Part shown: positions 1 through 64,000 of the stretch, one piece after another | How the letters are laid out: every line of letters begins with the position of its first letter | Numbering within the stretch: position 1 is the stretch's first letter | The notes under the pieces: generated by a model | The model's input: the letters and a program-made list of their open reading frames with translations, nothing else | Told to the model about the DNA's origin: nothing | The model's database searches: none | Made by a program: the position numbers and the translations under genes | Assembly (NCBI RefSeq): GCF_029872055.1 | Contig: NZ_JARXNQ010000001.1 | Span: forward strand, 372,001 to 436,000 | Reading direction: 5' to 3' | Source: Sulfurimonas sp. C5 | GTDB lineage: Bacteria; Campylobacterota; Campylobacteria; Campylobacterales; Sulfurimonadaceae | Length of the DNA: 64,000 nucleotides

Positions 1-3
1 ATA

Positions 4-1278
4 TTAGTTTTCTAACTCTTTTGCATTGTTCAAAATTTCAAAAGCAACATTTAGTTTTGAATCTTTTGGAATCATTACAGATTTATTCTGTATGATGAAT
101 TCTATTTCATTTGTATCGGTACCGAAGCTTGAAGAATTTTTGAGAATATTTAAACAAACTGCATCAATGCTTTTAGAATTTAGCATATTTGTTGCATTCG
201 TTTTTGCATTTTGTTCATCCATTTCTGCTTTAAAGCCTATAACTTTGATACCATCTTTATCAATCGAACTTAATATGTCGACATTCTTTTTCATCTCAAT
301 TGACCATTCGTCGCCAAGCATCTCTTTTTTTAGTTTACCGCTTTGTACAAATGCAGGTACATAATCACTCACTGCTGCCGCCATAAAGAGATAAGGTGTT
401 TTTTGGATTAGATGAATATGTTCATCACGCATTAGTGTTGCTTTGGAAACTTTCCCTTTTTTAGCAATTCGGATAGAATCAACTAAATATTCCAGCATCT
501 CAGCACTGTCTTCTACATGAAGTTTATGCATATCCTGCGGTAGATCCGAAGGTAGATTTGTTGAGATAAGGTTGACATCAGCACCTCTTAAATAAAGAGA
601 CGTTGCTACTGCTGCCGCCATTTTTCCGCTTGAAAAATTAGAAATATAACGGACATCATCAATCTTCTCAATTGTTCCACCACCTGTAACCATTACCATT
701 CTATCTGCCCAAAAATCTTCTTTAAGAAGTTCTCTGGCAGTTGCATAAAAAATATCTAACGGTTCGGCAAGTGCACCATCACCTGTTGTTTTACATGCCA
801 GTTCTTTTGTTTGCGTATTTAAAATTGTATAGTTTGCAATTCCCAGCATTTTAAGATTTGCTTGAGATATTGGATGCTGGATCATATTTGTATTGGCCGC
901 AGGGGCTAATATTTTCATATCCGGAAATGCAAGAGCTACTTGAAGCAAAATATTATCAGCTATTGCGTTGGCAAGTTTTGCAATGGTATTTGCCGTAGCA
1001 GGAGCAATTACCATAATATCTGCCCACTGAGCCAGTTTTATATGGTTGTGATCGTTTGTCCAGTCCTCATTCGTATCATCGAGGACTTTGTTTGATGTTA
1101 AAGTTTCAAAAGTTAGTGGTGTGACAAATTTTTTTGCAGCTTCACTCATCACTACACGAACTTCTGCACCTGCTTTAACATACAAACGTGCAAGTTCGAG
1201 TGCTTTATATACTGAAATAGAACCAGTAACAGCTAAAATGATTTTTTTATTTTCAAGTAAATTCGGTGAAATATTCAT
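4..1278 (-). CDS. coaBC: Bifunctional phosphopantothenoylcysteine decarboxylase / phosphopantothenate-cysteine ligase
   Basis: This cytoplasmic enzyme carries out two steps of coenzyme A synthesis: it joins cysteine to 4'-phosphopantothenate (CoaB, CTP-dependent) and decarboxylates the product (CoaC, FMN flavoprotein). The CoaC half shows the HNHIKL segment with the likely active-site His79, the APATANTIAKLANAIADN segment (about residues 92-109), and Cys162 in ACKTTGDGALAEP. The CoaB half starts near residue 195 with VTGGGTIEKIDDVRYISNFS and SGKMA. At 424 residues it is slightly longer than E. coli CoaBC. It is followed on the same strand, 67 bases upstream, by glmU. The stop codon lies at the very edge of the window. 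Confidence 0.95.
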   Translation of the reverse strand: MNISPNLLENKKIILAVTGSISVYKALELARLYVKAGAEVRVVMSEAAKKFVTPLTFETLTSNKVLDDTNEDWTNDHNHIKLAQWADIMVIAPATANTIAKLANAIADNILLQVALAFPDMKILAPAANTNMIQHPISQANLKMLGIANYTILNTQTKELACKTTGDGALAEPLDIFYATARELLKEDFWADRMVMVTGGGTIEKIDDVRYISNFSSGKMAAAVATSLYLRGADVNLISTNLPSDLPQDMHKLHVEDSAEMLEYLVDSIRIAKKGKVSKATLMRDEHIHLIQKTPYLFMAAAVSDYVPAFVQSGKLKKEMLGDEWSIEMKKNVDILSSIDKDGIKVIGFKAEMDEQNAKTNATNMLNSKSIDAVCLNILKNSSSFGTDTNEIEFIIQNKSVMIPKDSKLNVAFEILNNAKELEN

Positions 1279-1345
1279 TGTATATCTTTTACTATAGTCT
1301 TTATAGTGTGTATTTTACCCTAAAATACTTAGAGTTACTTCCAAG

Positions 1346-2650
1346 CTATTTTTTCTTAAAGAATTTGTAATAAAAATTTTTTATGAGTTTCATCTTTGTT
1401 CGGCTGATTACAAGGTTTCCACTATCAACTTCACCACTTGTTACTGTCGTTCCGGCTGCAATCATTACATCATCGGCAATTGTAACAGGAGCCACAAGCT
1501 GGGAATCACTTCCAACAAAGACATTTTTACCAATTTTTGTTTTGTATTTATTTATTCCATCGTAGTTACAAGTGATTGTTCCTGCACCGATATTTGTACC
1601 TTCATCAATTTCGGCATCTCCAAGGTAGCTTAAATGTCCAGCTTTTACACCTTTTAGCGTTGCTTTTTTTACCTCTACAAAGTTACCGATATGTGTATCT
1701 TCTATTGATGAAGCAGGGCGGAGATGTGCTAATGGACCTACGTCTGAATTTTTTACTATACTATCTTCAATTACCGAGTGTGCTTTAATTTCTGAATTGA
1801 TAATTTGCGAATTGCCTGTGATTCTAACACCGTTTTCAACTCTACATTCACCCTCAAATACAACTTCATTTTCTATATAAATAGTTTCAGGAAGTTGCAT
1901 GCTGACACCTGCTTCCATCCATTTCGTTTTAATGCGTTCTTGCATAATAACTTCAGAATCAGCAAGGTCCTTTTTAGAGTTAACCCCTTTAAAATGTTCT
2001 TCATCAACAAGTAACGGTGCAATCGTTAATCCGTCTTTTTTTGCCATGGCAATGACGTCTGTAAGATAATATTCCTCTTGTGCATTATCGTTTGAAAGCA
2101 GAGGGATATATTTATTTAAAACTTCTTTTTTAAATGCATAAATACCTGCATTTACAGTAGTAACGTTAAGTTCTGCAGGGTTTGCGTCTTTTTGCTCTAC
2201 TATATATTGTACTTTATTATGATCAATTACTACACGTCCGTAACCGTTTGGATCTTCAAGATCAAAAATACTCATAATAATATCTGCATCGTTTTGTAGA
2301 AAGCCTTCTAAAGACTTTGCAGTGATAAGAGGCATATCTCCATTGAGAACAAGAACTTTGTCATTCTTTGGTGCTACATTTTTCATAGCTCCGCCTGTTC
2401 CTGGAAAGTTTTGAGCATCTTGTTCAACAAAAATAATATCGTCAAAATAAGATACCATCTCTTTTTTTACTTCCTCTTTTTGATGCGCGATTACAACTGA
2501 AACATCATTTGAAATCTCTTTAGAAGCTTTAATGATATGGTATAGCATAGGTTTACCAGAAATTTCGTGTAAAACCTTTGCTTTATTTGATTTCATGCGG
2601 CTCCCTTTACCTGCCGCTAAAATAACGATACTAATATTGTTTAAATCCAT
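1346..2650 (-). CDS. glmU: Bifunctional N-acetylglucosamine-1-phosphate uridyltransferase / glucosamine-1-phosphate acetyltransferase
   Basis: GlmU makes UDP-GlcNAc for peptidoglycan and lipid A. The N-terminal pyrophosphorylase domain has the nucleotide-binding signature [20 protein letters not shown] (about residues 11-30) followed by SGKPML. The C-terminal part, from about residue 250, is a left-handed beta-helix of hexapeptide repeats ([20 protein letters not shown], then [20 protein letters not shown]) that carries the acetyltransferase site. The length of 434 residues is a little below the E. coli enzyme (456). It is divergent from motA; the 97-bp gap between them holds the motA promoter. 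Confidence 0.96.
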
Positions 2651-2716
2651 TACAACTCTTTCTATTTGTGTTTAATTTCAAAATTTTACCATAAAAGTTA
2701 ATTTAACTTGTGGTAT

Positions 2717-2722
2717 TATAAT
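2717..2722 (+). promoter_or_regulatory. Putative -10 element of the motA-motB-fliP operon
   Basis: A perfect TATAAT lies 28 bases before the motA ATG at 2751, in the glmU-motA divergent gap. No good -35 is visible, which is usual in Campylobacterota, where sigma-70 promoters depend mainly on the -10 box. No clear sigma-28 or sigma-54 flagellar promoter was seen instead. Confidence 0.5.
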
Positions 2723-2750
2723 GTGTTTATAAAATTTTATAAGGTTTGTG

Positions 2751-3515
2751 ATGGATTTAGGTACGGTCATTGGTCTAGTGTTAATTTTAGCCCTTTTATT
2801 CGGGGCTATGGCGATGGGTGTAGGTATCGGCCCTTATATTGATATCCCCTCTGTTTTAATCGTAATCGGTGGTTCTATCGGTTCATTGATGATTGCATTT
2901 AAACCTGCTCAGATGAAAAAGTTTACAAAAGTCTTTATGGTGGCAATAAAGCCTACTGAAGAGGATGTAAATGAACTTATAAAAAAACTGGTTGAATTCG
3001 CAACAAAAGCTAGAAAAGAAGGTATTTTGGCTTTAGAAGGCGATGTAAACAACGAAGAAAATGACTTTTTGAGAAAAGGTTTGTCTATGGCAATTGACGG
3101 AAGTGAACCGGATACAATCCGTGAACTTTTAGAAATTGAAATGGAGCAAACAAGTACTCGTCATAAATCACAGGCTGCAATTTTCTCAACATGGGCAGGA
3201 CTTGCTGGAGCGATGGGTATGATTGGTACTCTAATCGGTCTTGTTGCGATGCTTTTAAATATGGCGGATCCTTCAGCGATCGGACCATCTATGGCAGTTG
3301 CCTTACTTACAACTATGTATGGTGCTATGATTGGTAATATATTTGGTGCACCGATTGCCAATGTTCTTAATATTAGAGATGATGATGAAACGATTGTAAA
3401 ATTAATCATTTTAGAAGGTATCATGTCTATCCAAGCAGGTGATGCACCGAGAGTTTTAGAAGCAAAATTACTTGCATATTTAGCGCCTGCTGAACGTGTA
3501 AGTCAATTTGATTAA
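2751..3515 (+). CDS. motA: Flagellar motor stator protein MotA
   Basis: MotA is the proton-channel stator subunit that pairs with MotB in the inner membrane to drive the flagellum. Four membrane spans are visible (about residues 4-22, 30-48, 148-168 and 180-200), with a long cytoplasmic loop of charged residues between spans 2 and 3 (AIKPTEEDVNELIKKLVEFA). The GTG at 2748 directly precedes ATG at 2751; ATG is preferred because AAGG lies at 2741-2744, six bases upstream. motB follows 10 bases after the stop codon, and fliP comes next, so the three probably form one operon. Confidence 0.95.
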   Translation: MDLGTVIGLVLILALLFGAMAMGVGIGPYIDIPSVLIVIGGSIGSLMIAFKPAQMKKFTKVFMVAIKPTEEDVNELIKKLVEFATKARKEGILALEGDVNNEENDFLRKGLSMAIDGSEPDTIRELLEIEMEQTSTRHKSQAAIFSTWAGLAGAMGMIGTLIGLVAMLLNMADPSAIGPSMAVALLTTMYGAMIGNIFGAPIANVLNIRDDDETIVKLIILEGIMSIQAGDAPRVLEAKLLAYLAPAERVSQFD

Positions 3516-3525
3516 TGGATAATTG

Positions 3526-4299
3526 ATGGCAAAAAAGAAAAAGTGTCCTGAGTGCGAAACATGTATGCCGGCATGGTTGGCTGCGTTTGGAGACCTTATG
3601 TCTCTACTTCTTTGTTTTTTTGTGCTTCTTCTTTCTATGTCAAGTATGGATGCCAAAAAAGTTTCTGAAGCGATAGGATCACTTAGCGGTGCTATGAGTG
3701 TTTTAGAGGGTGGGACACAAACAGAAATCTCTAAAAAACGTATTCAGGAATCTACGCCTATAGAAACTAAAGATGAAACGAGTGAAGTTGTAAATAGAAT
3801 TCAACAAGCTGTTGCTGATGCAAATGAGATGGTGGAAAAACAACAAGGTCCGGAGATCACTTTAGAAGAAGCTCAAGAAGGTTTTGTAATTAAAATGCCG
3901 GCGGCACTTTTATTTAAGGCTGGAAGTGCAACAATAGACAATCAAGATGCACTTTTGTTTTTAAAAAGAATGTCTTTACTTATTGATGAGATGCCAAACG
4001 ATGTTGAAGTAAGTGTACAAGGGCATACAGATGACAGCGGACCAGGTCTTAACAGTCCATTTAAAGACAACTGGGAACTTTCAACTGCAAGAGCGATATC
4101 AGTACTTAAAGAACTTGAAATTGACGGCGTTGATCCAAAACGTATGAATGCGACTGGATATGCACAGTATCAACCTGTGGCAACGAATGCTACAAGAATA
4201 GGTAGAGAAAAAAATAGAAGAGTTGAACTTCACTTTTTCGGGAAAAAAACAGAGGCTTCACAAAAAAAAGCTACATCTATACTTGATAAAGCGAAGTAG
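3526..4299 (+). CDS. motB: Flagellar motor stator protein MotB
   Basis: MotB anchors the stator to peptidoglycan and carries the proton-accepting aspartate. Its single N-terminal membrane span follows a short cysteine-rich leader (CPECETC) and contains FGDLMSLLLCFFVLLLS, in which Asp23 corresponds to the essential proton-binding Asp of E. coli MotB. The C-terminal OmpA-like peptidoglycan-binding domain is clear (VQGHTDDSG, then REKNRRVELHFF near the end). The ATG at 3526 is preferred over the adjacent TTG at 3523. The order motA-motB-fliP supports the assignment. Confidence 0.95.
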   Translation: MAKKKKCPECETCMPAWLAAFGDLMSLLLCFFVLLLSMSSMDAKKVSEAIGSLSGAMSVLEGGTQTEISKKRIQESTPIETKDETSEVVNRIQQAVADANEMVEKQQGPEITLEEAQEGFVIKMPAALLFKAGSATIDNQDALLFLKRMSLLIDEMPNDVEVSVQGHTDDSGPGLNSPFKDNWELSTARAISVLKELEIDGVDPKRMNATGYAQYQPVATNATRIGREKNRRVELHFFGKKTEASQKKATSILDKAK

Positions 4300-4305
4300 T
4301 AAAAA

Positions 4306-5043
4306 ATGATAAAATTTTTTACACTGCTTGTAGTGTTTTCTAGTATATTGTTTGGGGCTGAAAGCGTAACTGTTCCGACGGTTAATCTTTCTCTATCAGC
4401 TCCTGATACACCCCAACAACTGGTATCATCACTGAATGTTTTACTTGTTTTAACACTGCTCTTTTTAGCACCGTCACTTGTTATGGTGATGACGACATTT
4501 ACTCGTTTTGTTATCGTATTCGGTTTTTTGAGACAAGCACTTGGAACTCAACAGGTCCCACCTACACAAGTATTAGTTCTTTTAGCGATGATTCTGACTT
4601 TTTTTGTGATGGAGCCTGTGGGTCAAAAAGCATATGATCAAGGGATTAAGCCTTACGTGGCAGAAAAAATTGGTTATGAAGAAGCTTTTGAAAAGACAAC
4701 GCTTCCTTTTAAAAATTTTATGATTAGAAATACGAGAGAAAAAGATTTGGCACTTTTTTTACGTATTAGGGAGATGGAAAACCCAAAAACAGTTGCAGAT
4801 GTACCTTTATCGGTTGTAATTCCTGCTTTTGTAATCAGTGAGCTAAAAACGGCATTTGAGATAGGTTTTTTAATTTTCTTACCGTTTCTGGTAATTGATA
4901 TGGTTGTTGCATCTATTTTAATGTCGATGGGTATGATGATGCTTCCGCCTGTAATGATCTCTTTGCCATTTAAGATACTTGTATTTGTCTTAATTGACGG
5001 TTGGAATCTACTCATTGGAAATTTAATAGCCTCGATAAAGTAG
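4306..5043 (+). CDS. fliP: Flagellar type III secretion membrane protein FliP
   Basis: FliP forms the core of the export gate of the flagellar type III secretion system together with FliQ and FliR. The protein has a cleavable signal peptide (MIKFFTLLVVFSSILFGAES), then the family signatures FTRFVIVFGFLRQALGTQQV with PPTQVL, and IPAFVISELKTAFEIGFLIF with LPFLVID. About four transmembrane helices follow the signal peptide. Its 245 residues match the family. The gene begins 6 bases after motB. Confidence 0.96.
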   Translation: MIKFFTLLVVFSSILFGAESVTVPTVNLSLSAPDTPQQLVSSLNVLLVLTLLFLAPSLVMVMTTFTRFVIVFGFLRQALGTQQVPPTQVLVLLAMILTFFVMEPVGQKAYDQGIKPYVAEKIGYEEAFEKTTLPFKNFMIRNTREKDLALFLRIREMENPKTVADVPLSVVIPAFVISELKTAFEIGFLIFLPFLVIDMVVASILMSMGMMMLPPVMISLPFKILVFVLIDGWNLLIGNLIASIK

Positions 5044-5070
5044 GTAAGTATATATAAATAGGATTTAGTA

Positions 5071-6180
5071 TTGGAATGTAAACATTTTGGTGAATGTGGT
5101 GCTTGTAGAGTATATGACAGCGGTTATGAAGGACAGCTGCAACAAAAAGTAGATATCAATAAAGAAAGATTTTCAAACTTTTTTACGGGAGAGATAGAAG
5201 TCTTTCGTTCACCTACAAAAAATTACCGTTCACGCAGTGAATTTAAGATATGGCATGTTGGTGATGAATTGCACTATGCTATGAACCACATTGAACACAA
5301 AGGTGTAGTACTTATTGAGGAATGCCCTCAAGTAAATGATTATATCAATGAACTGATGCCTAAGTTATTAGAAGCAATAGAACGTTATGAGCTTGGATTT
5401 AAACTTTTTGGTGCAGATTTTTTAAGTTCTAGCAGCGGCGAGATAGTTGTTTCCCTTTTATATCATAGACAATTAGATCAAAAGTGGCAGGAAATAGCTG
5501 CACAAATCGCCGATGAGTTAGGTATTTATATAATTGGACGTGCTAGAAAGCAAAAACTTGTAGTAGGTCAAGATTATATTACCGAAAGCTTGACACTTCA
5601 GGATAAAATATATCAATTTAATTATATAGAAAACTCTTTTACTCAGCCTAATCCAAGAGTGAACGAAAAAATGATTACTTGGGCCATGGATGCGTTTGCC
5701 GGACATCAAGGTGATTTACTTGAACTTTATTGCGGTGCAGGGAACTTTACCATTCCATTTGCAAATACGTTTGACAAAGTACTTGCAACTGAGATCTCTA
5801 AAAGCTCTATAAATGCTGCAAAAACAAATATGGCGTTAAATGATGTAGAAAATATAGAGTTTATCCGTATGGGTGTAGAAGAATTTGTTGATGCCCTTAA
5901 AGGTACAAGAGAATACAATAGGATGAAACATATAGATATGCAAAGTTATAATATTGATTCTATATTTGTAGACCCTCCACGTTCGGGAATGGATGAGTTT
6001 ACATGTAAGTTCTCTGCCCAATACGATCATATAGTGTATATCTCTTGTAATCCTGAAACATTAGTACGTGATCTAGAAATATTGACACAAACTCATGAAA
6101 TTAAATCTATGGCATTATTTGATCAATTTCCATATACACACCATGCGGAAATGGGTGTGAAATTAGTTAAAAAGGTTTAA
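5071..6180 (+). CDS. trmA: TrmA-type tRNA (uracil-5-)-methyltransferase with an Fe-S-type N-terminal cysteine motif
   Basis: The protein should methylate U54 of the tRNA T-loop to ribothymidine using SAM. The core closely follows TrmA: LLELYCGAGNFTIPFA (SAM site), FVDPPRSGMD, the catalytic cysteine in YISCNPETLVRDL, and LFDQFPYTHHAEMGV near the end. Unlike E. coli TrmA, the N-terminus has Cys3, Cys9 and Cys12 (C-x5-C-x2-C, in CKHFGECGAC) and a fourth cysteine, Cys85 in EECPQ. This is the spacing of the [4Fe-4S] ligands in RlmD/RumA. The start is a TTG with AGGA ten bases before it. It could methylate rRNA instead, but the core favours tRNA. Confidence 0.85.
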   Translation: MECKHFGECGACRVYDSGYEGQLQQKVDINKERFSNFFTGEIEVFRSPTKNYRSRSEFKIWHVGDELHYAMNHIEHKGVVLIEECPQVNDYINELMPKLLEAIERYELGFKLFGADFLSSSSGEIVVSLLYHRQLDQKWQEIAAQIADELGIYIIGRARKQKLVVGQDYITESLTLQDKIYQFNYIENSFTQPNPRVNEKMITWAMDAFAGHQGDLLELYCGAGNFTIPFANTFDKVLATEISKSSINAAKTNMALNDVENIEFIRMGVEEFVDALKGTREYNRMKHIDMQSYNIDSIFVDPPRSGMDEFTCKFSAQYDHIVYISCNPETLVRDLEILTQTHEIKSMALFDQFPYTHHAEMGVKLVKKV

Positions 6181-6181
6181 A

Positions 6182-6781
6182 ATGAAGTTCTTTTTCTTTA
6201 TATGTTTTTTATTGATTTCTCTTAATGCAGATGAGATGCAAAGGCTTGAATCAATTGTTAAAGATATAGAAAAATTGCGCATTGACTATGAATTCTCTCA
6301 AACAAAACTTCAAGAATGTCAAACAAGCCTCCAAACACAAAAAGAAAATTTAGCAAATAATGAAATATATATAAATAAAATAAAAAATTTGGAAAACCAA
6401 ATAAAAAAACTAGAAAACTCTTTAAAAAATAAAAATAAAAATACTGTAAAAATAAAAGAAAAAAAGATTATTAGTTTGAATAATAAAATAAATACAGATA
6501 AATGCATAGAAAAAAAGGACAATGAATTTCCAAATCTAAAAATGAGAGAGAAACAAGAGAAGGATACTACTCCGACTACATATAGACTCAATCAAGATAG
6601 TATAATATATTCATCGATAGATGGGAAAGAGATTGCTAAATGGGAAAAGTCAACCTCTTTTACCTCTACACTGCGTATAGGGAAGTGGATCCAAATAAGC
6701 GGCTACTTTGTAAATAAACAATGGCAAAAAGCACAAAAGCAGATCTGGGTGAAAGCTTCGAATGCTTTGAAAAGAGATTAA
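6182..6781 (+). CDS. Exported coiled-coil protein with C-terminal SH3-like domain, function unknown
   Basis: I do not recognise a named family. The 199-residue product starts with a signal peptide (MKFFFFICFLLISLNADEMQ). A long, lysine- and asparagine-rich coiled coil follows (about residues 20-85), then a low-complexity linker and a C-terminal segment of about 65 residues (YRLNQDSIIYSSIDGKEIAK, then RIGKWIQISGYF) that reads like a bacterial SH3-type beta barrel. The periplasm is the likely location. It begins one base after trmA and ends three bases before the next gene, so it is cotranscribed with both. The coiled-coil part is very AT-rich. Confidence 0.7.
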   Translation: MKFFFFICFLLISLNADEMQRLESIVKDIEKLRIDYEFSQTKLQECQTSLQTQKENLANNEIYINKIKNLENQIKKLENSLKNKNKNTVKIKEKKIISLNNKINTDKCIEKKDNEFPNLKMREKQEKDTTPTTYRLNQDSIIYSSIDGKEIAKWEKSTSFTSTLRIGKWIQISGYFVNKQWQKAQKQIWVKASNALKRD

Positions 6782-6784
6782 ATT

Positions 6785-8191
6785 ATGAAAAAAATACTTA
6801 TCATCAGTGATGGAATCATTGGACAGCATTTTATTCAAAGGGTAAGTGAAACTTACACTACTGACAATATTTATTATATTGTGCAAACAAAGCCTGTTAC
6901 TTATGATGGAGTTAATCCTGCAAGATTTAAGTTCTTTGAATTCGATCCGACAAGTTTTTACAAGCTTGCCAATTTACTTAAAATGGAATTTATCCAAGTT
7001 GTTATTGCTATGGAAAATCAAGCGGATGTAGAAAATACAATTAAAAATATTCGTTCGATCAAAAAACAACTTCGAGTTATTGTGCTTAATCAATGGAATA
7101 TGATTAATCATGATGCTAATGTTGTTTTAGTAAATTCAAATGAGATCTTAGCTTCCCGTTTACTGGATTATCTTCCTAATGTACCTGTGATCGCTCAAAA
7201 TGTCGGAATAGGCGAGGGTGAAATCATGGAAGTACTCGTTCCTTTTGGAAGTTCATTCGTCTATCGTCATATGGGTGTAATTGAGCAGAAAAACTGGCGT
7301 ATAGTTGCTATTTATAGAAATAGAAAACTTATTATGCCTTCACGTCGTAGAATGATACAGCCGAATGACCTATTATTACTTGTTGGTGAACCGGCAGTAC
7401 TCAAGTCTGTATATCGTGCCATTAAACAAGAACTTGGTCAGTTTCCTGAACCTTTTGGCTCAAACGTATTTTTATTTATAGATATGAACATTGTTGACAA
7501 GGAAAATATTAAAAAACTTGTTCGCCGTTCAATCTATGTGTATTCGAAATTAAAGCATAAGCTTGTAATTAAAATTGTTAATCCATCGGACATTGAATTA
7601 ATACAATATATAAAAGATTATAGAAGTATTGATGTGACAATAGATATAGATTACGAGAGCATTAATTTAAAAGAGAATTTCTTAAATGATATTAAATCAT
7701 ATCATGTCGGTTTGGTTATTGTTGCGCGTGAAATGTTTGCTGATTATTATGTGAGAAAAGCCCTTTATGAAGCGCATGTACCGGTTTTAAAACTGGCAAA
7801 CCGTGATTTTAGTACACTTAAAGATGCATCACTGATTTTATCAGATAACAGAGATTTGGAAAAGATCTCTGCTACTATTTTTGATATCTCGGAACAGATG
7901 AATTTCAATCTTGAACTTTACAATTATTTGCAAGAACATCAAGATGACAAAGAGCAGGTAATTGAACATTTTAATAACCTTGCTACTATCTTTTCAAAAT
8001 CGATTAAAGTGTTTAAAGAGAAAGAAAATCCAATTAAAGTTTTAAAACAAAAAGAGAACTTTATTCAGATCCTTCCGTTTACGTCAAAATTGACAAAACG
8101 CAGAATGAGTTCATTACTTTCAACTGACAGTGAAAGACTTTATTTTAAACTTGATGAATTTCATCAGATTTTTATCCCTGTACAACTCTAA
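6785..8191 (+). CDS. TrkA/RCK-like NAD-binding potassium-transport regulatory protein (COG3400-like)
   Basis: The 468-residue protein starts with a Rossmann-type segment (KKILIISDGIIGQHFIQRVS). A probable RCK/TrkA-C domain follows at about residues 145-220 (VYRHMGVIEQKNWRIVAIYR, then MIQPNDLLLLVGEP). A second Rossmann-like region spans about residues 230-380 (VFLFIDMNIVDKENIKKLVR). No membrane span is visible, so it is probably a soluble, nucleotide-responsive subunit that gates a potassium channel or transporter. Proteins of this build are widespread in Campylobacterota. No channel gene sits next to it, so the partner is unknown. Confidence 0.65.
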   Translation: MKKILIISDGIIGQHFIQRVSETYTTDNIYYIVQTKPVTYDGVNPARFKFFEFDPTSFYKLANLLKMEFIQVVIAMENQADVENTIKNIRSIKKQLRVIVLNQWNMINHDANVVLVNSNEILASRLLDYLPNVPVIAQNVGIGEGEIMEVLVPFGSSFVYRHMGVIEQKNWRIVAIYRNRKLIMPSRRRMIQPNDLLLLVGEPAVLKSVYRAIKQELGQFPEPFGSNVFLFIDMNIVDKENIKKLVRRSIYVYSKLKHKLVIKIVNPSDIELIQYIKDYRSIDVTIDIDYESINLKENFLNDIKSYHVGLVIVAREMFADYYVRKALYEAHVPVLKLANRDFSTLKDASLILSDNRDLEKISATIFDISEQMNFNLELYNYLQEHQDDKEQVIEHFNNLATIFSKSIKVFKEKENPIKVLKQKENFIQILPFTSKLTKRRMSSLLSTDSERLYFKLDEFHQIFIPVQL

Positions 8192-8265
8192 AATCTTTTA
8201 GATTTATTCGTTTTTTAGTAATAATTAAGTATTATCTACCATAATTAATTTATTTTGGAAAGATA

Positions 8266-9315
8266 ATGGAAGTCAATATACCCTTAAAGCAAGTTATAGA
8301 TAACTCATACACAATAACAATCGATCAATTACCACAGATCAACTTAGATACAAAAGTAGCGATAGTAACAAACCCTAAAGTTGCAGGATTGCACCTATCG
8401 TACTTACTTGCAAAAATCGATGCTAAAGAACTTTACATCATTACAGTTCCTGATGGGGAAGAATATAAAAATCAAGCAAGCATAGATATGATTTTAGAAT
8501 CACTTTTCAACCATCGTTTTAACAGAAAGTCTATGTTAATTGCCTTTGGCGGTGGTGTTATTGGTGATATGGTTGGATACGCGGCAAGTATTTATCAAAG
8601 AGGGATCGATTTTATTCAAATTCCTACAACACTTCTTTCTCAGGTAGATGCAAGTGTCGGCGGGAAAACGGGTATGAATAACAAATACGGCAAAAATCTT
8701 ATTGGTGCTTTCCATCAGCCTCGTGCAGTATATATTGATCCTCATTTCCTGTCAACGCTTCCAAATCGTGAATTTGGTGCAGGTGTAGCAGAGATCGTAA
8801 AAATGGCAGTAACTTTCAACAAAGAGTTCTTTGAATATCTTGAGAGTGCCGATCTAAAAGATCCAAAAGTATTGCAAGAAGCTATTAAACAAGCAGTTGA
8901 AACAAAAGCATCTGTTGTAGCACAAGATGAAAAAGAAAGAGGACTGCGTGCAGCATTGAATTATGGACATACATTTGGTCATGTAATCGAAAATGAAACG
9001 AAGTATAAAACGTATCTGCACGGAGAAGCAGTAGCTATCGGTATCATCATGGCAAACCAGCTTGCAGTTAAGCTGGGAATGATGAGTGAAGATGAAGCTT
9101 TTCGTGTTGCAAAGGTATTCAATAAATATGATTTACCGACAAGTTATGCAATCAAAGATGTACAGGCTTTTTATGAAGCATTTTTTTTAGATAAAAAAAG
9201 TTCAGATGCAAATATTATGTTTATCGTGCCTGAATCAATCGGCGGTGTGCAAATGTTAGATGATATTCCAAAAGAGACTGTAGTTTCAGTACTAGAACAA
9301 TTTGGAGAACATTAA
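8266..9315 (+). CDS. aroB: 3-dehydroquinate synthase
   Basis: AroB converts DAHP to 3-dehydroquinate, the second step of the shikimate pathway, with NAD+ and a divalent metal. The sequence shows PDGEEYKN (about residues 65-72), the glycine-rich AFGGGVIGDMVGYAASIYQR, the PTTLLSQVDASVGGKTGMN segment, and the metal-binding LNYGHTFGHVIENE region. At 349 residues it has the usual length. A GGAAAGATA ribosome site precedes the ATG. The stop codon overlaps the ATG of the following channel gene by one base. Confidence 0.97.
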   Translation: MEVNIPLKQVIDNSYTITIDQLPQINLDTKVAIVTNPKVAGLHLSYLLAKIDAKELYIITVPDGEEYKNQASIDMILESLFNHRFNRKSMLIAFGGGVIGDMVGYAASIYQRGIDFIQIPTTLLSQVDASVGGKTGMNNKYGKNLIGAFHQPRAVYIDPHFLSTLPNREFGAGVAEIVKMAVTFNKEFFEYLESADLKDPKVLQEAIKQAVETKASVVAQDEKERGLRAALNYGHTFGHVIENETKYKTYLHGEAVAIGIIMANQLAVKLGMMSEDEAFRVAKVFNKYDLPTSYAIKDVQAFYEAFFLDKKSSDANIMFIVPESIGGVQMLDDIPKETVVSVLEQFGEH

Positions 9316-10925
9316 TGAAAAAAAGTTTGCTGTTTTTCTTACTTTTATTTTTTCAAACATTGCTATTGGCTGTGGAAGATGCAAATCTTTCAATTCCTAA
9401 TGATTTACAAGTACAAGAACAAATAAAAGAGTATGAAGATCAGCTTTTAGATATAAGTTCAGCAATATCAGATGAAAATGTTTGGATTAAAAGTTATGCA
9501 ACATATTTAGCGGCTTTACGTGTTAAAGATGAACTTGATAAGATTAAAGAAAGAATTCAATGGCTCACGAAACATGGACGAAGTGCAAGAGAGATTGATG
9601 AGTTAAACGGTCTGATTGCAAAAGAGAGTATTTTAACAACGCAAATCGGTCAGCTAAAAGATGAACACTATACGCCGTTTTCAGAACTTATTACACCTCC
9701 GAAAATAGAAGAGAGCCCTGAAATTACCAATCCATTTGATATCTTTACAGGGATGTCTCTGATTAAAACACTTAATAATAATCTGGAAGATTATAAGAAG
9801 AAAAAGAAAAATCTTGCAGAACTGATAAGCGTTTTAAAGAAAGAGCTTGATATTCATAAAAAGCTTGCAGAGTTTGATAATGAAAAATATGCAGAAGAGT
9901 TAAAAGAACAACAATTGCAGGTTGCGCGTTTTGAACGTGCACTTGATACAATGAGTGCTACTTTAGAAGTGTATCAAAAAAGACTTGATATCGCAGCGGT
10001 AAATATAAATAAAGGGATTGAAACACAGGTTTATAGACTGATTAAAATCGGTATAGCTATTCTTGTAGTATTTTTTATCTTTTTAACGCTGAAACTTATT
10101 GTTAAAAAATATATTACGGATAATGAACGTTTTTATATGGCAAACAAGATCATCACCTTTACAAACTTTACGATCATTATCTTAATTATATTTTTTAACT
10201 ATATTGAAAATGCTTCTTATCTAGTAACTATTTTAGGATTTGCATCTGCCGGTATCGCCATTGCAATGAAAGACTGGTTTATGAGTATCTTAGGCTGGTT
10301 GGTAATCGTAATAGGTGGTAGTATCCATGTCGGAGACAGAATTCGTGTGGATATGGACGGTATGCAGTATGTAGGAGATGTTTTAGATATCTCACTTCTT
10401 CGTATTACAATTTTAGAGGATGTTACTTTAACATCTGTTGTCCATAACAGAAGAGCAGGTCGTATCATTTTCATACCAAATAACTACGTATTTACTAAGA
10501 TGATTGCAAACTATACGCACAATTCACTCAAAACTGTTTGGGATGGAATTAAGATCACTATTACTTTTGATTCAAATCATAAAAAAGCGATGTATTTAGT
10601 AAAAGAGATCACGAAAAAGTATTCAAAAGGGTATACGGATATTACGAGAAAACAGTTAAACAGATTACGCCAGCATTATAGTTTAAAAAATACAAATGTA
10701 GAACCGAGAATATATTCATTTATCGAAGATAACGGTTTAAATATTGAAGCGTGGTATTTGACAAATGCATATGCTACATTGACTTTAAGAAGTGTGATCT
10801 CTACAGAGATTATAGATGCGTTTAATGATGAAGATGACATCACCATAGCATACCCAACACAAAAACTTCATGTAGATATGAAAAGTTCAAAACCTTCTGC
10901 AATGCCAGAAAATGAGTTGGTGTAA
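9315..10925 (+). CDS. MscS-family mechanosensitive ion channel with long periplasmic coiled-coil N-terminus
   Basis: The product has a signal peptide (MKKSLLFFLLLFFQTLLLA), about 200 residues of predicted periplasmic helix and coiled coil, then membrane spans at about 235-258, 277-296 and 303-340. The pore-lining helix and MscS beta domain follow (ASAGIAIAMKDWFMSILGWL, then GDRIRVD). The MscK-like layout suggests osmotic relief, with the N-terminal part sensing or gating. It overlaps aroB by one base and mtaB starts directly after its stop codon, so it is in the same operon. Its specific trigger cannot be told from the sequence. Confidence 0.88.
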   Translation: MKKSLLFFLLLFFQTLLLAVEDANLSIPNDLQVQEQIKEYEDQLLDISSAISDENVWIKSYATYLAALRVKDELDKIKERIQWLTKHGRSAREIDELNGLIAKESILTTQIGQLKDEHYTPFSELITPPKIEESPEITNPFDIFTGMSLIKTLNNNLEDYKKKKKNLAELISVLKKELDIHKKLAEFDNEKYAEELKEQQLQVARFERALDTMSATLEVYQKRLDIAAVNINKGIETQVYRLIKIGIAILVVFFIFLTLKLIVKKYITDNERFYMANKIITFTNFTIIILIIFFNYIENASYLVTILGFASAGIAIAMKDWFMSILGWLVIVIGGSIHVGDRIRVDMDGMQYVGDVLDISLLRITILEDVTLTSVVHNRRAGRIIFIPNNYVFTKMIANYTHNSLKTVWDGIKITITFDSNHKKAMYLVKEITKKYSKGYTDITRKQLNRLRQHYSLKNTNVEPRIYSFIEDNGLNIEAWYLTNAYATLTLRSVISTEIIDAFNDEDDITIAYPTQKLHVDMKSSKPSAMPENELV

Positions 10926-12173
10926 ATGAAAAAAGTTTATTTTAAAACATTTGGATGCCGTACAAATCTTTACGATTCTCAAGTAATGATGAGTGCTTTA
11001 AAAGAGTATGAGATTACGGAGAATGAAGCTGAAGCAGATATGATTGTAATCAACTCTTGTACGGTAACAAATGGTGCTGATACTCATGTGCGTTCTTATA
11101 TTTCACAAATAGAAAAAAGCGGCAGCGGTGCGAAGTTATTCCTTACCGGATGTGGAGCACATACAAAAGGGGAGTCTCTTTTAAAAGAGAATCGCATTCA
11201 CGGAGTATTTGGACAGAGTGAAAAACAAAAGATAGATTTTCTTTTGAACCAAGAACAGCCTTTTTACGAAAAAGGTGATTTAAATCATGTTGATGATGCG
11301 GTTGTAGGTGAATTTATCGGTAAAAGTAGGGCGTTTATCAAGATCCAGGAGGGGTGTAATTTTCGTTGTTCTTACTGTATTATCCCTTATGTACGCGGTG
11401 ATGCAAGAAGTATGGATGAAGAGCGCATTGTTGAACAGGTATCGAAATTAGCACTTAATGGTTTTGGTGAGTTTATCTTAACAGGAACAAACGTCGGCTC
11501 ATACGGTCAAGATACAAAAACATCGCTGGCAAAACTAATGAAGCGTATGAGTATGATCCGTGGAGTTCGCCGTATTCGTTTAGGAAGTGTCGAACCGATT
11601 CAGATTACTGATGAGTTCAAAGAGGTTTTAGATGAACCTTGGCTAGAGAAACATCTTCATATTGCTCTGCAGCATACATCTCCAAAAATGTTGAAAATTA
11701 TGAACAGACGTAATGTATACAAGCAAGACAGGGAACTGTTTGAGATGTTAGCAGACAAAGGTTTTGCAATTGGAACTGATTTTATTACAGGACATCCTGG
11801 AGAGAGTGAAGAGCTTTGGAAAGAAGCAATGGAGAATGCGCGTAATCTTCCTTTGACTCACTTGCATGCTTTCACTTACTCTAAACGTGACGGTACGCCT
11901 TCAGCTACAATGAAACCTGAAGTAAATGGTAAAATAGCAAAAGAGAGACTTCATGAGTTGGAAGCCTTAGTTGCGCAGAAAAATTATGATTTTAGAAAAA
12001 ACTTTTCTGGGGAATTGGAAGTTTTGGTAGAATCTTTTAAAGATGGTCATTTTCATGGACTAGACCAGCATTTTAACAAAATAATTATTGATTCGGATGA
12101 AGATTTATTAGGAAACTGGATTACTCTCAATGATTACGAGATAAAAGAGGAGTTTAATTATGCTAAATTCTAA
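10926..12173 (+). CDS. mtaB: tRNA (N6-L-threonylcarbamoyladenosine37-C2)-methylthiotransferase
   Basis: MtaB is a radical-SAM enzyme that converts t6A37 to ms2t6A37 in ANN-decoding tRNAs. The N-terminal UPF0004 domain supplies Cys ligands for an auxiliary [4Fe-4S] cluster (FGCRTNLYDSQ, NSCTVTNGAD, TGCGAH). The radical-SAM motif is CNFRCSYC with Cys144, Cys148 and Cys151. The RLGSVEP and HIALQHTSPKMLKIMNRR segments are also typical. A TRAM-like region ends the protein. The 415 residues agree with MtaB rather than the longer MiaB. The last 14 bases overlap the start of the FtsH-like gene. Confidence 0.92.
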   Translation: MKKVYFKTFGCRTNLYDSQVMMSALKEYEITENEAEADMIVINSCTVTNGADTHVRSYISQIEKSGSGAKLFLTGCGAHTKGESLLKENRIHGVFGQSEKQKIDFLLNQEQPFYEKGDLNHVDDAVVGEFIGKSRAFIKIQEGCNFRCSYCIIPYVRGDARSMDEERIVEQVSKLALNGFGEFILTGTNVGSYGQDTKTSLAKLMKRMSMIRGVRRIRLGSVEPIQITDEFKEVLDEPWLEKHLHIALQHTSPKMLKIMNRRNVYKQDRELFEMLADKGFAIGTDFITGHPGESEELWKEAMENARNLPLTHLHAFTYSKRDGTPSATMKPEVNGKIAKERLHELEALVAQKNYDFRKNFSGELEVLVESFKDGHFHGLDQHFNKIIIDSDEDLLGNWITLNDYEIKEEFNYAKF

Positions 12174-13797
12174 AAAAAATCGTATAGCGCTTATCGGTTC
12201 TGCTTTTTTTATCATTATTTTAGTGCTTTTTGCTATTCTGCGTGATAATGCAGACAGTATTACTCTGGCTCAAGCTAGTGCAATGTTACATGACAGAGAT
12301 GTAAAAAAAGTTGTAGCAACAGAAGAATATGTATATTTAAAAACAGATAACGGTTATTTTAAAATAGCATCTTCTCAAGTAACACCGCAGATGTTTACAG
12401 ACTATAAAGTGGAAGTTGGCGGTGACTCAAACATACTTGTATATATCCTTCTTTTAGTACTTTTCTTAGGATTGGGATCTATATTATTACGGTTTTTGCA
12501 AAAACGTGATGGATTACAAATAACGAAAAACGGAATTAGCAGAGACGTCTCGACTAAACCTGAAATTTCAGCACCTATAGAGGCAATAAAAACAGATGTC
12601 AGTTTTGATGATATCGGCGGAATAAGTGACGTTAAACTTGAAATAGAAGAGATTATAGACTTTATGAAAAATCCAAAACGTTATAAAAGTTTTGGAGCTC
12701 GTCTGCCACGCGGTGTTTTACTTGTAGGACCTCCGGGAGTCGGGAAGACTATGATTGCAAAAGCGGTTGCAAATGCTGCTGGTGTACCGTTTTATTATCA
12801 AAGTGGTGCTTCATTTGTACAGATCTATGTCGGTATGGGTGCAAAGCGTGTCCATGAGCTTTTTGCTACAGCTAAGAAAAATGCACCGAGTATCATATTT
12901 ATTGATGAAATTGATGCTGTCGGTAAAAAACGTGACGGACAAAGAAATGATGAACGTGAAGCAACGCTCAATCAACTCCTTACAGAAATGGACGGTTTTG
13001 AAGCTTCAAGCAGCGTAATAGTGATTGCAGCTACAAATAACATTGGTGTTCTTGATCCGGCATTGCTTCGTGCAGGACGTTTTGATCGTAGAATCTTTGT
13101 GGAATTACCTACAAAAAAAGAGCGTGCATCTATCTTGGAAAAATACTTGGCAAAAGTACCACATGAAGTGGATTTAAAACAAGTTGCCGATATGACTGTA
13201 GGGTTTAATGGTGCTGCTTTGGCTGCACTTGTAAACGAAGCAGCACTCTTAGCACTGCGTCAAAATGAGTTTCAAGTAACATTGGAACATTTTTATCAGG
13301 TAAAAGACAAAGTGATGTTTGGCAAGAAAAAACTTCAAATGCTTAACGATAAACAAAAATCTTATTTAGTGACTTACCAAGCTGGAAAAGCATTTGTTGC
13401 GACTTATTTTGATCTTCCATTTGAGAAACTTATGCTCTCAAACGAAAAGCTTTTACCTGTGAGCAATGAAGCATTTCTACAACAAGATTTAGAAGCGCAG
13501 GTAAAGATGCATTTAGCTGGAGCTGTGACGTGTGATCTAAAATATCAACAACACTCTAGTTCTGCAAAACAAGATCTTGATGAAGCAAAAGAGATTGTAC
13601 AAAGAATGTGTCAAGAGTATGGTATGAGTTCTTCGATCTTAGCAGCAGAAGAGGAACAAAAAGTTGTACTTGACAAGCTCTATCAAGAGACACAAACACT
13701 ATTAGAGTCCTCTTTAGATGTTATTGAGAAACTCGAAGCAGTTCTGTATGAAAAAGAAAGCATCACTAAAAAAGAAATTCTAAAGTATTTAGGATAG
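12160..13797 (+). CDS. FtsH-like membrane AAA+ ATPase with degenerate (protease-dead) zinc site
   Basis: Two N-terminal membrane spans (about residues 8-26 and 91-110) enclose a small periplasmic domain. An intact AAA+ module follows: Walker A GPPGVGKT from residue 190, Walker [14 protein letters not shown] at about 245-257, and the second region of homology [20 protein letters not shown]. In active FtsH the next domain carries HEAGH. Here the aligned segment is YQAGK (406-410), so both zinc histidines and the catalytic glutamate are replaced. The rest of the domain is recognisable ([22 protein letters not shown]). It is likely an ATP-driven unfoldase or chaperone with no peptidase activity of its own. 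AGAGGAG-type ribosome site; overlaps mtaB by 14 bases. Confidence 0.88.
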
Positions 13798-13799
13798 GC

Positions 13800-14327
13800 A
13801 TGGCTCAGTTCTTTAGCGGTTTTTCTTTAAAGGATGAAGCATACCTGTTTCAACCATATATAAAAAATAGTGAATATGCTGTCTGTGGATTTAGTTACGG
13901 TGCCATAAAAGCTTTTGAAGCTGTACAACAGTCTCTTAAAGAGTCAAAAAGGGTAGATACCCTGCAACTCTTTTCACCTGCTTTTTTTCAAACAAAAGAT
14001 GAGAAATTTAAGCGTTTGCAGTTGATGTCGTACAAAAAAAATAAAGAAGTATATCTGCAAAACTTTTTAGATTCTTGTTTTGCTCCGTATGAGAAAAAAA
14101 TAGTCAAAACAAATGATACAGATACAATAGACGATTTACAAACACTATTAGAGTATGAATGGGATTTAGAATCTTTGCAGAAAATAGTTGATGCAGGTGT
14201 AGTGATAGAAGTATATCTCGGTTTTGAAGATAAAATTATAGACCCGCACGGTGCATACCAGTTTTTTAGGCAAGTTGCGAATGTAACTTCGATCAAAAGA
14301 GCAAACCATTTTTTACAAATGAACTAA
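13800..14327 (+). CDS. bioV: Pimeloyl-ACP methyl ester esterase, BioV type
   Basis: BioV is the small alpha/beta-hydrolase used by Helicobacter and relatives in place of BioH to free pimeloyl-ACP from its methyl ester during biotin synthesis. The sequence shows the nucleophile elbow CGFSYGAIKA (Ser32), a candidate acid at Asp144 in GFEDKIID, and a terminal histidine His170 in RANHFLQMN. The 175-residue length suits BioV, which is much shorter than BioH. There is no signal peptide. It starts two bases after the FtsH-like gene and is probably cotranscribed. No other biotin gene is in the window, so the call rests on family recognition. Confidence 0.7.
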   Translation: MAQFFSGFSLKDEAYLFQPYIKNSEYAVCGFSYGAIKAFEAVQQSLKESKRVDTLQLFSPAFFQTKDEKFKRLQLMSYKKNKEVYLQNFLDSCFAPYEKKIVKTNDTDTIDDLQTLLEYEWDLESLQKIVDAGVVIEVYLGFEDKIIDPHGAYQFFRQVANVTSIKRANHFLQMN

Positions 14328-14342
14328 GAAAGGAAAACAATT

Positions 14343-14876
14343 ATGAGTGAAATTAAAATAGGTGTAATTACAGCTAGTGACAGAGCGAGTAAAGGGATTT
14401 ATGAAGATATCTCTGGTGTGGCGATTCAAGACACTATGAAAGATTATTTAAAAAGCGAGTTTGAAATTGTTTACAGATGTATTCCTGATGAACAAGATCA
14501 TATTGAAGCGACAATGAAAGAGCTATGTGATGAAGCGGGGTGCTGTTTAGTTGTAACAACTGGCGGGACTGGTCCAGCACCGCGTGACGTTACACCAGAA
14601 GCTACTGAAAATGTTTGTGACAAGATGATGCCCGGTTTTGGTGAATTGATGCGTCAAGTAAGTCTTCAGTATGTTCCAACAGCTATTTTATCTCGACAAA
14701 CTGCTGGAATTAGAGGGAAATCTCTTATTATTAACCTACCTGGAAAACCAAAGTCAATTCGTGAGTGTTTAGATGCAGTTTTCCCTGCAGTGCCTTATTG
14801 TATAGACTTGATCGAAGGTCCGTACATCGAAACAAATGAAGATGTAATCAAAGCATTCAGACCAAAGGCAAAGTAA
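14343..14876 (+). CDS. mog: Molybdopterin adenylyltransferase
   Basis: Mog adenylylates molybdopterin before molybdenum insertion in molybdenum-cofactor synthesis. The MoaB/Mog fold is clear: IGVITASDRASKGIYEDISG at the N-terminus, then VVTTGGTGPAPRDVTPEAT, and INLPGKPKSIRECLDAVFPA near residue 140. The length of 177 residues is typical. A good AGGAAAA ribosome site lies just before the ATG. It is followed one base later by hemF. Confidence 0.93.
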   Translation: MSEIKIGVITASDRASKGIYEDISGVAIQDTMKDYLKSEFEIVYRCIPDEQDHIEATMKELCDEAGCCLVVTTGGTGPAPRDVTPEATENVCDKMMPGFGELMRQVSLQYVPTAILSRQTAGIRGKSLIINLPGKPKSIRECLDAVFPAVPYCIDLIEGPYIETNEDVIKAFRPKAK

Positions 14877-14877
14877 A

Positions 14878-15906
14878 ATGATACTCGCAAAATCCAAATA
14901 TGCAGAGGACGCTTTAAATGTAGTTACAGAATTGCAAACTTACTTTGCAAGCCAACTAAGTGGAGTAAGTAAAAAGTTTGGTGAAAATAAACCTTTTGAG
15001 AAAGTGGAGTGGTTACGCGATAATGGAAATCATGGTGGTGGAAGCCGTTATGAAGCACGTGATAAAAGTATTTTTAACAGAGGTTCTGTAAATGTTTCTC
15101 AAGTACATTACGATGATGATGAAACAAAAAAATTAAGCTCTGCAACTGCTATCTCTACTATTATCCATCCGAAAAACCCAAGAGTACCGTCGATGCATAT
15201 GCATATTTCCCTGACAGAGATGAGAGATGGAAAGATGTACTGGAGATTGATGGCTGATCTCAACCCTTCAATTGCTAATGAAGATGATAAAGAAGCTTTT
15301 GAAGCAATGCTATATAAGGCAAGCGGACCATTTTATGAAGAGGGAAGTGCACAAGGGGATCGCTATTTTCATATCCCCGTTTTAAAAAGAACTCGTGGAG
15401 TGAGCCATTTTTATTTAGAAAACTTCAGTAGCGGTGATTTTGTAATTGACAGGACTTTTGCACTTAGTTTTGGTAAAGCAGTAATCGATCAGTATATTTC
15501 TATCATCTCTGCGGCAATTGAAAATAATCCAGAGATTAATGAAGCAGATCAAAAAGAACAGTTGGCTTATCATACAACGTATCTTTTCCAAGTTTTAACA
15601 CTTGATCGCGGAACTACATCGGGACTTTTAGTACATGACCAAAACGATGTTGGTATTATGGGCTCTATCCCATCACATATAGATGTTGAATTGCTTAAAA
15701 GTTGGATAGAATTGATGCCTCAACCACAAGACAAACTTTTAGAAAGTATTATAGAAGCTTTAGGCGAGGGTGTAGTTAATGTTGAAGAGAGTGTAAAAAA
15801 AAGATTGGCAAATGCAGTCAGAACTCACTACAAAACATATCCTGAAGCTATCTCTATGCAGGCTTCAGGTGCGATTGTACCGCCGACAGTACAAAATCAC
15901 CAGTAA
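14878..15906 (+). CDS. hemF: Oxygen-dependent coproporphyrinogen III oxidase
   Basis: HemF decarboxylates coproporphyrinogen III to protoporphyrinogen IX using O2, a late step of haem synthesis. Diagnostic segments are HGGGSRYEARDKSIFNRGSV, VPSMHMHISLTEMRDG and YFHIPVLKRTRGVSHFYLE. The N-terminus of this 342-residue protein lines up from about residue 10, and the C-terminus has an extra tail compared with the roughly 300-residue E. coli enzyme. Presence of HemF implies exposure to oxygen, in keeping with a microaerophilic sulfur oxidiser. It converges on the merR gene with a shared terminator hairpin. Confidence 0.93.
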   Translation: MILAKSKYAEDALNVVTELQTYFASQLSGVSKKFGENKPFEKVEWLRDNGNHGGGSRYEARDKSIFNRGSVNVSQVHYDDDETKKLSSATAISTIIHPKNPRVPSMHMHISLTEMRDGKMYWRLMADLNPSIANEDDKEAFEAMLYKASGPFYEEGSAQGDRYFHIPVLKRTRGVSHFYLENFSSGDFVIDRTFALSFGKAVIDQYISIISAAIENNPEINEADQKEQLAYHTTYLFQVLTLDRGTTSGLLVHDQNDVGIMGSIPSHIDVELLKSWIELMPQPQDKLLESIIEALGEGVVNVEESVKKRLANAVRTHYKTYPEAISMQASGAIVPPTVQNHQ

Positions 15907-15925
15907 AAACTCCTATTTGGAGTTT
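15907..15925 (-). terminator. Terminator hairpin between hemF and merR
   Basis: AAACTCC at 15907-15913 pairs with GGAGTTT at 15919-15925 around a five-base loop. On the minus strand the stem is followed by a run of five T, as for an intrinsic terminator of the merR-type gene; the stem overlaps that gene's stop codon. It may also serve hemF weakly. Confidence 0.6.
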
Positions 15926-16590
15926 ATCTCCTCTTTCAGCGACTGCTTAAGTAGTTTATAAGTAGAACGATTAAAGATATACTCTTTGGCATTAAAGAGT
16001 GTATCAAACATGATTTTCCAAAGCAGCGAAAAATTCTCTTCCGTTTTTACATCGCAAAGCTCTTTTTGCATCTGTTGTTCAAGTTTTGCTAGTTTTTGTG
16101 CATGTGAGAGATATTCTTTGAGTATGTTATAACTGACTCCAACTTCTAAAAAATGCTCAACTAGTGTTATGATAGTAGCATCTTTTTTTGTAAAGATATT
16201 CTCATGTATAGGGAGTATGATCTCATCGTTTAAAAGCTCTTCTAATAGCTCTACATTGATATCGAAATGTTCTATGAACTCATCTTTTTTATATTGTTCA
16301 AAACCGCTTTCACCGCTAAGTGTATTCATAAGAGGGGCGAGCATGGCATAAGAGCCTGAAAAAGAATCGTTTTTCTTCTCTAAAGCGAGTTTGATCTCCT
16401 CAATAGAGCTTCCCATACTTTCTTGCATATACTTTATATATTTGATTAATTCTATATGCTCATCACTGTATTTATGTACATTCGCTTTAATTTTTTTTGC
16501 TTCAGGAAGTAAACCCTCTTTGATGTAGTAGAGAATAGTTGATTTTGGAACATTCGTTTTTGTCACTACCTCTGAGATCTTATATTCCAT
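15913..16590 (-). CDS. MerR-family transcriptional regulator
   Basis: The N-terminal winged helix-turn-helix of the MerR family is clear (YKISEVVTKTNVPKSTILYY, then IKEGLLPEA and YSDEHIELIKYIKYMQE, residues 3-60). The remaining part, to residue 225, is helical and of unknown effector specificity; the protein is longer than a typical MerR. No cluster of cysteines suggests metal sensing. It is divergent from the YeeE/YedE operon across a short gap with a 19-bp palindrome, so it probably regulates both itself and that operon. Confidence 0.85.
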   Translation of the reverse strand: MEYKISEVVTKTNVPKSTILYYIKEGLLPEAKKIKANVHKYSDEHIELIKYIKYMQESMGSSIEEIKLALEKKNDSFSGSYAMLAPLMNTLSGESGFEQYKKDEFIEHFDINVELLEELLNDEIILPIHENIFTKKDATIITLVEHFLEVGVSYNILKEYLSHAQKLAKLEQQMQKELCDVKTEENFSLLWKIMFDTLFNAKEYIFNRSTYKLLKQSLKEEINSK

Positions 16591-16625
16591 ACACTGCCTT
16601 TAAATAAAAGTTAAGAATTATAGCA

Positions 16626-16655
16626 TATAATTTTATCGTTAAGTGTTACTTTACG
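16626..16655 (+). promoter_or_regulatory. Promoter with 19-bp operator palindrome in the merR-yeeE divergent gap
   Basis: A TATAAT at 16626-16631 is followed by CGTTAAGTGTTACTTTACG at 16637-16655. This is a 7-3-7 inverted repeat (GTTAAGT, GTT, ACTTTAC) with one mismatch between half-sites, extended by C and G at the ends. If the TATAAT is the -10 box, the palindrome lies over the start site, a repressor position. On the minus strand another TATAAT lies at 16617-16622, so one operator could serve both promoters. A near copy occurs at 61398-61416. Confidence 0.55.
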
Positions 16656-16679
16656 CTTTTTATTTTTATGGAGGAATGA

Positions 16680-17195
16680 ATGCCTAGATATATACCGTGG
16701 TGGGTAGGTGGGATAATGATGAGTATATTATTTATCTTCACTTTTTCGGAATGGGGTGCAGACCGTCCTATAGGTGCATCTACAGGAATGGCCTATCTAT
16801 CGACAATTTTATTTGGTTTAGATGAGTCAAAATATGAATATGTAGAACAGATTAAAACAGTAGGTTCTTGGGAAGCAGTAATGCTTATAGGCGTATTTAT
16901 CGGTGGACTATTTACATCTTTAGTACTTACAAAAAGTTTTAGAATCAGTTGCATCCCAACATTATGGAAAGAGAGAAAAAACACCTCTGTAAAATCAAGA
17001 ATGTTCTGGAGTTTTATTGGTGGTTTTCTTTTAGTGTTTGGAGCAAGACTAGCAGGTGGATGTAATGCAGGTCATGTACTTTCAGGCGGATCACAAATGG
17101 CTGTGAGCGGTTTTGTATTTACAATAGTAGCTCTTGGAACGGGAATGTTGTTTGGCAGGTTCTTTTACAAGAAAAAGGTTAAAAAAGATGTTTGA
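16680..17195 (+). CDS. YeeE/YedE-family transporter, first half-protein
   Basis: The protein has about four membrane spans and the conserved cysteine signature of the family near residue 128 (ARLAGGCNAGHVLSGG), which in characterised members passes thiosulfate or related sulfur compounds. At 171 residues it is half the size of the usual single-chain YeeE. The next gene supplies the other half, so the two are likely subunits or paired modules of one importer. A GGAGG site lies just before the ATG. The substrate is inferred from the family. Confidence 0.8.
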   Translation: MPRYIPWWVGGIMMSILFIFTFSEWGADRPIGASTGMAYLSTILFGLDESKYEYVEQIKTVGSWEAVMLIGVFIGGLFTSLVLTKSFRISCIPTLWKERKNTSVKSRMFWSFIGGFLLVFGARLAGGCNAGHVLSGGSQMAVSGFVFTIVALGTGMLFGRFFYKKKVKKDV

Positions 17196-17775
17196 ATTAG
17201 TACAAAATCAAGAACACGGCTCTATAGCTTTAGTATTGTTCATAGGCTTTTTATTTGGACTTATCATAATGTATTCAAGACTGGATAAATTTGAAAAAAT
17301 GGCAGGGTTTTTACTTTTTGAAGACACTTTAGCTATACGTATGGCGATGACGACTGTAGGAATATCAAGTATAGGTTTTTATATACTCGTAGCAAACGGT
17401 TATGCAACATTTAGCCCGAAAACTGCAATCATAGGCGGTTTGATTTTAGGCGGAGTAATCTTTGGTATAGGTTTGGTAATGCTTGGCAAATGTCCATCGG
17501 CATTTTTCGTATCTGTATCAGAGGGTAGAATAGATGCTTTTGTAGGAGTTATAGGCGGTATGATAGGCGGACTGATTTTTACATACAGTTTTCCATTTAT
17601 AAAAAGTATATTGGGTCCGGATTATGGACAAATTAGATTACCTGATTTTGCGATCGAGTATGGTGGTATAATAACAATAGGTTTTGGAATTATCATGCTT
17701 ATTGGAGCATATATGTTGCCGACGCTTAATTATGTAGATAAAGCTGAAGAAGAAAAAATTAATACAAGGAAATAA
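17188..17775 (+). CDS. YeeE/YedE-family transporter, second half-protein
   Basis: This 195-residue membrane protein continues the preceding half-transporter. It has four to five hydrophobic spans and the second cysteine signature at about residue 100 (MLGKCPSAFFVSVSEGR). I take the ATG at 17188, which overlaps the end of the previous gene by eight bases and has AAAGG upstream; an in-frame start at 17134 would add 18 residues from inside the previous gene and is less likely. Overlap and fixed order suggest translational coupling and a heteromeric transporter. Confidence 0.8.
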   Translation: MFELVQNQEHGSIALVLFIGFLFGLIIMYSRLDKFEKMAGFLLFEDTLAIRMAMTTVGISSIGFYILVANGYATFSPKTAIIGGLILGGVIFGIGLVMLGKCPSAFFVSVSEGRIDAFVGVIGGMIGGLIFTYSFPFIKSILGPDYGQIRLPDFAIEYGGIITIGFGIIMLIGAYMLPTLNYVDKAEEEKINTRK

Positions 17776-17776
17776 A

Positions 17777-18307
17777 ATGGCATATATAGATTTACCGGAA
17801 TTTGAAGAGATGAGTACGGACATTCAGGAAAAAGCACGTCCGATTTTAGAAAAAACAGGCAGTTTAGGTGAGATTTTTAAACTTTTGGCTATTGATGAAA
17901 AGATATATTTTGCGACGGATAATATGGTGCAGTCTTTCTTATTGGATGAGACATATCTCAGTTATGACATAAAAGAAGCTATCGCATTACTAATCTCTAA
18001 AGAAAATAGCTGTAAAATGTGTGTCGGAGTTCATAAGAACATAGCTAAAATGTTAGGACTTAGTGAAGAGAAAATAGAAGCTATTTTAAACGGCATCGAT
18101 GCTATGCAGGTAGAAGAGAAAGAGAAAGAACTTCTTCGTTTTTGTATAAGAGCTTCGCAAAAAGATAATTATAAAATTATGCAAGAGGATCATCAACACC
18201 TATATCAACTAGGTTGGAGTAAGCACGAGATTCTTGAGGCAGTTGCGATAGTAGGGTATTTTAATTATATCAATACAATGTCAAACGTTTTTGGATTAGG
18301 GGAGTAA
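17777..18307 (+). CDS. AhpD-like / carboxymuconolactone decarboxylase-family protein
   Basis: The 176-residue helical protein contains the AhpD-type redox signature CKMCVGVHKNIAKMLG (CxxC followed three residues later by His, about residues 78-85). Family members are thiol peroxidases or peroxidase reductants. The gene starts one base after the YeeE pair and is followed two bases later by the DUF1566 gene. A thiol-active enzyme next to a sulfur transporter suggests handling of the imported sulfur species or of thiol stress; this is inference. Confidence 0.8.
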   Translation: MAYIDLPEFEEMSTDIQEKARPILEKTGSLGEIFKLLAIDEKIYFATDNMVQSFLLDETYLSYDIKEAIALLISKENSCKMCVGVHKNIAKMLGLSEEKIEAILNGIDAMQVEEKEKELLRFCIRASQKDNYKIMQEDHQHLYQLGWSKHEILEAVAIVGYFNYINTMSNVFGLGE

Positions 18308-18309
18308 AT

Positions 18310-18708
18310 ATGGTAAAAAATTTCTTTGTTGTTTTGTTGTTAGTTTTTTCATTTAGTTTAAATGCTCAAGAGAATACGGTTAAAGACACTAAAAATAAAC
18401 TAGAATGGGAAGATAGTAATGAAGCACTTGTAGAAATTTGGAAACTTGCAAACGGTTACTGCAAGCAGCTTCAGCTTGCAGGACACAGAGATTGGAGACT
18501 ACCTACTAAAGATGAGCTAATAAGCTTGTCAAAGAATACTGCACTTAAAAAGAAGTTTCACAATTTCACTGAAAATGTCTTTTGGAGCAAAGATTCCGAT
18601 CCAAAAGATGAGTATAATATATTTACTATATTTAGCGGCAACGGTTTTGTTTCAGCAAGCGATACGTGTGAAGAGTATGCTACTATGTGTGTACGGGATC
18701 TTCATTGA
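18310..18708 (+). CDS. Exported DUF1566 (Lcl C-terminal-like) protein
   Basis: A signal peptide (MVKNFFVVLLLVFSFSLNAQ) precedes one DUF1566/Lcl-type domain with the typical segment NKLEWEDSNEALVEIWKLAN and the diagnostic RDWRLPTKDEL. Two cysteine pairs near the C-terminus (DTCEEYATMC) may form disulfides. The product of 132 residues is probably periplasmic. Its role is unknown. It closes the merR-linked operon and overlaps the convergent EamA gene by seven bases. Confidence 0.75.
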   Translation: MVKNFFVVLLLVFSFSLNAQENTVKDTKNKLEWEDSNEALVEIWKLANGYCKQLQLAGHRDWRLPTKDELISLSKNTALKKKFHNFTENVFWSKDSDPKDEYNIFTIFSGNGFVSASDTCEEYATMCVRDLH

Positions 18709-19589
18709 AAAAGCTTTGCTTCTTTCCCTTTTTTATAAAATAAAGACAGATATATCCCTAAGGCGATCAAAGCAGCGCCGAGCAGATGATAATTTTCCAA
18801 GGTTTCTTTTAAAAATATGGAAGCTAAAATGATGCCAAATACAGGCATCAGGTGAGTAAACTGTGCCGTCTTTGATGCACCAATCTGATCGATCCCGTAA
18901 TGCCATAGATAGTACGATGTTATCGATGCAAAAACAGATACATACAAAAAGACTAAATAGTTGTTTTGTAAGACCTCTAACTCTTTTTGAACTGAATACC
19001 CCTCAGATAGATAAAATGGCAATAAGAAGATCAGACCTATAGTCACTATAGTGGCAAAGTATTCAAAATCATTTAAATCTTTTGGCTTGAACTTTACCAA
19101 AACAGAGTATAAAGCCCAAGAGACTGCAGATATAACAATAAGAATATCACCTCTGTTAAACTCCAAAACAAATATGTTTGCAATGTCGGCTTTGAGCATT
19201 AAAAACACTACCCCTACAGTTGATAAGAGTATTCCCGTAGTTTGATGGAAGTTTATCTTTTGTTGTAAGATGAAATAGGACAATACAAGTACTAAGATTG
19301 GTACGGTTGAGTTGATAATCAATGCATTTGTAGAAGTTGTATCTGTTAAGCCTATGTATAACAGGGTATTAAAAGTTGTAATTCCAAGTATTGCCAAGAC
19401 AGTTAAAATTATAAAATTTTGTTTGAAAGCACGTACTATGTTTTTATATCTGCTTATTAAGATAGGCGAGATTATTAAAAAGACGAAAAACCATCTAAAA
19501 AATGCCAGTTCTAACGGAGTTATGTCATCTTTGATAAATCTCCCGAGTACAAAGTTTATAGACCAAAACAGTACACATAAAGTTATCAA
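18702..19589 (-). CDS. EamA/DMT-family inner-membrane exporter
   Basis: The protein has ten hydrophobic spans in two EamA repeats (first from ITLCVLFWSINFVLG, second from about residue 150, VISAVSWALYSVLVKF). DMT exporters of this type move amino acids, nucleotides or other metabolites; the substrate cannot be read here. The annotated start is TTG at 19587-19589 without a close ribosome site. A good AAGGA at 19612-19616 sits seven bases before an in-frame ATC at 19602-19604, which would give a more typical N-terminus (xKTYFLITL). The true start is therefore uncertain. Confidence 0.85.
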   Translation of the reverse strand: MITLCVLFWSINFVLGRFIKDDITPLELAFFRWFFVFLIISPILISRYKNIVRAFKQNFIILTVLAILGITTFNTLLYIGLTDTTSTNALIINSTVPILVLVLSYFILQQKINFHQTTGILLSTVGVVFLMLKADIANIFVLEFNRGDILIVISAVSWALYSVLVKFKPKDLNDFEYFATIVTIGLIFLLPFYLSEGYSVQKELEVLQNNYLVFLYVSVFASITSYYLWHYGIDQIGASKTAQFTHLMPVFGIILASIFLKETLENYHLLGAALIALGIYLSLFYKKGKEAKLFQ

Positions 19590-19635
19590 AAAGTAAGTTT
19601 TGATTTGTTTTTCCTTTTATCGTTTAAGTATTTTA

Positions 19636-22311
19636 TTATTGTGATTGTATCTTTTTCAATCTTATGAATTTATAGGTTTCATGAGATACAAGGACGAGTA
19701 TAGGAAAGGGTATAAGGATCCATAAATCGGAAAGCGGTATATACGCCGTATTAAAGATTTTTTGTATTGCCTCAACATTGAGCATTGCCCAAATCCAAAT
19801 GAAAACTGCAACATTAGAAAATAGCAGCATTTTGTTTGAAGTCAAACTCATATTCCAAATATTAAAATCCCAACTTCTCATAGTCCAAACATTTGCCAAT
19901 TGGCTTGTTACAGCTCCAAGAAGAGTCATGGTCATTGCCTGGGCATGAAACACAGGATCATTTAAATGAATTTCTCCATATTGCCAACCGTGAGCAAGTA
20001 AAAATGTAATAAATGCAAACATAGCAGCACTTGCTTCGATGATACCTACAAAAAAGTAACCACGTTTAAATACTTCCCAATCGAGTATTTTTTCATTTTT
20101 CCCAACGGGTGGTCGTTTCATAATATTTTTTTCCGGCTTTTCACTTCCTAGAGCTAGTCCCGGAAGCATATCTGAACCGAGATCGATAGAGAGAATTTGT
20201 ATAACCGATAATGGATTTGGAATTTTTAGAAAAAAGGAAAGAATATATGGGACAATCTCCGGAACATTTGAGGAGAGGATATAAGTGACAAATTTTTTAA
20301 TATTAAAGTATACAGTTCGTCCCTCTTCAATAGCTGCTACTATAGAGTTGAAGTTGTCATCAAGTAAAACCATATCGCTTGCTTCTTTGGCAACATCGGT
20401 ACCACTTCCCATAGCTATACCGATATCGGCTCTTTTAAGCACCGGCGCATCGTTGACTCCGTCACCCGTCATGGCAACCACTTCACCGTTTGCCTGAAGA
20501 GCGTCTGCTACTTTTAGTTTCTGATTACTAGCCATTCTTGCAAAAATATATGTTTTTTCCATAAGAATTTTTTGAAGCTCTTCATTGCTGAGTGCTGCTG
20601 CATCATCTCCGCTGATAACTCCGTCAAAACGTAAACCTATCTGTTTGGCAATAGCTGCAGCGGTATTTGGATTGTCTCCTGTAATCATAATTGTTCGAAT
20701 TCCTGCACTATAGCATGTCTCAAGTGCTTCTTTTACTTCAGGACGAGCAACATCCATAATAGCACTTAAACCTAAAAGGGTTAAATTTTCTTCATTGTTT
20801 TGATCGTTAATGGCAATGGCTAAAACTCTGTAAGCTTTGTTTTCCAGTTTCTCTAAAGCTTGTTCCATTGTATTTTGAGCATTTTGATCAAAGGGTTTGA
20901 CTCCATCGCTGTCTCTGTAGTAGGAACATTTTTCAAAAATAATCTCCGCAGCCCCCTTAACAAAAAGAAGCTCTTTAGAGTCCACTTGACCAAAAGTGGA
21001 CATCATTTTTCGTTCGCTTGTAAAAGGTTTTTCGGCTATTTTATGAAACCTGTATTCGAGATTATATTTGTGTGCCGCTACTACAAGTGCAAGTTCCGTC
21101 GGATCACCGATAGGCTGATTTTCTTCTATCGTAGCACGTGAGTTAAACCAGCAGGCTTCTAGAAAACCTTTTAAAAGCTCTTTGGAGTTGTCTTTTTCGT
21201 TTATGATTGTAAAATCCCCTTGGGTAGCATAACCGCTGCCGCTGATAGAGATCTCTTCACCGCTTGTTAGATAGATCTCTTGTAAAGTCATCTCGTTTTT
21301 TGTTAAAGTCCCTGTTTTATCTGTACAGATAGTCGTAACGCTACCGAGTGTTTGTACAGAAGCTAGATTTTTTATAAGAGCGTTGCGTCTTGCCATACGC
21401 TGTGAAGCTAAAGAGAGAGAAAGTGTGATAGTCGGTAAAAGTCCTTCTGGAACGTTTGCAACGATTAAAGAGAGGGCAAAGATAGCTGCTATTAAAATCC
21501 CTTTATCTGAAAATATTCCGAGAATAAAAAATATGACTCCAGCAAACAAGGCTAAGGCTGTTAAGATTTTAGTCATATTGATTACCTCTTTTTCAAGAGG
21601 TGTAAGACCTTTTTCAATAGTTCCGGTCATAGTTGCAATCTTGCCAAATTCGGTTGCCATGGCTGTAGAAATCACTACCGCTTCACCGCTTCCGCTGACA
21701 ACGCTTGTACCTGCAAAAACCATATTTTTTGCTTCAATCGCACGGTTTGCATTTGTATTTGGGTGGAGTTCTCTTTTTGAAGGTTTTGACTCTCCGTTGA
21801 GTGAAGATGTATTTATATAGAGTTCAGCAGCTTCAAGAAGTACCGCATCGGCCGCAATCTTGTCACCTTCTTCCAAAATTATAATATCTCCGGGTACTAT
21901 TTCACTTGCATCGATCTCCTGTAATGTACCTTCTCGTCTGACTTTTATAATTGTGGGCATAAGTTTGAGTAGGGCTTCCATCGCCTTATCGGCTTTAAAG
22001 TTTTGCCAAAAGGTAAAAGTGGCATTAATAAAGACTGCACCAAATATTGCAAAGCCTAAAATATTGTTTCCCTCATGAGGCTGATAATGGTGTGCAATAA
22101 AAGCGAGTATGCCTGCAATCTCAAGTAAAATAGGGAAAAACTCTATATATTGTTTAAAATATTCATAAATATAATTTTTCTCTTTAGTCGTTTTTATATG
22201 ATTTTTTCCAAATTCGTTAAGTCTTTTTGAAACCTCAGAACTGTTAAGTCCTTCTCTTTGTGTTCTGAACTGATGCAGAAGCGTTTCATGTGAGAGTTTA
22301 AAAGGTAACAT
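19636..22311 (-). CDS. P2-type cation-transporting ATPase
   Basis: This 891-residue pump shows the actuator motif SSLNGES, the phosphorylation motif CTDKTGTLTKNEMT with Asp331, the ATP-binding KGAAE segment, and GDGVNDAPVLKRADIGIAMG in the hinge region. The fourth transmembrane segment reads VANVPEGLLPTITLSLSLAS, which resembles the PEGLL form of Na+/K+-ATPase-type pumps more than the PEGLPAV form of SERCA-type Ca2+ pumps, so the ion is not settled. About ten membrane spans are visible. The USP-like gene lies three bases upstream in the same operon. Confidence 0.92.
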   Translation of the reverse strand: MLPFKLSHETLLHQFRTQREGLNSSEVSKRLNEFGKNHIKTTKEKNYIYEYFKQYIEFFPILLEIAGILAFIAHHYQPHEGNNILGFAIFGAVFINATFTFWQNFKADKAMEALLKLMPTIIKVRREGTLQEIDASEIVPGDIIILEEGDKIAADAVLLEAAELYINTSSLNGESKPSKRELHPNTNANRAIEAKNMVFAGTSVVSGSGEAVVISTAMATEFGKIATMTGTIEKGLTPLEKEVINMTKILTALALFAGVIFFILGIFSDKGILIAAIFALSLIVANVPEGLLPTITLSLSLASQRMARRNALIKNLASVQTLGSVTTICTDKTGTLTKNEMTLQEIYLTSGEEISISGSGYATQGDFTIINEKDNSKELLKGFLEACWFNSRATIEENQPIGDPTELALVVAAHKYNLEYRFHKIAEKPFTSERKMMSTFGQVDSKELLFVKGAAEIIFEKCSYYRDSDGVKPFDQNAQNTMEQALEKLENKAYRVLAIAINDQNNEENLTLLGLSAIMDVARPEVKEALETCYSAGIRTIMITGDNPNTAAAIAKQIGLRFDGVISGDDAAALSNEELQKILMEKTYIFARMASNQKLKVADALQANGEVVAMTGDGVNDAPVLKRADIGIAMGSGTDVAKEASDMVLLDDNFNSIVAAIEEGRTVYFNIKKFVTYILSSNVPEIVPYILSFFLKIPNPLSVIQILSIDLGSDMLPGLALGSEKPEKNIMKRPPVGKNEKILDWEVFKRGYFFVGIIEASAAMFAFITFLLAHGWQYGEIHLNDPVFHAQAMTMTLLGAVTSQLANVWTMRSWDFNIWNMSLTSNKMLLFSNVAVFIWIWAMLNVEAIQKIFNTAYIPLSDLWILIPFPILVLVSHETYKFIRLKKIQSQ

Positions 22312-22314
22312 CGG

Positions 22315-23106
22315 CTACTCTTCGTAAGGGATAAAGTAGACGGTATTTATAAGAGGGTTTTCAAACAAGGTATCTATTGGGTGGGAGAAGAAAAAACTTG
22401 AACTTGTATGTGCTCCCACAATTGCCAAATCAAATTTATTCCGGCCAATATGGGAACGAACCATTTTTCCTTCTCCGTAAGCAAAATCGTGTTTGAGGGA
22501 GAATTTGAAGTTAAGCATATTAGCAAGTCTAAAATAGTGTCTCAGATGAAATATTATCTCTTTTAAGCGTGTTGTTTCTGTCTTCTCAAAAAAACTTGAT
22601 TTGTATATTTTATCTATGGAATAGATCTCTGCTTTTGCATTGTATCCCAAGACGAATGTAGAAAACAGAGTAAATTTTTTTACTGAGAGTTTTGAACTTC
22701 TGATCGGTAATACCACATTTTCTACACGATTGGCATAGCCTGTATTTAACACCTTTACAATTGCAAAATCTACTTTTAGTTTTTTATGTATGAGTATTTG
22801 TACAAAGGAGGGATCAAAGAGTGAATGTTTGTATCGTGTAGAGCAAAATATCATATCTATATCTTTTTGTTCTATAAAGGTTGTAAGCTCATTTAGTGTA
22901 TCAAAGATCGTAAAGCTAGATTCTACATCTTTCTCTTGTGCTAAAGCAAATAGATCATCGGCACTTTTTTGTACTTCTTCAAGAGAGTCTTTCCCTTTCA
23001 CATGAAGAATATAAAGAGGGAGATTTAATTGTTTTGCATAGTGCAGGGCATATATAGAGGAGGTTTGAGAACTTAATGAACCGTTTATAAGAGTAATGAC
23101 GTGCAT
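22315..23106 (-). CDS. Tandem universal stress protein (UspA) family protein
   Basis: The 263-residue product looks like two USP-type domains. The first spans about residues 1-125 (MHVITLINGSLSSQTSSIYA) and the second about 126-263 (VENVVLPIRSSKLSVKKF, ending with the USP-like DLAIVGAHTSSSFF). No membrane segment is visible. It lies directly upstream of the P-type ATPase, with three bases between them, and probably modulates it or shares a stress signal. It is the first chromosomal gene left of the integron. Confidence 0.75.
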   Translation of the reverse strand: MHVITLINGSLSSQTSSIYALHYAKQLNLPLYILHVKGKDSLEEVQKSADDLFALAQEKDVESSFTIFDTLNELTTFIEQKDIDMIFCSTRYKHSLFDPSFVQILIHKKLKVDFAIVKVLNTGYANRVENVVLPIRSSKLSVKKFTLFSTFVLGYNAKAEIYSIDKIYKSSFFEKTETTRLKEIIFHLRHYFRLANMLNFKFSLKHDFAYGEGKMVRSHIGRNKFDLAIVGAHTSSSFFFSHPIDTLFENPLINTVYFIPYEE

Positions 23107-23217
23107 AGATATATCCCTTTAAAAAGCATATCTGTCTATTGTACACAAATTTTAGATAATTTGCGTTGTGTGTTTTAATTAGATGATATGTTTTTAATTT
23201 CGGATGCGTAGTGTTCG

Positions 23218-23286
23218 AGGTAACGTTTAAGTTGAGAAATATTTGAGCCGTAGGGTCATATATTTCTCTCCAATGATTTGTTATCA
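23218..23286 (-). repeat. attC site of integron cassette 6
   Basis: On the minus strand the inverse core TGATAAC (23280-23286) follows the gene by three bases, and the site ends at the outer core GTTACCT (23218-23224). The inner arms GAGAAATAT and ATATTTCTC form a 9-bp stem. It belongs to the same subfamily as attC4. This is the distal end of the array; no further cassette follows. Confidence 0.85.
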
Positions 23287-23289
23287 AAA

Positions 23290-23868
23290 TTAATTTGAAT
23301 ATAGTTCTATAGAATCAAGATTGTTTGATTCAATTTTTACAAAAATTTTGTCTGTTAATAATAAAATACTTCTATATTTTTCTATTTTATCTATAAATTG
23401 TTTAGCTATATTTTTTGCTTTAGTAAAATCATTCTTTACTTTTAACATTTCACCATCAAATGATTCTAAATCCTCTAATAATGGTAAGTATATTGATTGC
23501 ACACTATATGGAGATAAAAAAGGTAAATTTTGGACAACTAATAATTTTAATTCTTCAACACTTATAGATAACTTTTTAAATTCTTGTTCTACTTGATACA
23601 TTTTATCTTTAAAATTATCATCGTCATCTTGTATATTCAAAAAGACATATAATGCTATGTTGAAATGGTATGTAACAACGTTTGCAGATTTATATGTTTC
23701 TATTTGATAGTCAGAATATTTAAGTGCTAATGCTTGCTCATATGCAATGTCTTTTTTTTTACTATCTATTAAATATAAAGATACAAAACCTATTAATATT
23801 AAAGTAAAAAATAAAGCCACTTTATCATAAATTATTTTTTTTAAATCACTTAATTCATATTCTTTCAC
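23290..23868 (-). CDS. Integron cassette 6 protein: single-pass membrane protein, unknown
   Basis: No family recognised. The 192-residue product has one strong membrane span at about residues 18-37 (VALFFTLILIGFVSLYLID) near the N-terminus and then a long helical, partly coiled-coil region with several acidic patches (NIQDDDDNF). The start is GTG with AAGGAAG upstream. The cassette begins at core GTTATCA (23901-23907) and ends in attC6. GC content is low compared with the flanking chromosome, and codon use is strongly AT-biased. Architecture recalls cassette 3, which also joins a membrane span to coiled coil, but no sequence match is obvious. Confidence 0.75.
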   Translation of the reverse strand: MKEYELSDLKKIIYDKVALFFTLILIGFVSLYLIDSKKKDIAYEQALALKYSDYQIETYKSANVVTYHFNIALYVFLNIQDDDDNFKDKMYQVEQEFKKLSISVEELKLLVVQNLPFLSPYSVQSIYLPLLEDLESFDGEMLKVKNDFTKAKNIAKQFIDKIEKYRSILLLTDKIFVKIESNNLDSIELYSN

Positions 23869-23900
23869 TATACTTCCTTATATTTTAAATTCAGCTCTAC

Positions 23901-23972
23901 TGATAACGTTTGAAATGAGCAATCAAAAAGCCGCTCGCGGGTTTTTGATTGGTCTCCTGTGATTTGTTAGGC
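23901..23972 (-). repeat. attC site of integron cassette 5
   Basis: On the minus strand the inverse core GCCTAAC (23966-23972) follows the gene and the site ends in GTTATCA (23901-23907). The cassette's own opening core is GTTAGTC, whose complement GACTAAC differs at one base. The arms AATCAAAAA and TTTTTGATT form a stem around a GC-rich tip. Same subfamily as attC1. Confidence 0.88.
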
Positions 23973-23978
23973 TTTTGC

Positions 23979-24209
23979 CTATTGGCAAGCATCTGCCTGC
24001 CGTGCTCCGTAAGTTGCTTGATCCACGGTGTATTTGTCTCCGTAACTCGATGAAAGTTGTTCAATGAGGCCCTTGCACGAAAAACCTTGCATGCTAAGAT
24101 ATTGCTTAGCAGATCTAACTGCGTTTTTCTGAGGCCCAGTTAAACTTTCAGCCCAAGTAGGTACGGCAGCGAACAAAGTAGCAACCAATGCTATTATGAA
24201 AAGATTCAT
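23979..24209 (-). CDS. Integron cassette 5 protein: small exported Ltp-domain protein
   Basis: The 76-residue product has a signal peptide (MNLFIIALVATLFAAVPTWA, cleavage probably before ESLT) and one Ltp-type domain (PF07553-like helix-turn-helix: QKNAVRSAKQYLSMQGFS, then KGLIEQLSSSYGDKYTVDQA). The founding Ltp lipoprotein of a Streptococcus thermophilus prophage blocks DNA injection by related phages. Here there is no lipobox, and Cys45 and Cys75 could form a disulfide. By hand count its GC content is near 45 percent, well above the neighbouring cassettes, pointing to a different source genome. It has a clean AAGGAG ribosome site. Any phage role is inference. Confidence 0.78.
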   Translation of the reverse strand: MNLFIIALVATLFAAVPTWAESLTGPQKNAVRSAKQYLSMQGFSCKGLIEQLSSSYGDKYTVDQATYGARQADACQ

Positions 24210-24236
24210 TGTGTTTTCTCCTTGTGTAAAGTGTAA

Positions 24237-24304
24237 GACTAACGTTTATCTTGAGAAATAAGTCGCCGCTAGGCTACTTATTTCTCTCCTAGTATTTGTT
24301 ATAA
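24237..24304 (-). repeat. attC site of integron cassette 4
   Basis: The inverse core TTATAAC (24298-24304, minus strand) supplies the TAA stop codon of the cassette gene. The site ends at core GTTAGTC (24237-24243). The arms GAGAAATAAGT and ACTTATTTCTC form a perfect 11-bp stem around a 12-base tip. The cassette's opening core, GTTATAA, is the exact complement of its inverse core. Confidence 0.9.
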
Positions 24305-24913
24305 GTCTTTACTGCATTTACTACATTTATGACTATTCATGTTTGTATAAATTGTAAAACATACAATTAGTAAAATAAATCCACAAAATACTTCATATAC
24401 CGTCAAAAATTGAGGGAACCAATGAGAAGGAGATATATCTCCATAGCCTAAGGTAGTTATTGTTACTCCACTAAAATATATACTAGATTCTATATTGTTT
24501 GGTGAATTACAGTCTTTCCAAAATTCCATTGGTAATAAGAAGTAAATGATTGCAAAGTTAATAATTAGTTCAAGATAGCTTTTTAAAGACAAGGTTATTC
24601 TATCTGAAATAGAAAGGCTAGTATTATTTATACTATTATTTAATTTATCAAAAGCATCATTTAGAAAAGCAATGAATATTTCATTATTCCTTGACATTAA
24701 AAAATAGCCCCAAAGGATTAGCAATATTAGTCCAACATCATTGATTAAAACGTCTCTTGTTATATTAAACATAGCTAATAAAGTGGCACTAATTAATGCA
24801 ATTCCTAAATATATGGAATTTAGAGTTTTTATAGTGTTCGTTTTATCAAATATACTTTTTAGTCCAACTGCTAGTGCTAGTGTCGGTGATAAAATATATT
24901 TTACTAATTTCAT
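24299..24913 (-). CDS. Integron cassette 4 protein: potassium-channel-like membrane protein
   Basis: The 204-residue protein has hydrophobic spans at about 5-20, 33-52, 57-73, 112-130 and 163-190. Between the last two lies a pore-loop-like segment with the potassium selectivity filter TLGYGD (residues 154-159), as in Ion_trans_2 (PF07885) two-TM channels. The C-terminus ends in HKCSKCSKDL, a CxxC pair that could bind metal or respond to redox. No RCK domain is attached. The start ATG has AGGAG nearby. The stop codon is provided by the attC inverse core. Ion channels are unusual integron cargo. Confidence 0.82.
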   Translation of the reverse strand: MKLVKYILSPTLALAVGLKSIFDKTNTIKTLNSIYLGIALISATLLAMFNITRDVLINDVGLILLILWGYFLMSRNNEIFIAFLNDAFDKLNNSINNTSLSISDRITLSLKSYLELIINFAIIYFLLPMEFWKDCNSPNNIESSIYFSGVTITTLGYGDISPSHWFPQFLTVYEVFCGFILLIVCFTIYTNMNSHKCSKCSKDL

Positions 24914-24928
24914 AATACTCCTATGTTC

Positions 24929-24997
24929 TTATAACGTTTAAAATGAGCTGATGAATTGCCCGCAGGGTAATTTATTAGCTCCTCTGATTTGTTATAC
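24929..24997 (-). repeat. attC site of integron cassette 3
   Basis: The inverse core GTATAAC (24991-24997, minus strand) follows the gene by one base. The site ends at core GTTATAA (24929-24935). The tip CCCTGCGGG can fold on itself. Outside the cores it is about 93 percent identical to attC2. The cassette's opening core GTTATAC is the exact complement of its inverse core. Confidence 0.9.
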
Positions 24998-24998
24998 A

Positions 24999-25859
24999 TT
25001 AGTTATTTTCTAATCTATGACTTGCCTTTACTTCATATAAAAGTAATCCAATAAATAATAAATATACTAAATAATTAGCAATATGATTTACTATTTTTTG
25101 TTGAGAAATTTGTTTATTGTAAATAATTAGTAATTTTTCATACTTTTTATTTAAAGATATAATCTCTTCCCCATAGCTTCTTATAGGTTCAAGAAGGTAA
25201 TCTGGTTTTTTTAAACCAAATTTTGAATTATATTTAATTTTACCAATTAGTATTACTAATGGTATTTCTGCCATTACAGAATCTACTAATTTTTTTGTCT
25301 TATCCTTTTCATTTGATAATTGGTTGATTTTATTATTAGACTGAACAGATTGTTGTTTAATTGTTACTCGTAAATCATTGATTTCTTTATTTTGTTTTTC
25401 TATTTTATCCCTAATTAAAATTAGCTGTTTGATACTCTTATTAATTTCTTTAATTAGTATTGAATCATTTTTAGATATATCATCTATATTTAAATTTTCT
25501 AATATAAATACAATGTCATCCATTATAAATTGAGCATTTCTATTAAGTTCTAATATCATTCTTGACAATTGTTGCATTTGAGCAATATATTCATTGTACA
25601 TATTTAAATATTCTATGGTATTAATATTGTTTTTTGTTTTAAAGTCTTTAGAGTGAATTTTTAATTTTTGTAATAAGTTTTGTTCTTTCATTTTATCTAA
25701 ATATAAATATATTTCATTTCTAAAATATGCCTGTTGGAACCAATACTGAGAAACTTTACTATTCTGTTTGTCAGAAACTGGAAATAATGTTGCATTTATA
25801 AAATAAAGTAAAAATCCGCTACTTAATAATATAAGTAAAAATTTAAATTTAATATTCAT
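24999..25859 (-). CDS. Integron cassette 3 protein: coiled-coil membrane protein, unknown
   Basis: No family recognised. The 286-residue product has an N-terminal span (about 5-27, KFLLILLSSGFLLYFINATL), a long helical and coiled-coil middle (about 115-210, rich in Asn, Gln and Lys), and a C-terminal span (about 256-277, LVYLLFIGLLLYEV). This gives a probable periplasmic coiled coil fixed at both ends, an architecture seen in some sensors and envelope proteins. It is one of the most AT-rich stretches in the window. An AAGG lies nine bases before the ATG. Confidence 0.75.
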   Translation of the reverse strand: MNIKFKFLLILLSSGFLLYFINATLFPVSDKQNSKVSQYWFQQAYFRNEIYLYLDKMKEQNLLQKLKIHSKDFKTKNNINTIEYLNMYNEYIAQMQQLSRMILELNRNAQFIMDDIVFILENLNIDDISKNDSILIKEINKSIKQLILIRDKIEKQNKEINDLRVTIKQQSVQSNNKINQLSNEKDKTKKLVDSVMAEIPLVILIGKIKYNSKFGLKKPDYLLEPIRSYGEEIISLNKKYEKLLIIYNKQISQQKIVNHIANYLVYLLFIGLLLYEVKASHRLENN

Positions 25860-25874
25860 TGCTTGATGCCTTAT

Positions 25875-25943
25875 GTATAACGTTTAAAATGAGCCAATGA
25901 ATTGCCCGCAGGGTAATTTATTAGCTCCAATGATTTGTTATGT
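25875..25943 (-). repeat. attC site of integron cassette 2
   Basis: The inverse core ACATAAC (25937-25943, minus strand) contains the TAA stop codon of the cassette gene. The site ends at core GTTATAC (25875-25881). It is a near twin of attC3 with the same CCCTGCGGG tip. The opening core GTTATGT is the exact complement of its inverse core. Confidence 0.9.
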
Positions 25944-26426
25944 TCTACTCGTACCAATCTTTAACTTTCCAAAATAATAGCCGACTACAACCAAAGCAAT
26001 GTTACTAAGAACATTTGGTATTTCCATGCCTAGCAATGGCAGCAAACAAATTGTAGCTACTATAAAAACAGCTAAAAATGCAGGTAAGTTTTCAGTAATA
26101 TTGGCAAGGTTCAATTTTTCAGGTGGTGCTATCCATCGGACAATTCCTGCAAGAATGAGAAGTACCAAAATAGGAGAGAGAACAGAAATGGCTTTATTTG
26201 CTATTGGAAGTAAAGCTCTCCAAACTTCCATCATAGTGCTTTGAATAGTTGATGCTGCTGATGGAGAAATTTCATCAATTGCACCTGATATGATTAACAA
26301 GTACCCAAATGCAAGAACGACGATTACTATTACTGGTATTAAAACTATAGTTCCAACAATGCCAACAATACGATGTAAAACATCGTAAATATTTTTTTCG
26401 ACTTCCTTCGGTTGTTCTTCAGGCAT
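25938..26426 (-). CDS. Integron cassette 2 protein: multi-span membrane protein, unknown
   Basis: No family recognised. The 162-residue product is almost entirely hydrophobic, with about four spans (near 17-45, 78-97, 112-132 and 138-154) and a short charged N-terminus (MPEEQPKEVEKNIYD). It resembles small integral membrane proteins of unknown role that are common in integron arrays. The ribosome site AAGGAAAA lies directly before the ATG, and the stop codon is furnished by the attC inverse core. Confidence 0.75.
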   Translation of the reverse strand: MPEEQPKEVEKNIYDVLHRIVGIVGTIVLIPVIVIVVLAFGYLLIISGAIDEISPSAASTIQSTMMEVWRALLPIANKAISVLSPILVLLILAGIVRWIAPPEKLNLANITENLPAFLAVFIVATICLLPLLGMEIPNVLSNIALVVVGYYFGKLKIGTSRT

Positions 26427-26440
26427 ATTTTTCCTTTTTT

Positions 26441-26511
26441 ACATAACATTTAAAATGAGCAATCAAAAAGCTGCCCCGAGTTTTTGATTGGTCTCCTTTG
26501 GTTTGTTAAAT
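26441..26511 (-). repeat. attC site of integron cassette 1
   Basis: The inverse core ATTTAAC (26505-26511, minus strand) follows the gene by three bases. The site ends at core GTTATGT (26441-26447). The arms CAATCAAAAA and TTTTTGATTG form a 10-bp stem, then two unpaired bases and GAG/CTC pairing, as in the extrahelical bases of classical attC sites. The opening core at 27222-27228 is the exact complement of the inverse core. Confidence 0.9.
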
Positions 26512-26514
26512 TTC

Positions 26515-27207
26515 TCAATCTGGTGAAAATATTCTATGTATTATTTTTTCATTTTTCAGAATCTTTTTGGAAAATTCTTCTGAAAGAATGGATGGTTTAA
26601 ATAAAACTGTAACTAGAATGCGGTCTTTGGTAGTTACATTAGATGAGATACCTGATGGCGTATTTTCATTAATTGATTTTGGAGCTAAAACAATATTAAT
26701 CATTGACGTATATGGAATAGTTTGGTCATGAATAGTTAACTTGGATAAATATTTCATGATCGGAAGTCTTAAATCAACGTGAGCTAAAGCATTAGGAAGT
26801 AGCATTGCATCAAATGGAATTGAAATAGATATAGAGGGAAGAGGTCTCATTACCGCATTAGGTTCATCCAATGGATAGGTAAAAGGTGTGATTCCAATCA
26901 CTTCCATATGTAGTGCATCAATAGGAACTTTTCCAATATTTTTAATTGTTAGAACATTTTTCAAATCTTCTTGCAAAGTATTGGTATTAGTAAAATCAAA
27001 CTTTTTATTTTCTGTAATTATTTCAATTGCAGGGAGTTCTTTAACTAAACCCAATGAAATCTCATTTGATTGACGAGAAATTTTCAAAGCCTCTTCTGCC
27101 AAGCGATTACTGTTTTCAGCATTTTTTGTAGAAATATAAATTGTGAATAGACTCACAATAATACTAATTACAGCTAGCAAGAGTGTCAATTTTTCATTTT
27201 CTGTCAT
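26515..27207 (-). CDS. Integron cassette 1 protein: membrane-anchored protein, unknown
   Basis: No family recognised. The 230-residue product has one N-terminal span (about residues 6-26, KLTLLLAVISIIVSLFTIYI), a short helical stalk (ENSNRLAEEALKISRQSNEI) and a beta-rich remainder. The C-terminal domain should lie outside the cytoplasm or face it, depending on orientation. It is the cassette nearest the putative attI and promoter, so it is expected to be the best expressed and most recently acquired. AAAGGAAA precedes the ATG. Confidence 0.75.
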   Translation of the reverse strand: MTENEKLTLLLAVISIIVSLFTIYISTKNAENSNRLAEEALKISRQSNEISLGLVKELPAIEIITENKKFDFTNTNTLQEDLKNVLTIKNIGKVPIDALHMEVIGITPFTYPLDEPNAVMRPLPSISISIPFDAMLLPNALAHVDLRLPIMKYLSKLTIHDQTIPYTSMINIVLAPKSINENTPSGISSNVTTKDRILVTVLFKPSILSEEFSKKILKNEKIIHRIFSPD

Positions 27208-27221
27208 TAGTTTCCTTTTAG

Positions 27222-27289
27222 ATTTAACTATTTATTAGTAGTGCATTATATACAAGTTAGCTATAAAACTACTTAATATCGTATTATTT
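27222..27289 (-). promoter_or_regulatory. Putative attI insertion site and Pc promoter
   Basis: On the minus strand, cassette 1 opens with the consensus core GTTAAAT at 27222-27228 (GTTRRRY). About 17 bases before it is a TATAAT (27245-27250) that could be the -10 of the cassette promoter Pc, reading into the array; the -35 is weak. The core is not part of an attC here, so the flanking sequence is the attI side. Exact limits of attI and its second integrase-binding site cannot be fixed by eye. Confidence 0.5.
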
Positions 27290-27508
27290 AAAGTGTAATA
27301 CTATTAAGTTATGTTAAACATTCCAACTAAGGGGTTATAATATAAAAAGATGACAAATTGCAATATTTTATAACATATTTTAAAGATTTTTGTATCGTTT
27401 TTTATGTATAACTATTAACGTATATCTGTAATATCTTATCAAAATGTCAAGATATCAAGCAAAAATCGTAATAGTTTAGCAAAATGACAAATATATCAGG
27501 AGTAGATT
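27229..27508. other. AT-rich noncoding region between cassette 1 and the intI remnant
   Basis: This stretch of about 280 bases has no credible gene. It holds the putative Pc promoter on the minus strand and, near its right end, two related 18- to 19-bp direct repeats (CAAAATGTCAAGATATCA at 27440-27457 and CAAAATGACAAATATATCA at 27480-27498), 40 bp apart. A shorter GATGACAAATT lies near 27350. The repeats sit just before the intI ribosome site and could be integrase or regulator binding sites. Confidence 0.6.
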
Positions 27509-27607
27509 ATGGCAAAAAAATTACTTGATATTATGAGAGACAAAATACGATTTAAACATTACAGTATAAAAACAGAACAAAGTTATATAGGCTGGGCTAA
27601 GAGGTGA
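27509..27607 (+). pseudogene. Truncated integron integrase (intI remnant, 32 codons)
   Basis: The 32-residue product contains LLDIMRDKIRFKHYSIKTEQ and SYIGWAKR. This is the N-terminal SAM-like core-binding start of integron integrases (compare IntI1-type LLDQ..REAIR.KHYS.RTE.AYVHWIKRF). A good CAGGAG site and ATG are kept, and the frame stops at TGA exactly where the family continues with the phenylalanine after KR. The catalytic tyrosine-recombinase domain (Arg-His-Arg-Tyr) is absent, and only 23 bases separate the stop from the end of xth. Its orientation, divergent from the cassettes, is canonical. It is non-functional. Confidence 0.82.
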
Positions 27608-27617
27608 AATTAGGTAG

Positions 27618-27641
27618 TAGCACTATAGAATTATAGTGCTA
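27618..27641. terminator. Hairpin at the xth 3' end and intI remnant
   Basis: TAGCACTATA at 27618-27627 pairs perfectly with TATAGTGCTA at 27632-27641 around a four-base loop, ten base pairs in all. On the plus strand it is followed by ATTTT. It overlaps the xth stop codon and can act on both converging transcripts. It may be the scar where the rest of intI was lost. Confidence 0.6.
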
Positions 27642-28407
27642 TTTTAATTCCGACAGGGCAGTGATCTGAACCTTCGATGTAGTCAAGTATAAACGCGTCT
27701 TCCAGGTTTTCTGCCAAATCTTCAGAGATAAAAAAGTAATCAATTCTCCATCCAACATTTTTGAGTCTTGCATTGGCACGATACGACCACCAGCTGTATC
27801 TGTCTAATTCATCACCGTGAACATATCTGAAAGTATCTATATAGCCATGTTCTAAAAGTTTGTCGATCCAGGCACGCTCGATTGGCAGGAATCCTGATGT
27901 TTTAGAATTTGCCTTTGGATTTTTAAGGTCTATTTCACGGTGTGCGGTATTAACATCTCCGCAGATAATAATACTTTTACCTTCTTCTCTTAAACCCTCA
28001 CAATGTTCTAGAAATCTGTCGTAGAACTCCATTTTATAGTTTAGTCTGTCTTCATCTTTTTGACCGTTAGGAAAGTAGACATTAAAAAGCACTATGTCAT
28101 CAAAGTGTGTTTCAACAATACGTCCTTCATTTAAAAGGTCAATATGGTTCGCTGTTGATGTAAGGGTAGTTGATAAAGAAGTGTACGTTGCCGTACCGCT
28201 ATAACCTTTTTTCTCGGCTGGGTTGACATATCTTTCAAGGTAATTCTTTTCAAACATATTCTCAGGGATCTGATCTTCTAGTGCTTTGATTTCCTGAAAA
28301 CATACTATATCTGGATCTCTTTCATCTACCCATTTGAGGGCTTCTTTGTTTGCAACTGCACGGATACCGTTAACATTCCATGAAATTATTTCGATTGAAT
28401 CTGACAT
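27631..28407 (-). CDS. xth: Exodeoxyribonuclease III
   Basis: Xth is the AP endonuclease and 3'-phosphatase of base-excision repair. Characteristic motifs are SWNVNGIRAV, CFQEIKALEDQIPE, YFPNGQKDEDRLNYKMEFYD, ICGDVNTAHREIDLKNPKAN, RYSWWSYRANARLKNVGWRI (then DYF) and the terminal GSDHCPVGI. All catalytic acidic residues and the final His of the family are present. At 258 residues it is full length. It directly borders the integron on the right. Confidence 0.96.
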   Translation of the reverse strand: MSDSIEIISWNVNGIRAVANKEALKWVDERDPDIVCFQEIKALEDQIPENMFEKNYLERYVNPAEKKGYSGTATYTSLSTTLTSTANHIDLLNEGRIVETHFDDIVLFNVYFPNGQKDEDRLNYKMEFYDRFLEHCEGLREEGKSIIICGDVNTAHREIDLKNPKANSKTSGFLPIERAWIDKLLEHGYIDTFRYVHGDELDRYSWWSYRANARLKNVGWRIDYFFISEDLAENLEDAFILDYIEGSDHCPVGIKIAL

Positions 28408-28519
28408 TTTTTGCCTTTTGTAAAGTTATATAAAATGAGTTTTATTCAGAAGAATTATATTGAAAGAAAGCATCAAAGGTGCGCGAGCCTTCTGCTGAAG
28501 AAAACGCAGAGTTATCGCA

Positions 28520-28543
28520 GCTAAAGAAATTACTTTCTTTAGC
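28520..28543 (-). terminator. Hairpin downstream of the sdh operon
   Basis: GCTAAAGAAA (28520-28529) pairs with TTTCTTTAGC (28534-28543) around a four-base loop, 15 bases after the stop codon of sdhE on the minus strand. There is no long T tail, so it may act as an mRNA 3' end stabiliser as much as a terminator. Confidence 0.5.
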
Positions 28544-28558
28544 GTACTAAATAGTGTC

Positions 28559-29440
28559 TTATACGAAGTCTACTTTAGCAACGTGGTGTTTTAAACCAAG
28601 CTCAGCTGGTGTACAACCAAGAGCAAGACCTAACATTTGTTGCATATGAAGTACAGGAAGTTGTACTTCACGACCGATTGCTTCAGAAGCATGGTGCGTT
28701 TGAGTATCTAGTTTTAAGTGACATAATGGACATGGAGTTACCATCCAGTCAGCATCACCGTCCATAGCACCTGCAATTGCATTACCAGTTAAAATAGCTG
28801 CAGTTTTTGGAGCTTGAAGCTCAACGTGGAAACCACAACATTTGTTTTTCTCTTCGTAATCAACATTTTGACCACCACATGCGATGATTAAGTCATCTAA
28901 TGAAGTAGGGCGGTATGCTGATTCTGGAGTTTTGTGAGTTTCATTTTGAAGCTCTGATGGACGAATATTGTGACATCCATAAAAAGGTGCAATGTTAAAT
29001 TGGCTAAGTGGTGTAACAACCATCTCTTTAATTTTATCTAGACCAAAGTCATCAATGATAGCATATAAGAAGTGAGTGATTTGTGAAGTACCTTTGTACT
29101 CTAAACCAACTTCAGCAAGCTTTTCATTTACTTTAGCTTTTAATTCAGAATTATTGTCTAGTTTATGTTTTGTCATAGCTGTATTTAATTGACACGTATT
29201 ACAGATAGTAACCATTGTAAGACCGTGTTTTTCAGCATATGCAATATTTCTAGCATTTAAAACTAGAGATAAAAATTCATCATAATCTTGTAAGTGTGAA
29301 GCTCCACAACAAGAAGCTTCTGTTAATTCAACTAGCTCAATACCAAGTTTATCAGCAACAGCTAAAGTTGACATCATTTGCTCTGGTGTACTTTGTTTAG
29401 CAGTACAACCAGTAAAAAGTGCATATCTTAATTTTTCCAT
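28559..29440 (-). CDS. sdhE: Type-E succinate dehydrogenase / fumarate reductase, CCG-domain subunit
   Basis: This 293-residue protein resembles HdrB of heterodisulfide reductase and the SdhE/MfrE subunit of Campylobacter and Wolinella. It has two cysteine-rich CCG domains (CCGASHLQDYDE with CNTCQLN; then CCGFHVELQAP with CPLCHLKLD), which hold Fe-S centres and link the complex to the quinone pool. It lacks transmembrane helices; amphipathic helices probably give membrane contact. It is the last gene of the sdhA-sdhB-sdhE operon, 11 bases downstream of sdhB. Confidence 0.88.
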   Translation of the reverse strand: MEKLRYALFTGCTAKQSTPEQMMSTLAVADKLGIELVELTEASCCGASHLQDYDEFLSLVLNARNIAYAEKHGLTMVTICNTCQLNTAMTKHKLDNNSELKAKVNEKLAEVGLEYKGTSQITHFLYAIIDDFGLDKIKEMVVTPLSQFNIAPFYGCHNIRPSELQNETHKTPESAYRPTSLDDLIIACGGQNVDYEEKNKCCGFHVELQAPKTAAILTGNAIAGAMDGDADWMVTPCPLCHLKLDTQTHHASEAIGREVQLPVLHMQQMLGLALGCTPAELGLKHHVAKVDFV

Positions 29441-29451
29441 ATTATTGTCTC

Positions 29452-30426
29452 CTAAAACTTCGCAGTTGTAGATGATTTAACAAGTGTTTTAATCTCATCC
29501 ATATTGTCTGATTTTGGTAATTGCCATGGCATTGGGATCTTACCTTTTGTAAACATTTTGAATGCTACCGGTAAGTGTTTAACGATTGCCGGACCTTCAG
29601 AATAAAGTACTAAGCCACCTTCATCAAGTACACCGCGTTTTGCAATCGAGTGGATAAATCCAACTGCGTGACGTGTAGCAACATTAGATTCTGCTTTTCC
29701 TTCTTGGAAAAGTTTTTGGTGAAGTTTAGTGATTTTACCGATTGGATCAATCTCTTTAGGACAAACTTCTTTACATTCGAAACATTTAACACAGTCCCAA
29801 ACACCTTGACCCATTTGATTAACATCCATAAGTCTAGACTCAGATTCATCACGAACATCAGCTTCAAATCTGTATGCAGCAGCGAATGCAGCAGGACCAA
29901 AGAAGTCATCATTTACTTCAACTACAGGACAAGCATAATGACAAGCACCACATTGGATACAAAGATCAGCTTCATCAAGTGCTTCAGCATCGTGAGGTGA
30001 TACAAGGTTTTCAATCTCAGGAGCTTCATCAACATCTGTTACAACATATGGTGTTACAGCAGCGTGTTTGTCCCAGAAGTCAGCTTTGTCGATAACCATA
30101 TCTTTAATAGCACGTTTTTTGCTTAACGGCTCAAGAACAAGTTCATTTCCGAAAAGCTCAACCATATCGTTCATACTTTCTTTACAAGCAAGAGTAGAGC
30201 GACCGTTTACTTTAATAGCACACGCACCACAGATACCGTGACGGCAAGATCTTCTATAAGAGAAACTTCCATCGTGATCCCATTTGATTCTGTTTAAAAT
30301 ATCTAAAACAACCTCTTCAGAAGTTACTTCCATTTCATAATCGTCATAATATGGAAGGTAATCCTCTTCAGCATTGAAGCGGAATACTTTAAACTTTACT
30401 TTTTGTGTAGTAATTGTATGTTCCAT
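29452..30426 (-). CDS. sdhB: Succinate dehydrogenase / fumarate reductase iron-sulfur subunit
   Basis: The N-terminal [2Fe-2S] domain has Cys61, Cys66, Cys69 and Cys81 (CRHGICGAC then C). The second motif CIQCGACHYACP (Cys156, 159, 162, 166) is a [4Fe-4S] site. The third site reads CVKCFECKEVCP with Cys212, Cys215, Cys218 and Cys222. In E. coli FrdB/SdhB the position of Cys215 is Val or Ile and the cluster is [3Fe-4S]. With a cysteine there, a second [4Fe-4S] cluster is predicted, as proposed for type-E enzymes. The 324-residue length reflects an extended C-terminus. Confidence 0.92.
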   Translation of the reverse strand: MEHTITTQKVKFKVFRFNAEEDYLPYYDDYEMEVTSEEVVLDILNRIKWDHDGSFSYRRSCRHGICGACAIKVNGRSTLACKESMNDMVELFGNELVLEPLSKKRAIKDMVIDKADFWDKHAAVTPYVVTDVDEAPEIENLVSPHDAEALDEADLCIQCGACHYACPVVEVNDDFFGPAAFAAAYRFEADVRDESESRLMDVNQMGQGVWDCVKCFECKEVCPKEIDPIGKITKLHQKLFQEGKAESNVATRHAVGFIHSIAKRGVLDEGGLVLYSEGPAIVKHLPVAFKMFTKGKIPMPWQLPKSDNMDEIKTLVKSSTTAKF

Positions 30427-30435
30427 AGGTTATCC

Positions 30436-32148
30436 TTAGTAGTTTCTTGCTTTTAGTTCGTGTTTGCCAAGAACAACATCCATATAGTCTAAAGAGATGT
30501 CTCCATTCTCATCCATATATGCCATTGTGTGTTTTAACCAGTCTTGATCGTCACGCTCTTGGAAATCTTCTCTATAGTGAGCACCACGGCTCTCTTTACG
30601 AGGAAGTGCAGATTCAACGATGAATAGTGAGTAGTCTAACATATGACCAAGCTCAATAGCTTCTTGCAGCTCAGTGTTGAATACTTTAGATTTGTCTTTA
30701 ATACGAATATTTTTAAATCTTGCTCTTAGCTCTTTTACTGTTGCAATTGCAGCTTTGATAGTTTCTTCAGTTCTGAATGCACCAGCGTTTGCAGTCATAG
30801 CTTGTTGCAGTTCTTCACGAATTTGAGTAACTGTTTCGTCACCGTTATTGTTAATGATGAAATCAACTTCAGCTAAAGCAGTTGCAGCATCTTCTTCAGT
30901 TGCTTTACGTAAAAGGATGCTATCGATCTCTTCAACCATTGTTTTACCAACGTAACGACCAAATAGAAGTGCTTCAAGAACAGAGTTTGCACCAAGACGG
31001 TTTGCACCGTGAACAGATACACAAGAACACTCACCAGCTGCATAGAAACCTTCGATGAATTCGTCGTTGTTTTTACGAACATTACCAGCGATATTTACCG
31101 GAATACCACCCATAGAGTAGTGTGCCGTTGCAGAAATTAGGATTGGTTCTTTGATCATGTCTAAACCTAAGAATGTGATAGCAAGTTCACGTAATTCAGG
31201 AAGTTTTTGCATAATAAGGTCTTTACCAAGGTGTGTTACATCTAAATACACAGCATCTTTTCTTGGACCAACACCGCGACCTTCTCTGATCTCGTTTAAG
31301 ATAGCACGAGATACAACGTCACGAGAAGCAAGCTCTAAAGCATTAGGAGCATATTTTTCCATGAAACGCTCACCTTTAGAGTTGAATAGACGTCCACCTT
31401 CACCACGAGCAGCTTCAGAGATTAAAACACCGTTTCCTGAAAGTCCAGACGGGTGGAATTGTACGAATTCCATATCTTCTAGAGGAATACCGTGACGAGC
31501 AACGATAGAAAGACCGTCACCTGTATTTGCGTGAGCATTAGAGTTGATTTTGTAACATCTAGCATATCCACCAGTAGCGAACATTACAGATTTTGCATTG
31601 AAGATAGCCATTTGCATGTCACGGATATTAAATGCTACAACACCAGATACTTTTCCATCTTTATAGATGATATCTGCTGCATACCATTCATCCCAGAATT
31701 GAACACCTGAACGGAATGCTTGCTCATAAATAGTTTGTAATAATGTAAGACCTGTTCTGTCTTTTGCAAAACATGCACGTGGAGAAGATTGTCCACCAAA
31801 AGGTCTTTGAGCAATTTTACCATCTTCAGTACGGCTAAATGCTGCACCCATTCTCTCTGCCCAACGGATAGTTTCAGGCGCATTTTTACACATAAATTCA
31901 ACAGCATCTTGGTCCGCTAAATAGTCAGCACCTTTTACAGTGTCAAATTCGTGAAGTTCAACGCTATCAGCATCGCTAAATGCAGCGTTAACACCACCTT
32001 GAGCAGCACCTGAGTGGCTTCTTAGTGGGTGAAGTTTTGTAATTACAGCAACTTTTTTGCCTGCGTTTTGCAGTTCTCTTGCTGCCGCACATCCTGCCAG
32101 ACCTGCACCAACAACAACTGCATCGTAAGTATAAATAGGAATACTCAT
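30436..32148 (-). CDS. sdhA: Succinate dehydrogenase / fumarate reductase flavoprotein subunit, cytoplasmic type
   Basis: The 570-residue protein binds FAD covalently through the His in RSHSGAAQGG (His45) after the dinucleotide motif VVVGAGLAGCAAA. Catalytic segments QFHPSG, SEAARGEGG and GECSCVSVHGANRLGANSVL are present. In Wolinella and Campylobacter the related periplasmic MfrA has a twin-arginine signal peptide. Here the protein starts MSIPIYTYDAVVVG, without one, and AAGGGAAA just before the ATG fixes this start. The enzyme is thus placed in the cytoplasm, where it could act in either the oxidative or reductive TCA direction. Confidence 0.93.
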   Translation of the reverse strand: MSIPIYTYDAVVVGAGLAGCAAARELQNAGKKVAVITKLHPLRSHSGAAQGGVNAAFSDADSVELHEFDTVKGADYLADQDAVEFMCKNAPETIRWAERMGAAFSRTEDGKIAQRPFGGQSSPRACFAKDRTGLTLLQTIYEQAFRSGVQFWDEWYAADIIYKDGKVSGVVAFNIRDMQMAIFNAKSVMFATGGYARCYKINSNAHANTGDGLSIVARHGIPLEDMEFVQFHPSGLSGNGVLISEAARGEGGRLFNSKGERFMEKYAPNALELASRDVVSRAILNEIREGRGVGPRKDAVYLDVTHLGKDLIMQKLPELRELAITFLGLDMIKEPILISATAHYSMGGIPVNIAGNVRKNNDEFIEGFYAAGECSCVSVHGANRLGANSVLEALLFGRYVGKTMVEEIDSILLRKATEEDAATALAEVDFIINNNGDETVTQIREELQQAMTANAGAFRTEETIKAAIATVKELRARFKNIRIKDKSKVFNTELQEAIELGHMLDYSLFIVESALPRKESRGAHYREDFQERDDQDWLKHTMAYMDENGDISLDYMDVVLGKHELKARNY

Positions 32149-32280
32149 TAAATTTCCCTTCGTATAAAGAACTAAAATAATGCTGATTATATCGCAAATA
32201 GACTTATGCTAGATTAAATAAGGGTTATATGAAAAAGAAGATGAAGAATGTTACGATTTTGGACACTAGAGAATCATGTG

Positions 32281-33516
32281 TTACGATAATTCTCTTTGTG
32301 CCATATCTCTTGTTTGAAATATTTTGTTTTTTCCTGTTGTTTTTGCGTAATTTAGAATATCTTTAGCTTGCTTGATGGCTTCGTCTAATGCAGTGTTGTT
32401 TGGTTTAATAATATGACCACCTGTCACAGTAATACGCTCTGTTCCAACATTAGGTACATTGAATTTGAGATCAGCAATACTTTCTCTAATTAGATCCGCA
32501 TCTTTAAAACATTGTTCTTTTGATGGACGAGATAAGATAATAGTGTACTGATTATAATCAGTTCTAGCAATTACATCAACAGGTTGTTCATATAGAGATA
32601 TAGTGTAAGCAATCTTTTTAAGTATTGACTGAGTAATATCTTGAGGATATGGTCTATGTGTTTTTGAAAAGTTGTCAACATCAAACACTGTTACAGATGT
32701 AAAATTACTGTCTTTTAAACCTTTTTTATGAGAGTAAGAATTTAACATACCTTTATAGTTATTTATACCTGTTACTTTATCAAGCATTGTAGGGTTGTCG
32801 TTTGATACTGTTTTTCTGTTCATTCTTAAAGCAATAGCATCTGCTTCTACAGAGAAAATTTCATACCCCTTCGTGTCTTTATCAACTTGATATAAAAATG
32901 CAATATCATTATAAATTTTATTGAGTCTGCTTCTATACCAAAAAGTTAATAGTGCTACTATAAGGAAAAGAGAAAGTGATACTGTTTTAATAACAGAAAA
33001 TTTTCCTTCATCATATTGAAGATGTTTTAAAAGCATATGGTCGATATGATGAAGAACCTTATTTAATGAAATGTCTAGAGCCTCTTTTGCATCAAGCTCT
33101 TTTTGAGTTTGATATGAATATTGTTTGTTTTTTAGAATATCTTCATAATAAACATGCGCAGCATTGTTGAAATTATCAATCAGTTTTGACAGAAGATTTA
33201 GATCGTTATTATATTCATTCGCATTACCTACGAGATATTGCTCTGTAAAGTTATATTTGTATATAACTTTTAACTTATCGATATCTTGTTGTAGACGAGT
33301 ACTTTTACCATTAAACTGAATCAGTGCCAATTCTATATCGTTTTTATCCAATTGTGCCAGCTTTTGAACTACATCTTTTTGTTTTTCAAGGTTGTTAACC
33401 TTCTGTATAGACATATCGTGTTCGAAAACAAACAGTACTAAAACCGATATCATCAAAAATAAAAACAGAAGATAGGTTTTTATACTGTTGAAGATTTTTT
33501 TGATTGAACTTTTCAT
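32281..33516 (-). CDS. Membrane protein with degenerate GGDEF domain
   Basis: Two membrane spans, at about residues 12-31 and 180-198, bracket a helical periplasmic region of about 150 residues. The C-terminal half has the fold of a GGDEF domain (VTVFDVDNFSKTHRPYPQDI as the first strand and helix), but the active-site motif is ARTDYNQYTIIL instead of the usual R-W-G-G-[DE]-E-F. DYNQY at residues 320-324 lacks both glycines and the metal-binding acidic pair. The RxxD inhibitory site is also missing. The product cannot be a diguanylate cyclase and is probably a nucleotide sensor or scaffold. Confidence 0.78.
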   Translation of the reverse strand: MKSSIKKIFNSIKTYLLFLFLMISVLVLFVFEHDMSIQKVNNLEKQKDVVQKLAQLDKNDIELALIQFNGKSTRLQQDIDKLKVIYKYNFTEQYLVGNANEYNNDLNLLSKLIDNFNNAAHVYYEDILKNKQYSYQTQKELDAKEALDISLNKVLHHIDHMLLKHLQYDEGKFSVIKTVSLSLFLIVALLTFWYRSRLNKIYNDIAFLYQVDKDTKGYEIFSVEADAIALRMNRKTVSNDNPTMLDKVTGINNYKGMLNSYSHKKGLKDSNFTSVTVFDVDNFSKTHRPYPQDITQSILKKIAYTISLYEQPVDVIARTDYNQYTIILSRPSKEQCFKDADLIRESIADLKFNVPNVGTERITVTGGHIIKPNNTALDEAIKQAKDILNYAKTTGKNKIFQTRDMAQRELS

Positions 33517-33600
33517 ATCATATTTCCCAAAAATGTTATAATATCATCACTTATTCTATATCGATAGAAGTTAATATATCCTTAATATAAAGAAGATTTT

Positions 33601-34419
33601 TTGAATTTAGAAAATTATTTTATATCACAATTTAACAATAAACATATTGGTGATGATGGTGCAGTGATTGGAAAATATGTTTATTCAAAAGATGCTTTTT
33701 TTGAAAATGTCCATTTTAAAAGAGAGTGGCTGAGTTTTTACGATATAGCAAAACGTGCAATGTTGGTAAACATTTCTGATGCTTTTGCTATGGGGGCTAT
33801 CCCAAAATATGCACTTTTAAGTATTGCTATGCCTAAGTCTATGAGCAGAGAGGATATGAAAAATCTTGCAGAAGGCTTTAAAGATATTGCAGCAAAATTT
33901 AATATAGATATTATTGGTGGAGATACGATTAGTAATACAAAACTGGATATTACAATAACGATAATTTCTGAAGTACATAAAATTTTAACGAGAACAGGGA
34001 TTAAAGAAAATTATTTATTTGCTTATACTGGAACTCTTGGAAACTCAGCAAAAGATTTAAAAAAGTTGCTCAATCTCGGTAAAATTCATCAGAAATCTAG
34101 GTTTACAAATATACAATTACGTCATCAGTTTCTTTATAAATCGCTCAAGCATTTAAAAGCGGGAATGGATATTTCTGACGGCTTGTACAGTGATTTGGAA
34201 AAACTTACTGATGCAAATCGTATCGGAATTGAATTTTTTCAAAGAATACCAAAAAGAATTGGTTGTAGCGGTGAAGAGTATGAGATGCTAGTTGCTTTTG
34301 CTCCAAGAGATCGAAAAAAAATACTCAGAATTGCACAACTAACACGTACGAAACTTACTATTTTTGCAAAAGCAGCAAGAAATAGTTACAAAAACAGATG
34401 TAAAGCACATCATTTTTAG
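33601..34419 (+). CDS. thiL: Thiamine-monophosphate kinase
   Basis: ThiL phosphorylates thiamine monophosphate to the diphosphate. The N-terminal IGDDGAVIGKYVYSKDAFFE, the central ISDAFAMGAIPKYALLSIAM and IDIIGGDTISNTKLDITITI segments, and GMDISDGLYSDLEKL follow the family. The 272-residue length is short compared with the about 325 of E. coli. The start is TTG with AGAAG five bases before it. The reading frame ends in the AG of the next ribosome site, so truD is probably coupled to it. Confidence 0.88.
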   Translation: MNLENYFISQFNNKHIGDDGAVIGKYVYSKDAFFENVHFKREWLSFYDIAKRAMLVNISDAFAMGAIPKYALLSIAMPKSMSREDMKNLAEGFKDIAAKFNIDIIGGDTISNTKLDITITIISEVHKILTRTGIKENYLFAYTGTLGNSAKDLKKLLNLGKIHQKSRFTNIQLRHQFLYKSLKHLKAGMDISDGLYSDLEKLTDANRIGIEFFQRIPKRIGCSGEEYEMLVAFAPRDRKKILRIAQLTRTKLTIFAKAARNSYKNRCKAHHF

Positions 34420-34426
34420 GAAAAAT

Positions 34427-35500
34427 ATGGATAGATTTTATTCACTTGCTCACGCAAGTATTGATTTTCATTTTAAACAAAGTGCCAGAGACTTCGTGGT
34501 TGATGAGATCCCATTATATGAGTTTAGTGGAGAAGGGGAGCATTTAGTTTTACATGTAAGAAAGAAAAATCTTTCCACTACAGACATGGTCGGCATTATC
34601 GCTCGTTACCTTGGCATTAAAAACAAAGAGATTGGCTATGCGGGTCTCAAAGATAAAAATGCAATGACAAAGCAGTATATATCTTTACATAAAAAGTATG
34701 AAGAAGCGCTAGATGCATTTAACCATGAATCAATCAAGATACTTTCCAAAACTTACCATAACAATAAAATAAGAGTAGGGCATCTTAAGGGGAACAGATT
34801 TTTCATTCGTCTGAAAAAAGTGAATCCGACAAGTGCTGCAAAAATTGATGAAGCTTTGAAAAATATAGATAAGCAGGGATTGCCTAACTTCTTTGGTTAT
34901 CAACGTTTCGGTAATGACGGGGACAATCATATATTAGGTGAAAAGATTGCAAAAGGGGAAGCAAAAGAGCGTAATCCTAGAGTAAAAAAATTACTTATTA
35001 ATGCATATCAGTCACATCTGTTTAACCTGTGGCTTTCACGCCGTTTAGAGATCAATTCTTTAGTAAGCAGTTTTGGTGTAGATGAATTGGCACCGTTACT
35101 CAATTTACCAAAGCAAGAACTACAAAAAATGAAAGTACAAAAACACCCGTTTAAACTTATTAGTGGTGACTTGATGGAACATTATCCACACGGCAGAGTA
35201 TTTGAGTATGAAGGTGAAGAGCATGACTTGGAGCGTTTTCATACAAGAGATATTAGCGTAACGGGACTATTGTGCGGTAAGCGTGTGAAAAAAGCATCGC
35301 AATTTGCCGGAGATATAGAAAAAGATTTTGATGATGAGCTTAAAGAAGACGGTGCAAGACGTTATGCTTGGGTATATCCTACAGAGATAGAAGGAAAATT
35401 CAATCCTGTCGAAGCTCAGTACGAAATGAATTTTACATTACCAAAAGGCTCTTATGCTACGGTCTTGGTTGAAGAGATTGCAAAGCGTAAGCTCACTTAA
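34427..35500 (+). CDS. truD: tRNA pseudouridine(13) synthase
   Basis: TruD converts U13 of several tRNAs to pseudouridine. The catalytic Asp lies in GYAGLKDKNAMTKQYISLH, and the NFFGYQRFGNDGDNHILGEK segment is typical. The 357-residue protein begins at ATG 34427, which has AGGAAAA directly upstream. An in-frame start at 34364 would add 21 residues that belong to the end of thiL and is rejected. The N-terminus has the expected FHFKQSARDFVVDEIPLYEF. Confidence 0.93.
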   Translation: MDRFYSLAHASIDFHFKQSARDFVVDEIPLYEFSGEGEHLVLHVRKKNLSTTDMVGIIARYLGIKNKEIGYAGLKDKNAMTKQYISLHKKYEEALDAFNHESIKILSKTYHNNKIRVGHLKGNRFFIRLKKVNPTSAAKIDEALKNIDKQGLPNFFGYQRFGNDGDNHILGEKIAKGEAKERNPRVKKLLINAYQSHLFNLWLSRRLEINSLVSSFGVDELAPLLNLPKQELQKMKVQKHPFKLISGDLMEHYPHGRVFEYEGEEHDLERFHTRDISVTGLLCGKRVKKASQFAGDIEKDFDDELKEDGARRYAWVYPTEIEGKFNPVEAQYEMNFTLPKGSYATVLVEEIAKRKLT

Positions 35501-35531
35501 AAACGAAAAAATATAAGGAAATAACAGATAT

Positions 35532-36353
35532 ATGGAAAAAAGACACATTACAAGTTTATTATCTCAAGCATTTGGCAAGTTTGCTTCAAAAGAGTTCCCA
35601 CATTGGTTTCAAAAGATTGTCAACAACTCATATGTAGGGCTTATGGGATTAGATATGACGGAGTTTCATGCTCCAAACACATATAAAAGTCTAAATGCAC
35701 TCTTTACAAGAAAACTAAAAGAGGACAGACACTATTCTTTAGATGCAGAGGATTTTATATCACCATGTGACTCTTGGATCTCTGAACTTGGACACATTGA
35801 CAATGATTATGCCTTGCAAATTAAAGGGATGCGCTATAAAGTGGCAGAGCTTTTAGGGGATAATTTCAGTGATGAAGAGAAAGGGATTGTAGAAGATGGT
35901 GATTTTATAAATTTTTATCTCTCTCCGAAAGATTATCACCGTTACCATATCCCGACAAATCTAAAAGTATTAAAAGCTGTACATATACCAGGGAAGTTTT
36001 ATCCTGTAAACGTACCATCACTAAAAAAACGTTTGAATCTTTTTATTGAAAATGAGAGAGTGGTACTTCTTTGTGAAGCTACAAACGGTAAAAGATTTTA
36101 TATGGTACTTGTGAGTGCTTTAAATGTTGGTGTAATGAAAGTCGATTTTGAACCAAGAATTCAAACTAATGCAAGTGCAACGACTCCTCAAGTATATGAG
36201 TTTGAAAACACCTACTTAAACAAAGGGGATGATTTCGGTTGTTTTGAGATGGGCTCAACGATTGTAATTCTTTCTGAAAAAGATATGTTCAAAGAGATCA
36301 ACCTTGAGATGGACCATCATGTGCAGTATGGGCAAACTATAGCAAAAATATAG
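35532..36353 (+). CDS. psd: Phosphatidylserine decarboxylase proenzyme
   Basis: Psd makes phosphatidylethanolamine. The proenzyme is cut before a serine that becomes the pyruvoyl group. Here the site is MGST with Ser242. Other family landmarks are SPCDSWISELGHI, YLSPKDYHRYHIP and NVGVMKVDFEPRI. The typical motif LGST is changed to MGST, which also occurs in other members. The 273-residue protein matches the length of Campylobacterota Psd. The gene is convergent with the ZIP gene, five bases away. Confidence 0.93.
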   Translation: MEKRHITSLLSQAFGKFASKEFPHWFQKIVNNSYVGLMGLDMTEFHAPNTYKSLNALFTRKLKEDRHYSLDAEDFISPCDSWISELGHIDNDYALQIKGMRYKVAELLGDNFSDEEKGIVEDGDFINFYLSPKDYHRYHIPTNLKVLKAVHIPGKFYPVNVPSLKKRLNLFIENERVVLLCEATNGKRFYMVLVSALNVGVMKVDFEPRIQTNASATTPQVYEFENTYLNKGDDFGCFEMGSTIVILSEKDMFKEINLEMDHHVQYGQTIAKI

Positions 36354-36357
36354 TTGT

Positions 36358-37197
36358 CTACAACACTATTTTAAAAAGTAGTAAACTAAAAGCCATTAAA
36401 CCCATTCCTAGGGCAAGTCCCAAAATAGTAGTGTGTGCATTTCCGTATAATCTTGCTGCCGGTAAAAGTTCATCAAATGAGATGTAGATCATGATCCCGG
36501 CAACTAAGCTAAACGATACTCCAAGAGTGACATCACCCATAAGTGGAAGAAGTAAAAAGAAACCGAGTAATGCCCCAAGGGGTTCGGCAATACCGCTGAG
36601 AAGTGCATAGTAAAATGCCTTTTTCTTATCACCGGTTGCATGATAGATCGGTAATGATACAGCCATCCCTTCAGGAATATTATGAATAGCGATTGCAAGT
36701 GCGATCGGAATTCCCAAAGCCAAGCCGTTTAAAGCAGAAACGAAAGTTGCAAATCCTTCTGGAAAATTGTGAATACCAATTGCAATAGCTGTAAAAATAC
36801 CTGTACGTTTTAATGAGAGTTTTTGAAAATTGTTATCATATTGTTGAAGCTCTTTGAGCTCTGTATCAGTTTTTAATTCGTGAGGATTGACATCATCAGG
36901 AATAATATAGTCTATAAGGGCAGAAAGTACAAAACCTCCAAAGAAAGCAAGTAGAGTAAATACTTCACCTTGAATCTCCCCATATATAGCTGAAAAGTTT
37001 TTTTGTGCCTGTATAAGCAAATCCCCGAAAGAAACATATATCATAACACCGGCAGAAAAGCCCATTCCAATCGAGAGAAACTTATGATTGTTTGTACGTG
37101 AAAAAAAAGCCAAACTTGCACCGATTCCGGTAGATAAACCAGCTAATAAAGTGAGAAAAAATGCTGAGTAAAACAAAGTTGTATCTGCTGTTTCCAT
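36358..37197 (-). CDS. zupT: ZIP-family divalent metal transporter
   Basis: The 279-residue membrane protein has about eight spans with the two ZIP metal-site motifs IHNFPEGFATF and IHNIPEGMAVSLP, plus the family segment GIMIYISFDELLPAARLYG near the C-terminus. A histidine- and acid-rich cytoplasmic loop (about 105-130) is typical. It imports zinc and possibly iron, manganese or cobalt. It is transcribed alone. Confidence 0.9.
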   Translation of the reverse strand: METADTTLFYSAFFLTLLAGLSTGIGASLAFFSRTNNHKFLSIGMGFSAGVMIYVSFGDLLIQAQKNFSAIYGEIQGEVFTLLAFFGGFVLSALIDYIIPDDVNPHELKTDTELKELQQYDNNFQKLSLKRTGIFTAIAIGIHNFPEGFATFVSALNGLALGIPIALAIAIHNIPEGMAVSLPIYHATGDKKKAFYYALLSGIAEPLGALLGFFLLLPLMGDVTLGVSFSLVAGIMIYISFDELLPAARLYGNAHTTILGLALGMGLMAFSLLLFKIVL

Positions 37198-37335
37198 GCT
37201 TTAATCATACAGCGCTTCTTCTTATGTGAAAGTTAAAAAATTTTTGAAAATTTATACCGAAATGAAGAGAAAAATATCAATAACTAACTTATAATTTAAA
37301 CATACCCTTAAATCCTCTTGTTGTATAATAGTAAA

Positions 37336-38370
37336 ATGAAACAATATAAAACACTCATTACGTATCAGCATAATACTTTAGAAGAATCGGATAAAACCTT
37401 AAATCCTATTCTAGATATCATAATGGAAGGGACATGGGACTGGTCTACAAAAACTGGTCATGTAGATAGAAACCCGAGCTGGTACCGCATGCTTGGTTAT
37501 GAGGTGGGAATATTTTTAAAAGATGTTTTTACATGGGAAAATATTATTCATCCTGATGATTATCCAAGGGTAATGCAACATTTTGAAGCTTATATTAGCG
37601 GACAAACCGATAAATATGAAATAGAATACAGATGTAAAAAAGCCGACGGCAGTTATCTGTGGATAGTGGACCGAGGTAAAATTACAGAGTGGAATGATGA
37701 TGGAAGTGTCGCACGGATGATAGGTGCACATGAAAATATTCATGATCGTAAAATGTTTGAATCTGAGCTTCTGAGTAAGAATAAGTTGCTCCAAGAGGGA
37801 AATGCAACACTGCAAGAGCTTCTAGAAGAAAAAAATCTTGAACTACAAAAAGCCAATGAAGAGTTGGAAAAGAAAATTGAAGAGATTGAACGTATTTCAA
37901 GAACGGATGCTTTGACGCAAATAGCCAACAGAAGATGTTTTGAAGAAGAGATAAAGAAAGAAGTTGAACGCGCTAAAAGATATAAACATCCCTTATCTCT
38001 TGCAATGTTTGACATCGATTTTTTTAAAGATGTCAATGATAGATACGGACATATTGTAGGTGATCATATCTTAATTGAGCTAAGTAGTTTAATTGCAAAG
38101 AGTTTACGGGTGCATGACTCTATCGCCAGATGGGGTGGGGAAGAGTTTACTTTACTTCTGCCAAATACATCTTTGAACGTTTCAATTAGTGTGATTGAAA
38201 AACTGAGAAAGCTTATCAAACATACGAATTTTGATCAAAACATATCAATAACTTGTAGTTTTGGTCTTATAGAATATGATAGAGAAGAATCAGTGGAAGA
38301 GTTTTTTAAAAGAGCTGATGATGCCCTCTATAAAGCAAAACATTCAGGCAGAAATACACTGATTTATTAA
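37336..38370 (+). CDS. PAS-domain diguanylate cyclase
   Basis: An N-terminal PAS_3-type domain (ILDIIMEGTWDWSTKTGHVD to MIGAHENIHDRKM, about residues 25-140) is joined by a coiled coil (about 150-190) to a complete GGDEF domain. The active site is RWGGEEFTLLL and an RxxD inhibitory site (RVHD) lies before it. No membrane span is visible, so it senses a cytoplasmic cue. The ATG at 37336 is taken as start; an upstream in-frame TTG at 37318 would add six residues. Confidence 0.88.
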   Translation: MKQYKTLITYQHNTLEESDKTLNPILDIIMEGTWDWSTKTGHVDRNPSWYRMLGYEVGIFLKDVFTWENIIHPDDYPRVMQHFEAYISGQTDKYEIEYRCKKADGSYLWIVDRGKITEWNDDGSVARMIGAHENIHDRKMFESELLSKNKLLQEGNATLQELLEEKNLELQKANEELEKKIEEIERISRTDALTQIANRRCFEEEIKKEVERAKRYKHPLSLAMFDIDFFKDVNDRYGHIVGDHILIELSSLIAKSLRVHDSIARWGGEEFTLLLPNTSLNVSISVIEKLRKLIKHTNFDQNISITCSFGLIEYDREESVEEFFKRADDALYKAKHSGRNTLIY

Positions 38371-38391
38371 GCTTTACAGGAGACAGTGTAC

Positions 38392-39492
38392 TTAGACGTT
38401 AAATCTAAAGTGCATTACATCGCCGTCTTGAACAATGTACTCTTTACCTTCCAAACGCATTTTACCTGCTTCTTTGGCTTTTGCTTCACCACCGCAAGCA
38501 ATATAGTCTTCATAGCTGATAACTTCTGCACGGATGAAACCTTTTTCAAAGTCATTATGAATAGCAGCTGCAGCTCTTGGAGCTGTTGAGTTTTTACGGA
38601 TAGTCCAACTACGTACCTCTTTTACACCTGCTGTGAAATAGCTCATAAGACCAAGTTTGTCAAAACCTTTATGAATAATTTGCTCTAGACCTGATTCAGT
38701 AACACCAAGTTCATCTAAAAACTCTTTTGCTTCTTCATCGTCAAGACCGATCAGTTCCTCTTCAACTTTTGCACATAGTTTGATAAGTTCACAGTTGTTT
38801 TCAGCTGCATGAGCTTTTAGTGCTGTTACATACTCATTGTCTTCTAAAAGACCGTCTTCATCAGTGTTTGCACCGTACATGATCTCTTTATCTGTTAAGA
38901 AACGAAGTTCACGAGCAAGTTGTTGATACTCTTCAGAGTCCGCTTTTTCAAAGTTTCTTGCCAGTTTACCTTCACCAAGATGCTCTAAAAGTTCATTTGC
39001 AACATCTACTATGCCTTGAGCTGATTTATCAGCTTTTGCCTGTTTTTTAAGTCTTTCAATTCTGTTTGAAAGTACTTCGATGTCTGCTAAAATAAGCTCA
39101 CCTTCAATGATCTCAACATCACGAAGCGGATCGATGCTTCCTTCATTATGAACAATGTTTTCATCTTCAAAACATCTTACAATCTGTAAGATAACTTCTG
39201 TTTCACGGATGTTTGAAAGGAATTTGTTTCCTAAACCTTCACCCTGAGAAGCACCTTTTACAAGACCTGCAATATCTACGAAGTCTAAAGTTGAGTATTG
39301 AATTCTCTCAGGATTAACAATTTTTGCTAGTTCTGTCAGTCTCTTATCCGGTACAGGTACAACTGCTTTATTTGGTTCAATCGTACAAAACGGATAGTTA
39401 GCCGCTTCTGCGTTTTGTGCTTTTGTTAAAGCATTGAATGTTGTTGATTTACCTACGTTTGGAAGTCCTACTAAGCCTATTGCTAATCCCAT
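38392..39492 (-). CDS. ychF: Redox-regulated P-loop ATPase YchF
   Basis: YchF is an Obg-type nucleotidase that prefers ATP, and in E. coli it is linked to ribosome function and oxidative stress. G1 reads GLPNVGKSTTFNALT, with FVDIAGLVKGASQGEGLGNKF for G3 and the C-terminal TGS-type domain from about residue 280 (FFTAGVKEVR.. to IVQDGDVMHFRFNV). The 366-residue length and the start MGLAIGLVGLPNVGKS are standard. Confidence 0.96.
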   Translation of the reverse strand: MGLAIGLVGLPNVGKSTTFNALTKAQNAEAANYPFCTIEPNKAVVPVPDKRLTELAKIVNPERIQYSTLDFVDIAGLVKGASQGEGLGNKFLSNIRETEVILQIVRCFEDENIVHNEGSIDPLRDVEIIEGELILADIEVLSNRIERLKKQAKADKSAQGIVDVANELLEHLGEGKLARNFEKADSEEYQQLARELRFLTDKEIMYGANTDEDGLLEDNEYVTALKAHAAENNCELIKLCAKVEEELIGLDDEEAKEFLDELGVTESGLEQIIHKGFDKLGLMSYFTAGVKEVRSWTIRKNSTAPRAAAAIHNDFEKGFIRAEVISYEDYIACGGEAKAKEAGKMRLEGKEYIVQDGDVMHFRFNV

Positions 39493-39587
39493 ATCTAACC
39501 TTTAAAAAACTTTTTGTGGAATTATATCTAAGAAAAGCTAAAATTATAGATGATACAATTTCGGAAAAAATTTTAGAAGGTTTGTCA

Positions 39588-40271
39588 TTGAAATTAAACG
39601 AGAAGAAACTTATTATTTTTGATTTTGACGGTACACTTATCGACAGTGTCCCTGATCTTGCGGCTTCAGTGAATTTTATGCTTAGAAAACTCAATAGAAA
39701 ACTATATAGTGATGATGAGATTAGAGAGTGGGTAGGCAACGGTGCACAAACACTTGTAAAGCGTGCTTTAACGGGAAAAAAAGATTTTCAAGAAGAAGAA
39801 GTAAATAAAAATCTTTATGAGCAGGGACTGCCTATCTTTTTAGAGAGTTACGAAGAAAAACTGTGTGAGCATACTTACCTCTATGAAGGTGTAAAAGAGA
39901 CACTAGAAGACCTCAGACAAAGAGGCTACAAGATGGCGATAGTGACAAACAAACCTTATAAATTTATATTGCCTATATTAGAAGCATTAGGGATAGAAAA
40001 ATATTTTGAACTTTTATTGGGTGCTGACAGTTTAAAAACAAAAAAACCATCCCCGGAACCATTATTGCATGCGATGAATCACTTTGAATGTAACGAAAAA
40101 GAGTGTGTAATGGTAGGAGATTCTAAAAATGACATATTGGCTGCAAATAATGCAAATATGCATTCTATTGCTGTAAGCTATGGATATAACTACGGGGAAG
40201 ATATCTCAAAGCACAATCCAAGTATTGTGATCGAAAATTTCGCAGATCTGATCAAGCATCTGGATGTGTAA
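39588..40271 (+). CDS. gph: Phosphoglycolate phosphatase (HAD superfamily)
   Basis: The HAD signature IIFDFDGTLIDSVPDLAASV is close to the N-terminus, with IVTNKPYKF as motif II and CVMVGDSKNDILAANNA as motifs III and IV. The start is placed at TTG 39588, seven bases after AGAAGG (39575-39580), which gives KLNEKKLIIFDFDG; the longer frame up to 39438 runs antisense to ychF and is not used. The product is 227 residues. It overlaps the following gene by one base. Confidence 0.85.
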   Translation: MKLNEKKLIIFDFDGTLIDSVPDLAASVNFMLRKLNRKLYSDDEIREWVGNGAQTLVKRALTGKKDFQEEEVNKNLYEQGLPIFLESYEEKLCEHTYLYEGVKETLEDLRQRGYKMAIVTNKPYKFILPILEALGIEKYFELLLGADSLKTKKPSPEPLLHAMNHFECNEKECVMVGDSKNDILAANNANMHSIAVSYGYNYGEDISKHNPSIVIENFADLIKHLDV

Positions 40272-41698
40272 TGGATAAAACAAAAAAGATAGCGATTGTA
40301 GGCGGGGGTATTGCTGGGGCATCTGTTGCACTCTATCTTGCACAAACAGGTTTAAATATTACACTGTTTGATAAAGAGAAGTCTCTTGTAAGCGGTCCGC
40401 CTATGTGTCATCTACATGCAGGCGGGAATCTTTATAGAGAAATCGATGACAATCAATGTAAAATGCTTTTAAAACAATCTATTGAACTACTTCGATTTTA
40501 TCCTTATGCTATCGACTTCAGACCGACGGTAATTGCCACACCGACCGTAGATGAATCTTCTCCAGATGAGTTATTGCCACGTCTTAAAATGTTGCAGTAC
40601 GAATATGAAAAGATGATCGAAGAAGATCCGAATAATAAAGTACTTGGAGAGAGTGCAGAGTATTTTAAATGTTATTCAAAAGAAGATGTTTTAGCTCTCA
40701 GAGAACAAGAGAGTGTAAAAAATCCTCATACTTTGGATGAATGGATGATTCCCGTTGTAAACAATATAGAACTTGACAAAATTAAGTATCCGCTTATTAT
40801 AGTTCAAGAGTATGGTCTAAATGTTTTTAGAATATCTGCAAGTGCAACTTTAGGACTTCAAAAATTTGATAATGTATCTGTGAAAAACGAGACTAAAGTT
40901 ATTGATATTAATAAATATGATAACGGCTTTACTATTGCGTATAAACACGATAATCAAGAGTTTTCAGAGGATTTTGACTATCTCATCAATGCTGCAGGGT
41001 TTAGGAGCGGTGAGATTGACGATATGCTTGGAATCAAGCGTGACCGTTTGGTGGAATTTAAAGCTGCATATGTCACAAAATGTGAAAAATATGACACATT
41101 ATGGCCGGAAGTCATTTTCCACGGTAAAAGGGGAACGCCTCAAGGGATGGCACAGTTTACTCCATATCCTGATGGCTATTTTCAACTCCACGGTATGACA
41201 AAAGATATTACACTATTTGATGATGGACTTGTACGCAGTAATGCTTTAAGTGCACAACCGAAACTGGATGATAAGTTTATAAAAAAGATCGACCAAGGGT
41301 GGTGTTTTACCGTAACACAAAGCAGAACCCAAGCGGCAATAGAGCATATGGCCCAGTATATTCCTGCTTTTAAAGATGCAAAAGTGGCTTCAAAGCCCCT
41401 CTATGGTGCACAACAGATACCGGGAGAAGATGCAGATTTAAGAGCTTCGGAGGTCTCGTTTGAAGGGGAAAGATATGCACGATGCGAGATTGTTAAAGCT
41501 TCCTCGATCTTGACAATGGCAGATGCAATCGTACAAAAGCTGATCGGACTTGGATTTGTAGATAGCTCTTTTTACGGACAACGCGATTTCTCAACAGCCG
41601 AACAAATAAAAAAAGAGGAAATTGATATATACGCAGAGAAAACGTGTCAAGAGCGTGAGTATCCATCTTCACTCGCTTTTGTAAACAAATCTTATTAA
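40271..41698 (+). CDS. FAD-dependent oxidoreductase (DAO-like), substrate unknown
   Basis: A GxGxxG dinucleotide fold opens the protein (IAIVGGGIAGASVALYLAQT), followed by a region typical of D-amino-acid oxidase-type enzymes. Other recognisable parts are MCHLHAGGNLYREI and AAGFRSGEIDDMLGI. Candidate roles include oxidation of an amino acid or a small reduced compound; the substrate is not clear from the sequence. The 475-residue protein is translationally coupled to gph by overlapping start and stop codons. Confidence 0.7.
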   Translation: MDKTKKIAIVGGGIAGASVALYLAQTGLNITLFDKEKSLVSGPPMCHLHAGGNLYREIDDNQCKMLLKQSIELLRFYPYAIDFRPTVIATPTVDESSPDELLPRLKMLQYEYEKMIEEDPNNKVLGESAEYFKCYSKEDVLALREQESVKNPHTLDEWMIPVVNNIELDKIKYPLIIVQEYGLNVFRISASATLGLQKFDNVSVKNETKVIDINKYDNGFTIAYKHDNQEFSEDFDYLINAAGFRSGEIDDMLGIKRDRLVEFKAAYVTKCEKYDTLWPEVIFHGKRGTPQGMAQFTPYPDGYFQLHGMTKDITLFDDGLVRSNALSAQPKLDDKFIKKIDQGWCFTVTQSRTQAAIEHMAQYIPAFKDAKVASKPLYGAQQIPGEDADLRASEVSFEGERYARCEIVKASSILTMADAIVQKLIGLGFVDSSFYGQRDFSTAEQIKKEEIDIYAEKTCQEREYPSSLAFVNKSY

Positions 41699-41706
41699 AT
41701 TCATAG

Positions 41707-41712
41707 TATAAT
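41707..41712 (+). promoter_or_regulatory. Putative -10 element of ppsA
   Basis: TATAAT lies 35 bases before the ppsA ATG at 41748, in the gap after the FAD oxidoreductase gene. The upstream -35 region lies inside the previous gene and is weak. GGTGGG at 41737-41742 is a strong ribosome site. Confidence 0.45.
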
Positions 41713-41747
41713 GACCTATTATTTCTTAATAGAATTGGTGGGTTATT

Positions 41748-44120
41748 ATGAAATTTATCAAATACTTTGATCAAATCGGAATTGAGGATGTCGACAATGT
41801 CGGCGGTAAAAATGCTTCATTAGGTGAGATGTATCAAAACCTATTACAAAGTGGTGTAAAAGTTCCTTACGGTTTTGCAATTACCGTTGATGCTTATAAC
41901 TATCTTCTTGATGAAAACAATCTTTTAGAAAAATTGCATAATGAACTCGACACATTAGATCCAGATAATGTGGCACAATTGCAAGAGCGTGCCAAAAAGT
42001 GTCGAGGGTATATATTAGAAGCTAAAATTCCTGATGACTTACGTTTAGAGATACTTCAGGCATATAAAGCTTTACAAGAGCGATATGGCACCTCTATTAC
42101 CTTGGCTGTACGCTCTTCTGCAACAGCAGAGGACTCGCCAGAGGCTTCATTTGCAGGACAAAATGAAACTTATCTGAATATTGCCAATGAAGAAGAACTC
42201 CTTAATGCATACAAAAGTTGTATAGCTTCAAACTTCACAGACAGATCAATCCACTACAAATATGACAATAATTTTGAATATTTGAAAGTATATTTGAGTG
42301 TTACGGTTATGAAAATGGTACGTAGTGACTTAGCTGCAAGCGGTGTAATGTTTAGTATAGATACAGAGAGCGGTTTTGAAGATGTTGTACTCATAAACGG
42401 TGCATACGGACTGGGAGAAAATGTAGTACAGGGAAGTGTCGATCCAGATAACTTTTATGTACATAAACCTACATTGGAAAAAGGCTACAAAGCAGTACTT
42501 AAACGTTCCCTCGGAAGTAAAAAGATTAAGATGATTCATACATCAGAGAATGTGGATGTTCCTGAGGAAGATAGAAAGAAATACTGTATCAGTGATGAAG
42601 ATATTGTACAACTTGCCGAATATGCTATTAATATAGAAAAACACTATTCCAAAAAAGCGGGATATAGAAAACCAATGGATATAGAGTGGGCAAAAGATGG
42701 TGAAGATGGTGAACTTTATATTGTACAAGCTCGTCCAGAGACAGTTGAATCAAGACAGGACAAACTGACGTATGAGAGCTATAAACTAAAAGAACAGGGT
42801 GAACTGCTTGTCAGCGGAAGTGCAGTAGGGAGAAAGATAGCTTCGGGAAAAGTACGCAAGATAAATGACATATCTGAGCTTTCGACATTTAAAGCAGGAG
42901 AAGTACTGGTTGCCGAGACCACTACTCCTGATTGGGAACCAGTAATGAAGATAGCTGCAGCAATTGTTACAAACAGAGGCGGGAGAACATGTCATGCAGC
43001 AATCATCTCTCGTGAACTTGGTATTCCTGCCGTTGTCGGATGTGACAATGCCACAGAGGTATTACATGATGCAGACTCTGTAACTGTTGATTGTGCGGAG
43101 GGTGAGATAGGGCATGTATATGAAGGTGCATTGGAGTTTGAAGTTCTTAGAAGTGACCTTAGTGAGATTAAAGAAACAAAAACAAAAATTATGATGAATC
43201 TTGGAAATCCCGATCTCGCATTTTCACTTTCATCCTTGCCGGTAGATGGAATAGGGCTGGCACGTATGGAATTTATTATTAATCAGTCTATAAAAGCACA
43301 TCCTATGGCTTTAATTCATCCAGAAAAGTTAGATGAAGAAGCAAAAAAAGCTGTTACTCAGATTACACATGGTGAGGATGCCAAGGAGTTCTTTGTACGT
43401 AATTTGAGTGAAGGTGTCGCTACAATCGCTGCAAGTGTGTACCCAAAACCGTGTGTAGTACGGATGAGTGACTTTAAAACAAACGAGTATGCAGATCTTT
43501 TAGGTGGGAAATTCTTTGAGCCTGTAGATGCGAACCCTATGATTGGTTTTCGTGGAGCGGCACGTTACTCTCATCCTGCTTATGAAGAAGGGTTTGCACT
43601 TGAATGTGCAGCAATGAAGCGTGTACGTGATGAGATGGGATTTACAAATGTAATATTAATGATACCATTTTGTAGACGTGTAGCCGAAGGTGAAAAAGTA
43701 ATTGCCACAATGGAAAAATATGGACTCAAACGTGGAGAGAATGGCCTAGAGATATACGTCATGTGTGAAATTCCAAACAATGTTATGAGCATAGACGGCT
43801 TTAGTAAAAGTTTTGACGGTTTTAGTATAGGGAGTAATGACTTGACACAACTCACTTTAGGCGTGGACCGTGATTCTGAGATTGTTGCTTTTGATTATGA
43901 TGAGAGAGACGAAGGGGTACTCAAAATGATTGAGCTTGCTGTAGAAGGTTCTAAAAGAAATAATCGTCACAGCGGTATATGTGGGCAGGCACCATCAGAT
44001 TATCCTGAGATGGCTGAGTACTTAGTGAAGCTTGGAATTGATTCAATCAGTTTAAATCCCGACAGTGTGATAAAAACACGTCAAAACGTAGCAGAATTAG
44101 AGGCAAAACTCGGAATATAA
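41748..44120 (+). CDS. ppsA: Phosphoenolpyruvate synthase
   Basis: PpsA makes PEP from pyruvate and ATP, the entry to gluconeogenesis in autotrophs. The ATP-grasp N-terminal domain (VGGKNASLGEMYQNL, then TLAVRSSATAEDSPEASFAG), the phosphohistidine domain with the active His in RGGRTCHAAIISRELGIPAV, and the C-terminal PEP-utilising barrel (FSIGSNDLTQLTLGVDRDSE, ICGQAPSDYPEMAEYL) are complete. The length of 790 residues is normal. It fits CO2 fixation through pyruvate synthase in this group. Confidence 0.96.
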   Translation: MKFIKYFDQIGIEDVDNVGGKNASLGEMYQNLLQSGVKVPYGFAITVDAYNYLLDENNLLEKLHNELDTLDPDNVAQLQERAKKCRGYILEAKIPDDLRLEILQAYKALQERYGTSITLAVRSSATAEDSPEASFAGQNETYLNIANEEELLNAYKSCIASNFTDRSIHYKYDNNFEYLKVYLSVTVMKMVRSDLAASGVMFSIDTESGFEDVVLINGAYGLGENVVQGSVDPDNFYVHKPTLEKGYKAVLKRSLGSKKIKMIHTSENVDVPEEDRKKYCISDEDIVQLAEYAINIEKHYSKKAGYRKPMDIEWAKDGEDGELYIVQARPETVESRQDKLTYESYKLKEQGELLVSGSAVGRKIASGKVRKINDISELSTFKAGEVLVAETTTPDWEPVMKIAAAIVTNRGGRTCHAAIISRELGIPAVVGCDNATEVLHDADSVTVDCAEGEIGHVYEGALEFEVLRSDLSEIKETKTKIMMNLGNPDLAFSLSSLPVDGIGLARMEFIINQSIKAHPMALIHPEKLDEEAKKAVTQITHGEDAKEFFVRNLSEGVATIAASVYPKPCVVRMSDFKTNEYADLLGGKFFEPVDANPMIGFRGAARYSHPAYEEGFALECAAMKRVRDEMGFTNVILMIPFCRRVAEGEKVIATMEKYGLKRGENGLEIYVMCEIPNNVMSIDGFSKSFDGFSIGSNDLTQLTLGVDRDSEIVAFDYDERDEGVLKMIELAVEGSKRNNRHSGICGQAPSDYPEMAEYLVKLGIDSISLNPDSVIKTRQNVAELEAKLGI

Positions 44121-44225
44121 ATATGGCTTGTTGAAATAACAGCTGTCAAACAAAATATGTATACACTGGGAAACTACTTATATGATGAAAATAAAATAAT
44201 TATATTCATTAAATTATAAGAGTTT

Positions 44226-44234
44226 TGCTATAAT
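44226..44234 (+). promoter_or_regulatory. Extended -10 promoter close to the cytochrome c peroxidase start codon
   Basis: TGCTATAAT (TG, one base, then TATAAT at 44229-44234) ends seven bases before the ATG at 44242. A start site at the usual distance would fall on or within two bases of the ATG. No ribosome-binding sequence is visible before the ATG, so a leaderless transcript is possible. Confidence 0.5.
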
Positions 44235-44241
44235 CTAAATT

Positions 44242-45159
44242 ATGAATAAATTTACACTGTATTTGTTATTTCAGACTGTATTATGTGCAGCAGATTTAAT
44301 CACACCCATACCGACTACCATAAATGTTGATGAAGAAAAAGTTGCTTTAGGAAAAGCATTGTTTTTTGATACCAAACTTTCTAAAGACAATACAATTAGT
44401 TGTGCTACTTGTCATCAATTAGATAATGGTGGTGTTGATCATTTAGCTGTTTCTATAGGGGTAAACGGACAAACAGGTTCAAGGAATGCCCCTACAGTAT
44501 ATAATGCTGTATTTAATTTTAAGCAATTTTGGGATGGACGTGCAGGAACTTTACAGGAACAGGCATTGGGTCCGATTGAAAATCCTGTAGAGATGGCACA
44601 TAATTTAGATAAGTTGATAATGGAGTTAAACAGCAGTGCATATAAATCAGAATTTGAAGCTATATATAAAGAAGGTGTAACAAAGGAAAATATCGGTGAT
44701 GCGATCGCAGAATATGAAAAAACTTTAATTACACCAAATGCTCCTTTTGATTTGTACCTGAAAGGAAATCTCAATATCTTAACTAAAGAGGAAAAAGAGG
44801 GGTATGAACTTTTTAAAACAAAAGGGTGTATAGCCTGCCATCAGGGGATAAATTTAGGTGGAAATTCTTATAACAAATTTGGGATCTATCAAGATAGTAA
44901 CAGTACTGATTTAGGACGTTATAATATCACCCATAATGAAAGAGATAAATATTATTTTAAAGTTCCTTCTCTTCGCAATGTAGAAAAAACAGCACCGTAC
45001 TTTCATGACGGTCGTACTAAAGATTTAAAAGAAGCCGTATCGATTATGTCTCAATATCAGCTTGGACGTAAAATCACCAAAGATGAGATAAACAAGATAG
45101 TTTTATTTTTAAAATCGTTAAATGGTGAACTGCCGGCAGAAGATGGATTAAATAAATGA
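44242..45159 (+). CDS. Di-haem cytochrome c peroxidase
   Basis: The CcpA/MauG-type enzyme reduces periplasmic hydrogen peroxide. A short signal peptide (MNKFTLYLLFQTVLCAADL) precedes two haem sites: CATCH at residues 54-58 and CIACH at 196-200. The family segment NAPTVYNAVFNFKQFWDGRA and VPSLRNVEKTAPYFHDG are present. At 305 residues it is near the standard length. Its stop codon overlaps the start of the following c-di-GMP gene by four bases, so peroxide defence and c-di-GMP signalling are translated together. Confidence 0.92.
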   Translation: MNKFTLYLLFQTVLCAADLITPIPTTINVDEEKVALGKALFFDTKLSKDNTISCATCHQLDNGGVDHLAVSIGVNGQTGSRNAPTVYNAVFNFKQFWDGRAGTLQEQALGPIENPVEMAHNLDKLIMELNSSAYKSEFEAIYKEGVTKENIGDAIAEYEKTLITPNAPFDLYLKGNLNILTKEEKEGYELFKTKGCIACHQGINLGGNSYNKFGIYQDSNSTDLGRYNITHNERDKYYFKVPSLRNVEKTAPYFHDGRTKDLKEAVSIMSQYQLGRKITKDEINKIVLFLKSLNGELPAEDGLNK

Positions 45160-48002
45160 AAACATTAAGACATATTGACTTTATCAGTATATTGTTGGTT
45201 TTGTTTGTTTTTTTATTGTTATTCATTTTTTATTCTATGTATAAAATTCAAGAGGGTGTTGAAAATTATCATAATAACCATGACCGTATTGTTAATATGC
45301 AGTTATTAAACAAAGGGTTTGATGACTTTGCAAGTTCTCAAAATGAGCTGGTTAATTATTACCAAATTAATCAAGATATAGAAAAATTTAGATCTTTATT
45401 TATTAAACTGCAAGAAACTGTTAAAGCACATCATCCCGAAGAAGATGCCTTATTGACACAGTTGGAATGGATACGAAAGTTATTTGAAGAAAAAGTAAAC
45501 GATCTTGAGTATTATAAATCATTGAATTCATCACTTTTAAGCGGTTACCATTTTCTTTTTGATCTACAAAGAAGTATTTCTGAATCAAAAGATATTTCTG
45601 CAAATACAAAAAGTATTGTAAATGAAACACTTTTTTTACTGTTTCAATATAGCAGAGGGAATTACATTGAAAGAGAATATGTTGAAAACAAGTTAGATGA
45701 TATTCATCACGTGATGAGAAAAAATAAAAATCTTTTAATTGAAAACTTTTATAAGCAATCGAAAGTTTCACTGGATACCATATCTTCATTTAGACAAATA
45801 TCAAATACAATTAAAGAAAGTACAATAGATAAGCATCTTCATAGTCTTAAATTGTATCTTCATAATAGATATGATTATTATATCCTTGGACAACAACTGA
45901 TAGCTACATTCTTTTTTATTGCCACTATAGTTATCTCGATAATTTTATTTTTCCTGTATCTTCGTTCAAATAAAAATCAAAAAGAGTTACGTGCTTTTAA
46001 TTATGCAATACAACATAGTGACAACTCCGTTATGATGACTGATTCTGATAAAAATATTGTCTTTGTCAATGAAGTTTTTGAAAAAACAACAGGATATACA
46101 GAAGAAGAGGTTTTGGGCAAAAATCCTCGTATACTAAAATCAAATCTTCAGGATGAACGCATTTACAAAGAGATGTATAAAAAACTAGAGCGCGGAGAAA
46201 GCTGGGAAGGGGAATTAATTAACAGACGCAAAGATGGTTCTTTATTTTATGAAAGAGCTTCCATTATGCCTGTTTTTCTTAACAAAAAACTGATAAATTA
46301 TCTTGCAATTAAACTTGATATTACAAAATATATTGAACAAAATAATATTTTAAGACAAGCGGCAAGTGTATTTGAAAATACTGAAGAAGCTATTATCATA
46401 GCAGATGCAAACGCAAATGTGGTTTCTGTAAATCAGGCTTTTACAAAGATGTACGGTTATACAATAGATGAGGTTCTGGGTAAAGATTTAAGTATTTTAC
46501 ACTCAGGGATTCAAGACACAAATTTTTATCAACGTATGTGGGATGAAATAGATCACAAAGATGTTTTTAAAGGGAAAATAGTCAATACTACAAAAGATGG
46601 GGATATACTTCCTGTTTGGGTTACAATTAAGGCAGTAAGAGACCAGTCCAAGCGCATTGTAAATTACACAGCTGTACAAACGGACCTAAGAGCTATTGAA
46701 ACATCGGAAGCAAAAGCGGATTATCTTGCATACCATGATCCTTTAACATCTCTCTATAATAGAGTGAGTTTTGAAGAGTTTTTATCTAATGCATTACTGA
46801 TGGCAAAAAGAAATAAAGAAAAATTTGCAGTACTTTTTATTGACCTTGACAGATTTAAAATTATTAATGATACTTTAGGACACGATATAGGGGACCAGGT
46901 TCTAATCCATGTAAGTAAAAGGTTGAAACACATATTACGTGAGAGTGATTTTATAGCACGCTGGGGCGGTGATGAATTTGTTGTTATTTTACACGATGTG
47001 GCATCAGAAAGTTTAGTTGCAACGGTTGCGCGAAAGATTATTGATGAACTTAAAGCACCTATCAATGTAAAACACCATTCTTTTTCAATTACTGCAAGTG
47101 TAGGTATTTCAATGTATCCGGAAAACGGTGATGATACAAAATCATTAATTAAAAATGCAGACAGTGCAATGTACTCTGCAAAAGACAGTGGAAAAAATAA
47201 TTTCTGTTTTTATACGGACCAACTCTCTTTACAAACGGAAGAGAGACTAATAATCGATACGGCACTTCACAATGCTTTGGATAATAATGAGATTACGATG
47301 GTATTTCAGCCTCAATACAGCATAGCAAATAGGGAAATTATATCTGTTGAAGCACTTGTGCGTTGGGAAAATGAAAAACTGGGTGTTGTTTCGCCTGAAA
47401 AATTCATACCAATTGCTGAAGATAACGGCTTTATTGTTGAGCTAGGATATTTTATTTTTGAAGAGTCATGTAAACGATTTAAAGAGATGCAAAAAGCAGG
47501 TCTCAGTTTACAAAGAGTTGCAATAAATGTTTCTAGTATTCAGTTTAGAGAACCTGGCTTATTGGAAGCTTTACTCTCTATAGTCAAACGTTACGAAATG
47601 GATCCTTCAGAAGTAGAGATAGAAATTACAGAACGTTTCTTAATGGATAATACGGAAAGTAATATTAAAAACTTACAAAGCTTCAGACTAGAAGGTTTTA
47701 AAGTGTCAATAGATGATTTTGGTACGGGATATTCATCTATGTCTTATTTAAAACAGCTCCCTATCGATACGATTAAAATTGACAAATCTTTTATAGATGA
47801 CATTAGTCAGAAAAGTTCAGACAATGCAATAGTAAAAGCGATTATAGTACTTGCTAAAACATTAAATTATTCAGTAGTTGCAGAGGGGATAGAAACAAAA
47901 GAACAAGAAGAGTTTTTAAGACAAAATAGATGTGACATTGGACAAGGATTTTTCTTTTCTGAACCGTTACAAGTGAATGAGTTGATCGAAAAATTCAAGT
48001 AA
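45156..48002 (+). CDS. Membrane PAS-PAS-GGDEF-EAL c-di-GMP protein
   Basis: The 948-residue protein has a membrane span at about 10-30, a helical periplasmic region to about 245, a second span at about 247-270, and then two PAS domains (about 282-400 and 402-520). The GGDEF domain is complete (IARWGGDEFVVIL, preceded by RESD as the inhibitory site), and the EAL domain has SVEALVRWE and DDFGTGYSSMSYLKQLPIDT. Both catalytic functions may be active, or one may regulate the other. The gene starts inside the end of the peroxidase gene. Confidence 0.92.
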   Translation: MKTLRHIDFISILLVLFVFLLLFIFYSMYKIQEGVENYHNNHDRIVNMQLLNKGFDDFASSQNELVNYYQINQDIEKFRSLFIKLQETVKAHHPEEDALLTQLEWIRKLFEEKVNDLEYYKSLNSSLLSGYHFLFDLQRSISESKDISANTKSIVNETLFLLFQYSRGNYIEREYVENKLDDIHHVMRKNKNLLIENFYKQSKVSLDTISSFRQISNTIKESTIDKHLHSLKLYLHNRYDYYILGQQLIATFFFIATIVISIILFFLYLRSNKNQKELRAFNYAIQHSDNSVMMTDSDKNIVFVNEVFEKTTGYTEEEVLGKNPRILKSNLQDERIYKEMYKKLERGESWEGELINRRKDGSLFYERASIMPVFLNKKLINYLAIKLDITKYIEQNNILRQAASVFENTEEAIIIADANANVVSVNQAFTKMYGYTIDEVLGKDLSILHSGIQDTNFYQRMWDEIDHKDVFKGKIVNTTKDGDILPVWVTIKAVRDQSKRIVNYTAVQTDLRAIETSEAKADYLAYHDPLTSLYNRVSFEEFLSNALLMAKRNKEKFAVLFIDLDRFKIINDTLGHDIGDQVLIHVSKRLKHILRESDFIARWGGDEFVVILHDVASESLVATVARKIIDELKAPINVKHHSFSITASVGISMYPENGDDTKSLIKNADSAMYSAKDSGKNNFCFYTDQLSLQTEERLIIDTALHNALDNNEITMVFQPQYSIANREIISVEALVRWENEKLGVVSPEKFIPIAEDNGFIVELGYFIFEESCKRFKEMQKAGLSLQRVAINVSSIQFREPGLLEALLSIVKRYEMDPSEVEIEITERFLMDNTESNIKNLQSFRLEGFKVSIDDFGTGYSSMSYLKQLPIDTIKIDKSFIDDISQKSSDNAIVKAIIVLAKTLNYSVVAEGIETKEQEEFLRQNRCDIGQGFFFSEPLQVNELIEKFK

Positions 48003-48032
48003 GATAAGTATTTAGGTATATGGAGAAGAGAT

Positions 48033-48824
48033 ATGAAAATCGAAGATGGCTTTCAAAAAAATCTCCTAGTACTTGCAAAACTCTATAACAAGCTAAGTCT
48101 TGAAAGTGACAGCGAAGTTTTACATAAGTATCGTATAGCTATTCGTAAAATGGAGGCATATTTATATGCCTATGGATACCTATATGAGCAAAAGCAGAAA
48201 AAAAAGATGCAGAAGTTTTTGAAAAAACTTTTACATCCAACATCCATAATTCGAGATCTGGATCTTTTTTTAATTCAAATTCAACAACTTTCTTGTGACC
48301 AAGAAGCAAAAATCACCTTATACAATACGTTTTATTTAAAAAGAAAAAAACTCTTAAATGCACTTCTTCGCAGTAAAGAGCATAAAAAAAGTTTTTCTAA
48401 ACTTCGTACATTAGTGAATACACAAATGTATGCTGTAAATGATATAGAGAATGAGAGTGCCTTTAGAGTACTACAAATTTTATATAAAAAGTTTTTAGAT
48501 GAATATGCTGCAATAGATAAAGAGGGTGATTTTGAAGAGTTGCATGAGTTACGAAAAGAACTGAAACTGCTACGTTATGCATCAGAATTTTATTATCAAC
48601 ATTTCACACATAGTACAGACTTTTTAGAAAAACTGGATGAATTTAAAGTAATGCAGGATTTGTTTGGCAACTTACAAGACAATGTAACTCGATTAAAACT
48701 AATCAAAAGTAAGAAGAAAAAGTTTACAAAGAAAGATTATAAGTTTTTTCAGGGATATTATACAACTGAAATAGAGAAGGCAAAAGTAGAATTATTGAAA
48801 TTTTTAAAAAAAGTCATAAAGTGA
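48033..48824 (+). CDS. CHAD-domain protein
   Basis: The 263-residue protein is nearly all helical, with the conserved, positively charged CHAD pattern (VLHKYRIAIRKMEAYLYAYG, then LHELRKELKLLRYASEFYYQ, LQDNVTRLKLIKSK). CHAD domains bind polyphosphate and are often found at polyphosphate granules. There is no signal peptide. It sits between two GGDEF-EAL genes, 30 and 18 bases away, and is probably cotranscribed with both. A role in polyphosphate is inferred from the family only. Confidence 0.82.
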   Translation: MKIEDGFQKNLLVLAKLYNKLSLESDSEVLHKYRIAIRKMEAYLYAYGYLYEQKQKKKMQKFLKKLLHPTSIIRDLDLFLIQIQQLSCDQEAKITLYNTFYLKRKKLLNALLRSKEHKKSFSKLRTLVNTQMYAVNDIENESAFRVLQILYKKFLDEYAAIDKEGDFEELHELRKELKLLRYASEFYYQHFTHSTDFLEKLDEFKVMQDLFGNLQDNVTRLKLIKSKKKKFTKKDYKFFQGYYTTEIEKAKVELLKFLKKVIK

Positions 48825-48842
48825 TTTTTAGAGGAAGAAAAT

Positions 48843-51149
48843 ATGATGGATGAAAAAGAGGTTTTTTATACACAGCTTGTCGACATTGCATATAAGCAAC
48901 TAAAAAGTTCATCACTCTTTACTTTTATGAATGCTATTGTTTTAGCATTTATTTTGTATCCGTATGTAAACAGTATTCAGCTTGGAATTTGGATTGAATT
49001 TGTTTTTACAATCTCTTTATACAGATACTTAATGGCAAAGAGTTATCAAACCAATCCAATGCGCTATTCACGGCAAAAGTGGAGAAAAAAGTTTTTCAAT
49101 ACACTGATTATCTCAAATATTATATGGAGTATTCCTCCTGTTTTATTCTTTCCCAATCAAAATTACATGGTTCAAGCAGCAATTATAATTTTGTATACAG
49201 CTTTAAGTGCAGGGGCTATGAGTTCATTCTCATCATTTCCAAGGGCTATACGAATTTATCTGATTATGTTTTTAGGTCCGCTAATTATTGTACTTTTTTT
49301 ACAAAACACACAACTATATACAGCAATGGGAATATTACTTAGTTTATATACGGGGCTTTTAATAGGAATTGGCAACAAGTTTTATACAAATTACCAAGAA
49401 TTTTTTAAAATGAATCAATTGTATGAAGAAGAGAAAGAAAAATTTAGTGTTTCTGAAGAACGTTTTGAAGTTATTTTTAAAGGTGCACCTGTAGGGTTTT
49501 TCTTTTATGATGAGCATTTAATAATTAGAGAAGTCAATCAGAAACTTATAGATTTTTTCAAAATACCAAGAGATAAATTAATAGGTTTGGATTTACATAA
49601 TATTCTTGATCGCAGAATTTTACCAGCACTTCAAACTGTTCTTGAAAACAGGAATGGCTTATATGATGGAAAGTTTATATTAAATTCTTTGAAAAAAGAC
49701 ATTTATATAAACTTGCAAACTTCTCCTATGCGTAACGCTGAAGGAAAAGTGATGGGAGGGATTGGTATTGTCAATAATGTGACAGAGAAGATGGAAGCTC
49801 AACAGAAAATAGAAAGGCAGGCAAAATATGACATATTAACTGATATTCCAAATCGTTTAATGCTGCATGAACAAATAAAACATGAAGTGCTCCGTTATCA
49901 ACGACATAATATTATTTTTGCCGTATTATTTTTAGACTTAGACCATTTTAAACACATTAATGACTCACTAGGACATGATATTGGTGATAAGCTACTCATT
50001 AAAGTTGCACAAGTATTAGAAAGGATAATTCGTACACAAGATATTGTAGCCCGTTTAGGAGGCGACGAGTTTGTAATCTTATTGCCTGACCTATCTTTAG
50101 ATCGAAAAATGGCGGCAAGAAAAGCTGAACTAGTTGCTAAAAAAATATATGATGCTCTTGAAGCAACTATAATGATTGACGGGCATCAATTTAATATCTC
50201 TACAAGTATAGGTATATCATTGGTTAACTCTGTAGATGAAACTGCTGAGGATATTTTAAAACATGCAGATTTAGCTATGTACCAAGCGAAAAAAGATGGA
50301 AGAGGGGTAAGTCGTTTTTATGAAAAACAGATGGATAGTTGGATCAAAAGAAGACTCGATCTTGAAAACGGTTTAAAAAATAGTCTGCATAACGGGGAAT
50401 TACAAGTATATTATCAACCTATAGTAGAGGTAATAAGTGGAAAAGTCATCGGTGCAGAAGCTCTGCTTCGTTGGAACTCAAAAGAGTTTGCTGATGTGTC
50501 TCCGGAAGAATATATATCCATAGCAGAAGAGAGTATGTTAATTATACAGATAGGAAATTTTGTAATGCAAAAAGCTTTTGAAGAGTTTGTAGTATGGAAA
50601 AAACAGTTTGCTAATGAGACCACTTTAGAAAAAATTGCTATTAACGTGAGTATACGACAGTTTAATTGCGCAGATTTTATTGAAAACCTTAAAGAAGCGA
50701 TGAAAAAAAGTAATATAAAACCTGAAGATGTAGAAGTAGAGCTTGTTGAATCACTTGTTATAAATGATTTTGAACAGGCAAAAGAAAAGATGTATGAACT
50801 TCGAAATCTTGGAATAAGATTATCTATTGATGATTTTGGAACAGGGTATTCATCACTCTCTTATTTGAAACAGTTACCATTTTCTACGCTGAAAATTGAC
50901 AGAGAGTTTATAAAAGACATAGAAGAAGATCCAGAAGATAAAGAGTTGGTTGAAACTATTCTAAATATAGCAAAAAGGTTTGATTTAAAAGTTGTTGCAG
51001 AAGGTGTAGAGACTCATGGACAATATATGTTTTTACTAGAGCAGCGATGTGACTTTTTTCAAGGTTTTTACTGTTCAAAAGCTTTGGATGCAGATTCTTT
51101 TGTAAAATTATTAAGGGAACAACATACCTATTGTCCTCTTGGGATTTAA
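48843..51149 (+). CDS. Membrane PAS-GGDEF-EAL c-di-GMP protein
   Basis: Several N-terminal spans (about five, residues 15-180) form a membrane sensor module, and a PAS-like domain follows (about 205-320, EVIFKGAPVGFFFYDEHLII). The GGDEF domain is intact (IVARLGGDEFVILL, preceded by RTQD as inhibitory site), and the EAL domain has GAEALLRWN and DDFGTGYSSLSYLKQLPFST. The 768-residue start at 48843 is adjacent to a second ATG at 48846; either could be used, with GAGGAAG upstream. Confidence 0.9.
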   Translation: MMDEKEVFYTQLVDIAYKQLKSSSLFTFMNAIVLAFILYPYVNSIQLGIWIEFVFTISLYRYLMAKSYQTNPMRYSRQKWRKKFFNTLIISNIIWSIPPVLFFPNQNYMVQAAIIILYTALSAGAMSSFSSFPRAIRIYLIMFLGPLIIVLFLQNTQLYTAMGILLSLYTGLLIGIGNKFYTNYQEFFKMNQLYEEEKEKFSVSEERFEVIFKGAPVGFFFYDEHLIIREVNQKLIDFFKIPRDKLIGLDLHNILDRRILPALQTVLENRNGLYDGKFILNSLKKDIYINLQTSPMRNAEGKVMGGIGIVNNVTEKMEAQQKIERQAKYDILTDIPNRLMLHEQIKHEVLRYQRHNIIFAVLFLDLDHFKHINDSLGHDIGDKLLIKVAQVLERIIRTQDIVARLGGDEFVILLPDLSLDRKMAARKAELVAKKIYDALEATIMIDGHQFNISTSIGISLVNSVDETAEDILKHADLAMYQAKKDGRGVSRFYEKQMDSWIKRRLDLENGLKNSLHNGELQVYYQPIVEVISGKVIGAEALLRWNSKEFADVSPEEYISIAEESMLIIQIGNFVMQKAFEEFVVWKKQFANETTLEKIAINVSIRQFNCADFIENLKEAMKKSNIKPEDVEVELVESLVINDFEQAKEKMYELRNLGIRLSIDDFGTGYSSLSYLKQLPFSTLKIDREFIKDIEEDPEDKELVETILNIAKRFDLKVVAEGVETHGQYMFLLEQRCDFFQGFYCSKALDADSFVKLLREQHTYCPLGI

Positions 51150-51217
51150 TTTATTTTTTGAAAAATATTTTAATCTATCTGTGTTATAGTGGCACAAAAA
51201 ATTTGAAGGAATAATAT

Positions 51218-51541
51218 ATGAGTGTACTTCTGGAATTTGCAATGTTTCCAACAAGTGATAATTGCCGTGAAGGTGCATCGGTTTCAAAACAAGTAGCAAA
51301 GATTATTGATGCAATTGACAAGAGTGGAGTGACTTATAAACTCACACCAATGGGTACTATTGTAGAGACTGAAACGATGAGAGAAGCTTTAGATGTTATT
51401 GAACTTGCATATGAACAAGTAAAAGATTGTGAAAGAGTATATAGCTCTTTGAAGTTTGATATTAGACACAGTGACAAAAACAGACTTACAACTAAAATAA
51501 AATCGGTTGAATCTCACTTGCAAAGAGAAATTGAAAAATAA
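51218..51541 (+). CDS. Thiamine-binding MTH1187/YkoF-type protein
   Basis: The 107-residue protein matches the UPF0045/MTH1187 family, which binds thiamine-like molecules in ferredoxin-like oligomers. Typical segments are SVLLEFAMFPTSDNCREGAS and GVTYKLTPMGTIVE, with ERVYSSLKFDIRH. It is cytoplasmic. A GAAGGA site lies before the ATG. It sits between the second GGDEF-EAL gene and the SulP permease. Confidence 0.88.
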   Translation: MSVLLEFAMFPTSDNCREGASVSKQVAKIIDAIDKSGVTYKLTPMGTIVETETMREALDVIELAYEQVKDCERVYSSLKFDIRHSDKNRLTTKIKSVESHLQREIEK

Positions 51542-51600
51542 TAACTTTTAATAATTTTTACTATATAATTCGCTCTATCTTTTATTAGGAGAATTATATA

Positions 51601-53250
51601 GTGGCAAATCTATTTGCTCCAAAATTCTTTACGCTTTTAAAACAAGGCATCCCCAAAGAACAGATTTTTGCAGATATGATGGCAGGTGTCATTGTAGGAA
51701 TTGTAGCTCTACCGCTTGCCATTGCTTTTGCTGTAGCTTCAGGAGTTTCACCGGAAAAAGGTATCATTACCGCAGTTGTAGCAGGATTCTTGATCTCGTT
51801 TTTAGGCGGGAGCAGAGTTCAGATTGGTGGTCCTACCGGTGCATTTATTGTTATACTTTATGCAATAGTTCAAGAATACGGGTATGATGGGCTTTTGATC
51901 TCGACAATTATGGCGGGAATTATCCTTATTCTTTTTGGTGTTTTACGGTTTGGCAGTTTATTACGCTATTTCCCTCAACCTTTGATAGTAGGTTTTACAA
52001 GTGGAATCGCTGTTGTGATTTTCTCTACACAAATTAAAGATGCACTTGGTTTAAACATAGAAAATTTACCGTCTGACTTTTTTTCTAAATGGGCTGCGTA
52101 TTTTCAAAACTTAGATACTTTAAATATCTACGCTCTTGCTATAACAATTGTAACAATACTGATTACTATATATTCAAAGCATATTACAACTAAAATTCCG
52201 GGCGCATTTATTGCAATCATTGTACTTACAGTAGTAGTAAGTGTGTTTGAGTTTCCTGTTACAACAATTGAAACATTTTTTGGAAATATCAATGGAGATA
52301 TTCAGATCTCATTACCACATTTTGAATGGAGTAATTTAACGACATATATTGTGCCTGCTTTTGTTATAGCCCTCTTAGGTGGGGTAGAATCACTTTTATC
52401 TGCTGTTGTGGCTGATGGTATGATAGGATGTAAACACAGATCAAATACAGAGCTTATTGCACAAGGTGTTGCAAACATAGTTACACCTTTTTTTGGAGGA
52501 ATTGCTGCAACAGGTGCAATTGCTAGAACGGCAACAAATGTAAAAAATGGTGGACGTACACCAATAGCAGGGATGACACATGCTATTGTTCTATTGTTTA
52601 TTATGCTGTTTTTTATAGATTACGCAAAATTAATCCCTATGGCAGTCTTAGCTGGGATACTAATTGTAGTGTCGTTTAATATGAGTGAGTACAAATCATT
52701 CTTCTCTATTTTAAGAGGTTCACCATATGACTATATTATTCTTTTAACAACGTTTTTATTAACGGTTATTGTTGACCTTACTGTTGCAATTCAGATAGGT
52801 ATTGTTCTGGCTGCACTTTTATTTATGAAACGTATGGCTAATGTAGACGGTAAAAAATTTGTTCAGAGTGATGACCCGGATGATATAGATAATTATGCCA
52901 GTTTACCATCTTGTATTGCCGTATATGAAATTGGAGGTCCTCTATTTTTTGCTTCGGCAAAACAGTATGCCCAACAGATTCAAGAGAGTGGTGTGGCTTG
53001 TGATATTTTGATCCTTCGTATGCGTTACGTTAATTTTATTGATGCAACGGCATTACATAATTTTAAAGAGACATTATCGCTTTTAAGAGAAAATGGTACG
53101 ACGATTTTAACTTCCGGAACGAATGATGAAGTATTTAGTGATCTGGATAAAAATAAAATTGTAAGTATTATTGGAGAGGGGAATATGCACAAGACTTTCC
53201 CAAGGGCTCTGCAACATGCAAAAACTTTAGCGAGTGAGATGGAAGTTTAG
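51601..53250 (+). CDS. SulP-family anion permease with STAS domain
   Basis: The 549-residue protein has about ten to twelve spans with the SulP signature (MAGVIVGIVALPLAIAFAVA, then GGSRVQIGGPTGAFIVI) and a C-terminal STAS domain from about residue 430 (VYEIGGPLFFASAKQYAQQI, then FIDATALHNFKETL). It probably imports sulfate or, in other family members, bicarbonate; the substrate is undecided here. The start is GTG with AGGAG at 51587-51591. It is convergent with pepA. Confidence 0.9.
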   Translation: MANLFAPKFFTLLKQGIPKEQIFADMMAGVIVGIVALPLAIAFAVASGVSPEKGIITAVVAGFLISFLGGSRVQIGGPTGAFIVILYAIVQEYGYDGLLISTIMAGIILILFGVLRFGSLLRYFPQPLIVGFTSGIAVVIFSTQIKDALGLNIENLPSDFFSKWAAYFQNLDTLNIYALAITIVTILITIYSKHITTKIPGAFIAIIVLTVVVSVFEFPVTTIETFFGNINGDIQISLPHFEWSNLTTYIVPAFVIALLGGVESLLSAVVADGMIGCKHRSNTELIAQGVANIVTPFFGGIAATGAIARTATNVKNGGRTPIAGMTHAIVLLFIMLFFIDYAKLIPMAVLAGILIVVSFNMSEYKSFFSILRGSPYDYIILLTTFLLTVIVDLTVAIQIGIVLAALLFMKRMANVDGKKFVQSDDPDDIDNYASLPSCIAVYEIGGPLFFASAKQYAQQIQESGVACDILILRMRYVNFIDATALHNFKETLSLLRENGTTILTSGTNDEVFSDLDKNKIVSIIGEGNMHKTFPRALQHAKTLASEMEV

Positions 53251-53260
53251 TACTTCCATC
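53238..53260. terminator. Bidirectional hairpin between SulP gene and pepA
   Basis: GATGGAAGT (53238-53246) pairs perfectly with ACTTCCATC (53252-53260). The stop codon of the SulP gene is in the five-base loop. No strong T-run follows, so it is a modest terminator candidate for the two converging genes. Confidence 0.5.
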
Positions 53261-53267
53261 TGCTATA

Positions 53268-54662
53268 TTAGAGTGATTTTATAAACTCACTCATCATTCT
53301 TACACCGGCACCTGTTCCGCCGTAAGTATGTACATCCCATGGCGATTCTGTATATGCACTTCCCGCAATGTCAAAATGCAGCCATTTCTCTTTGTTTTCC
53401 TCTTTAATGAAGTTATCTAGGAATAATCCAGCCGTAATAGCACCACCGTAAGGTTTATTAGAGATATTACAGATATCTGCAATCTCACTTTTTAGCTGTT
53501 TTTTCAGGTGTTTGTTAAACGGAAGAGTTCCGATCAATTCTCCAGAATTGTTAGCAGCTTCATATAGCTTGTGTTTTAATTCATGTGAATTACCCATAAC
53601 ACCTGTAGTATATTGTCCAAGAGCTACCATACAAGCACCTGTAAGTGTCGCAAAGTCAAAGATATAGTCAGCTTTTACTTTCTCTTGAGCATAATCTAAA
53701 ACATCTACAAGTACTAAACGTCCTTCAGCATCAGTATTTCTTACTTCAATTGTTTTTCCGCTTCTACTTACCAGTACATCGTCAGGTTTATAAGCATCAC
53801 CGCCGATCATATTTTCAACTGCGCCTACAAAAGCATGTACTTCAACATCAAGTTTCAACTCACTGATTGCCTTGATAATACCAAGAACTGCACAAGCTCC
53901 GGCTTTATCCATTTTCATAGTTACCATGGAAGTACCCGGTTTAAGACTAAGCCCACCAGAGTCATACGTTAAACCTTTTCCTACAAGTGTTATAACTTTT
54001 TTAGCTTTTTTCTTCGGTTTATAAGCAAGGTGGATAAGTTGAGATTCGTGGCGAGATGCACGACCAACTGCCAGCATAGCTCCACATTTTTCTTTTTTAA
54101 GTGCTTTTTCCCCTAAGATAGTACATTCCAGAGTATTTTCTTTTGCAAGGTTACGAGCTAATTCTGCCAATGTTTCAGGATGGATATCTTCAGGAATAGT
54201 GTTAACGATATCACGTGTAAAACATGTCGCTTCTGCAATAATTACCGCTTCTTCAAAATCTTTCATAAGAGCTTTTATATCCTTACACACAAGGTCCACT
54301 CTTTTTAAAGCCGTTTTTTTAGGTTCAGATTTATATCTGTTAAATTCATAACCACCCAAAATAAGACCTTCAACAATAGCTTTCATACACTCTTTTTCTA
54401 CATTAAACGATGCAGATTTTACATTGGATGCTTTAAGTGTTTTGATAGCACTTGCAGTAGCAGTTCTGATGTTTTCAGGACTTTGATCTTCTGTACCCAC
54501 AAGTAAGAGATCTTGATCATATAAAAAACATACGCTGTCTTGAGCAGCTTCAAAGTTTGCTTTATTGAGTATCTTTTTAAATTGATGTTTTGCAACATCT
54601 TTTTTTGTCATGAACTCTACATGTACATCTGATTTGATTTGTGTTACTAATTCAATTTTCAT
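53268..54662 (-). CDS. pepA: Leucyl aminopeptidase (M17)
   Basis: PepA removes N-terminal amino acids from peptides using two metal ions. The C-terminal catalytic domain shows the metal-binding segment VTMKMDKAGACAVLGIIKAI, GDAYKPDDVL, and the M17 signature NTDAEGRLVLVDVL. The N-terminal domain is less conserved. Its 464 residues fit the family, and it could also bind DNA as in E. coli, but nothing in the sequence indicates this. Confidence 0.95.
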   Translation of the reverse strand: MKIELVTQIKSDVHVEFMTKKDVAKHQFKKILNKANFEAAQDSVCFLYDQDLLLVGTEDQSPENIRTATASAIKTLKASNVKSASFNVEKECMKAIVEGLILGGYEFNRYKSEPKKTALKRVDLVCKDIKALMKDFEEAVIIAEATCFTRDIVNTIPEDIHPETLAELARNLAKENTLECTILGEKALKKEKCGAMLAVGRASRHESQLIHLAYKPKKKAKKVITLVGKGLTYDSGGLSLKPGTSMVTMKMDKAGACAVLGIIKAISELKLDVEVHAFVGAVENMIGGDAYKPDDVLVSRSGKTIEVRNTDAEGRLVLVDVLDYAQEKVKADYIFDFATLTGACMVALGQYTTGVMGNSHELKHKLYEAANNSGELIGTLPFNKHLKKQLKSEIADICNISNKPYGGAITAGLFLDNFIKEENKEKWLHFDIAGSAYTESPWDVHTYGGTGAGVRMMSEFIKSL

Positions 54663-54686
54663 TTTTTTCCTTTTATAGATAGATTT

Positions 54687-55934
54687 TTATATTATAAATC
54701 CTGAAATAATAGTTAAAGCACCTAATAAAATAAGTATAGATGCACTCATAATTCCTGTTTTATTTTTAGCAAATATATATGCAGAAAATGCTTTTAGAAT
54801 ATTGTTACTTCCAGATGCAATTAAAATTGCTGTCGCCGCACTGTCAATACTGATGTCGAATTTTGAAGACAATATAGATAAAACAAAAGGATCAGTGTCG
54901 GTAAAACCAACGATAAACGATAACATATTTAATCCCATTTCTCCATAAGTATTAAGAACAAAGTGAGTTACCGTAACCATTAGTAAGAAAAGTATAGCAA
55001 AGAAAAAGGCTGTACTTAACTCTAGGGGGTTTTTATCTCCGTTTTCTTCTACTATTTTACTTTTGTCATTTCTTGAACGATGGTATAAAACAGCAACGAT
55101 AATGATACTCAGCAGTACGAGTAAAGAGTAGGGCAGGATAAGTTTATAAGCAATATTTACATTAAATGCAAAGGCTATACCTATAAGTCTAAAATACATC
55201 AAAGTCGTCGCTATTACAATGGCTGATGTAAAAAGATATGGCGTAGAATTATCAGATGCTTTTTTTGCCAAAACTACTGTTGTTGCAGTACTGGAGTAGA
55301 TACCCCCTAATATACCAGTTAAAAGATAGCCTTTTTCATGAAAGAGATATTTTTTAAGTATATAACCGACATATGAAAATAAAGATACTATTACGACAGC
55401 CAGCCATATTTTGAAATACGAAATTGGAATAAAGTCTGCAATTTGTTCATGTGGCAATAACGGTAAGATTACACCGCTTACCAAAAGCAGTTTAGCAAAG
55501 GTTTCTACCTCATTGGCATCAAAAATTGTATAAAAGTGTTCTAAGCGTCTATTGAGATTGTAGATAAACACGACGACAACAAAAATGATGAGTAAAAACC
55601 ATATGCTGTACTTGACGACTACAATACCAAAGCTGTAAACAAGAGTAAAAAGGAGAAAAATACTGATACTGCTGTATTTGTCTTTGAGTCTGAAATAGTA
55701 AAAAATGGAAAAGTGAACTACGATGGCCAAATAACCAACCATGTATAAAAACATGTCTGTTTTGGCAAAGATATATCCTATGAGGGCTATAAAGGTAAAA
55801 GTTCTTACACTGCCTATCTCTTTTTGTGCTTCATTACCTCTTCTATGGGTTTTGATCTCAAGACCAATTAAAAACCCCGCAATAATGACAAGAACAAGTT
55901 CAATCCAAGGCGTATGTAAGAAATTTTCTAACAT
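54687..55934 (-). CDS. MgtC/DUF4010-family membrane protein
   Basis: The 415-residue protein has an N-terminal MgtC/SapB-like region (ELVLVIIAGFLIGLEIKTHR, then EIGSVRTFTFIALIGYIFA) and a C-terminal DUF4010-type region of several spans (from about residue 180; GGIYSSTATTVVLAKKAS and GFTDTDPFVLSI). About ten to eleven spans are visible in all. A role in magnesium or ion homeostasis is known for MgtC relatives only; the actual function is open. Confidence 0.8.
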   Translation of the reverse strand: MLENFLHTPWIELVLVIIAGFLIGLEIKTHRRGNEAQKEIGSVRTFTFIALIGYIFAKTDMFLYMVGYLAIVVHFSIFYYFRLKDKYSSISIFLLFTLVYSFGIVVVKYSIWFLLIIFVVVVFIYNLNRRLEHFYTIFDANEVETFAKLLLVSGVILPLLPHEQIADFIPISYFKIWLAVVIVSLFSYVGYILKKYLFHEKGYLLTGILGGIYSSTATTVVLAKKASDNSTPYLFTSAIVIATTLMYFRLIGIAFAFNVNIAYKLILPYSLLVLLSIIIVAVLYHRSRNDKSKIVEENGDKNPLELSTAFFFAILFLLMVTVTHFVLNTYGEMGLNMLSFIVGFTDTDPFVLSILSSKFDISIDSAATAILIASGSNNILKAFSAYIFAKNKTGIMSASILILLGALTIISGFII

Positions 55935-55957
55935 ATTGGTTATCCTATTTTTGGATC

Positions 55958-57154
55958 CTAGTCAAAATTAAGTATATCTTTTGCCTGGATCATATCTTTA
56001 TCACCACGACCTGAAAGGTTAACGATGATAAGTTTATCTTTGATATCTGGCAGTTTCTTTAAGTAAGCTACTGCATGAGATGATTCAAAAGCCGGGATAA
56101 TTCCCTCTTTACGAGAAAGCCATACAAATGCATCAAGTGCTTCCTCATCAGTAATATAATCATATTTTACACTATTATTATCATTATGAAAAGCGTGTTC
56201 AGGACCGATACCAGGATAATCAAGTCCTGCAGAGATAGAATGTGCTTCTAGAATCTGTCCATCTTCATCTTGGAGAAGATAACTCATTTGACCATGAAGG
56301 ACACCCGGACGGCCTTTTTTCAAAGAACATCCATTTTTATCATCAATACCAAGTCCACCGGCTTCAATACCGATACATTGTACACCTTCATCTTCTAAAA
56401 AGTGTTGGAACGTTCCAATCGCATTGCTTCCCCCGCCTATACATGCAATAACGTGATCAGGAAGACGGTTTTCTTTTTCTAAAATCTGTGCTCTTGCTTC
56501 CCAACCGATAATTGCCTGAAAGTCACGTACCATAAGTGGATAAGGATGAGGACCTGCTACAGTTCCGATGATATAGAATGTATCACGTGCATTTGTTACC
56601 CAGTGACGAATAGCATCATTCATTGCATCTTTTAATGTACGGCTTCCACTCTCAACAGCATTTACTTTAGCGCCGAGTAGTTTCATACGGAATACGTTTA
56701 ACTCTTGACGTGCAACATCTTTTGCACCCATAAAAATTTCACATTCTAGTCCAAGTAATGCTGCGATTGTAGCTGTTGCAACACCATGTTGCCCAGCACC
56801 TGTTTCTGCAATAACTTTTTTATACCCTAAACGTTTTGCCATAAGTCCTTGGGCAATAACATTATTTACTTTATGTGCACCTGTGTGGTTTAGGTCCTCA
56901 CGTTTAAAATAAACTTTTGCACCAAGTTCATTAGAGATGTTTTCTGCAAAATATAGTGGAGAAGGACGTCCTACATAATCTTTTAAATAGTAATCAACCT
57001 CCGACCAAAAATCTTTATTAAAACGAATCTCTTCATATTCATCACGAAGTTTTAAAAGTGCCGGCATAAGTGTTTCAGGAACATAGCGTCCACCAAAGAT
57101 ACCGAAGTGGCCATTTTCATCTGGATCGTATTTTGAAGCAGTTGGTATATACAT
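55958..57154 (-). CDS. trpB: Tryptophan synthase beta subunit
   Basis: TrpB condenses indole with serine by pyridoxal phosphate. The PLP lysine is in [12 protein letters not shown]; the phosphate-binding [11 protein letters not shown] segment and [14 protein letters not shown] follow. Its 398 residues are normal. The gene is separated from trpA, which is not in the window, and lies next to apt with a one-base overlap. Confidence 0.96.
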
Positions 57155-57705
57155 TAATTAACCTCTATAACGCTGTAAACGTTTGTAATTTCTTTTAAAT
57201 TTTTTATTCCGTCTAAAAAGCTTAGACCTATAATAAAACAACATTCGACACACTCTGCACCTGTTTGATTTACAAGCGTTGCAGCAGCACTTGCTGTACC
57301 GCCTGTTGCGATTAGATCATCAATTACAAGTACTTTTGCACCTTTTTCTTTTCCAAAGGCATCAATATGCACTTCGATCTCATCAACACCGTATTCAAGA
57401 GAGTATTTTTGAGAGATAGTCGTATAAGGAAGTTTTCCTTTTTTTCTGATAGGAACGAAACCAATACCAAGCATTTGTGCTAAAGCTGCACCAAAGATAA
57501 AACCACGAGCGTCTATTCCAGCTATATAGTCAAGATGAAGCGATTTGTATCTTTGGTAAAGGTGATTCATTAACACACCATAAGCTTCTTTATTGTTCAA
57601 AAGGGTAGTGATATCTTTAAAAACAATTCCAGGTTGTGGAAAATCCTTAATATCTCTAATTGCACTTTGAATGATTTTTTTCTCTGTCTGACTTAAAGTA
57701 ATCAT
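57154..57705 (-). CDS. apt: Adenine phosphoribosyltransferase
   Basis: Apt salvages adenine to AMP with PRPP. The PRPP-binding motif is [18 protein letters not shown], and the N-terminal [16 protein letters not shown] with [15 protein letters not shown] match the family. The 183-residue length is standard. It overlaps trpB by one base and follows a small membrane protein gene by ten bases. Confidence 0.95.
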
Positions 57706-57715
57706 TTTTCCATCC

Positions 57716-58048
57716 TTACAGTAACGCGTCTATACGACCCTCTAGGGCTTTAATTTTATTGTTAAGTCTATCAACTTCTTGTCTATGTTTTGAGTTTCTT
57801 TGTTTGAGCACTTTTAGCTCGTTTCTCAGTTTCGATAACTCTTCCGTTAAGATATCAACATTTCCAAGTGCACGTTGCAGTTGAATCTGATATTTTCTTA
57901 TAAGTATCTCTGCTTCTTGAAGCGTGAGTTTCATAAGATCGTTACTACGTTGCTCTTTGTTTGTAATACTTTTAAAGTAAAACATCTTTACAAAAAGATA
58001 TATCGAAACAAGAGAGAGGATAGTTAGAAGTGACCATTCCCAAAACAT
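57716..58048 (-). CDS. Small membrane-anchored coiled-coil protein, unknown
   Basis: No family recognised. The 110-residue product has one N-terminal span (about residues 4-20, [20 protein letters not shown]) and a cytoplasmic or periplasmic coiled coil of about 75 residues ([20 protein letters not shown], then [16 protein letters not shown]). Its place between rpiB and apt is the only context. It could be an envelope or division-related scaffold, but nothing specific supports this. Confidence 0.65.
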
Positions 58049-58057
58049 ATATATTCC

Positions 58058-58486
58058 TTACAGTTCTATTTTTTCAACACGTCCACAGTGTCTGCCACCG
58101 TCAAAACCACTTTCCAACCAAGAGTTAATGATAGACTCTGCAACGCCAAGACCTACGATTCTCTCTCCGAAACAAAGTATGTTTGCATCGTTATGACCGC
58201 GTGCCACCATTGCAGTGTATGCATCGTGACAAAGTGCAGCACGGATTCCCGCATGACGGTTTGCAGCCATACTCATACCGATACCGCTGCCGCAGATTAA
58301 GATCCCTTGGCTTCCTTCATCTTCTAAAACGCTAGTCGCAACTTTGTGTGCATAGTCAGGATAATCAACTCTGTCTTTTGAGAACGGTCCAAGGTCAATA
58401 ACTTCATGACCTTTCTCTTTTAAAAATTCAACTGTCCAGTTTTTCAGATCAATTCCTGCATGGTCTGTTGCTATGTAAAATTTCAT
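58058..58486 (-). CDS. rpiB: Ribose 5-phosphate isomerase B
   Basis: RpiB interconverts ribose 5-phosphate and ribulose 5-phosphate in the pentose phosphate and related pathways. Family segments are KFYIATDHAGIDLKNWTVEF, HEVIDLGPFSKDRVDYPDYA, and the catalytic Cys region LICGSGIGMSMAANRHAGIR. At 142 residues it has the usual length. It follows the M50 protease gene in the same direction. Confidence 0.95.
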   Translation of the reverse strand: MKFYIATDHAGIDLKNWTVEFLKEKGHEVIDLGPFSKDRVDYPDYAHKVATSVLEDEGSQGILICGSGIGMSMAANRHAGIRAALCHDAYTAMVARGHNDANILCFGERIVGLGVAESIINSWLESGFDGGRHCGRVEKIEL

Positions 58487-58502
58487 ACTTTCTTTCCCTT
58501 TT

Positions 58503-59180
58503 TTAAGATAATAATAAACCGATAATAGTTTGTACCGGCCATAAGATAAGATATTGATGCAGTGGCGTCATCAAAATAATAAGTATTATAATTATGCCAT
58601 ATCTCTCATTTTTATAGAAGAATTCTGCAATCTCAATTTTTCTAAACTTTAAAGCAAGGTGTGCTAAAAAGTGTGCACCGTCAAATTGTGGGATAGGAAG
58701 TAGATTAAATACTCCTAATACCACATTGATGATAAGTAACTGCATAGCAAGCAGATATATAAAAATATATTCTAGACCATCAGCTGTTGTCGGTGCATGC
58801 ATTGCTGTTAGAGCTATTGCCGCTAAAGCTGCTAATGTGAAATTATATACAATTCCAGCAAGATCAACTTGCATAGCAGCATTATAACCACCGCGATTAA
58901 CTACAGTAAGTGTGTTGATTGGAACCGGTTTTGCCCAGCCAAATAAAAATCCACTGTCGCCGCCAAGAAGTATTGGCAGAAAGTACATCATCATAGGTAC
59001 TAAAATAGTCCCGACAAGATCAATGTGTGAAATTGGATTGATTGTTAAACGACCGGCATTTTTTGCAGTTGTGTCTCCATACATATAGGCAACCCAACCG
59101 TGCATAATTTCATGACCGATAATTGCAATGGCAAGTGCTAATACAGCTGCACCAATTTTTAAAAAATCAAGTAATTCCAT
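58503..59180 (-). CDS. Site-2 protease family (M50) membrane zinc protease
   Basis: The zinc motif HEIMHG is in the first span (IAIIGHEIMHGWVAYMYGDT), and the second metal-site segment is NLLPIPQFDGAHFLAH near residue 175. Four to five spans are visible. It resembles the short Rip-type proteases of Campylobacterota, for which the substrate is not known. The start is set at ATG 59180 (MELLDFLKIG), which overlaps lepB by 14 bases; a longer frame to 59225 starts in the hydrophilic end of lepB and is unlikely. Confidence 0.85.
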   Translation of the reverse strand: MELLDFLKIGAAVLALAIAIIGHEIMHGWVAYMYGDTTAKNAGRLTINPISHIDLVGTILVPMMMYFLPILLGGDSGFLFGWAKPVPINTLTVVNRGGYNAAMQVDLAGIVYNFTLAALAAIALTAMHAPTTADGLEYIFIYLLAMQLLIINVVLGVFNLLPIPQFDGAHFLAHLALKFRKIEIAEFFYKNERYGIIIILIILMTPLHQYLILWPVQTIIGLLLS

Positions 59181-60078
59181 AATAATCTTTGTCTTGTTCT
59201 TCTCTTTCTTTAATAGCTCTGTCAATATAAGGAGACTGTTCTAGATCAGTTGGTGTTTTACCTATTCTATCCCATCTAATTTCCCAATTGTCATCAATAG
59301 AGAAGTATATGAACCAAGGTGTACCTTCAATGTTTTCATACGGTACAGAACCCCAGAAACGGCTGTCGTTTGAGTGATCACGATTATCGCCCATCATAAA
59401 ATAACGACCTTCTTCAACCGTAATCATCGGTGTATTAAAAACAGGTGGGATTAAAAGACGAGTAGGAGCAATTCTCTCATCAGGCTTAGGTTTAACAGAA
59501 CTAAGTTCACCTGCTTGGATAGATCTTTTAATATGACCGTTAAGATCTACTATAGTAAAAGAGTCATAAGCCATTTTATCATCATGATGAATACCTTTAT
59601 GCTCTTTCATATATGGATTAACTACCCATAATTTACCTTCAAATTCAACTATTTTATGCCCTTTATAGTTTTCTTTGATCCACTCATCACCTTCATGTGG
59701 ATGTAAATAAAGATCTTTGTTCTCTACAAAAAGTTGATCGCCAGGGAGGGCTACACAACGTTTAACAAAGTGAGTTTTTACATCTTTTGGAGGACGGAAG
59801 ATAACAATGTCTCCACGTTTAGGTTTGTCACCGTCAATCAGTTTTAGATCATTGCTCCAAGGCATAATAGAAACTTCTAAAAACGGGATATGTGGCATTG
59901 GGATACCGTATGCAAACTTTTTCCCAAATAGATGGTCACCGATTAAAAGAGAGTCTTTCATACTCCCGCTTGGGATTCTAAATGCTTGAGCTATAAAGAA
60001 GATTACAAACAGAACTATGATGATAGTTCCAGTCCATGAGTTAGAAAATTTATATGCTTTTAATAGGAAGTTTTTCAT
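59167..60078 (-). CDS. lepB: Signal peptidase I
   Basis: LepB cleaves signal peptides from exported proteins. One N-terminal span (about 16-34, GTIIIVLFVIFFIAQAFRIP) is followed by the catalytic Ser in FRIPSGSMKDSLLIGDH, the catalytic Lys in FVKRCVALPGDQL, and the box GDNRDHSNDSRFWGSVPYEN. The 303-residue protein is longer than the E. coli core and includes an extra middle segment typical of the group. It is one base downstream of folD in the operon order. Confidence 0.95.
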   Translation of the reverse strand: MKNFLLKAYKFSNSWTGTIIIVLFVIFFIAQAFRIPSGSMKDSLLIGDHLFGKKFAYGIPMPHIPFLEVSIMPWSNDLKLIDGDKPKRGDIVIFRPPKDVKTHFVKRCVALPGDQLFVENKDLYLHPHEGDEWIKENYKGHKIVEFEGKLWVVNPYMKEHKGIHHDDKMAYDSFTIVDLNGHIKRSIQAGELSSVKPKPDERIAPTRLLIPPVFNTPMITVEEGRYFMMGDNRDHSNDSRFWGSVPYENIEGTPWFIYFSIDDNWEIRWDRIGKTPTDLEQSPYIDRAIKEREEQDKDYYGIT

Positions 60079-60079
60079 A

Positions 60080-60946
60080 TTATTTTGCTTCAGCTAATTT
60101 TTGAGCATTAATTTTTGCTGCTTTTAGGGTATTGCTTAGAAGCATTGCAATTGTCATCGGTCCAACACCACCAGGACTTGGAGTGATGTAAGAGCTTTTT
60201 TTGCTTACATTTTCAAAGTCAACATCACCGACAAGTTTTCCCTCTTTTGTTCTACTTACACCGATATCGACGATAATTACATCGTCTTTTACCATATCTT
60301 CCGTAATAAGGTTAATTACACCAACACCGCATAAAACGATATCTGCATTAAGTGTGTGTTTTTTAAGATCGTCTGTAAATATATGACAAATTTCAACTGT
60401 AGCATCTGCATTTAAAAGCAGAGCAGCCATTGGTTTTCCAACAATGTTTGAAGCTCCAACTACACAACAGTTTTTACCTTTAACATCTATGTTGTACTCT
60501 TTTAAAAGTTCCATAACACCAAGTGGCGTACATGGTACAAAACCATCAAGGTTTGTTACAAGGCGGCCAACGTTATATGGATGGAAACCGTCTACATCTT
60601 TTGCCGGATCAACTAGTTCTAGAAGTTTAGTAGTGTCTATATGGCTTGGAAGTGGAAGCTGAATTAAGATTCCATCTACATTTGAATCGTTATTTAATCC
60701 AATGATAGTTTTTTCAATCGCTTCTTGAGAAATAGTTTCAGGCATTTCATGAGTAATAGAGTAAAAACCAACTCTGTCACATGCTTTTTTCTTCATGTTG
60801 ACATAAGCAGCACTTGCCGGGTCTTGACCAACTAGTACAACAGCCAGTCCTGGTGTACATCCACATGTAGATTTTAATTCTTTTACTTCATCACTAACTT
60901 TTTGTTCTATTTTTTTTGAGAGAGCTTTACCATCTAATAACTGCAT
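60080..60946 (-). CDS. folD: Methylenetetrahydrofolate dehydrogenase / cyclohydrolase
   Basis: FolD interconverts methylene-, methenyl- and formyl-tetrahydrofolate using NADP+. The catalytic AAYVNMKKKACDRVGF (Lys), GILIQLPLP, and CVVGASNIVGKPMAALLLN Rossmann segment are present, with PSPGGVGPMTIAMLLSNT near the C-terminus. Its 288 residues match the family. The gene reads away from the small cytochrome c gene at 61007. Confidence 0.96.
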   Translation of the reverse strand: MQLLDGKALSKKIEQKVSDEVKELKSTCGCTPGLAVVLVGQDPASAAYVNMKKKACDRVGFYSITHEMPETISQEAIEKTIIGLNNDSNVDGILIQLPLPSHIDTTKLLELVDPAKDVDGFHPYNVGRLVTNLDGFVPCTPLGVMELLKEYNIDVKGKNCCVVGASNIVGKPMAALLLNADATVEICHIFTDDLKKHTLNADIVLCGVGVINLITEDMVKDDVIIVDIGVSRTKEGKLVGDVDFENVSKKSSYITPSPGGVGPMTIAMLLSNTLKAAKINAQKLAEAK

Positions 60947-61006
60947 TTAAACCCCATAAATAAATTTTTTGTTATTATACCTTTTTAAAATAATATTAGG
61001 CTAATA

Positions 61007-61354
61007 ATGAAATATATACTCTTTTTAATCCTCGCAAATTCTTTATTTTGCGAGAGTACGTTTATTACTCCGATGGAATATGCATCATCACTTTATAAAA
61101 ACCCGAGAGGGATAGGATGTCAAAAATGCCACGGAGAAAACGGTGAAGGGTTATTGATTGCAAAATATATCCACAAGGGGAAAGAAAAAGAATTTATAGG
61201 ACCTCAAATCAATAATATCTCCTTTGAAAAATTTGCAAATGAACTGAGTAAAAGAAAACGTGGGATGCCGAGATACTTTTTAACAGATAGTGAAGTACAG
61301 GCACTATACAGATATCTACACAGAAACGATAAAAAAAGTGAGAAAAAAAACTAA
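61007..61354 (+). CDS. Small periplasmic c-type cytochrome
   Basis: A short signal peptide (MKYILFLILANSLFCES) precedes one haem c site CQKCH (residues 38-42). The only later methionine, in KRKRGMPRYF, may be the sixth ligand. The protein is 115 residues and otherwise basic. It is a single-haem cytochrome c of unknown partner, likely an electron carrier in the periplasm. It stands alone in its own short transcript, upstream of the lyase operon. Confidence 0.85.
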   Translation: MKYILFLILANSLFCESTFITPMEYASSLYKNPRGIGCQKCHGENGEGLLIAKYIHKGKEKEFIGPQINNISFEKFANELSKRKRGMPRYFLTDSEVQALYRYLHRNDKKSEKKN

Positions 61355-61385
61355 CTTTACTTATAAATCATTAACTATTTTGTCA

Positions 61386-61416
61386 TATAATTAAAAACGT
61401 TAAGTAGTACTTTACA
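61386..61416 (+). promoter_or_regulatory. Promoter-like element with palindrome matching the merR-yeeE operator
   Basis: TATAAT at 61386-61391 is followed by CGTTAAGTAGTACTTTACA at 61398-61416, a 7-3-7 inverted repeat (GTTAAGT, AGT, ACTTTAC). It agrees with the palindrome at 16637-16655 at 16 of 19 positions, and both are preceded at similar distance by the same CATATAATT. This suggests shared control of the two loci. The downstream gene starts at 61512, 95 bases later. Confidence 0.5.
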
Positions 61417-61511
61417 TTTTTCCTATTGTGTCTTTAATAACAATGAAGATTATCGTCGTTAGATATAATAAGAAATGAAGTAATACTAAAACACTTAGGA
61501 ATATATAGAAG

Positions 61512-62435
61512 ATGATAGATGAAATAATAAAGAGCTATGAAGCCAGAGATTTAGAAGCTTTAGATCGTTTAGCTGTACCAAAATATAGAGAACTTAACAA
61601 AACGAAAAAATTTCGTTCGGCTTTGATGCTCTCTTGTAACAACATTAAACATCTTTCCAAAATAGAATCTCTTGAAGCAGATTGTATTATGTTAAACCTT
61701 GAAGACGGCGTTAGCAAAGAGGAAAAACCTTTTGCACTTGCTTTATGTGCAATCTTTCTTTCACGTCTGCAAAAGTGTGATAAAAAACTTGTAGTACGTG
61801 TCAATGCTTTGGATGAAGGCGGGTATGATGAGATCACATACCTCAACCAGTTTATGCCTGATGCGATTCGTATACCAAAAATCAAAACTGCTGAAGAGGT
61901 ACGTGCTGTTCATGCTTTGGTTCAGGATGAGATAGAGATACATCTCTCTATTGAAACTGCTGAAGCATGGAATAATTTGGCAGAATTGTCGGTTAATAAA
62001 CGTGTCAATACTTTTTATATGGGAATTTTAGATCTTTTTGCAGATATGGGGCTTTCTCAAGGATTAATCCAGCTTGAAAATCCGACGATGCAATATATGC
62101 TCAGCCATTTTTTAATCACTTGTAAATCTATAAGAGTAAAACCTGTAAGTTTTGTCTTTCAGGAGTTTAGAGATCTCGATACTTTTACAAAATGGATTGA
62201 GCTCGAAAAATCTATGGGATATGATGCAAAAGGGTGTATATCACCAAAACAGGTAGAGCTTGCGAACGAGGTGTTTGTAGATAAAGAAGAGGAGATTAAA
62301 CGAGCAAAAGTGATCGTAAAACTCTTTGAGATGCATCAAGAAGAGGGTATCAGCGGTTTTGTAGATGAAGAATACGGTTTTATAGATGAGCCTATCTACA
62401 AAGGTGCATTAAAATTATTAGAAGGTATAGAATGA
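61512..62435 (+). CDS. HpcH/HpaI aldolase / CitE-like lyase family protein
   Basis: The 307-residue protein has the CitE-type barrel pattern: CIMLNLEDGVSKEEKPFALA (Asp/Glu near the metal), KKLVVRVNALDEGGYDEITY (CoA or acid-binding Arg), IHLSIETAEAWNNLAELS (catalytic Glu) and GAKGC-like GYDAKGCISPKQVELANEVF. Members cleave or make acyl-CoA-linked acids such as citryl-, malyl- or citramalyl-CoA. It is coupled by a four-base overlap to a thioredoxin-fold gene and lies near pyruvate:ferredoxin oxidoreductase. The exact substrate is unknown. Confidence 0.78.
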   Translation: MIDEIIKSYEARDLEALDRLAVPKYRELNKTKKFRSALMLSCNNIKHLSKIESLEADCIMLNLEDGVSKEEKPFALALCAIFLSRLQKCDKKLVVRVNALDEGGYDEITYLNQFMPDAIRIPKIKTAEEVRAVHALVQDEIEIHLSIETAEAWNNLAELSVNKRVNTFYMGILDLFADMGLSQGLIQLENPTMQYMLSHFLITCKSIRVKPVSFVFQEFRDLDTFTKWIELEKSMGYDAKGCISPKQVELANEVFVDKEEEIKRAKVIVKLFEMHQEEGISGFVDEEYGFIDEPIYKGALKLLEGIE

Positions 62436-63250
62436 AAAAACTGTTTTTAATGTTAAGTCTGGCGGTAACACTAACAGCTAGTACTATGTATACACTGAGC
62501 GGTGTACAAAAGGTGTATCCGATCGTAGAAGTATCTGGACAAGAGATACCAAAAGAGTTTAAAGATACGGCAAAAGAGGAGATGCTCACTGTTATTGATG
62601 AACTGGGCATTGCACATAAAGGATATGATCAAAGAGCGTTGGCACTTCTTGTAAACAGCACACATATTGAAAATACACTTTTTATTACGATGAAACTAGT
62701 GATTGGAGAACAGGTTTTACGTATCGATTCAAAAGAAAAAACATTTGCTATGACCTATGAAAGTGTTGAAAAGATTCAAGTACAAAATATAGATGATGTA
62801 GCCGATAAATTAGAAGACGGCTTGATGGTGCTTTTAGACAGGTTTAGCGAACAGTATACGGAAGAGAACAAAAAGATTGTAAAAGTAAATCTTGAAAATG
62901 ATGATTTTTTTACGCTTGGTTATGAGACAAACTACGATCAAGCGGTAAAAAAAGCACAAAAATTCAAAAAACCTATTTTACTTGTATTAGTAGCAAATTA
63001 TTGTCCTTGGTGTAGAAAGTTTGAGGAGAATGTTCTTCGTAAAAAAGATGTTCACGAAATGATTATGAAAAATTATATTCCTGTCATCATCAATAAAGAA
63101 AAAGGTGGCTTTCCAAAAGAGTTTGATATTTCATTTACCCCTATCACACATTTTATAGACTATAAAACACTGAAAAGCGTGAAAATGATAGCAGGATATA
63201 ACAATAAAGATGAATTTTTGTATACTTTAAGGAATTTTACTTCAAAATAA
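62432..63250 (+). CDS. Exported thioredoxin-fold protein
   Basis: A signal peptide (MKKLFLMLSLAVTLTAST) is followed by about 140 residues with no recognised fold, then a thioredoxin-type domain (from about 165) with the redox motif YCPWCRKFEENVL (Cys191 and Cys194). It is likely periplasmic and may act as a thiol-disulfide oxidoreductase or maturation factor. The order lyase - thioredoxin-fold - pyruvate:ferredoxin oxidoreductase may be one operon; the latter starts 17 bases later. Confidence 0.8.
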   Translation: MKKLFLMLSLAVTLTASTMYTLSGVQKVYPIVEVSGQEIPKEFKDTAKEEMLTVIDELGIAHKGYDQRALALLVNSTHIENTLFITMKLVIGEQVLRIDSKEKTFAMTYESVEKIQVQNIDDVADKLEDGLMVLLDRFSEQYTEENKKIVKVNLENDDFFTLGYETNYDQAVKKAQKFKKPILLVLVANYCPWCRKFEENVLRKKDVHEMIMKNYIPVIINKEKGGFPKEFDISFTPITHFIDYKTLKSVKMIAGYNNKDEFLYTLRNFTSK

Positions 63251-63258
63251 AACTCTAA

Positions 63259-64000
<742 letters not shown>

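Follow-up and report, generated by a model that had tools for sequence, protein, structure and literature searches.

Architecture of the integron

The window analysed here comprises 64 kb (positions 372001–436000 of contig 1) of the 2.06-Mb genome of Sulfurimonas sp. C5. An array of six integron cassettes with six attC sites was detected at 23222–27207, located beside an attI region and a cut-off integrase gene. All six cassette ORFs are encoded on the minus strand and point away from position 27208; a purine-rich sequence resembling a ribosome-binding site precedes each start, and each ORF is followed by an attC site of its own. These sites, likewise on the minus strand, are attC 1 behind cassette 1 (26445–26508), attC 2 (25879–25940), attC 3 (24933–24994), attC 4 (24241–24301), attC 5 (23905–23969) and, at the far end of the array, attC 6 (23222–23283). 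Four of the sites were folded on both strands, each being more stable on the plus strand of the window. This corresponds to the bottom strand of the array and agrees with the behaviour expected of attC sites. From the six window sites and 17 sites of relatives, a covariance model was derived that gave hits in 96 out of 120 congeneric genomes. In the genome of strain C5 itself it recovered only the six array sites and, as a seventh match, the opposite strand of attC 2; no second array was found. A search of Rfam yielded no match, and promoter-like matches were no more numerous than in shuffled sequence.

The attI region (27222–27508, minus strand) carries the core GTTAAAT at 27228–27222 and adjoins the intI remnant (27509–27607, plus strand), which consists of the first 32 codons followed by a stop. 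Positions 27226–27605 share 88.5 % identity with the attI-intI region of the congeneric genome G028; the homology begins at the attI core and ends at 27605, after intI codon 32, and all 32 residues of the remnant are identical to those of the intact IntI of G028. No integron integrase above the family cut-off was found elsewhere in the genome. Based on the attC sites, the attI, the homology breaking off at codon 32 and the lack of a further integrase, the array is a real integron with a truncated integrase: the attC array and an attI beside intI are present, a full-length integrase is not. It resembles a CALIN (cassette array without integrase) in possessing an attC array without functional intI, but differs from it in that attI and 32 intI codons, identical to the intact relative, have been kept; the loss of the integrase is visible because they persist. 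The locus represents a short chromosomal integron, the six cassettes of which should be fixed because the integrase gene is truncated, unless an integrase acts in trans.

Membrane and exported targeting of the cassette products

Cassette 1 (26515–27207) codes for a protein of 230 aa with one N-terminal span (residues 7–25) and cassette 6 (23290–23868), which has a GTG start, for a protein of 192 aa likewise with one N-terminal span (residues 17–35). Cassette 2 (25938–26426; 162 aa) encodes a multi-span membrane protein with three segments above threshold, cassette 3 (24999–25859; 286 aa) a protein with one span at either terminus, flanking a long central portion interpreted as coiled coil, cassette 4 (24299–24913; 204 aa) a protein with four spans, and cassette 5 (23979–24209; 76 aa) a small protein with a signal peptide. 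All of these topologies are hydropathy calls. The best Kyte-Doolittle value over 19 residues (KD19) amounts to 2.64, 3.21, 2.02, 2.33, 1.90 and 2.34 for cassettes 1 to 6, respectively, i.e., every product reaches at least 1.90 and possesses a clear membrane or signal segment. The rule with a cut-off of 1.9 was checked on 111 E. coli control proteins whose location had been assigned from annotation and general knowledge; it picked out 23 of the 29 membrane or exported proteins and none of the 82 cytosolic ones. Residue shuffles were unhelpful as a control for cassettes 2 and 4, since composition alone yields hydrophobic windows there. Low GC as a source of apparent membrane segments was rejected, since the membrane and the soluble cassettes of the baseline described below do not differ in GC (p 0.17).

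The proposal of the earlier note that all six cassettes encode membrane or exported proteins is thereby borne out. None of the six is assigned to the cytosol by hydropathy (two or more such assignments had been named as evidence against the proposal), because all pass a rule that made no false call among the 82 cytosolic controls. The topologies proposed for the individual cassettes were largely recovered as well, the C-terminal span of cassette 3 being additional.

Comparison with arrays of the same genus

As a baseline, arrays of the same genus (one or two loci are from the same order) were located with the attC covariance model, and sense ORFs outside the window were called mechanically between neighbouring attC sites. 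A KD19 of at least 1.9 was observed for 29 of 130 sense cassette ORFs (22 %), for 19 of 57 in single-ORF cassettes and for 17 of 39 (44 %) in single-ORF cassettes of 100–300 aa. Because spurious ORFs depress the share among mechanical calls, the single-ORF, length-matched set is the fairer baseline. Against these three sets, six out of six corresponds to p values of 1.2e-4, 0.0014 and 0.0069, respectively, and to Fisher p values from 2e-4 to 0.012, all of which are nominal, the array having been picked after the fact because the pattern had been noticed. The sister arrays also hold defence and toxin-antitoxin families (PD-T7-4, AbiTii, CAP12 TIR, BrnT and ParE), so that defence cargo is normal in the genus. 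The claim that the array departs from the usual mix of cargo thus receives moderate support from sister arrays in which 22–44 % of the products are membrane or exported proteins and which carry soluble defence and toxin-antitoxin genes.

An excess of exported products among integron cargo has been described before (PMC9668308, PMC10963911). Signal peptides occur in 11–14 % of cassettes and signal or membrane segments in about one third (PMC10963911), and archaeal cassettes carry signal peptides in 13.2 % of cases versus 6.9 % in their genomes (PMC9668308). The run of six could accordingly be chance acting on this known bias, with zero selection for envelope functions, an explanation to which we assign slightly less than an even chance. 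Given the membrane share of about 44 % among comparable cassettes, a single array has a p of roughly 0.007–0.012, 0.9 % of label shuffles contain a run of six in any of 20 arrays (window included), and there were many arrays and windows in which a pattern could have been noticed; however, none of the other arrays comes close, the longest membrane run elsewhere being three, at the looser KD19 threshold of 1.6. Overall, the excess of envelope cargo is suggestive and unusual for the genus, but not decisive.

Cassettes 1, 2, 3 and 6

Judged by their sequences, the products of cassettes 1, 2, 3 and 6 belong to no known family. For cassette 1, no Pfam family exceeded the cut-off; the SLATT profile reached 16.2 bits versus a cut-off of 60, and the product has one span where SLATT has two. 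Cassette 2 has no relative above threshold and matched the KwaA profile (Kiwa) weakly (E 0.11). Both matches being below threshold, a defence reading of cassettes 1 (SLATT) and 2 (KwaA) was not adopted, and a single-sequence structure of cassette 1 (mean pLDDT 40) was discarded. Within the genus, clear relatives are lacking for cassettes 1, 2 and 6, and for cassette 3 a single homologue (53 % identity) was found in one of 120 congeneric genomes, followed downstream by TATAACAAATC, which resembles one half of an attC. No relatives of cassettes 1, 2 and 3 were detected among plasmids, nor of cassettes 1, 2, 3, 4 and 6 in a close-relative scan of viral contigs (IMG/VR).

Cassette 4

The product of cassette 4 is, by sequence, a member of the potassium channel family, as indicated by a match to Ion_trans_2 (3.6e-13), the selectivity filter TLGYGD and pore-domain matches to solved channels. 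Most likely it would form a potassium channel in the inner membrane. Congeneric genomes contain distant channels only, and no relatives were found in phages. The best relative found is an ORF of 214 aa on a plasmid of Pseudoalteromonas sp. CF6-2 (42 % identity over 89 %), with GTTAGCC upstream and an attC-like hairpin directly downstream. Since 29 of 300 shuffles fold equally well, the fold of this hairpin is weak evidence by itself, while its position and the core sites do fit an attC. The ORF is missing from the gene table of the plasmid record, which is incomplete.

Cassette 5

The product of cassette 5 matches the Pfam family Lipoprotein_Ltp (PF07553; 1.8e-15, 57.2 bits versus a cut-off of 23.2) and PHROG 15667 (superinfection exclusion; 6.6e-26), and a profile of 32 relatives matches the sequence of 4eqq, the Ltp lipoprotein of Streptococcus thermophilus phage TP-J34, at 1.1e-9. 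The AF2 model has a mean pLDDT of 71, rising to about 81–86 from residue 31 on. For the three-helix domain that it predicts, 4eqq is the top match (rmsd 1.4–2.0), both in Foldseek, with a probability of 1.00, an rmsd of 1.4–1.6 and an E value of only 0.12, the domain being very small, and in VIA-align (Z 5.9, next row 4.7). Sequence and predicted fold thus place the protein in the Ltp superinfection-exclusion family. Named families are therefore recognisable in two of the six products and not in one, correcting the earlier note, which had recognised the channel alone. The nearest annotated phage relatives, about 51–62 % identical over the matched part, are a gene of Psychrobacter phage Psymv2 and genes of Acinetobacter phages; the Psymv2 gene and that of Acinetobacter phage AbIPP1 carry the annotation superinfection exclusion.

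Like Ltp of TP-J34, the protein has the Ltp repeat and an exported N-terminus. In contrast to that protein, which possesses two repeats, as do most Gram-negative relatives, and a lipid anchor, it has one repeat and no lipobox: the first cysteine of the 76 residues is residue 45, and the signal-like segment ends with VPTWA. In the absence of a lipobox, a periplasmic rather than a lipid-anchored protein is to be expected. It is furthermore carried by an integron and not by a prophage (the Psymv2 copy is located between head-tail adaptor and tape-measure genes), and it is of the Gram-negative type with a conserved cysteine pair. Cysteines 45 and 75 show little or no variation among the relatives and would suit a periplasmic disulphide. 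The GC content of cassette 5 (0.45 versus 0.21–0.36 in the other five cassettes) fits a recent foreign origin. A search of 150 genomes of the order for Ltp genes was positive for the genome of strain C5 only.

The Ltp protein of TP-J34 blocks the injection of phage DNA, its repeat domain interacting with the tape-measure protein (PMC3952083, citing Bebeacua 2013). By analogy, the product of cassette 5 would be exported to the periplasm with loss of its signal peptide, where the helical Ltp repeat may meet the tape-measure protein or the tail tip of an incoming phage. Such a contact would stop DNA entry, making the product a putative superinfection-exclusion protein; superinfection exclusion in the periplasm is its most likely function.

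Alternatively, the gene might have lost its function and be what is left of an Ltp gene with two repeats. Its single repeat looks like the first part of repeat 1 joined to the last part of repeat 2, and the literature yielded annotation but no functional test of the Gram-negative or single-repeat subfamily, documented Ltp activity relating to Gram-positive hosts. Yet reading frame, signal peptide, ribosome-binding site and cysteine pair have all been retained, and full-length single-repeat matches are present in Serratia nevei (77 %) and on a contig of an Altiarchaeales MAG (71 %), so that the short form is not confined to this genome. We consider decay to a remnant rather unlikely and continue with superinfection exclusion as the preferred reading of cassette 5.

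Origin of the envelope-directed array

Uniform targeting had been taken to suggest selection for envelope functions, possibly defence or transport. Selection is not borne out by the present data, considering that only six genes are involved, that the array was chosen for its pattern, that an export bias of cassettes is known and that cassettes are acquired one by one; the six-of-six pattern does not establish one joint function. Transport finds support in cassette 4, via its match to the potassium channel family. Defence is upheld for cassette 5 through its membership in the Ltp family, while cassettes 1, 2, 3 and 6 provide no usable lead.

It would be a stronger claim that all six cassettes have been retained for action at the envelope against phage entry or a similar attack. 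Envelope targeting of six out of six products versus 22–44 % in the sister arrays, the presence of one Ltp-family member and the defence genes of the sister arrays speak in favour of this. The link to defence is, however, confined to cassette 5, the SLATT and KwaA matches of cassettes 1 and 2 being below threshold; the array was selected after the fact, and the close-relative scan of viral contigs was negative for the five other cassettes. We therefore regard such an island as improbable.

The explanation that we favour, with moderate confidence for the whole of it, combines a fixed integron with cassettes that were probably acquired independently and do not constitute one system. Their common envelope targeting would result from the known export bias of integron cargo and chance, perhaps together with retention after loss of the integrase, with cassette 5 acting in superinfection exclusion and cassette 4 as a channel.

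Ltp genes as probable integron cargo in other lineages

Superinfection-exclusion genes of the Ltp type are known as accessory genes of phages and prophages, phages being their usual carriers. As the genus-specific attC model gave no match on Ltp loci of other phyla, a fold-based attC scan was chosen, which is blind to the attC sites of the window itself, their outer box being TATAAC-like and not RYYYAAC. Across 35 Ltp loci (493 kb, both strands counted), 14 attC-like matches were obtained, four of which end 27–41 bases upstream of the Ltp start codon on the gene strand, namely in Tepidicella xavieri, Halomonas sp. EAR18, Billgrantia gudaonensis and Chromohalobacter israelensis. The Ltp gene of T. 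xavieri has attC-like sites on both sides and an IntI fragment about 2.3 kb away in opposite direction; for the other three strains, the case for a cassette rests mainly on the upstream attC-like site. In the literature covered, which is incomplete, no published report of Ltp genes as integron cassettes was found, only incidental co-mention.

Anti-phage cassettes have been described from Vibrio and mobile integrons (Darracq 2025, Kieffer 2025, Getz 2025; reviewed in PMC12409362). Like the present ones, those cassettes each consist of one small gene together with its attC; some act against phage, and compact forms of defence genes are among them. The present array differs in the phylum of its host and in its truncated integrase. 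Integrons have recently been found to store anti-phage genes, many of them overlooked by standard tools. With respect to exported cargo, a genus-level baseline has now been measured, against which the present array is unusual but not decisively so. Ltp has a known mode of action, stopping DNA entry outside the cytoplasm, and now appears as integron cargo in Campylobacterota and, probably, in three other lineages. Whether Ltp genes form a recurrent class of integron cassettes that moves between phyla (Campylobacterota, Betaproteobacteria and Halomonadaceae) and spreads entry-blocking immunity is, in our estimate, evenly balanced; if so, integrons would spread immunity against the entry of phage DNA.

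Integron remnant and attC sites

The attI site and the remnant of intI were located at 27226–27607 by comparison with the congeneric genome G028, which carries an intact IntI. The integrase gene is cut off after codon 32, and the breakpoint is fused to sequence adjoining an exonuclease III-like gene (27631–28407). Apart from this truncation, attI and the 5' part of intI are well preserved relative to G028. The six attC sites of the array (23222–26508) resemble three pairs, with hairpin arms common to sites 1 and 5, 2 and 3, and 4 and 6, respectively.

Relatives of the cassette genes and defence genes in sister arrays

A homologue of the two-span protein c3 (53 %) is encoded in the congeneric genome G117 (L110:1504–2367), followed by TATAACAAATC, which resembles an attC half-site. 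The potassium channel c4 has a relative (42 %) in Pseudoalteromonas sp. CF6-2 (L148:4016–4735), a potassium channel ORF absent from the plasmid gene table and with an attC-like site on its 3' side. A single-repeat Ltp gene related to c5 (71 %; GC content, 0.47) was detected on a contig labelled Altiarchaeales (L073:3966–4250), where it may form a cassette, with GTTAGGC upstream and GCCTAAC downstream. Integron arrays of the same genus (L034, L044, L045, L048, L052, L056 and others), taken together, harbour known or candidate defence genes; the families, pooled over these arrays, comprise PD-T7-4, AbiTii, CAP12 TIR, NsnA and several PDC families.
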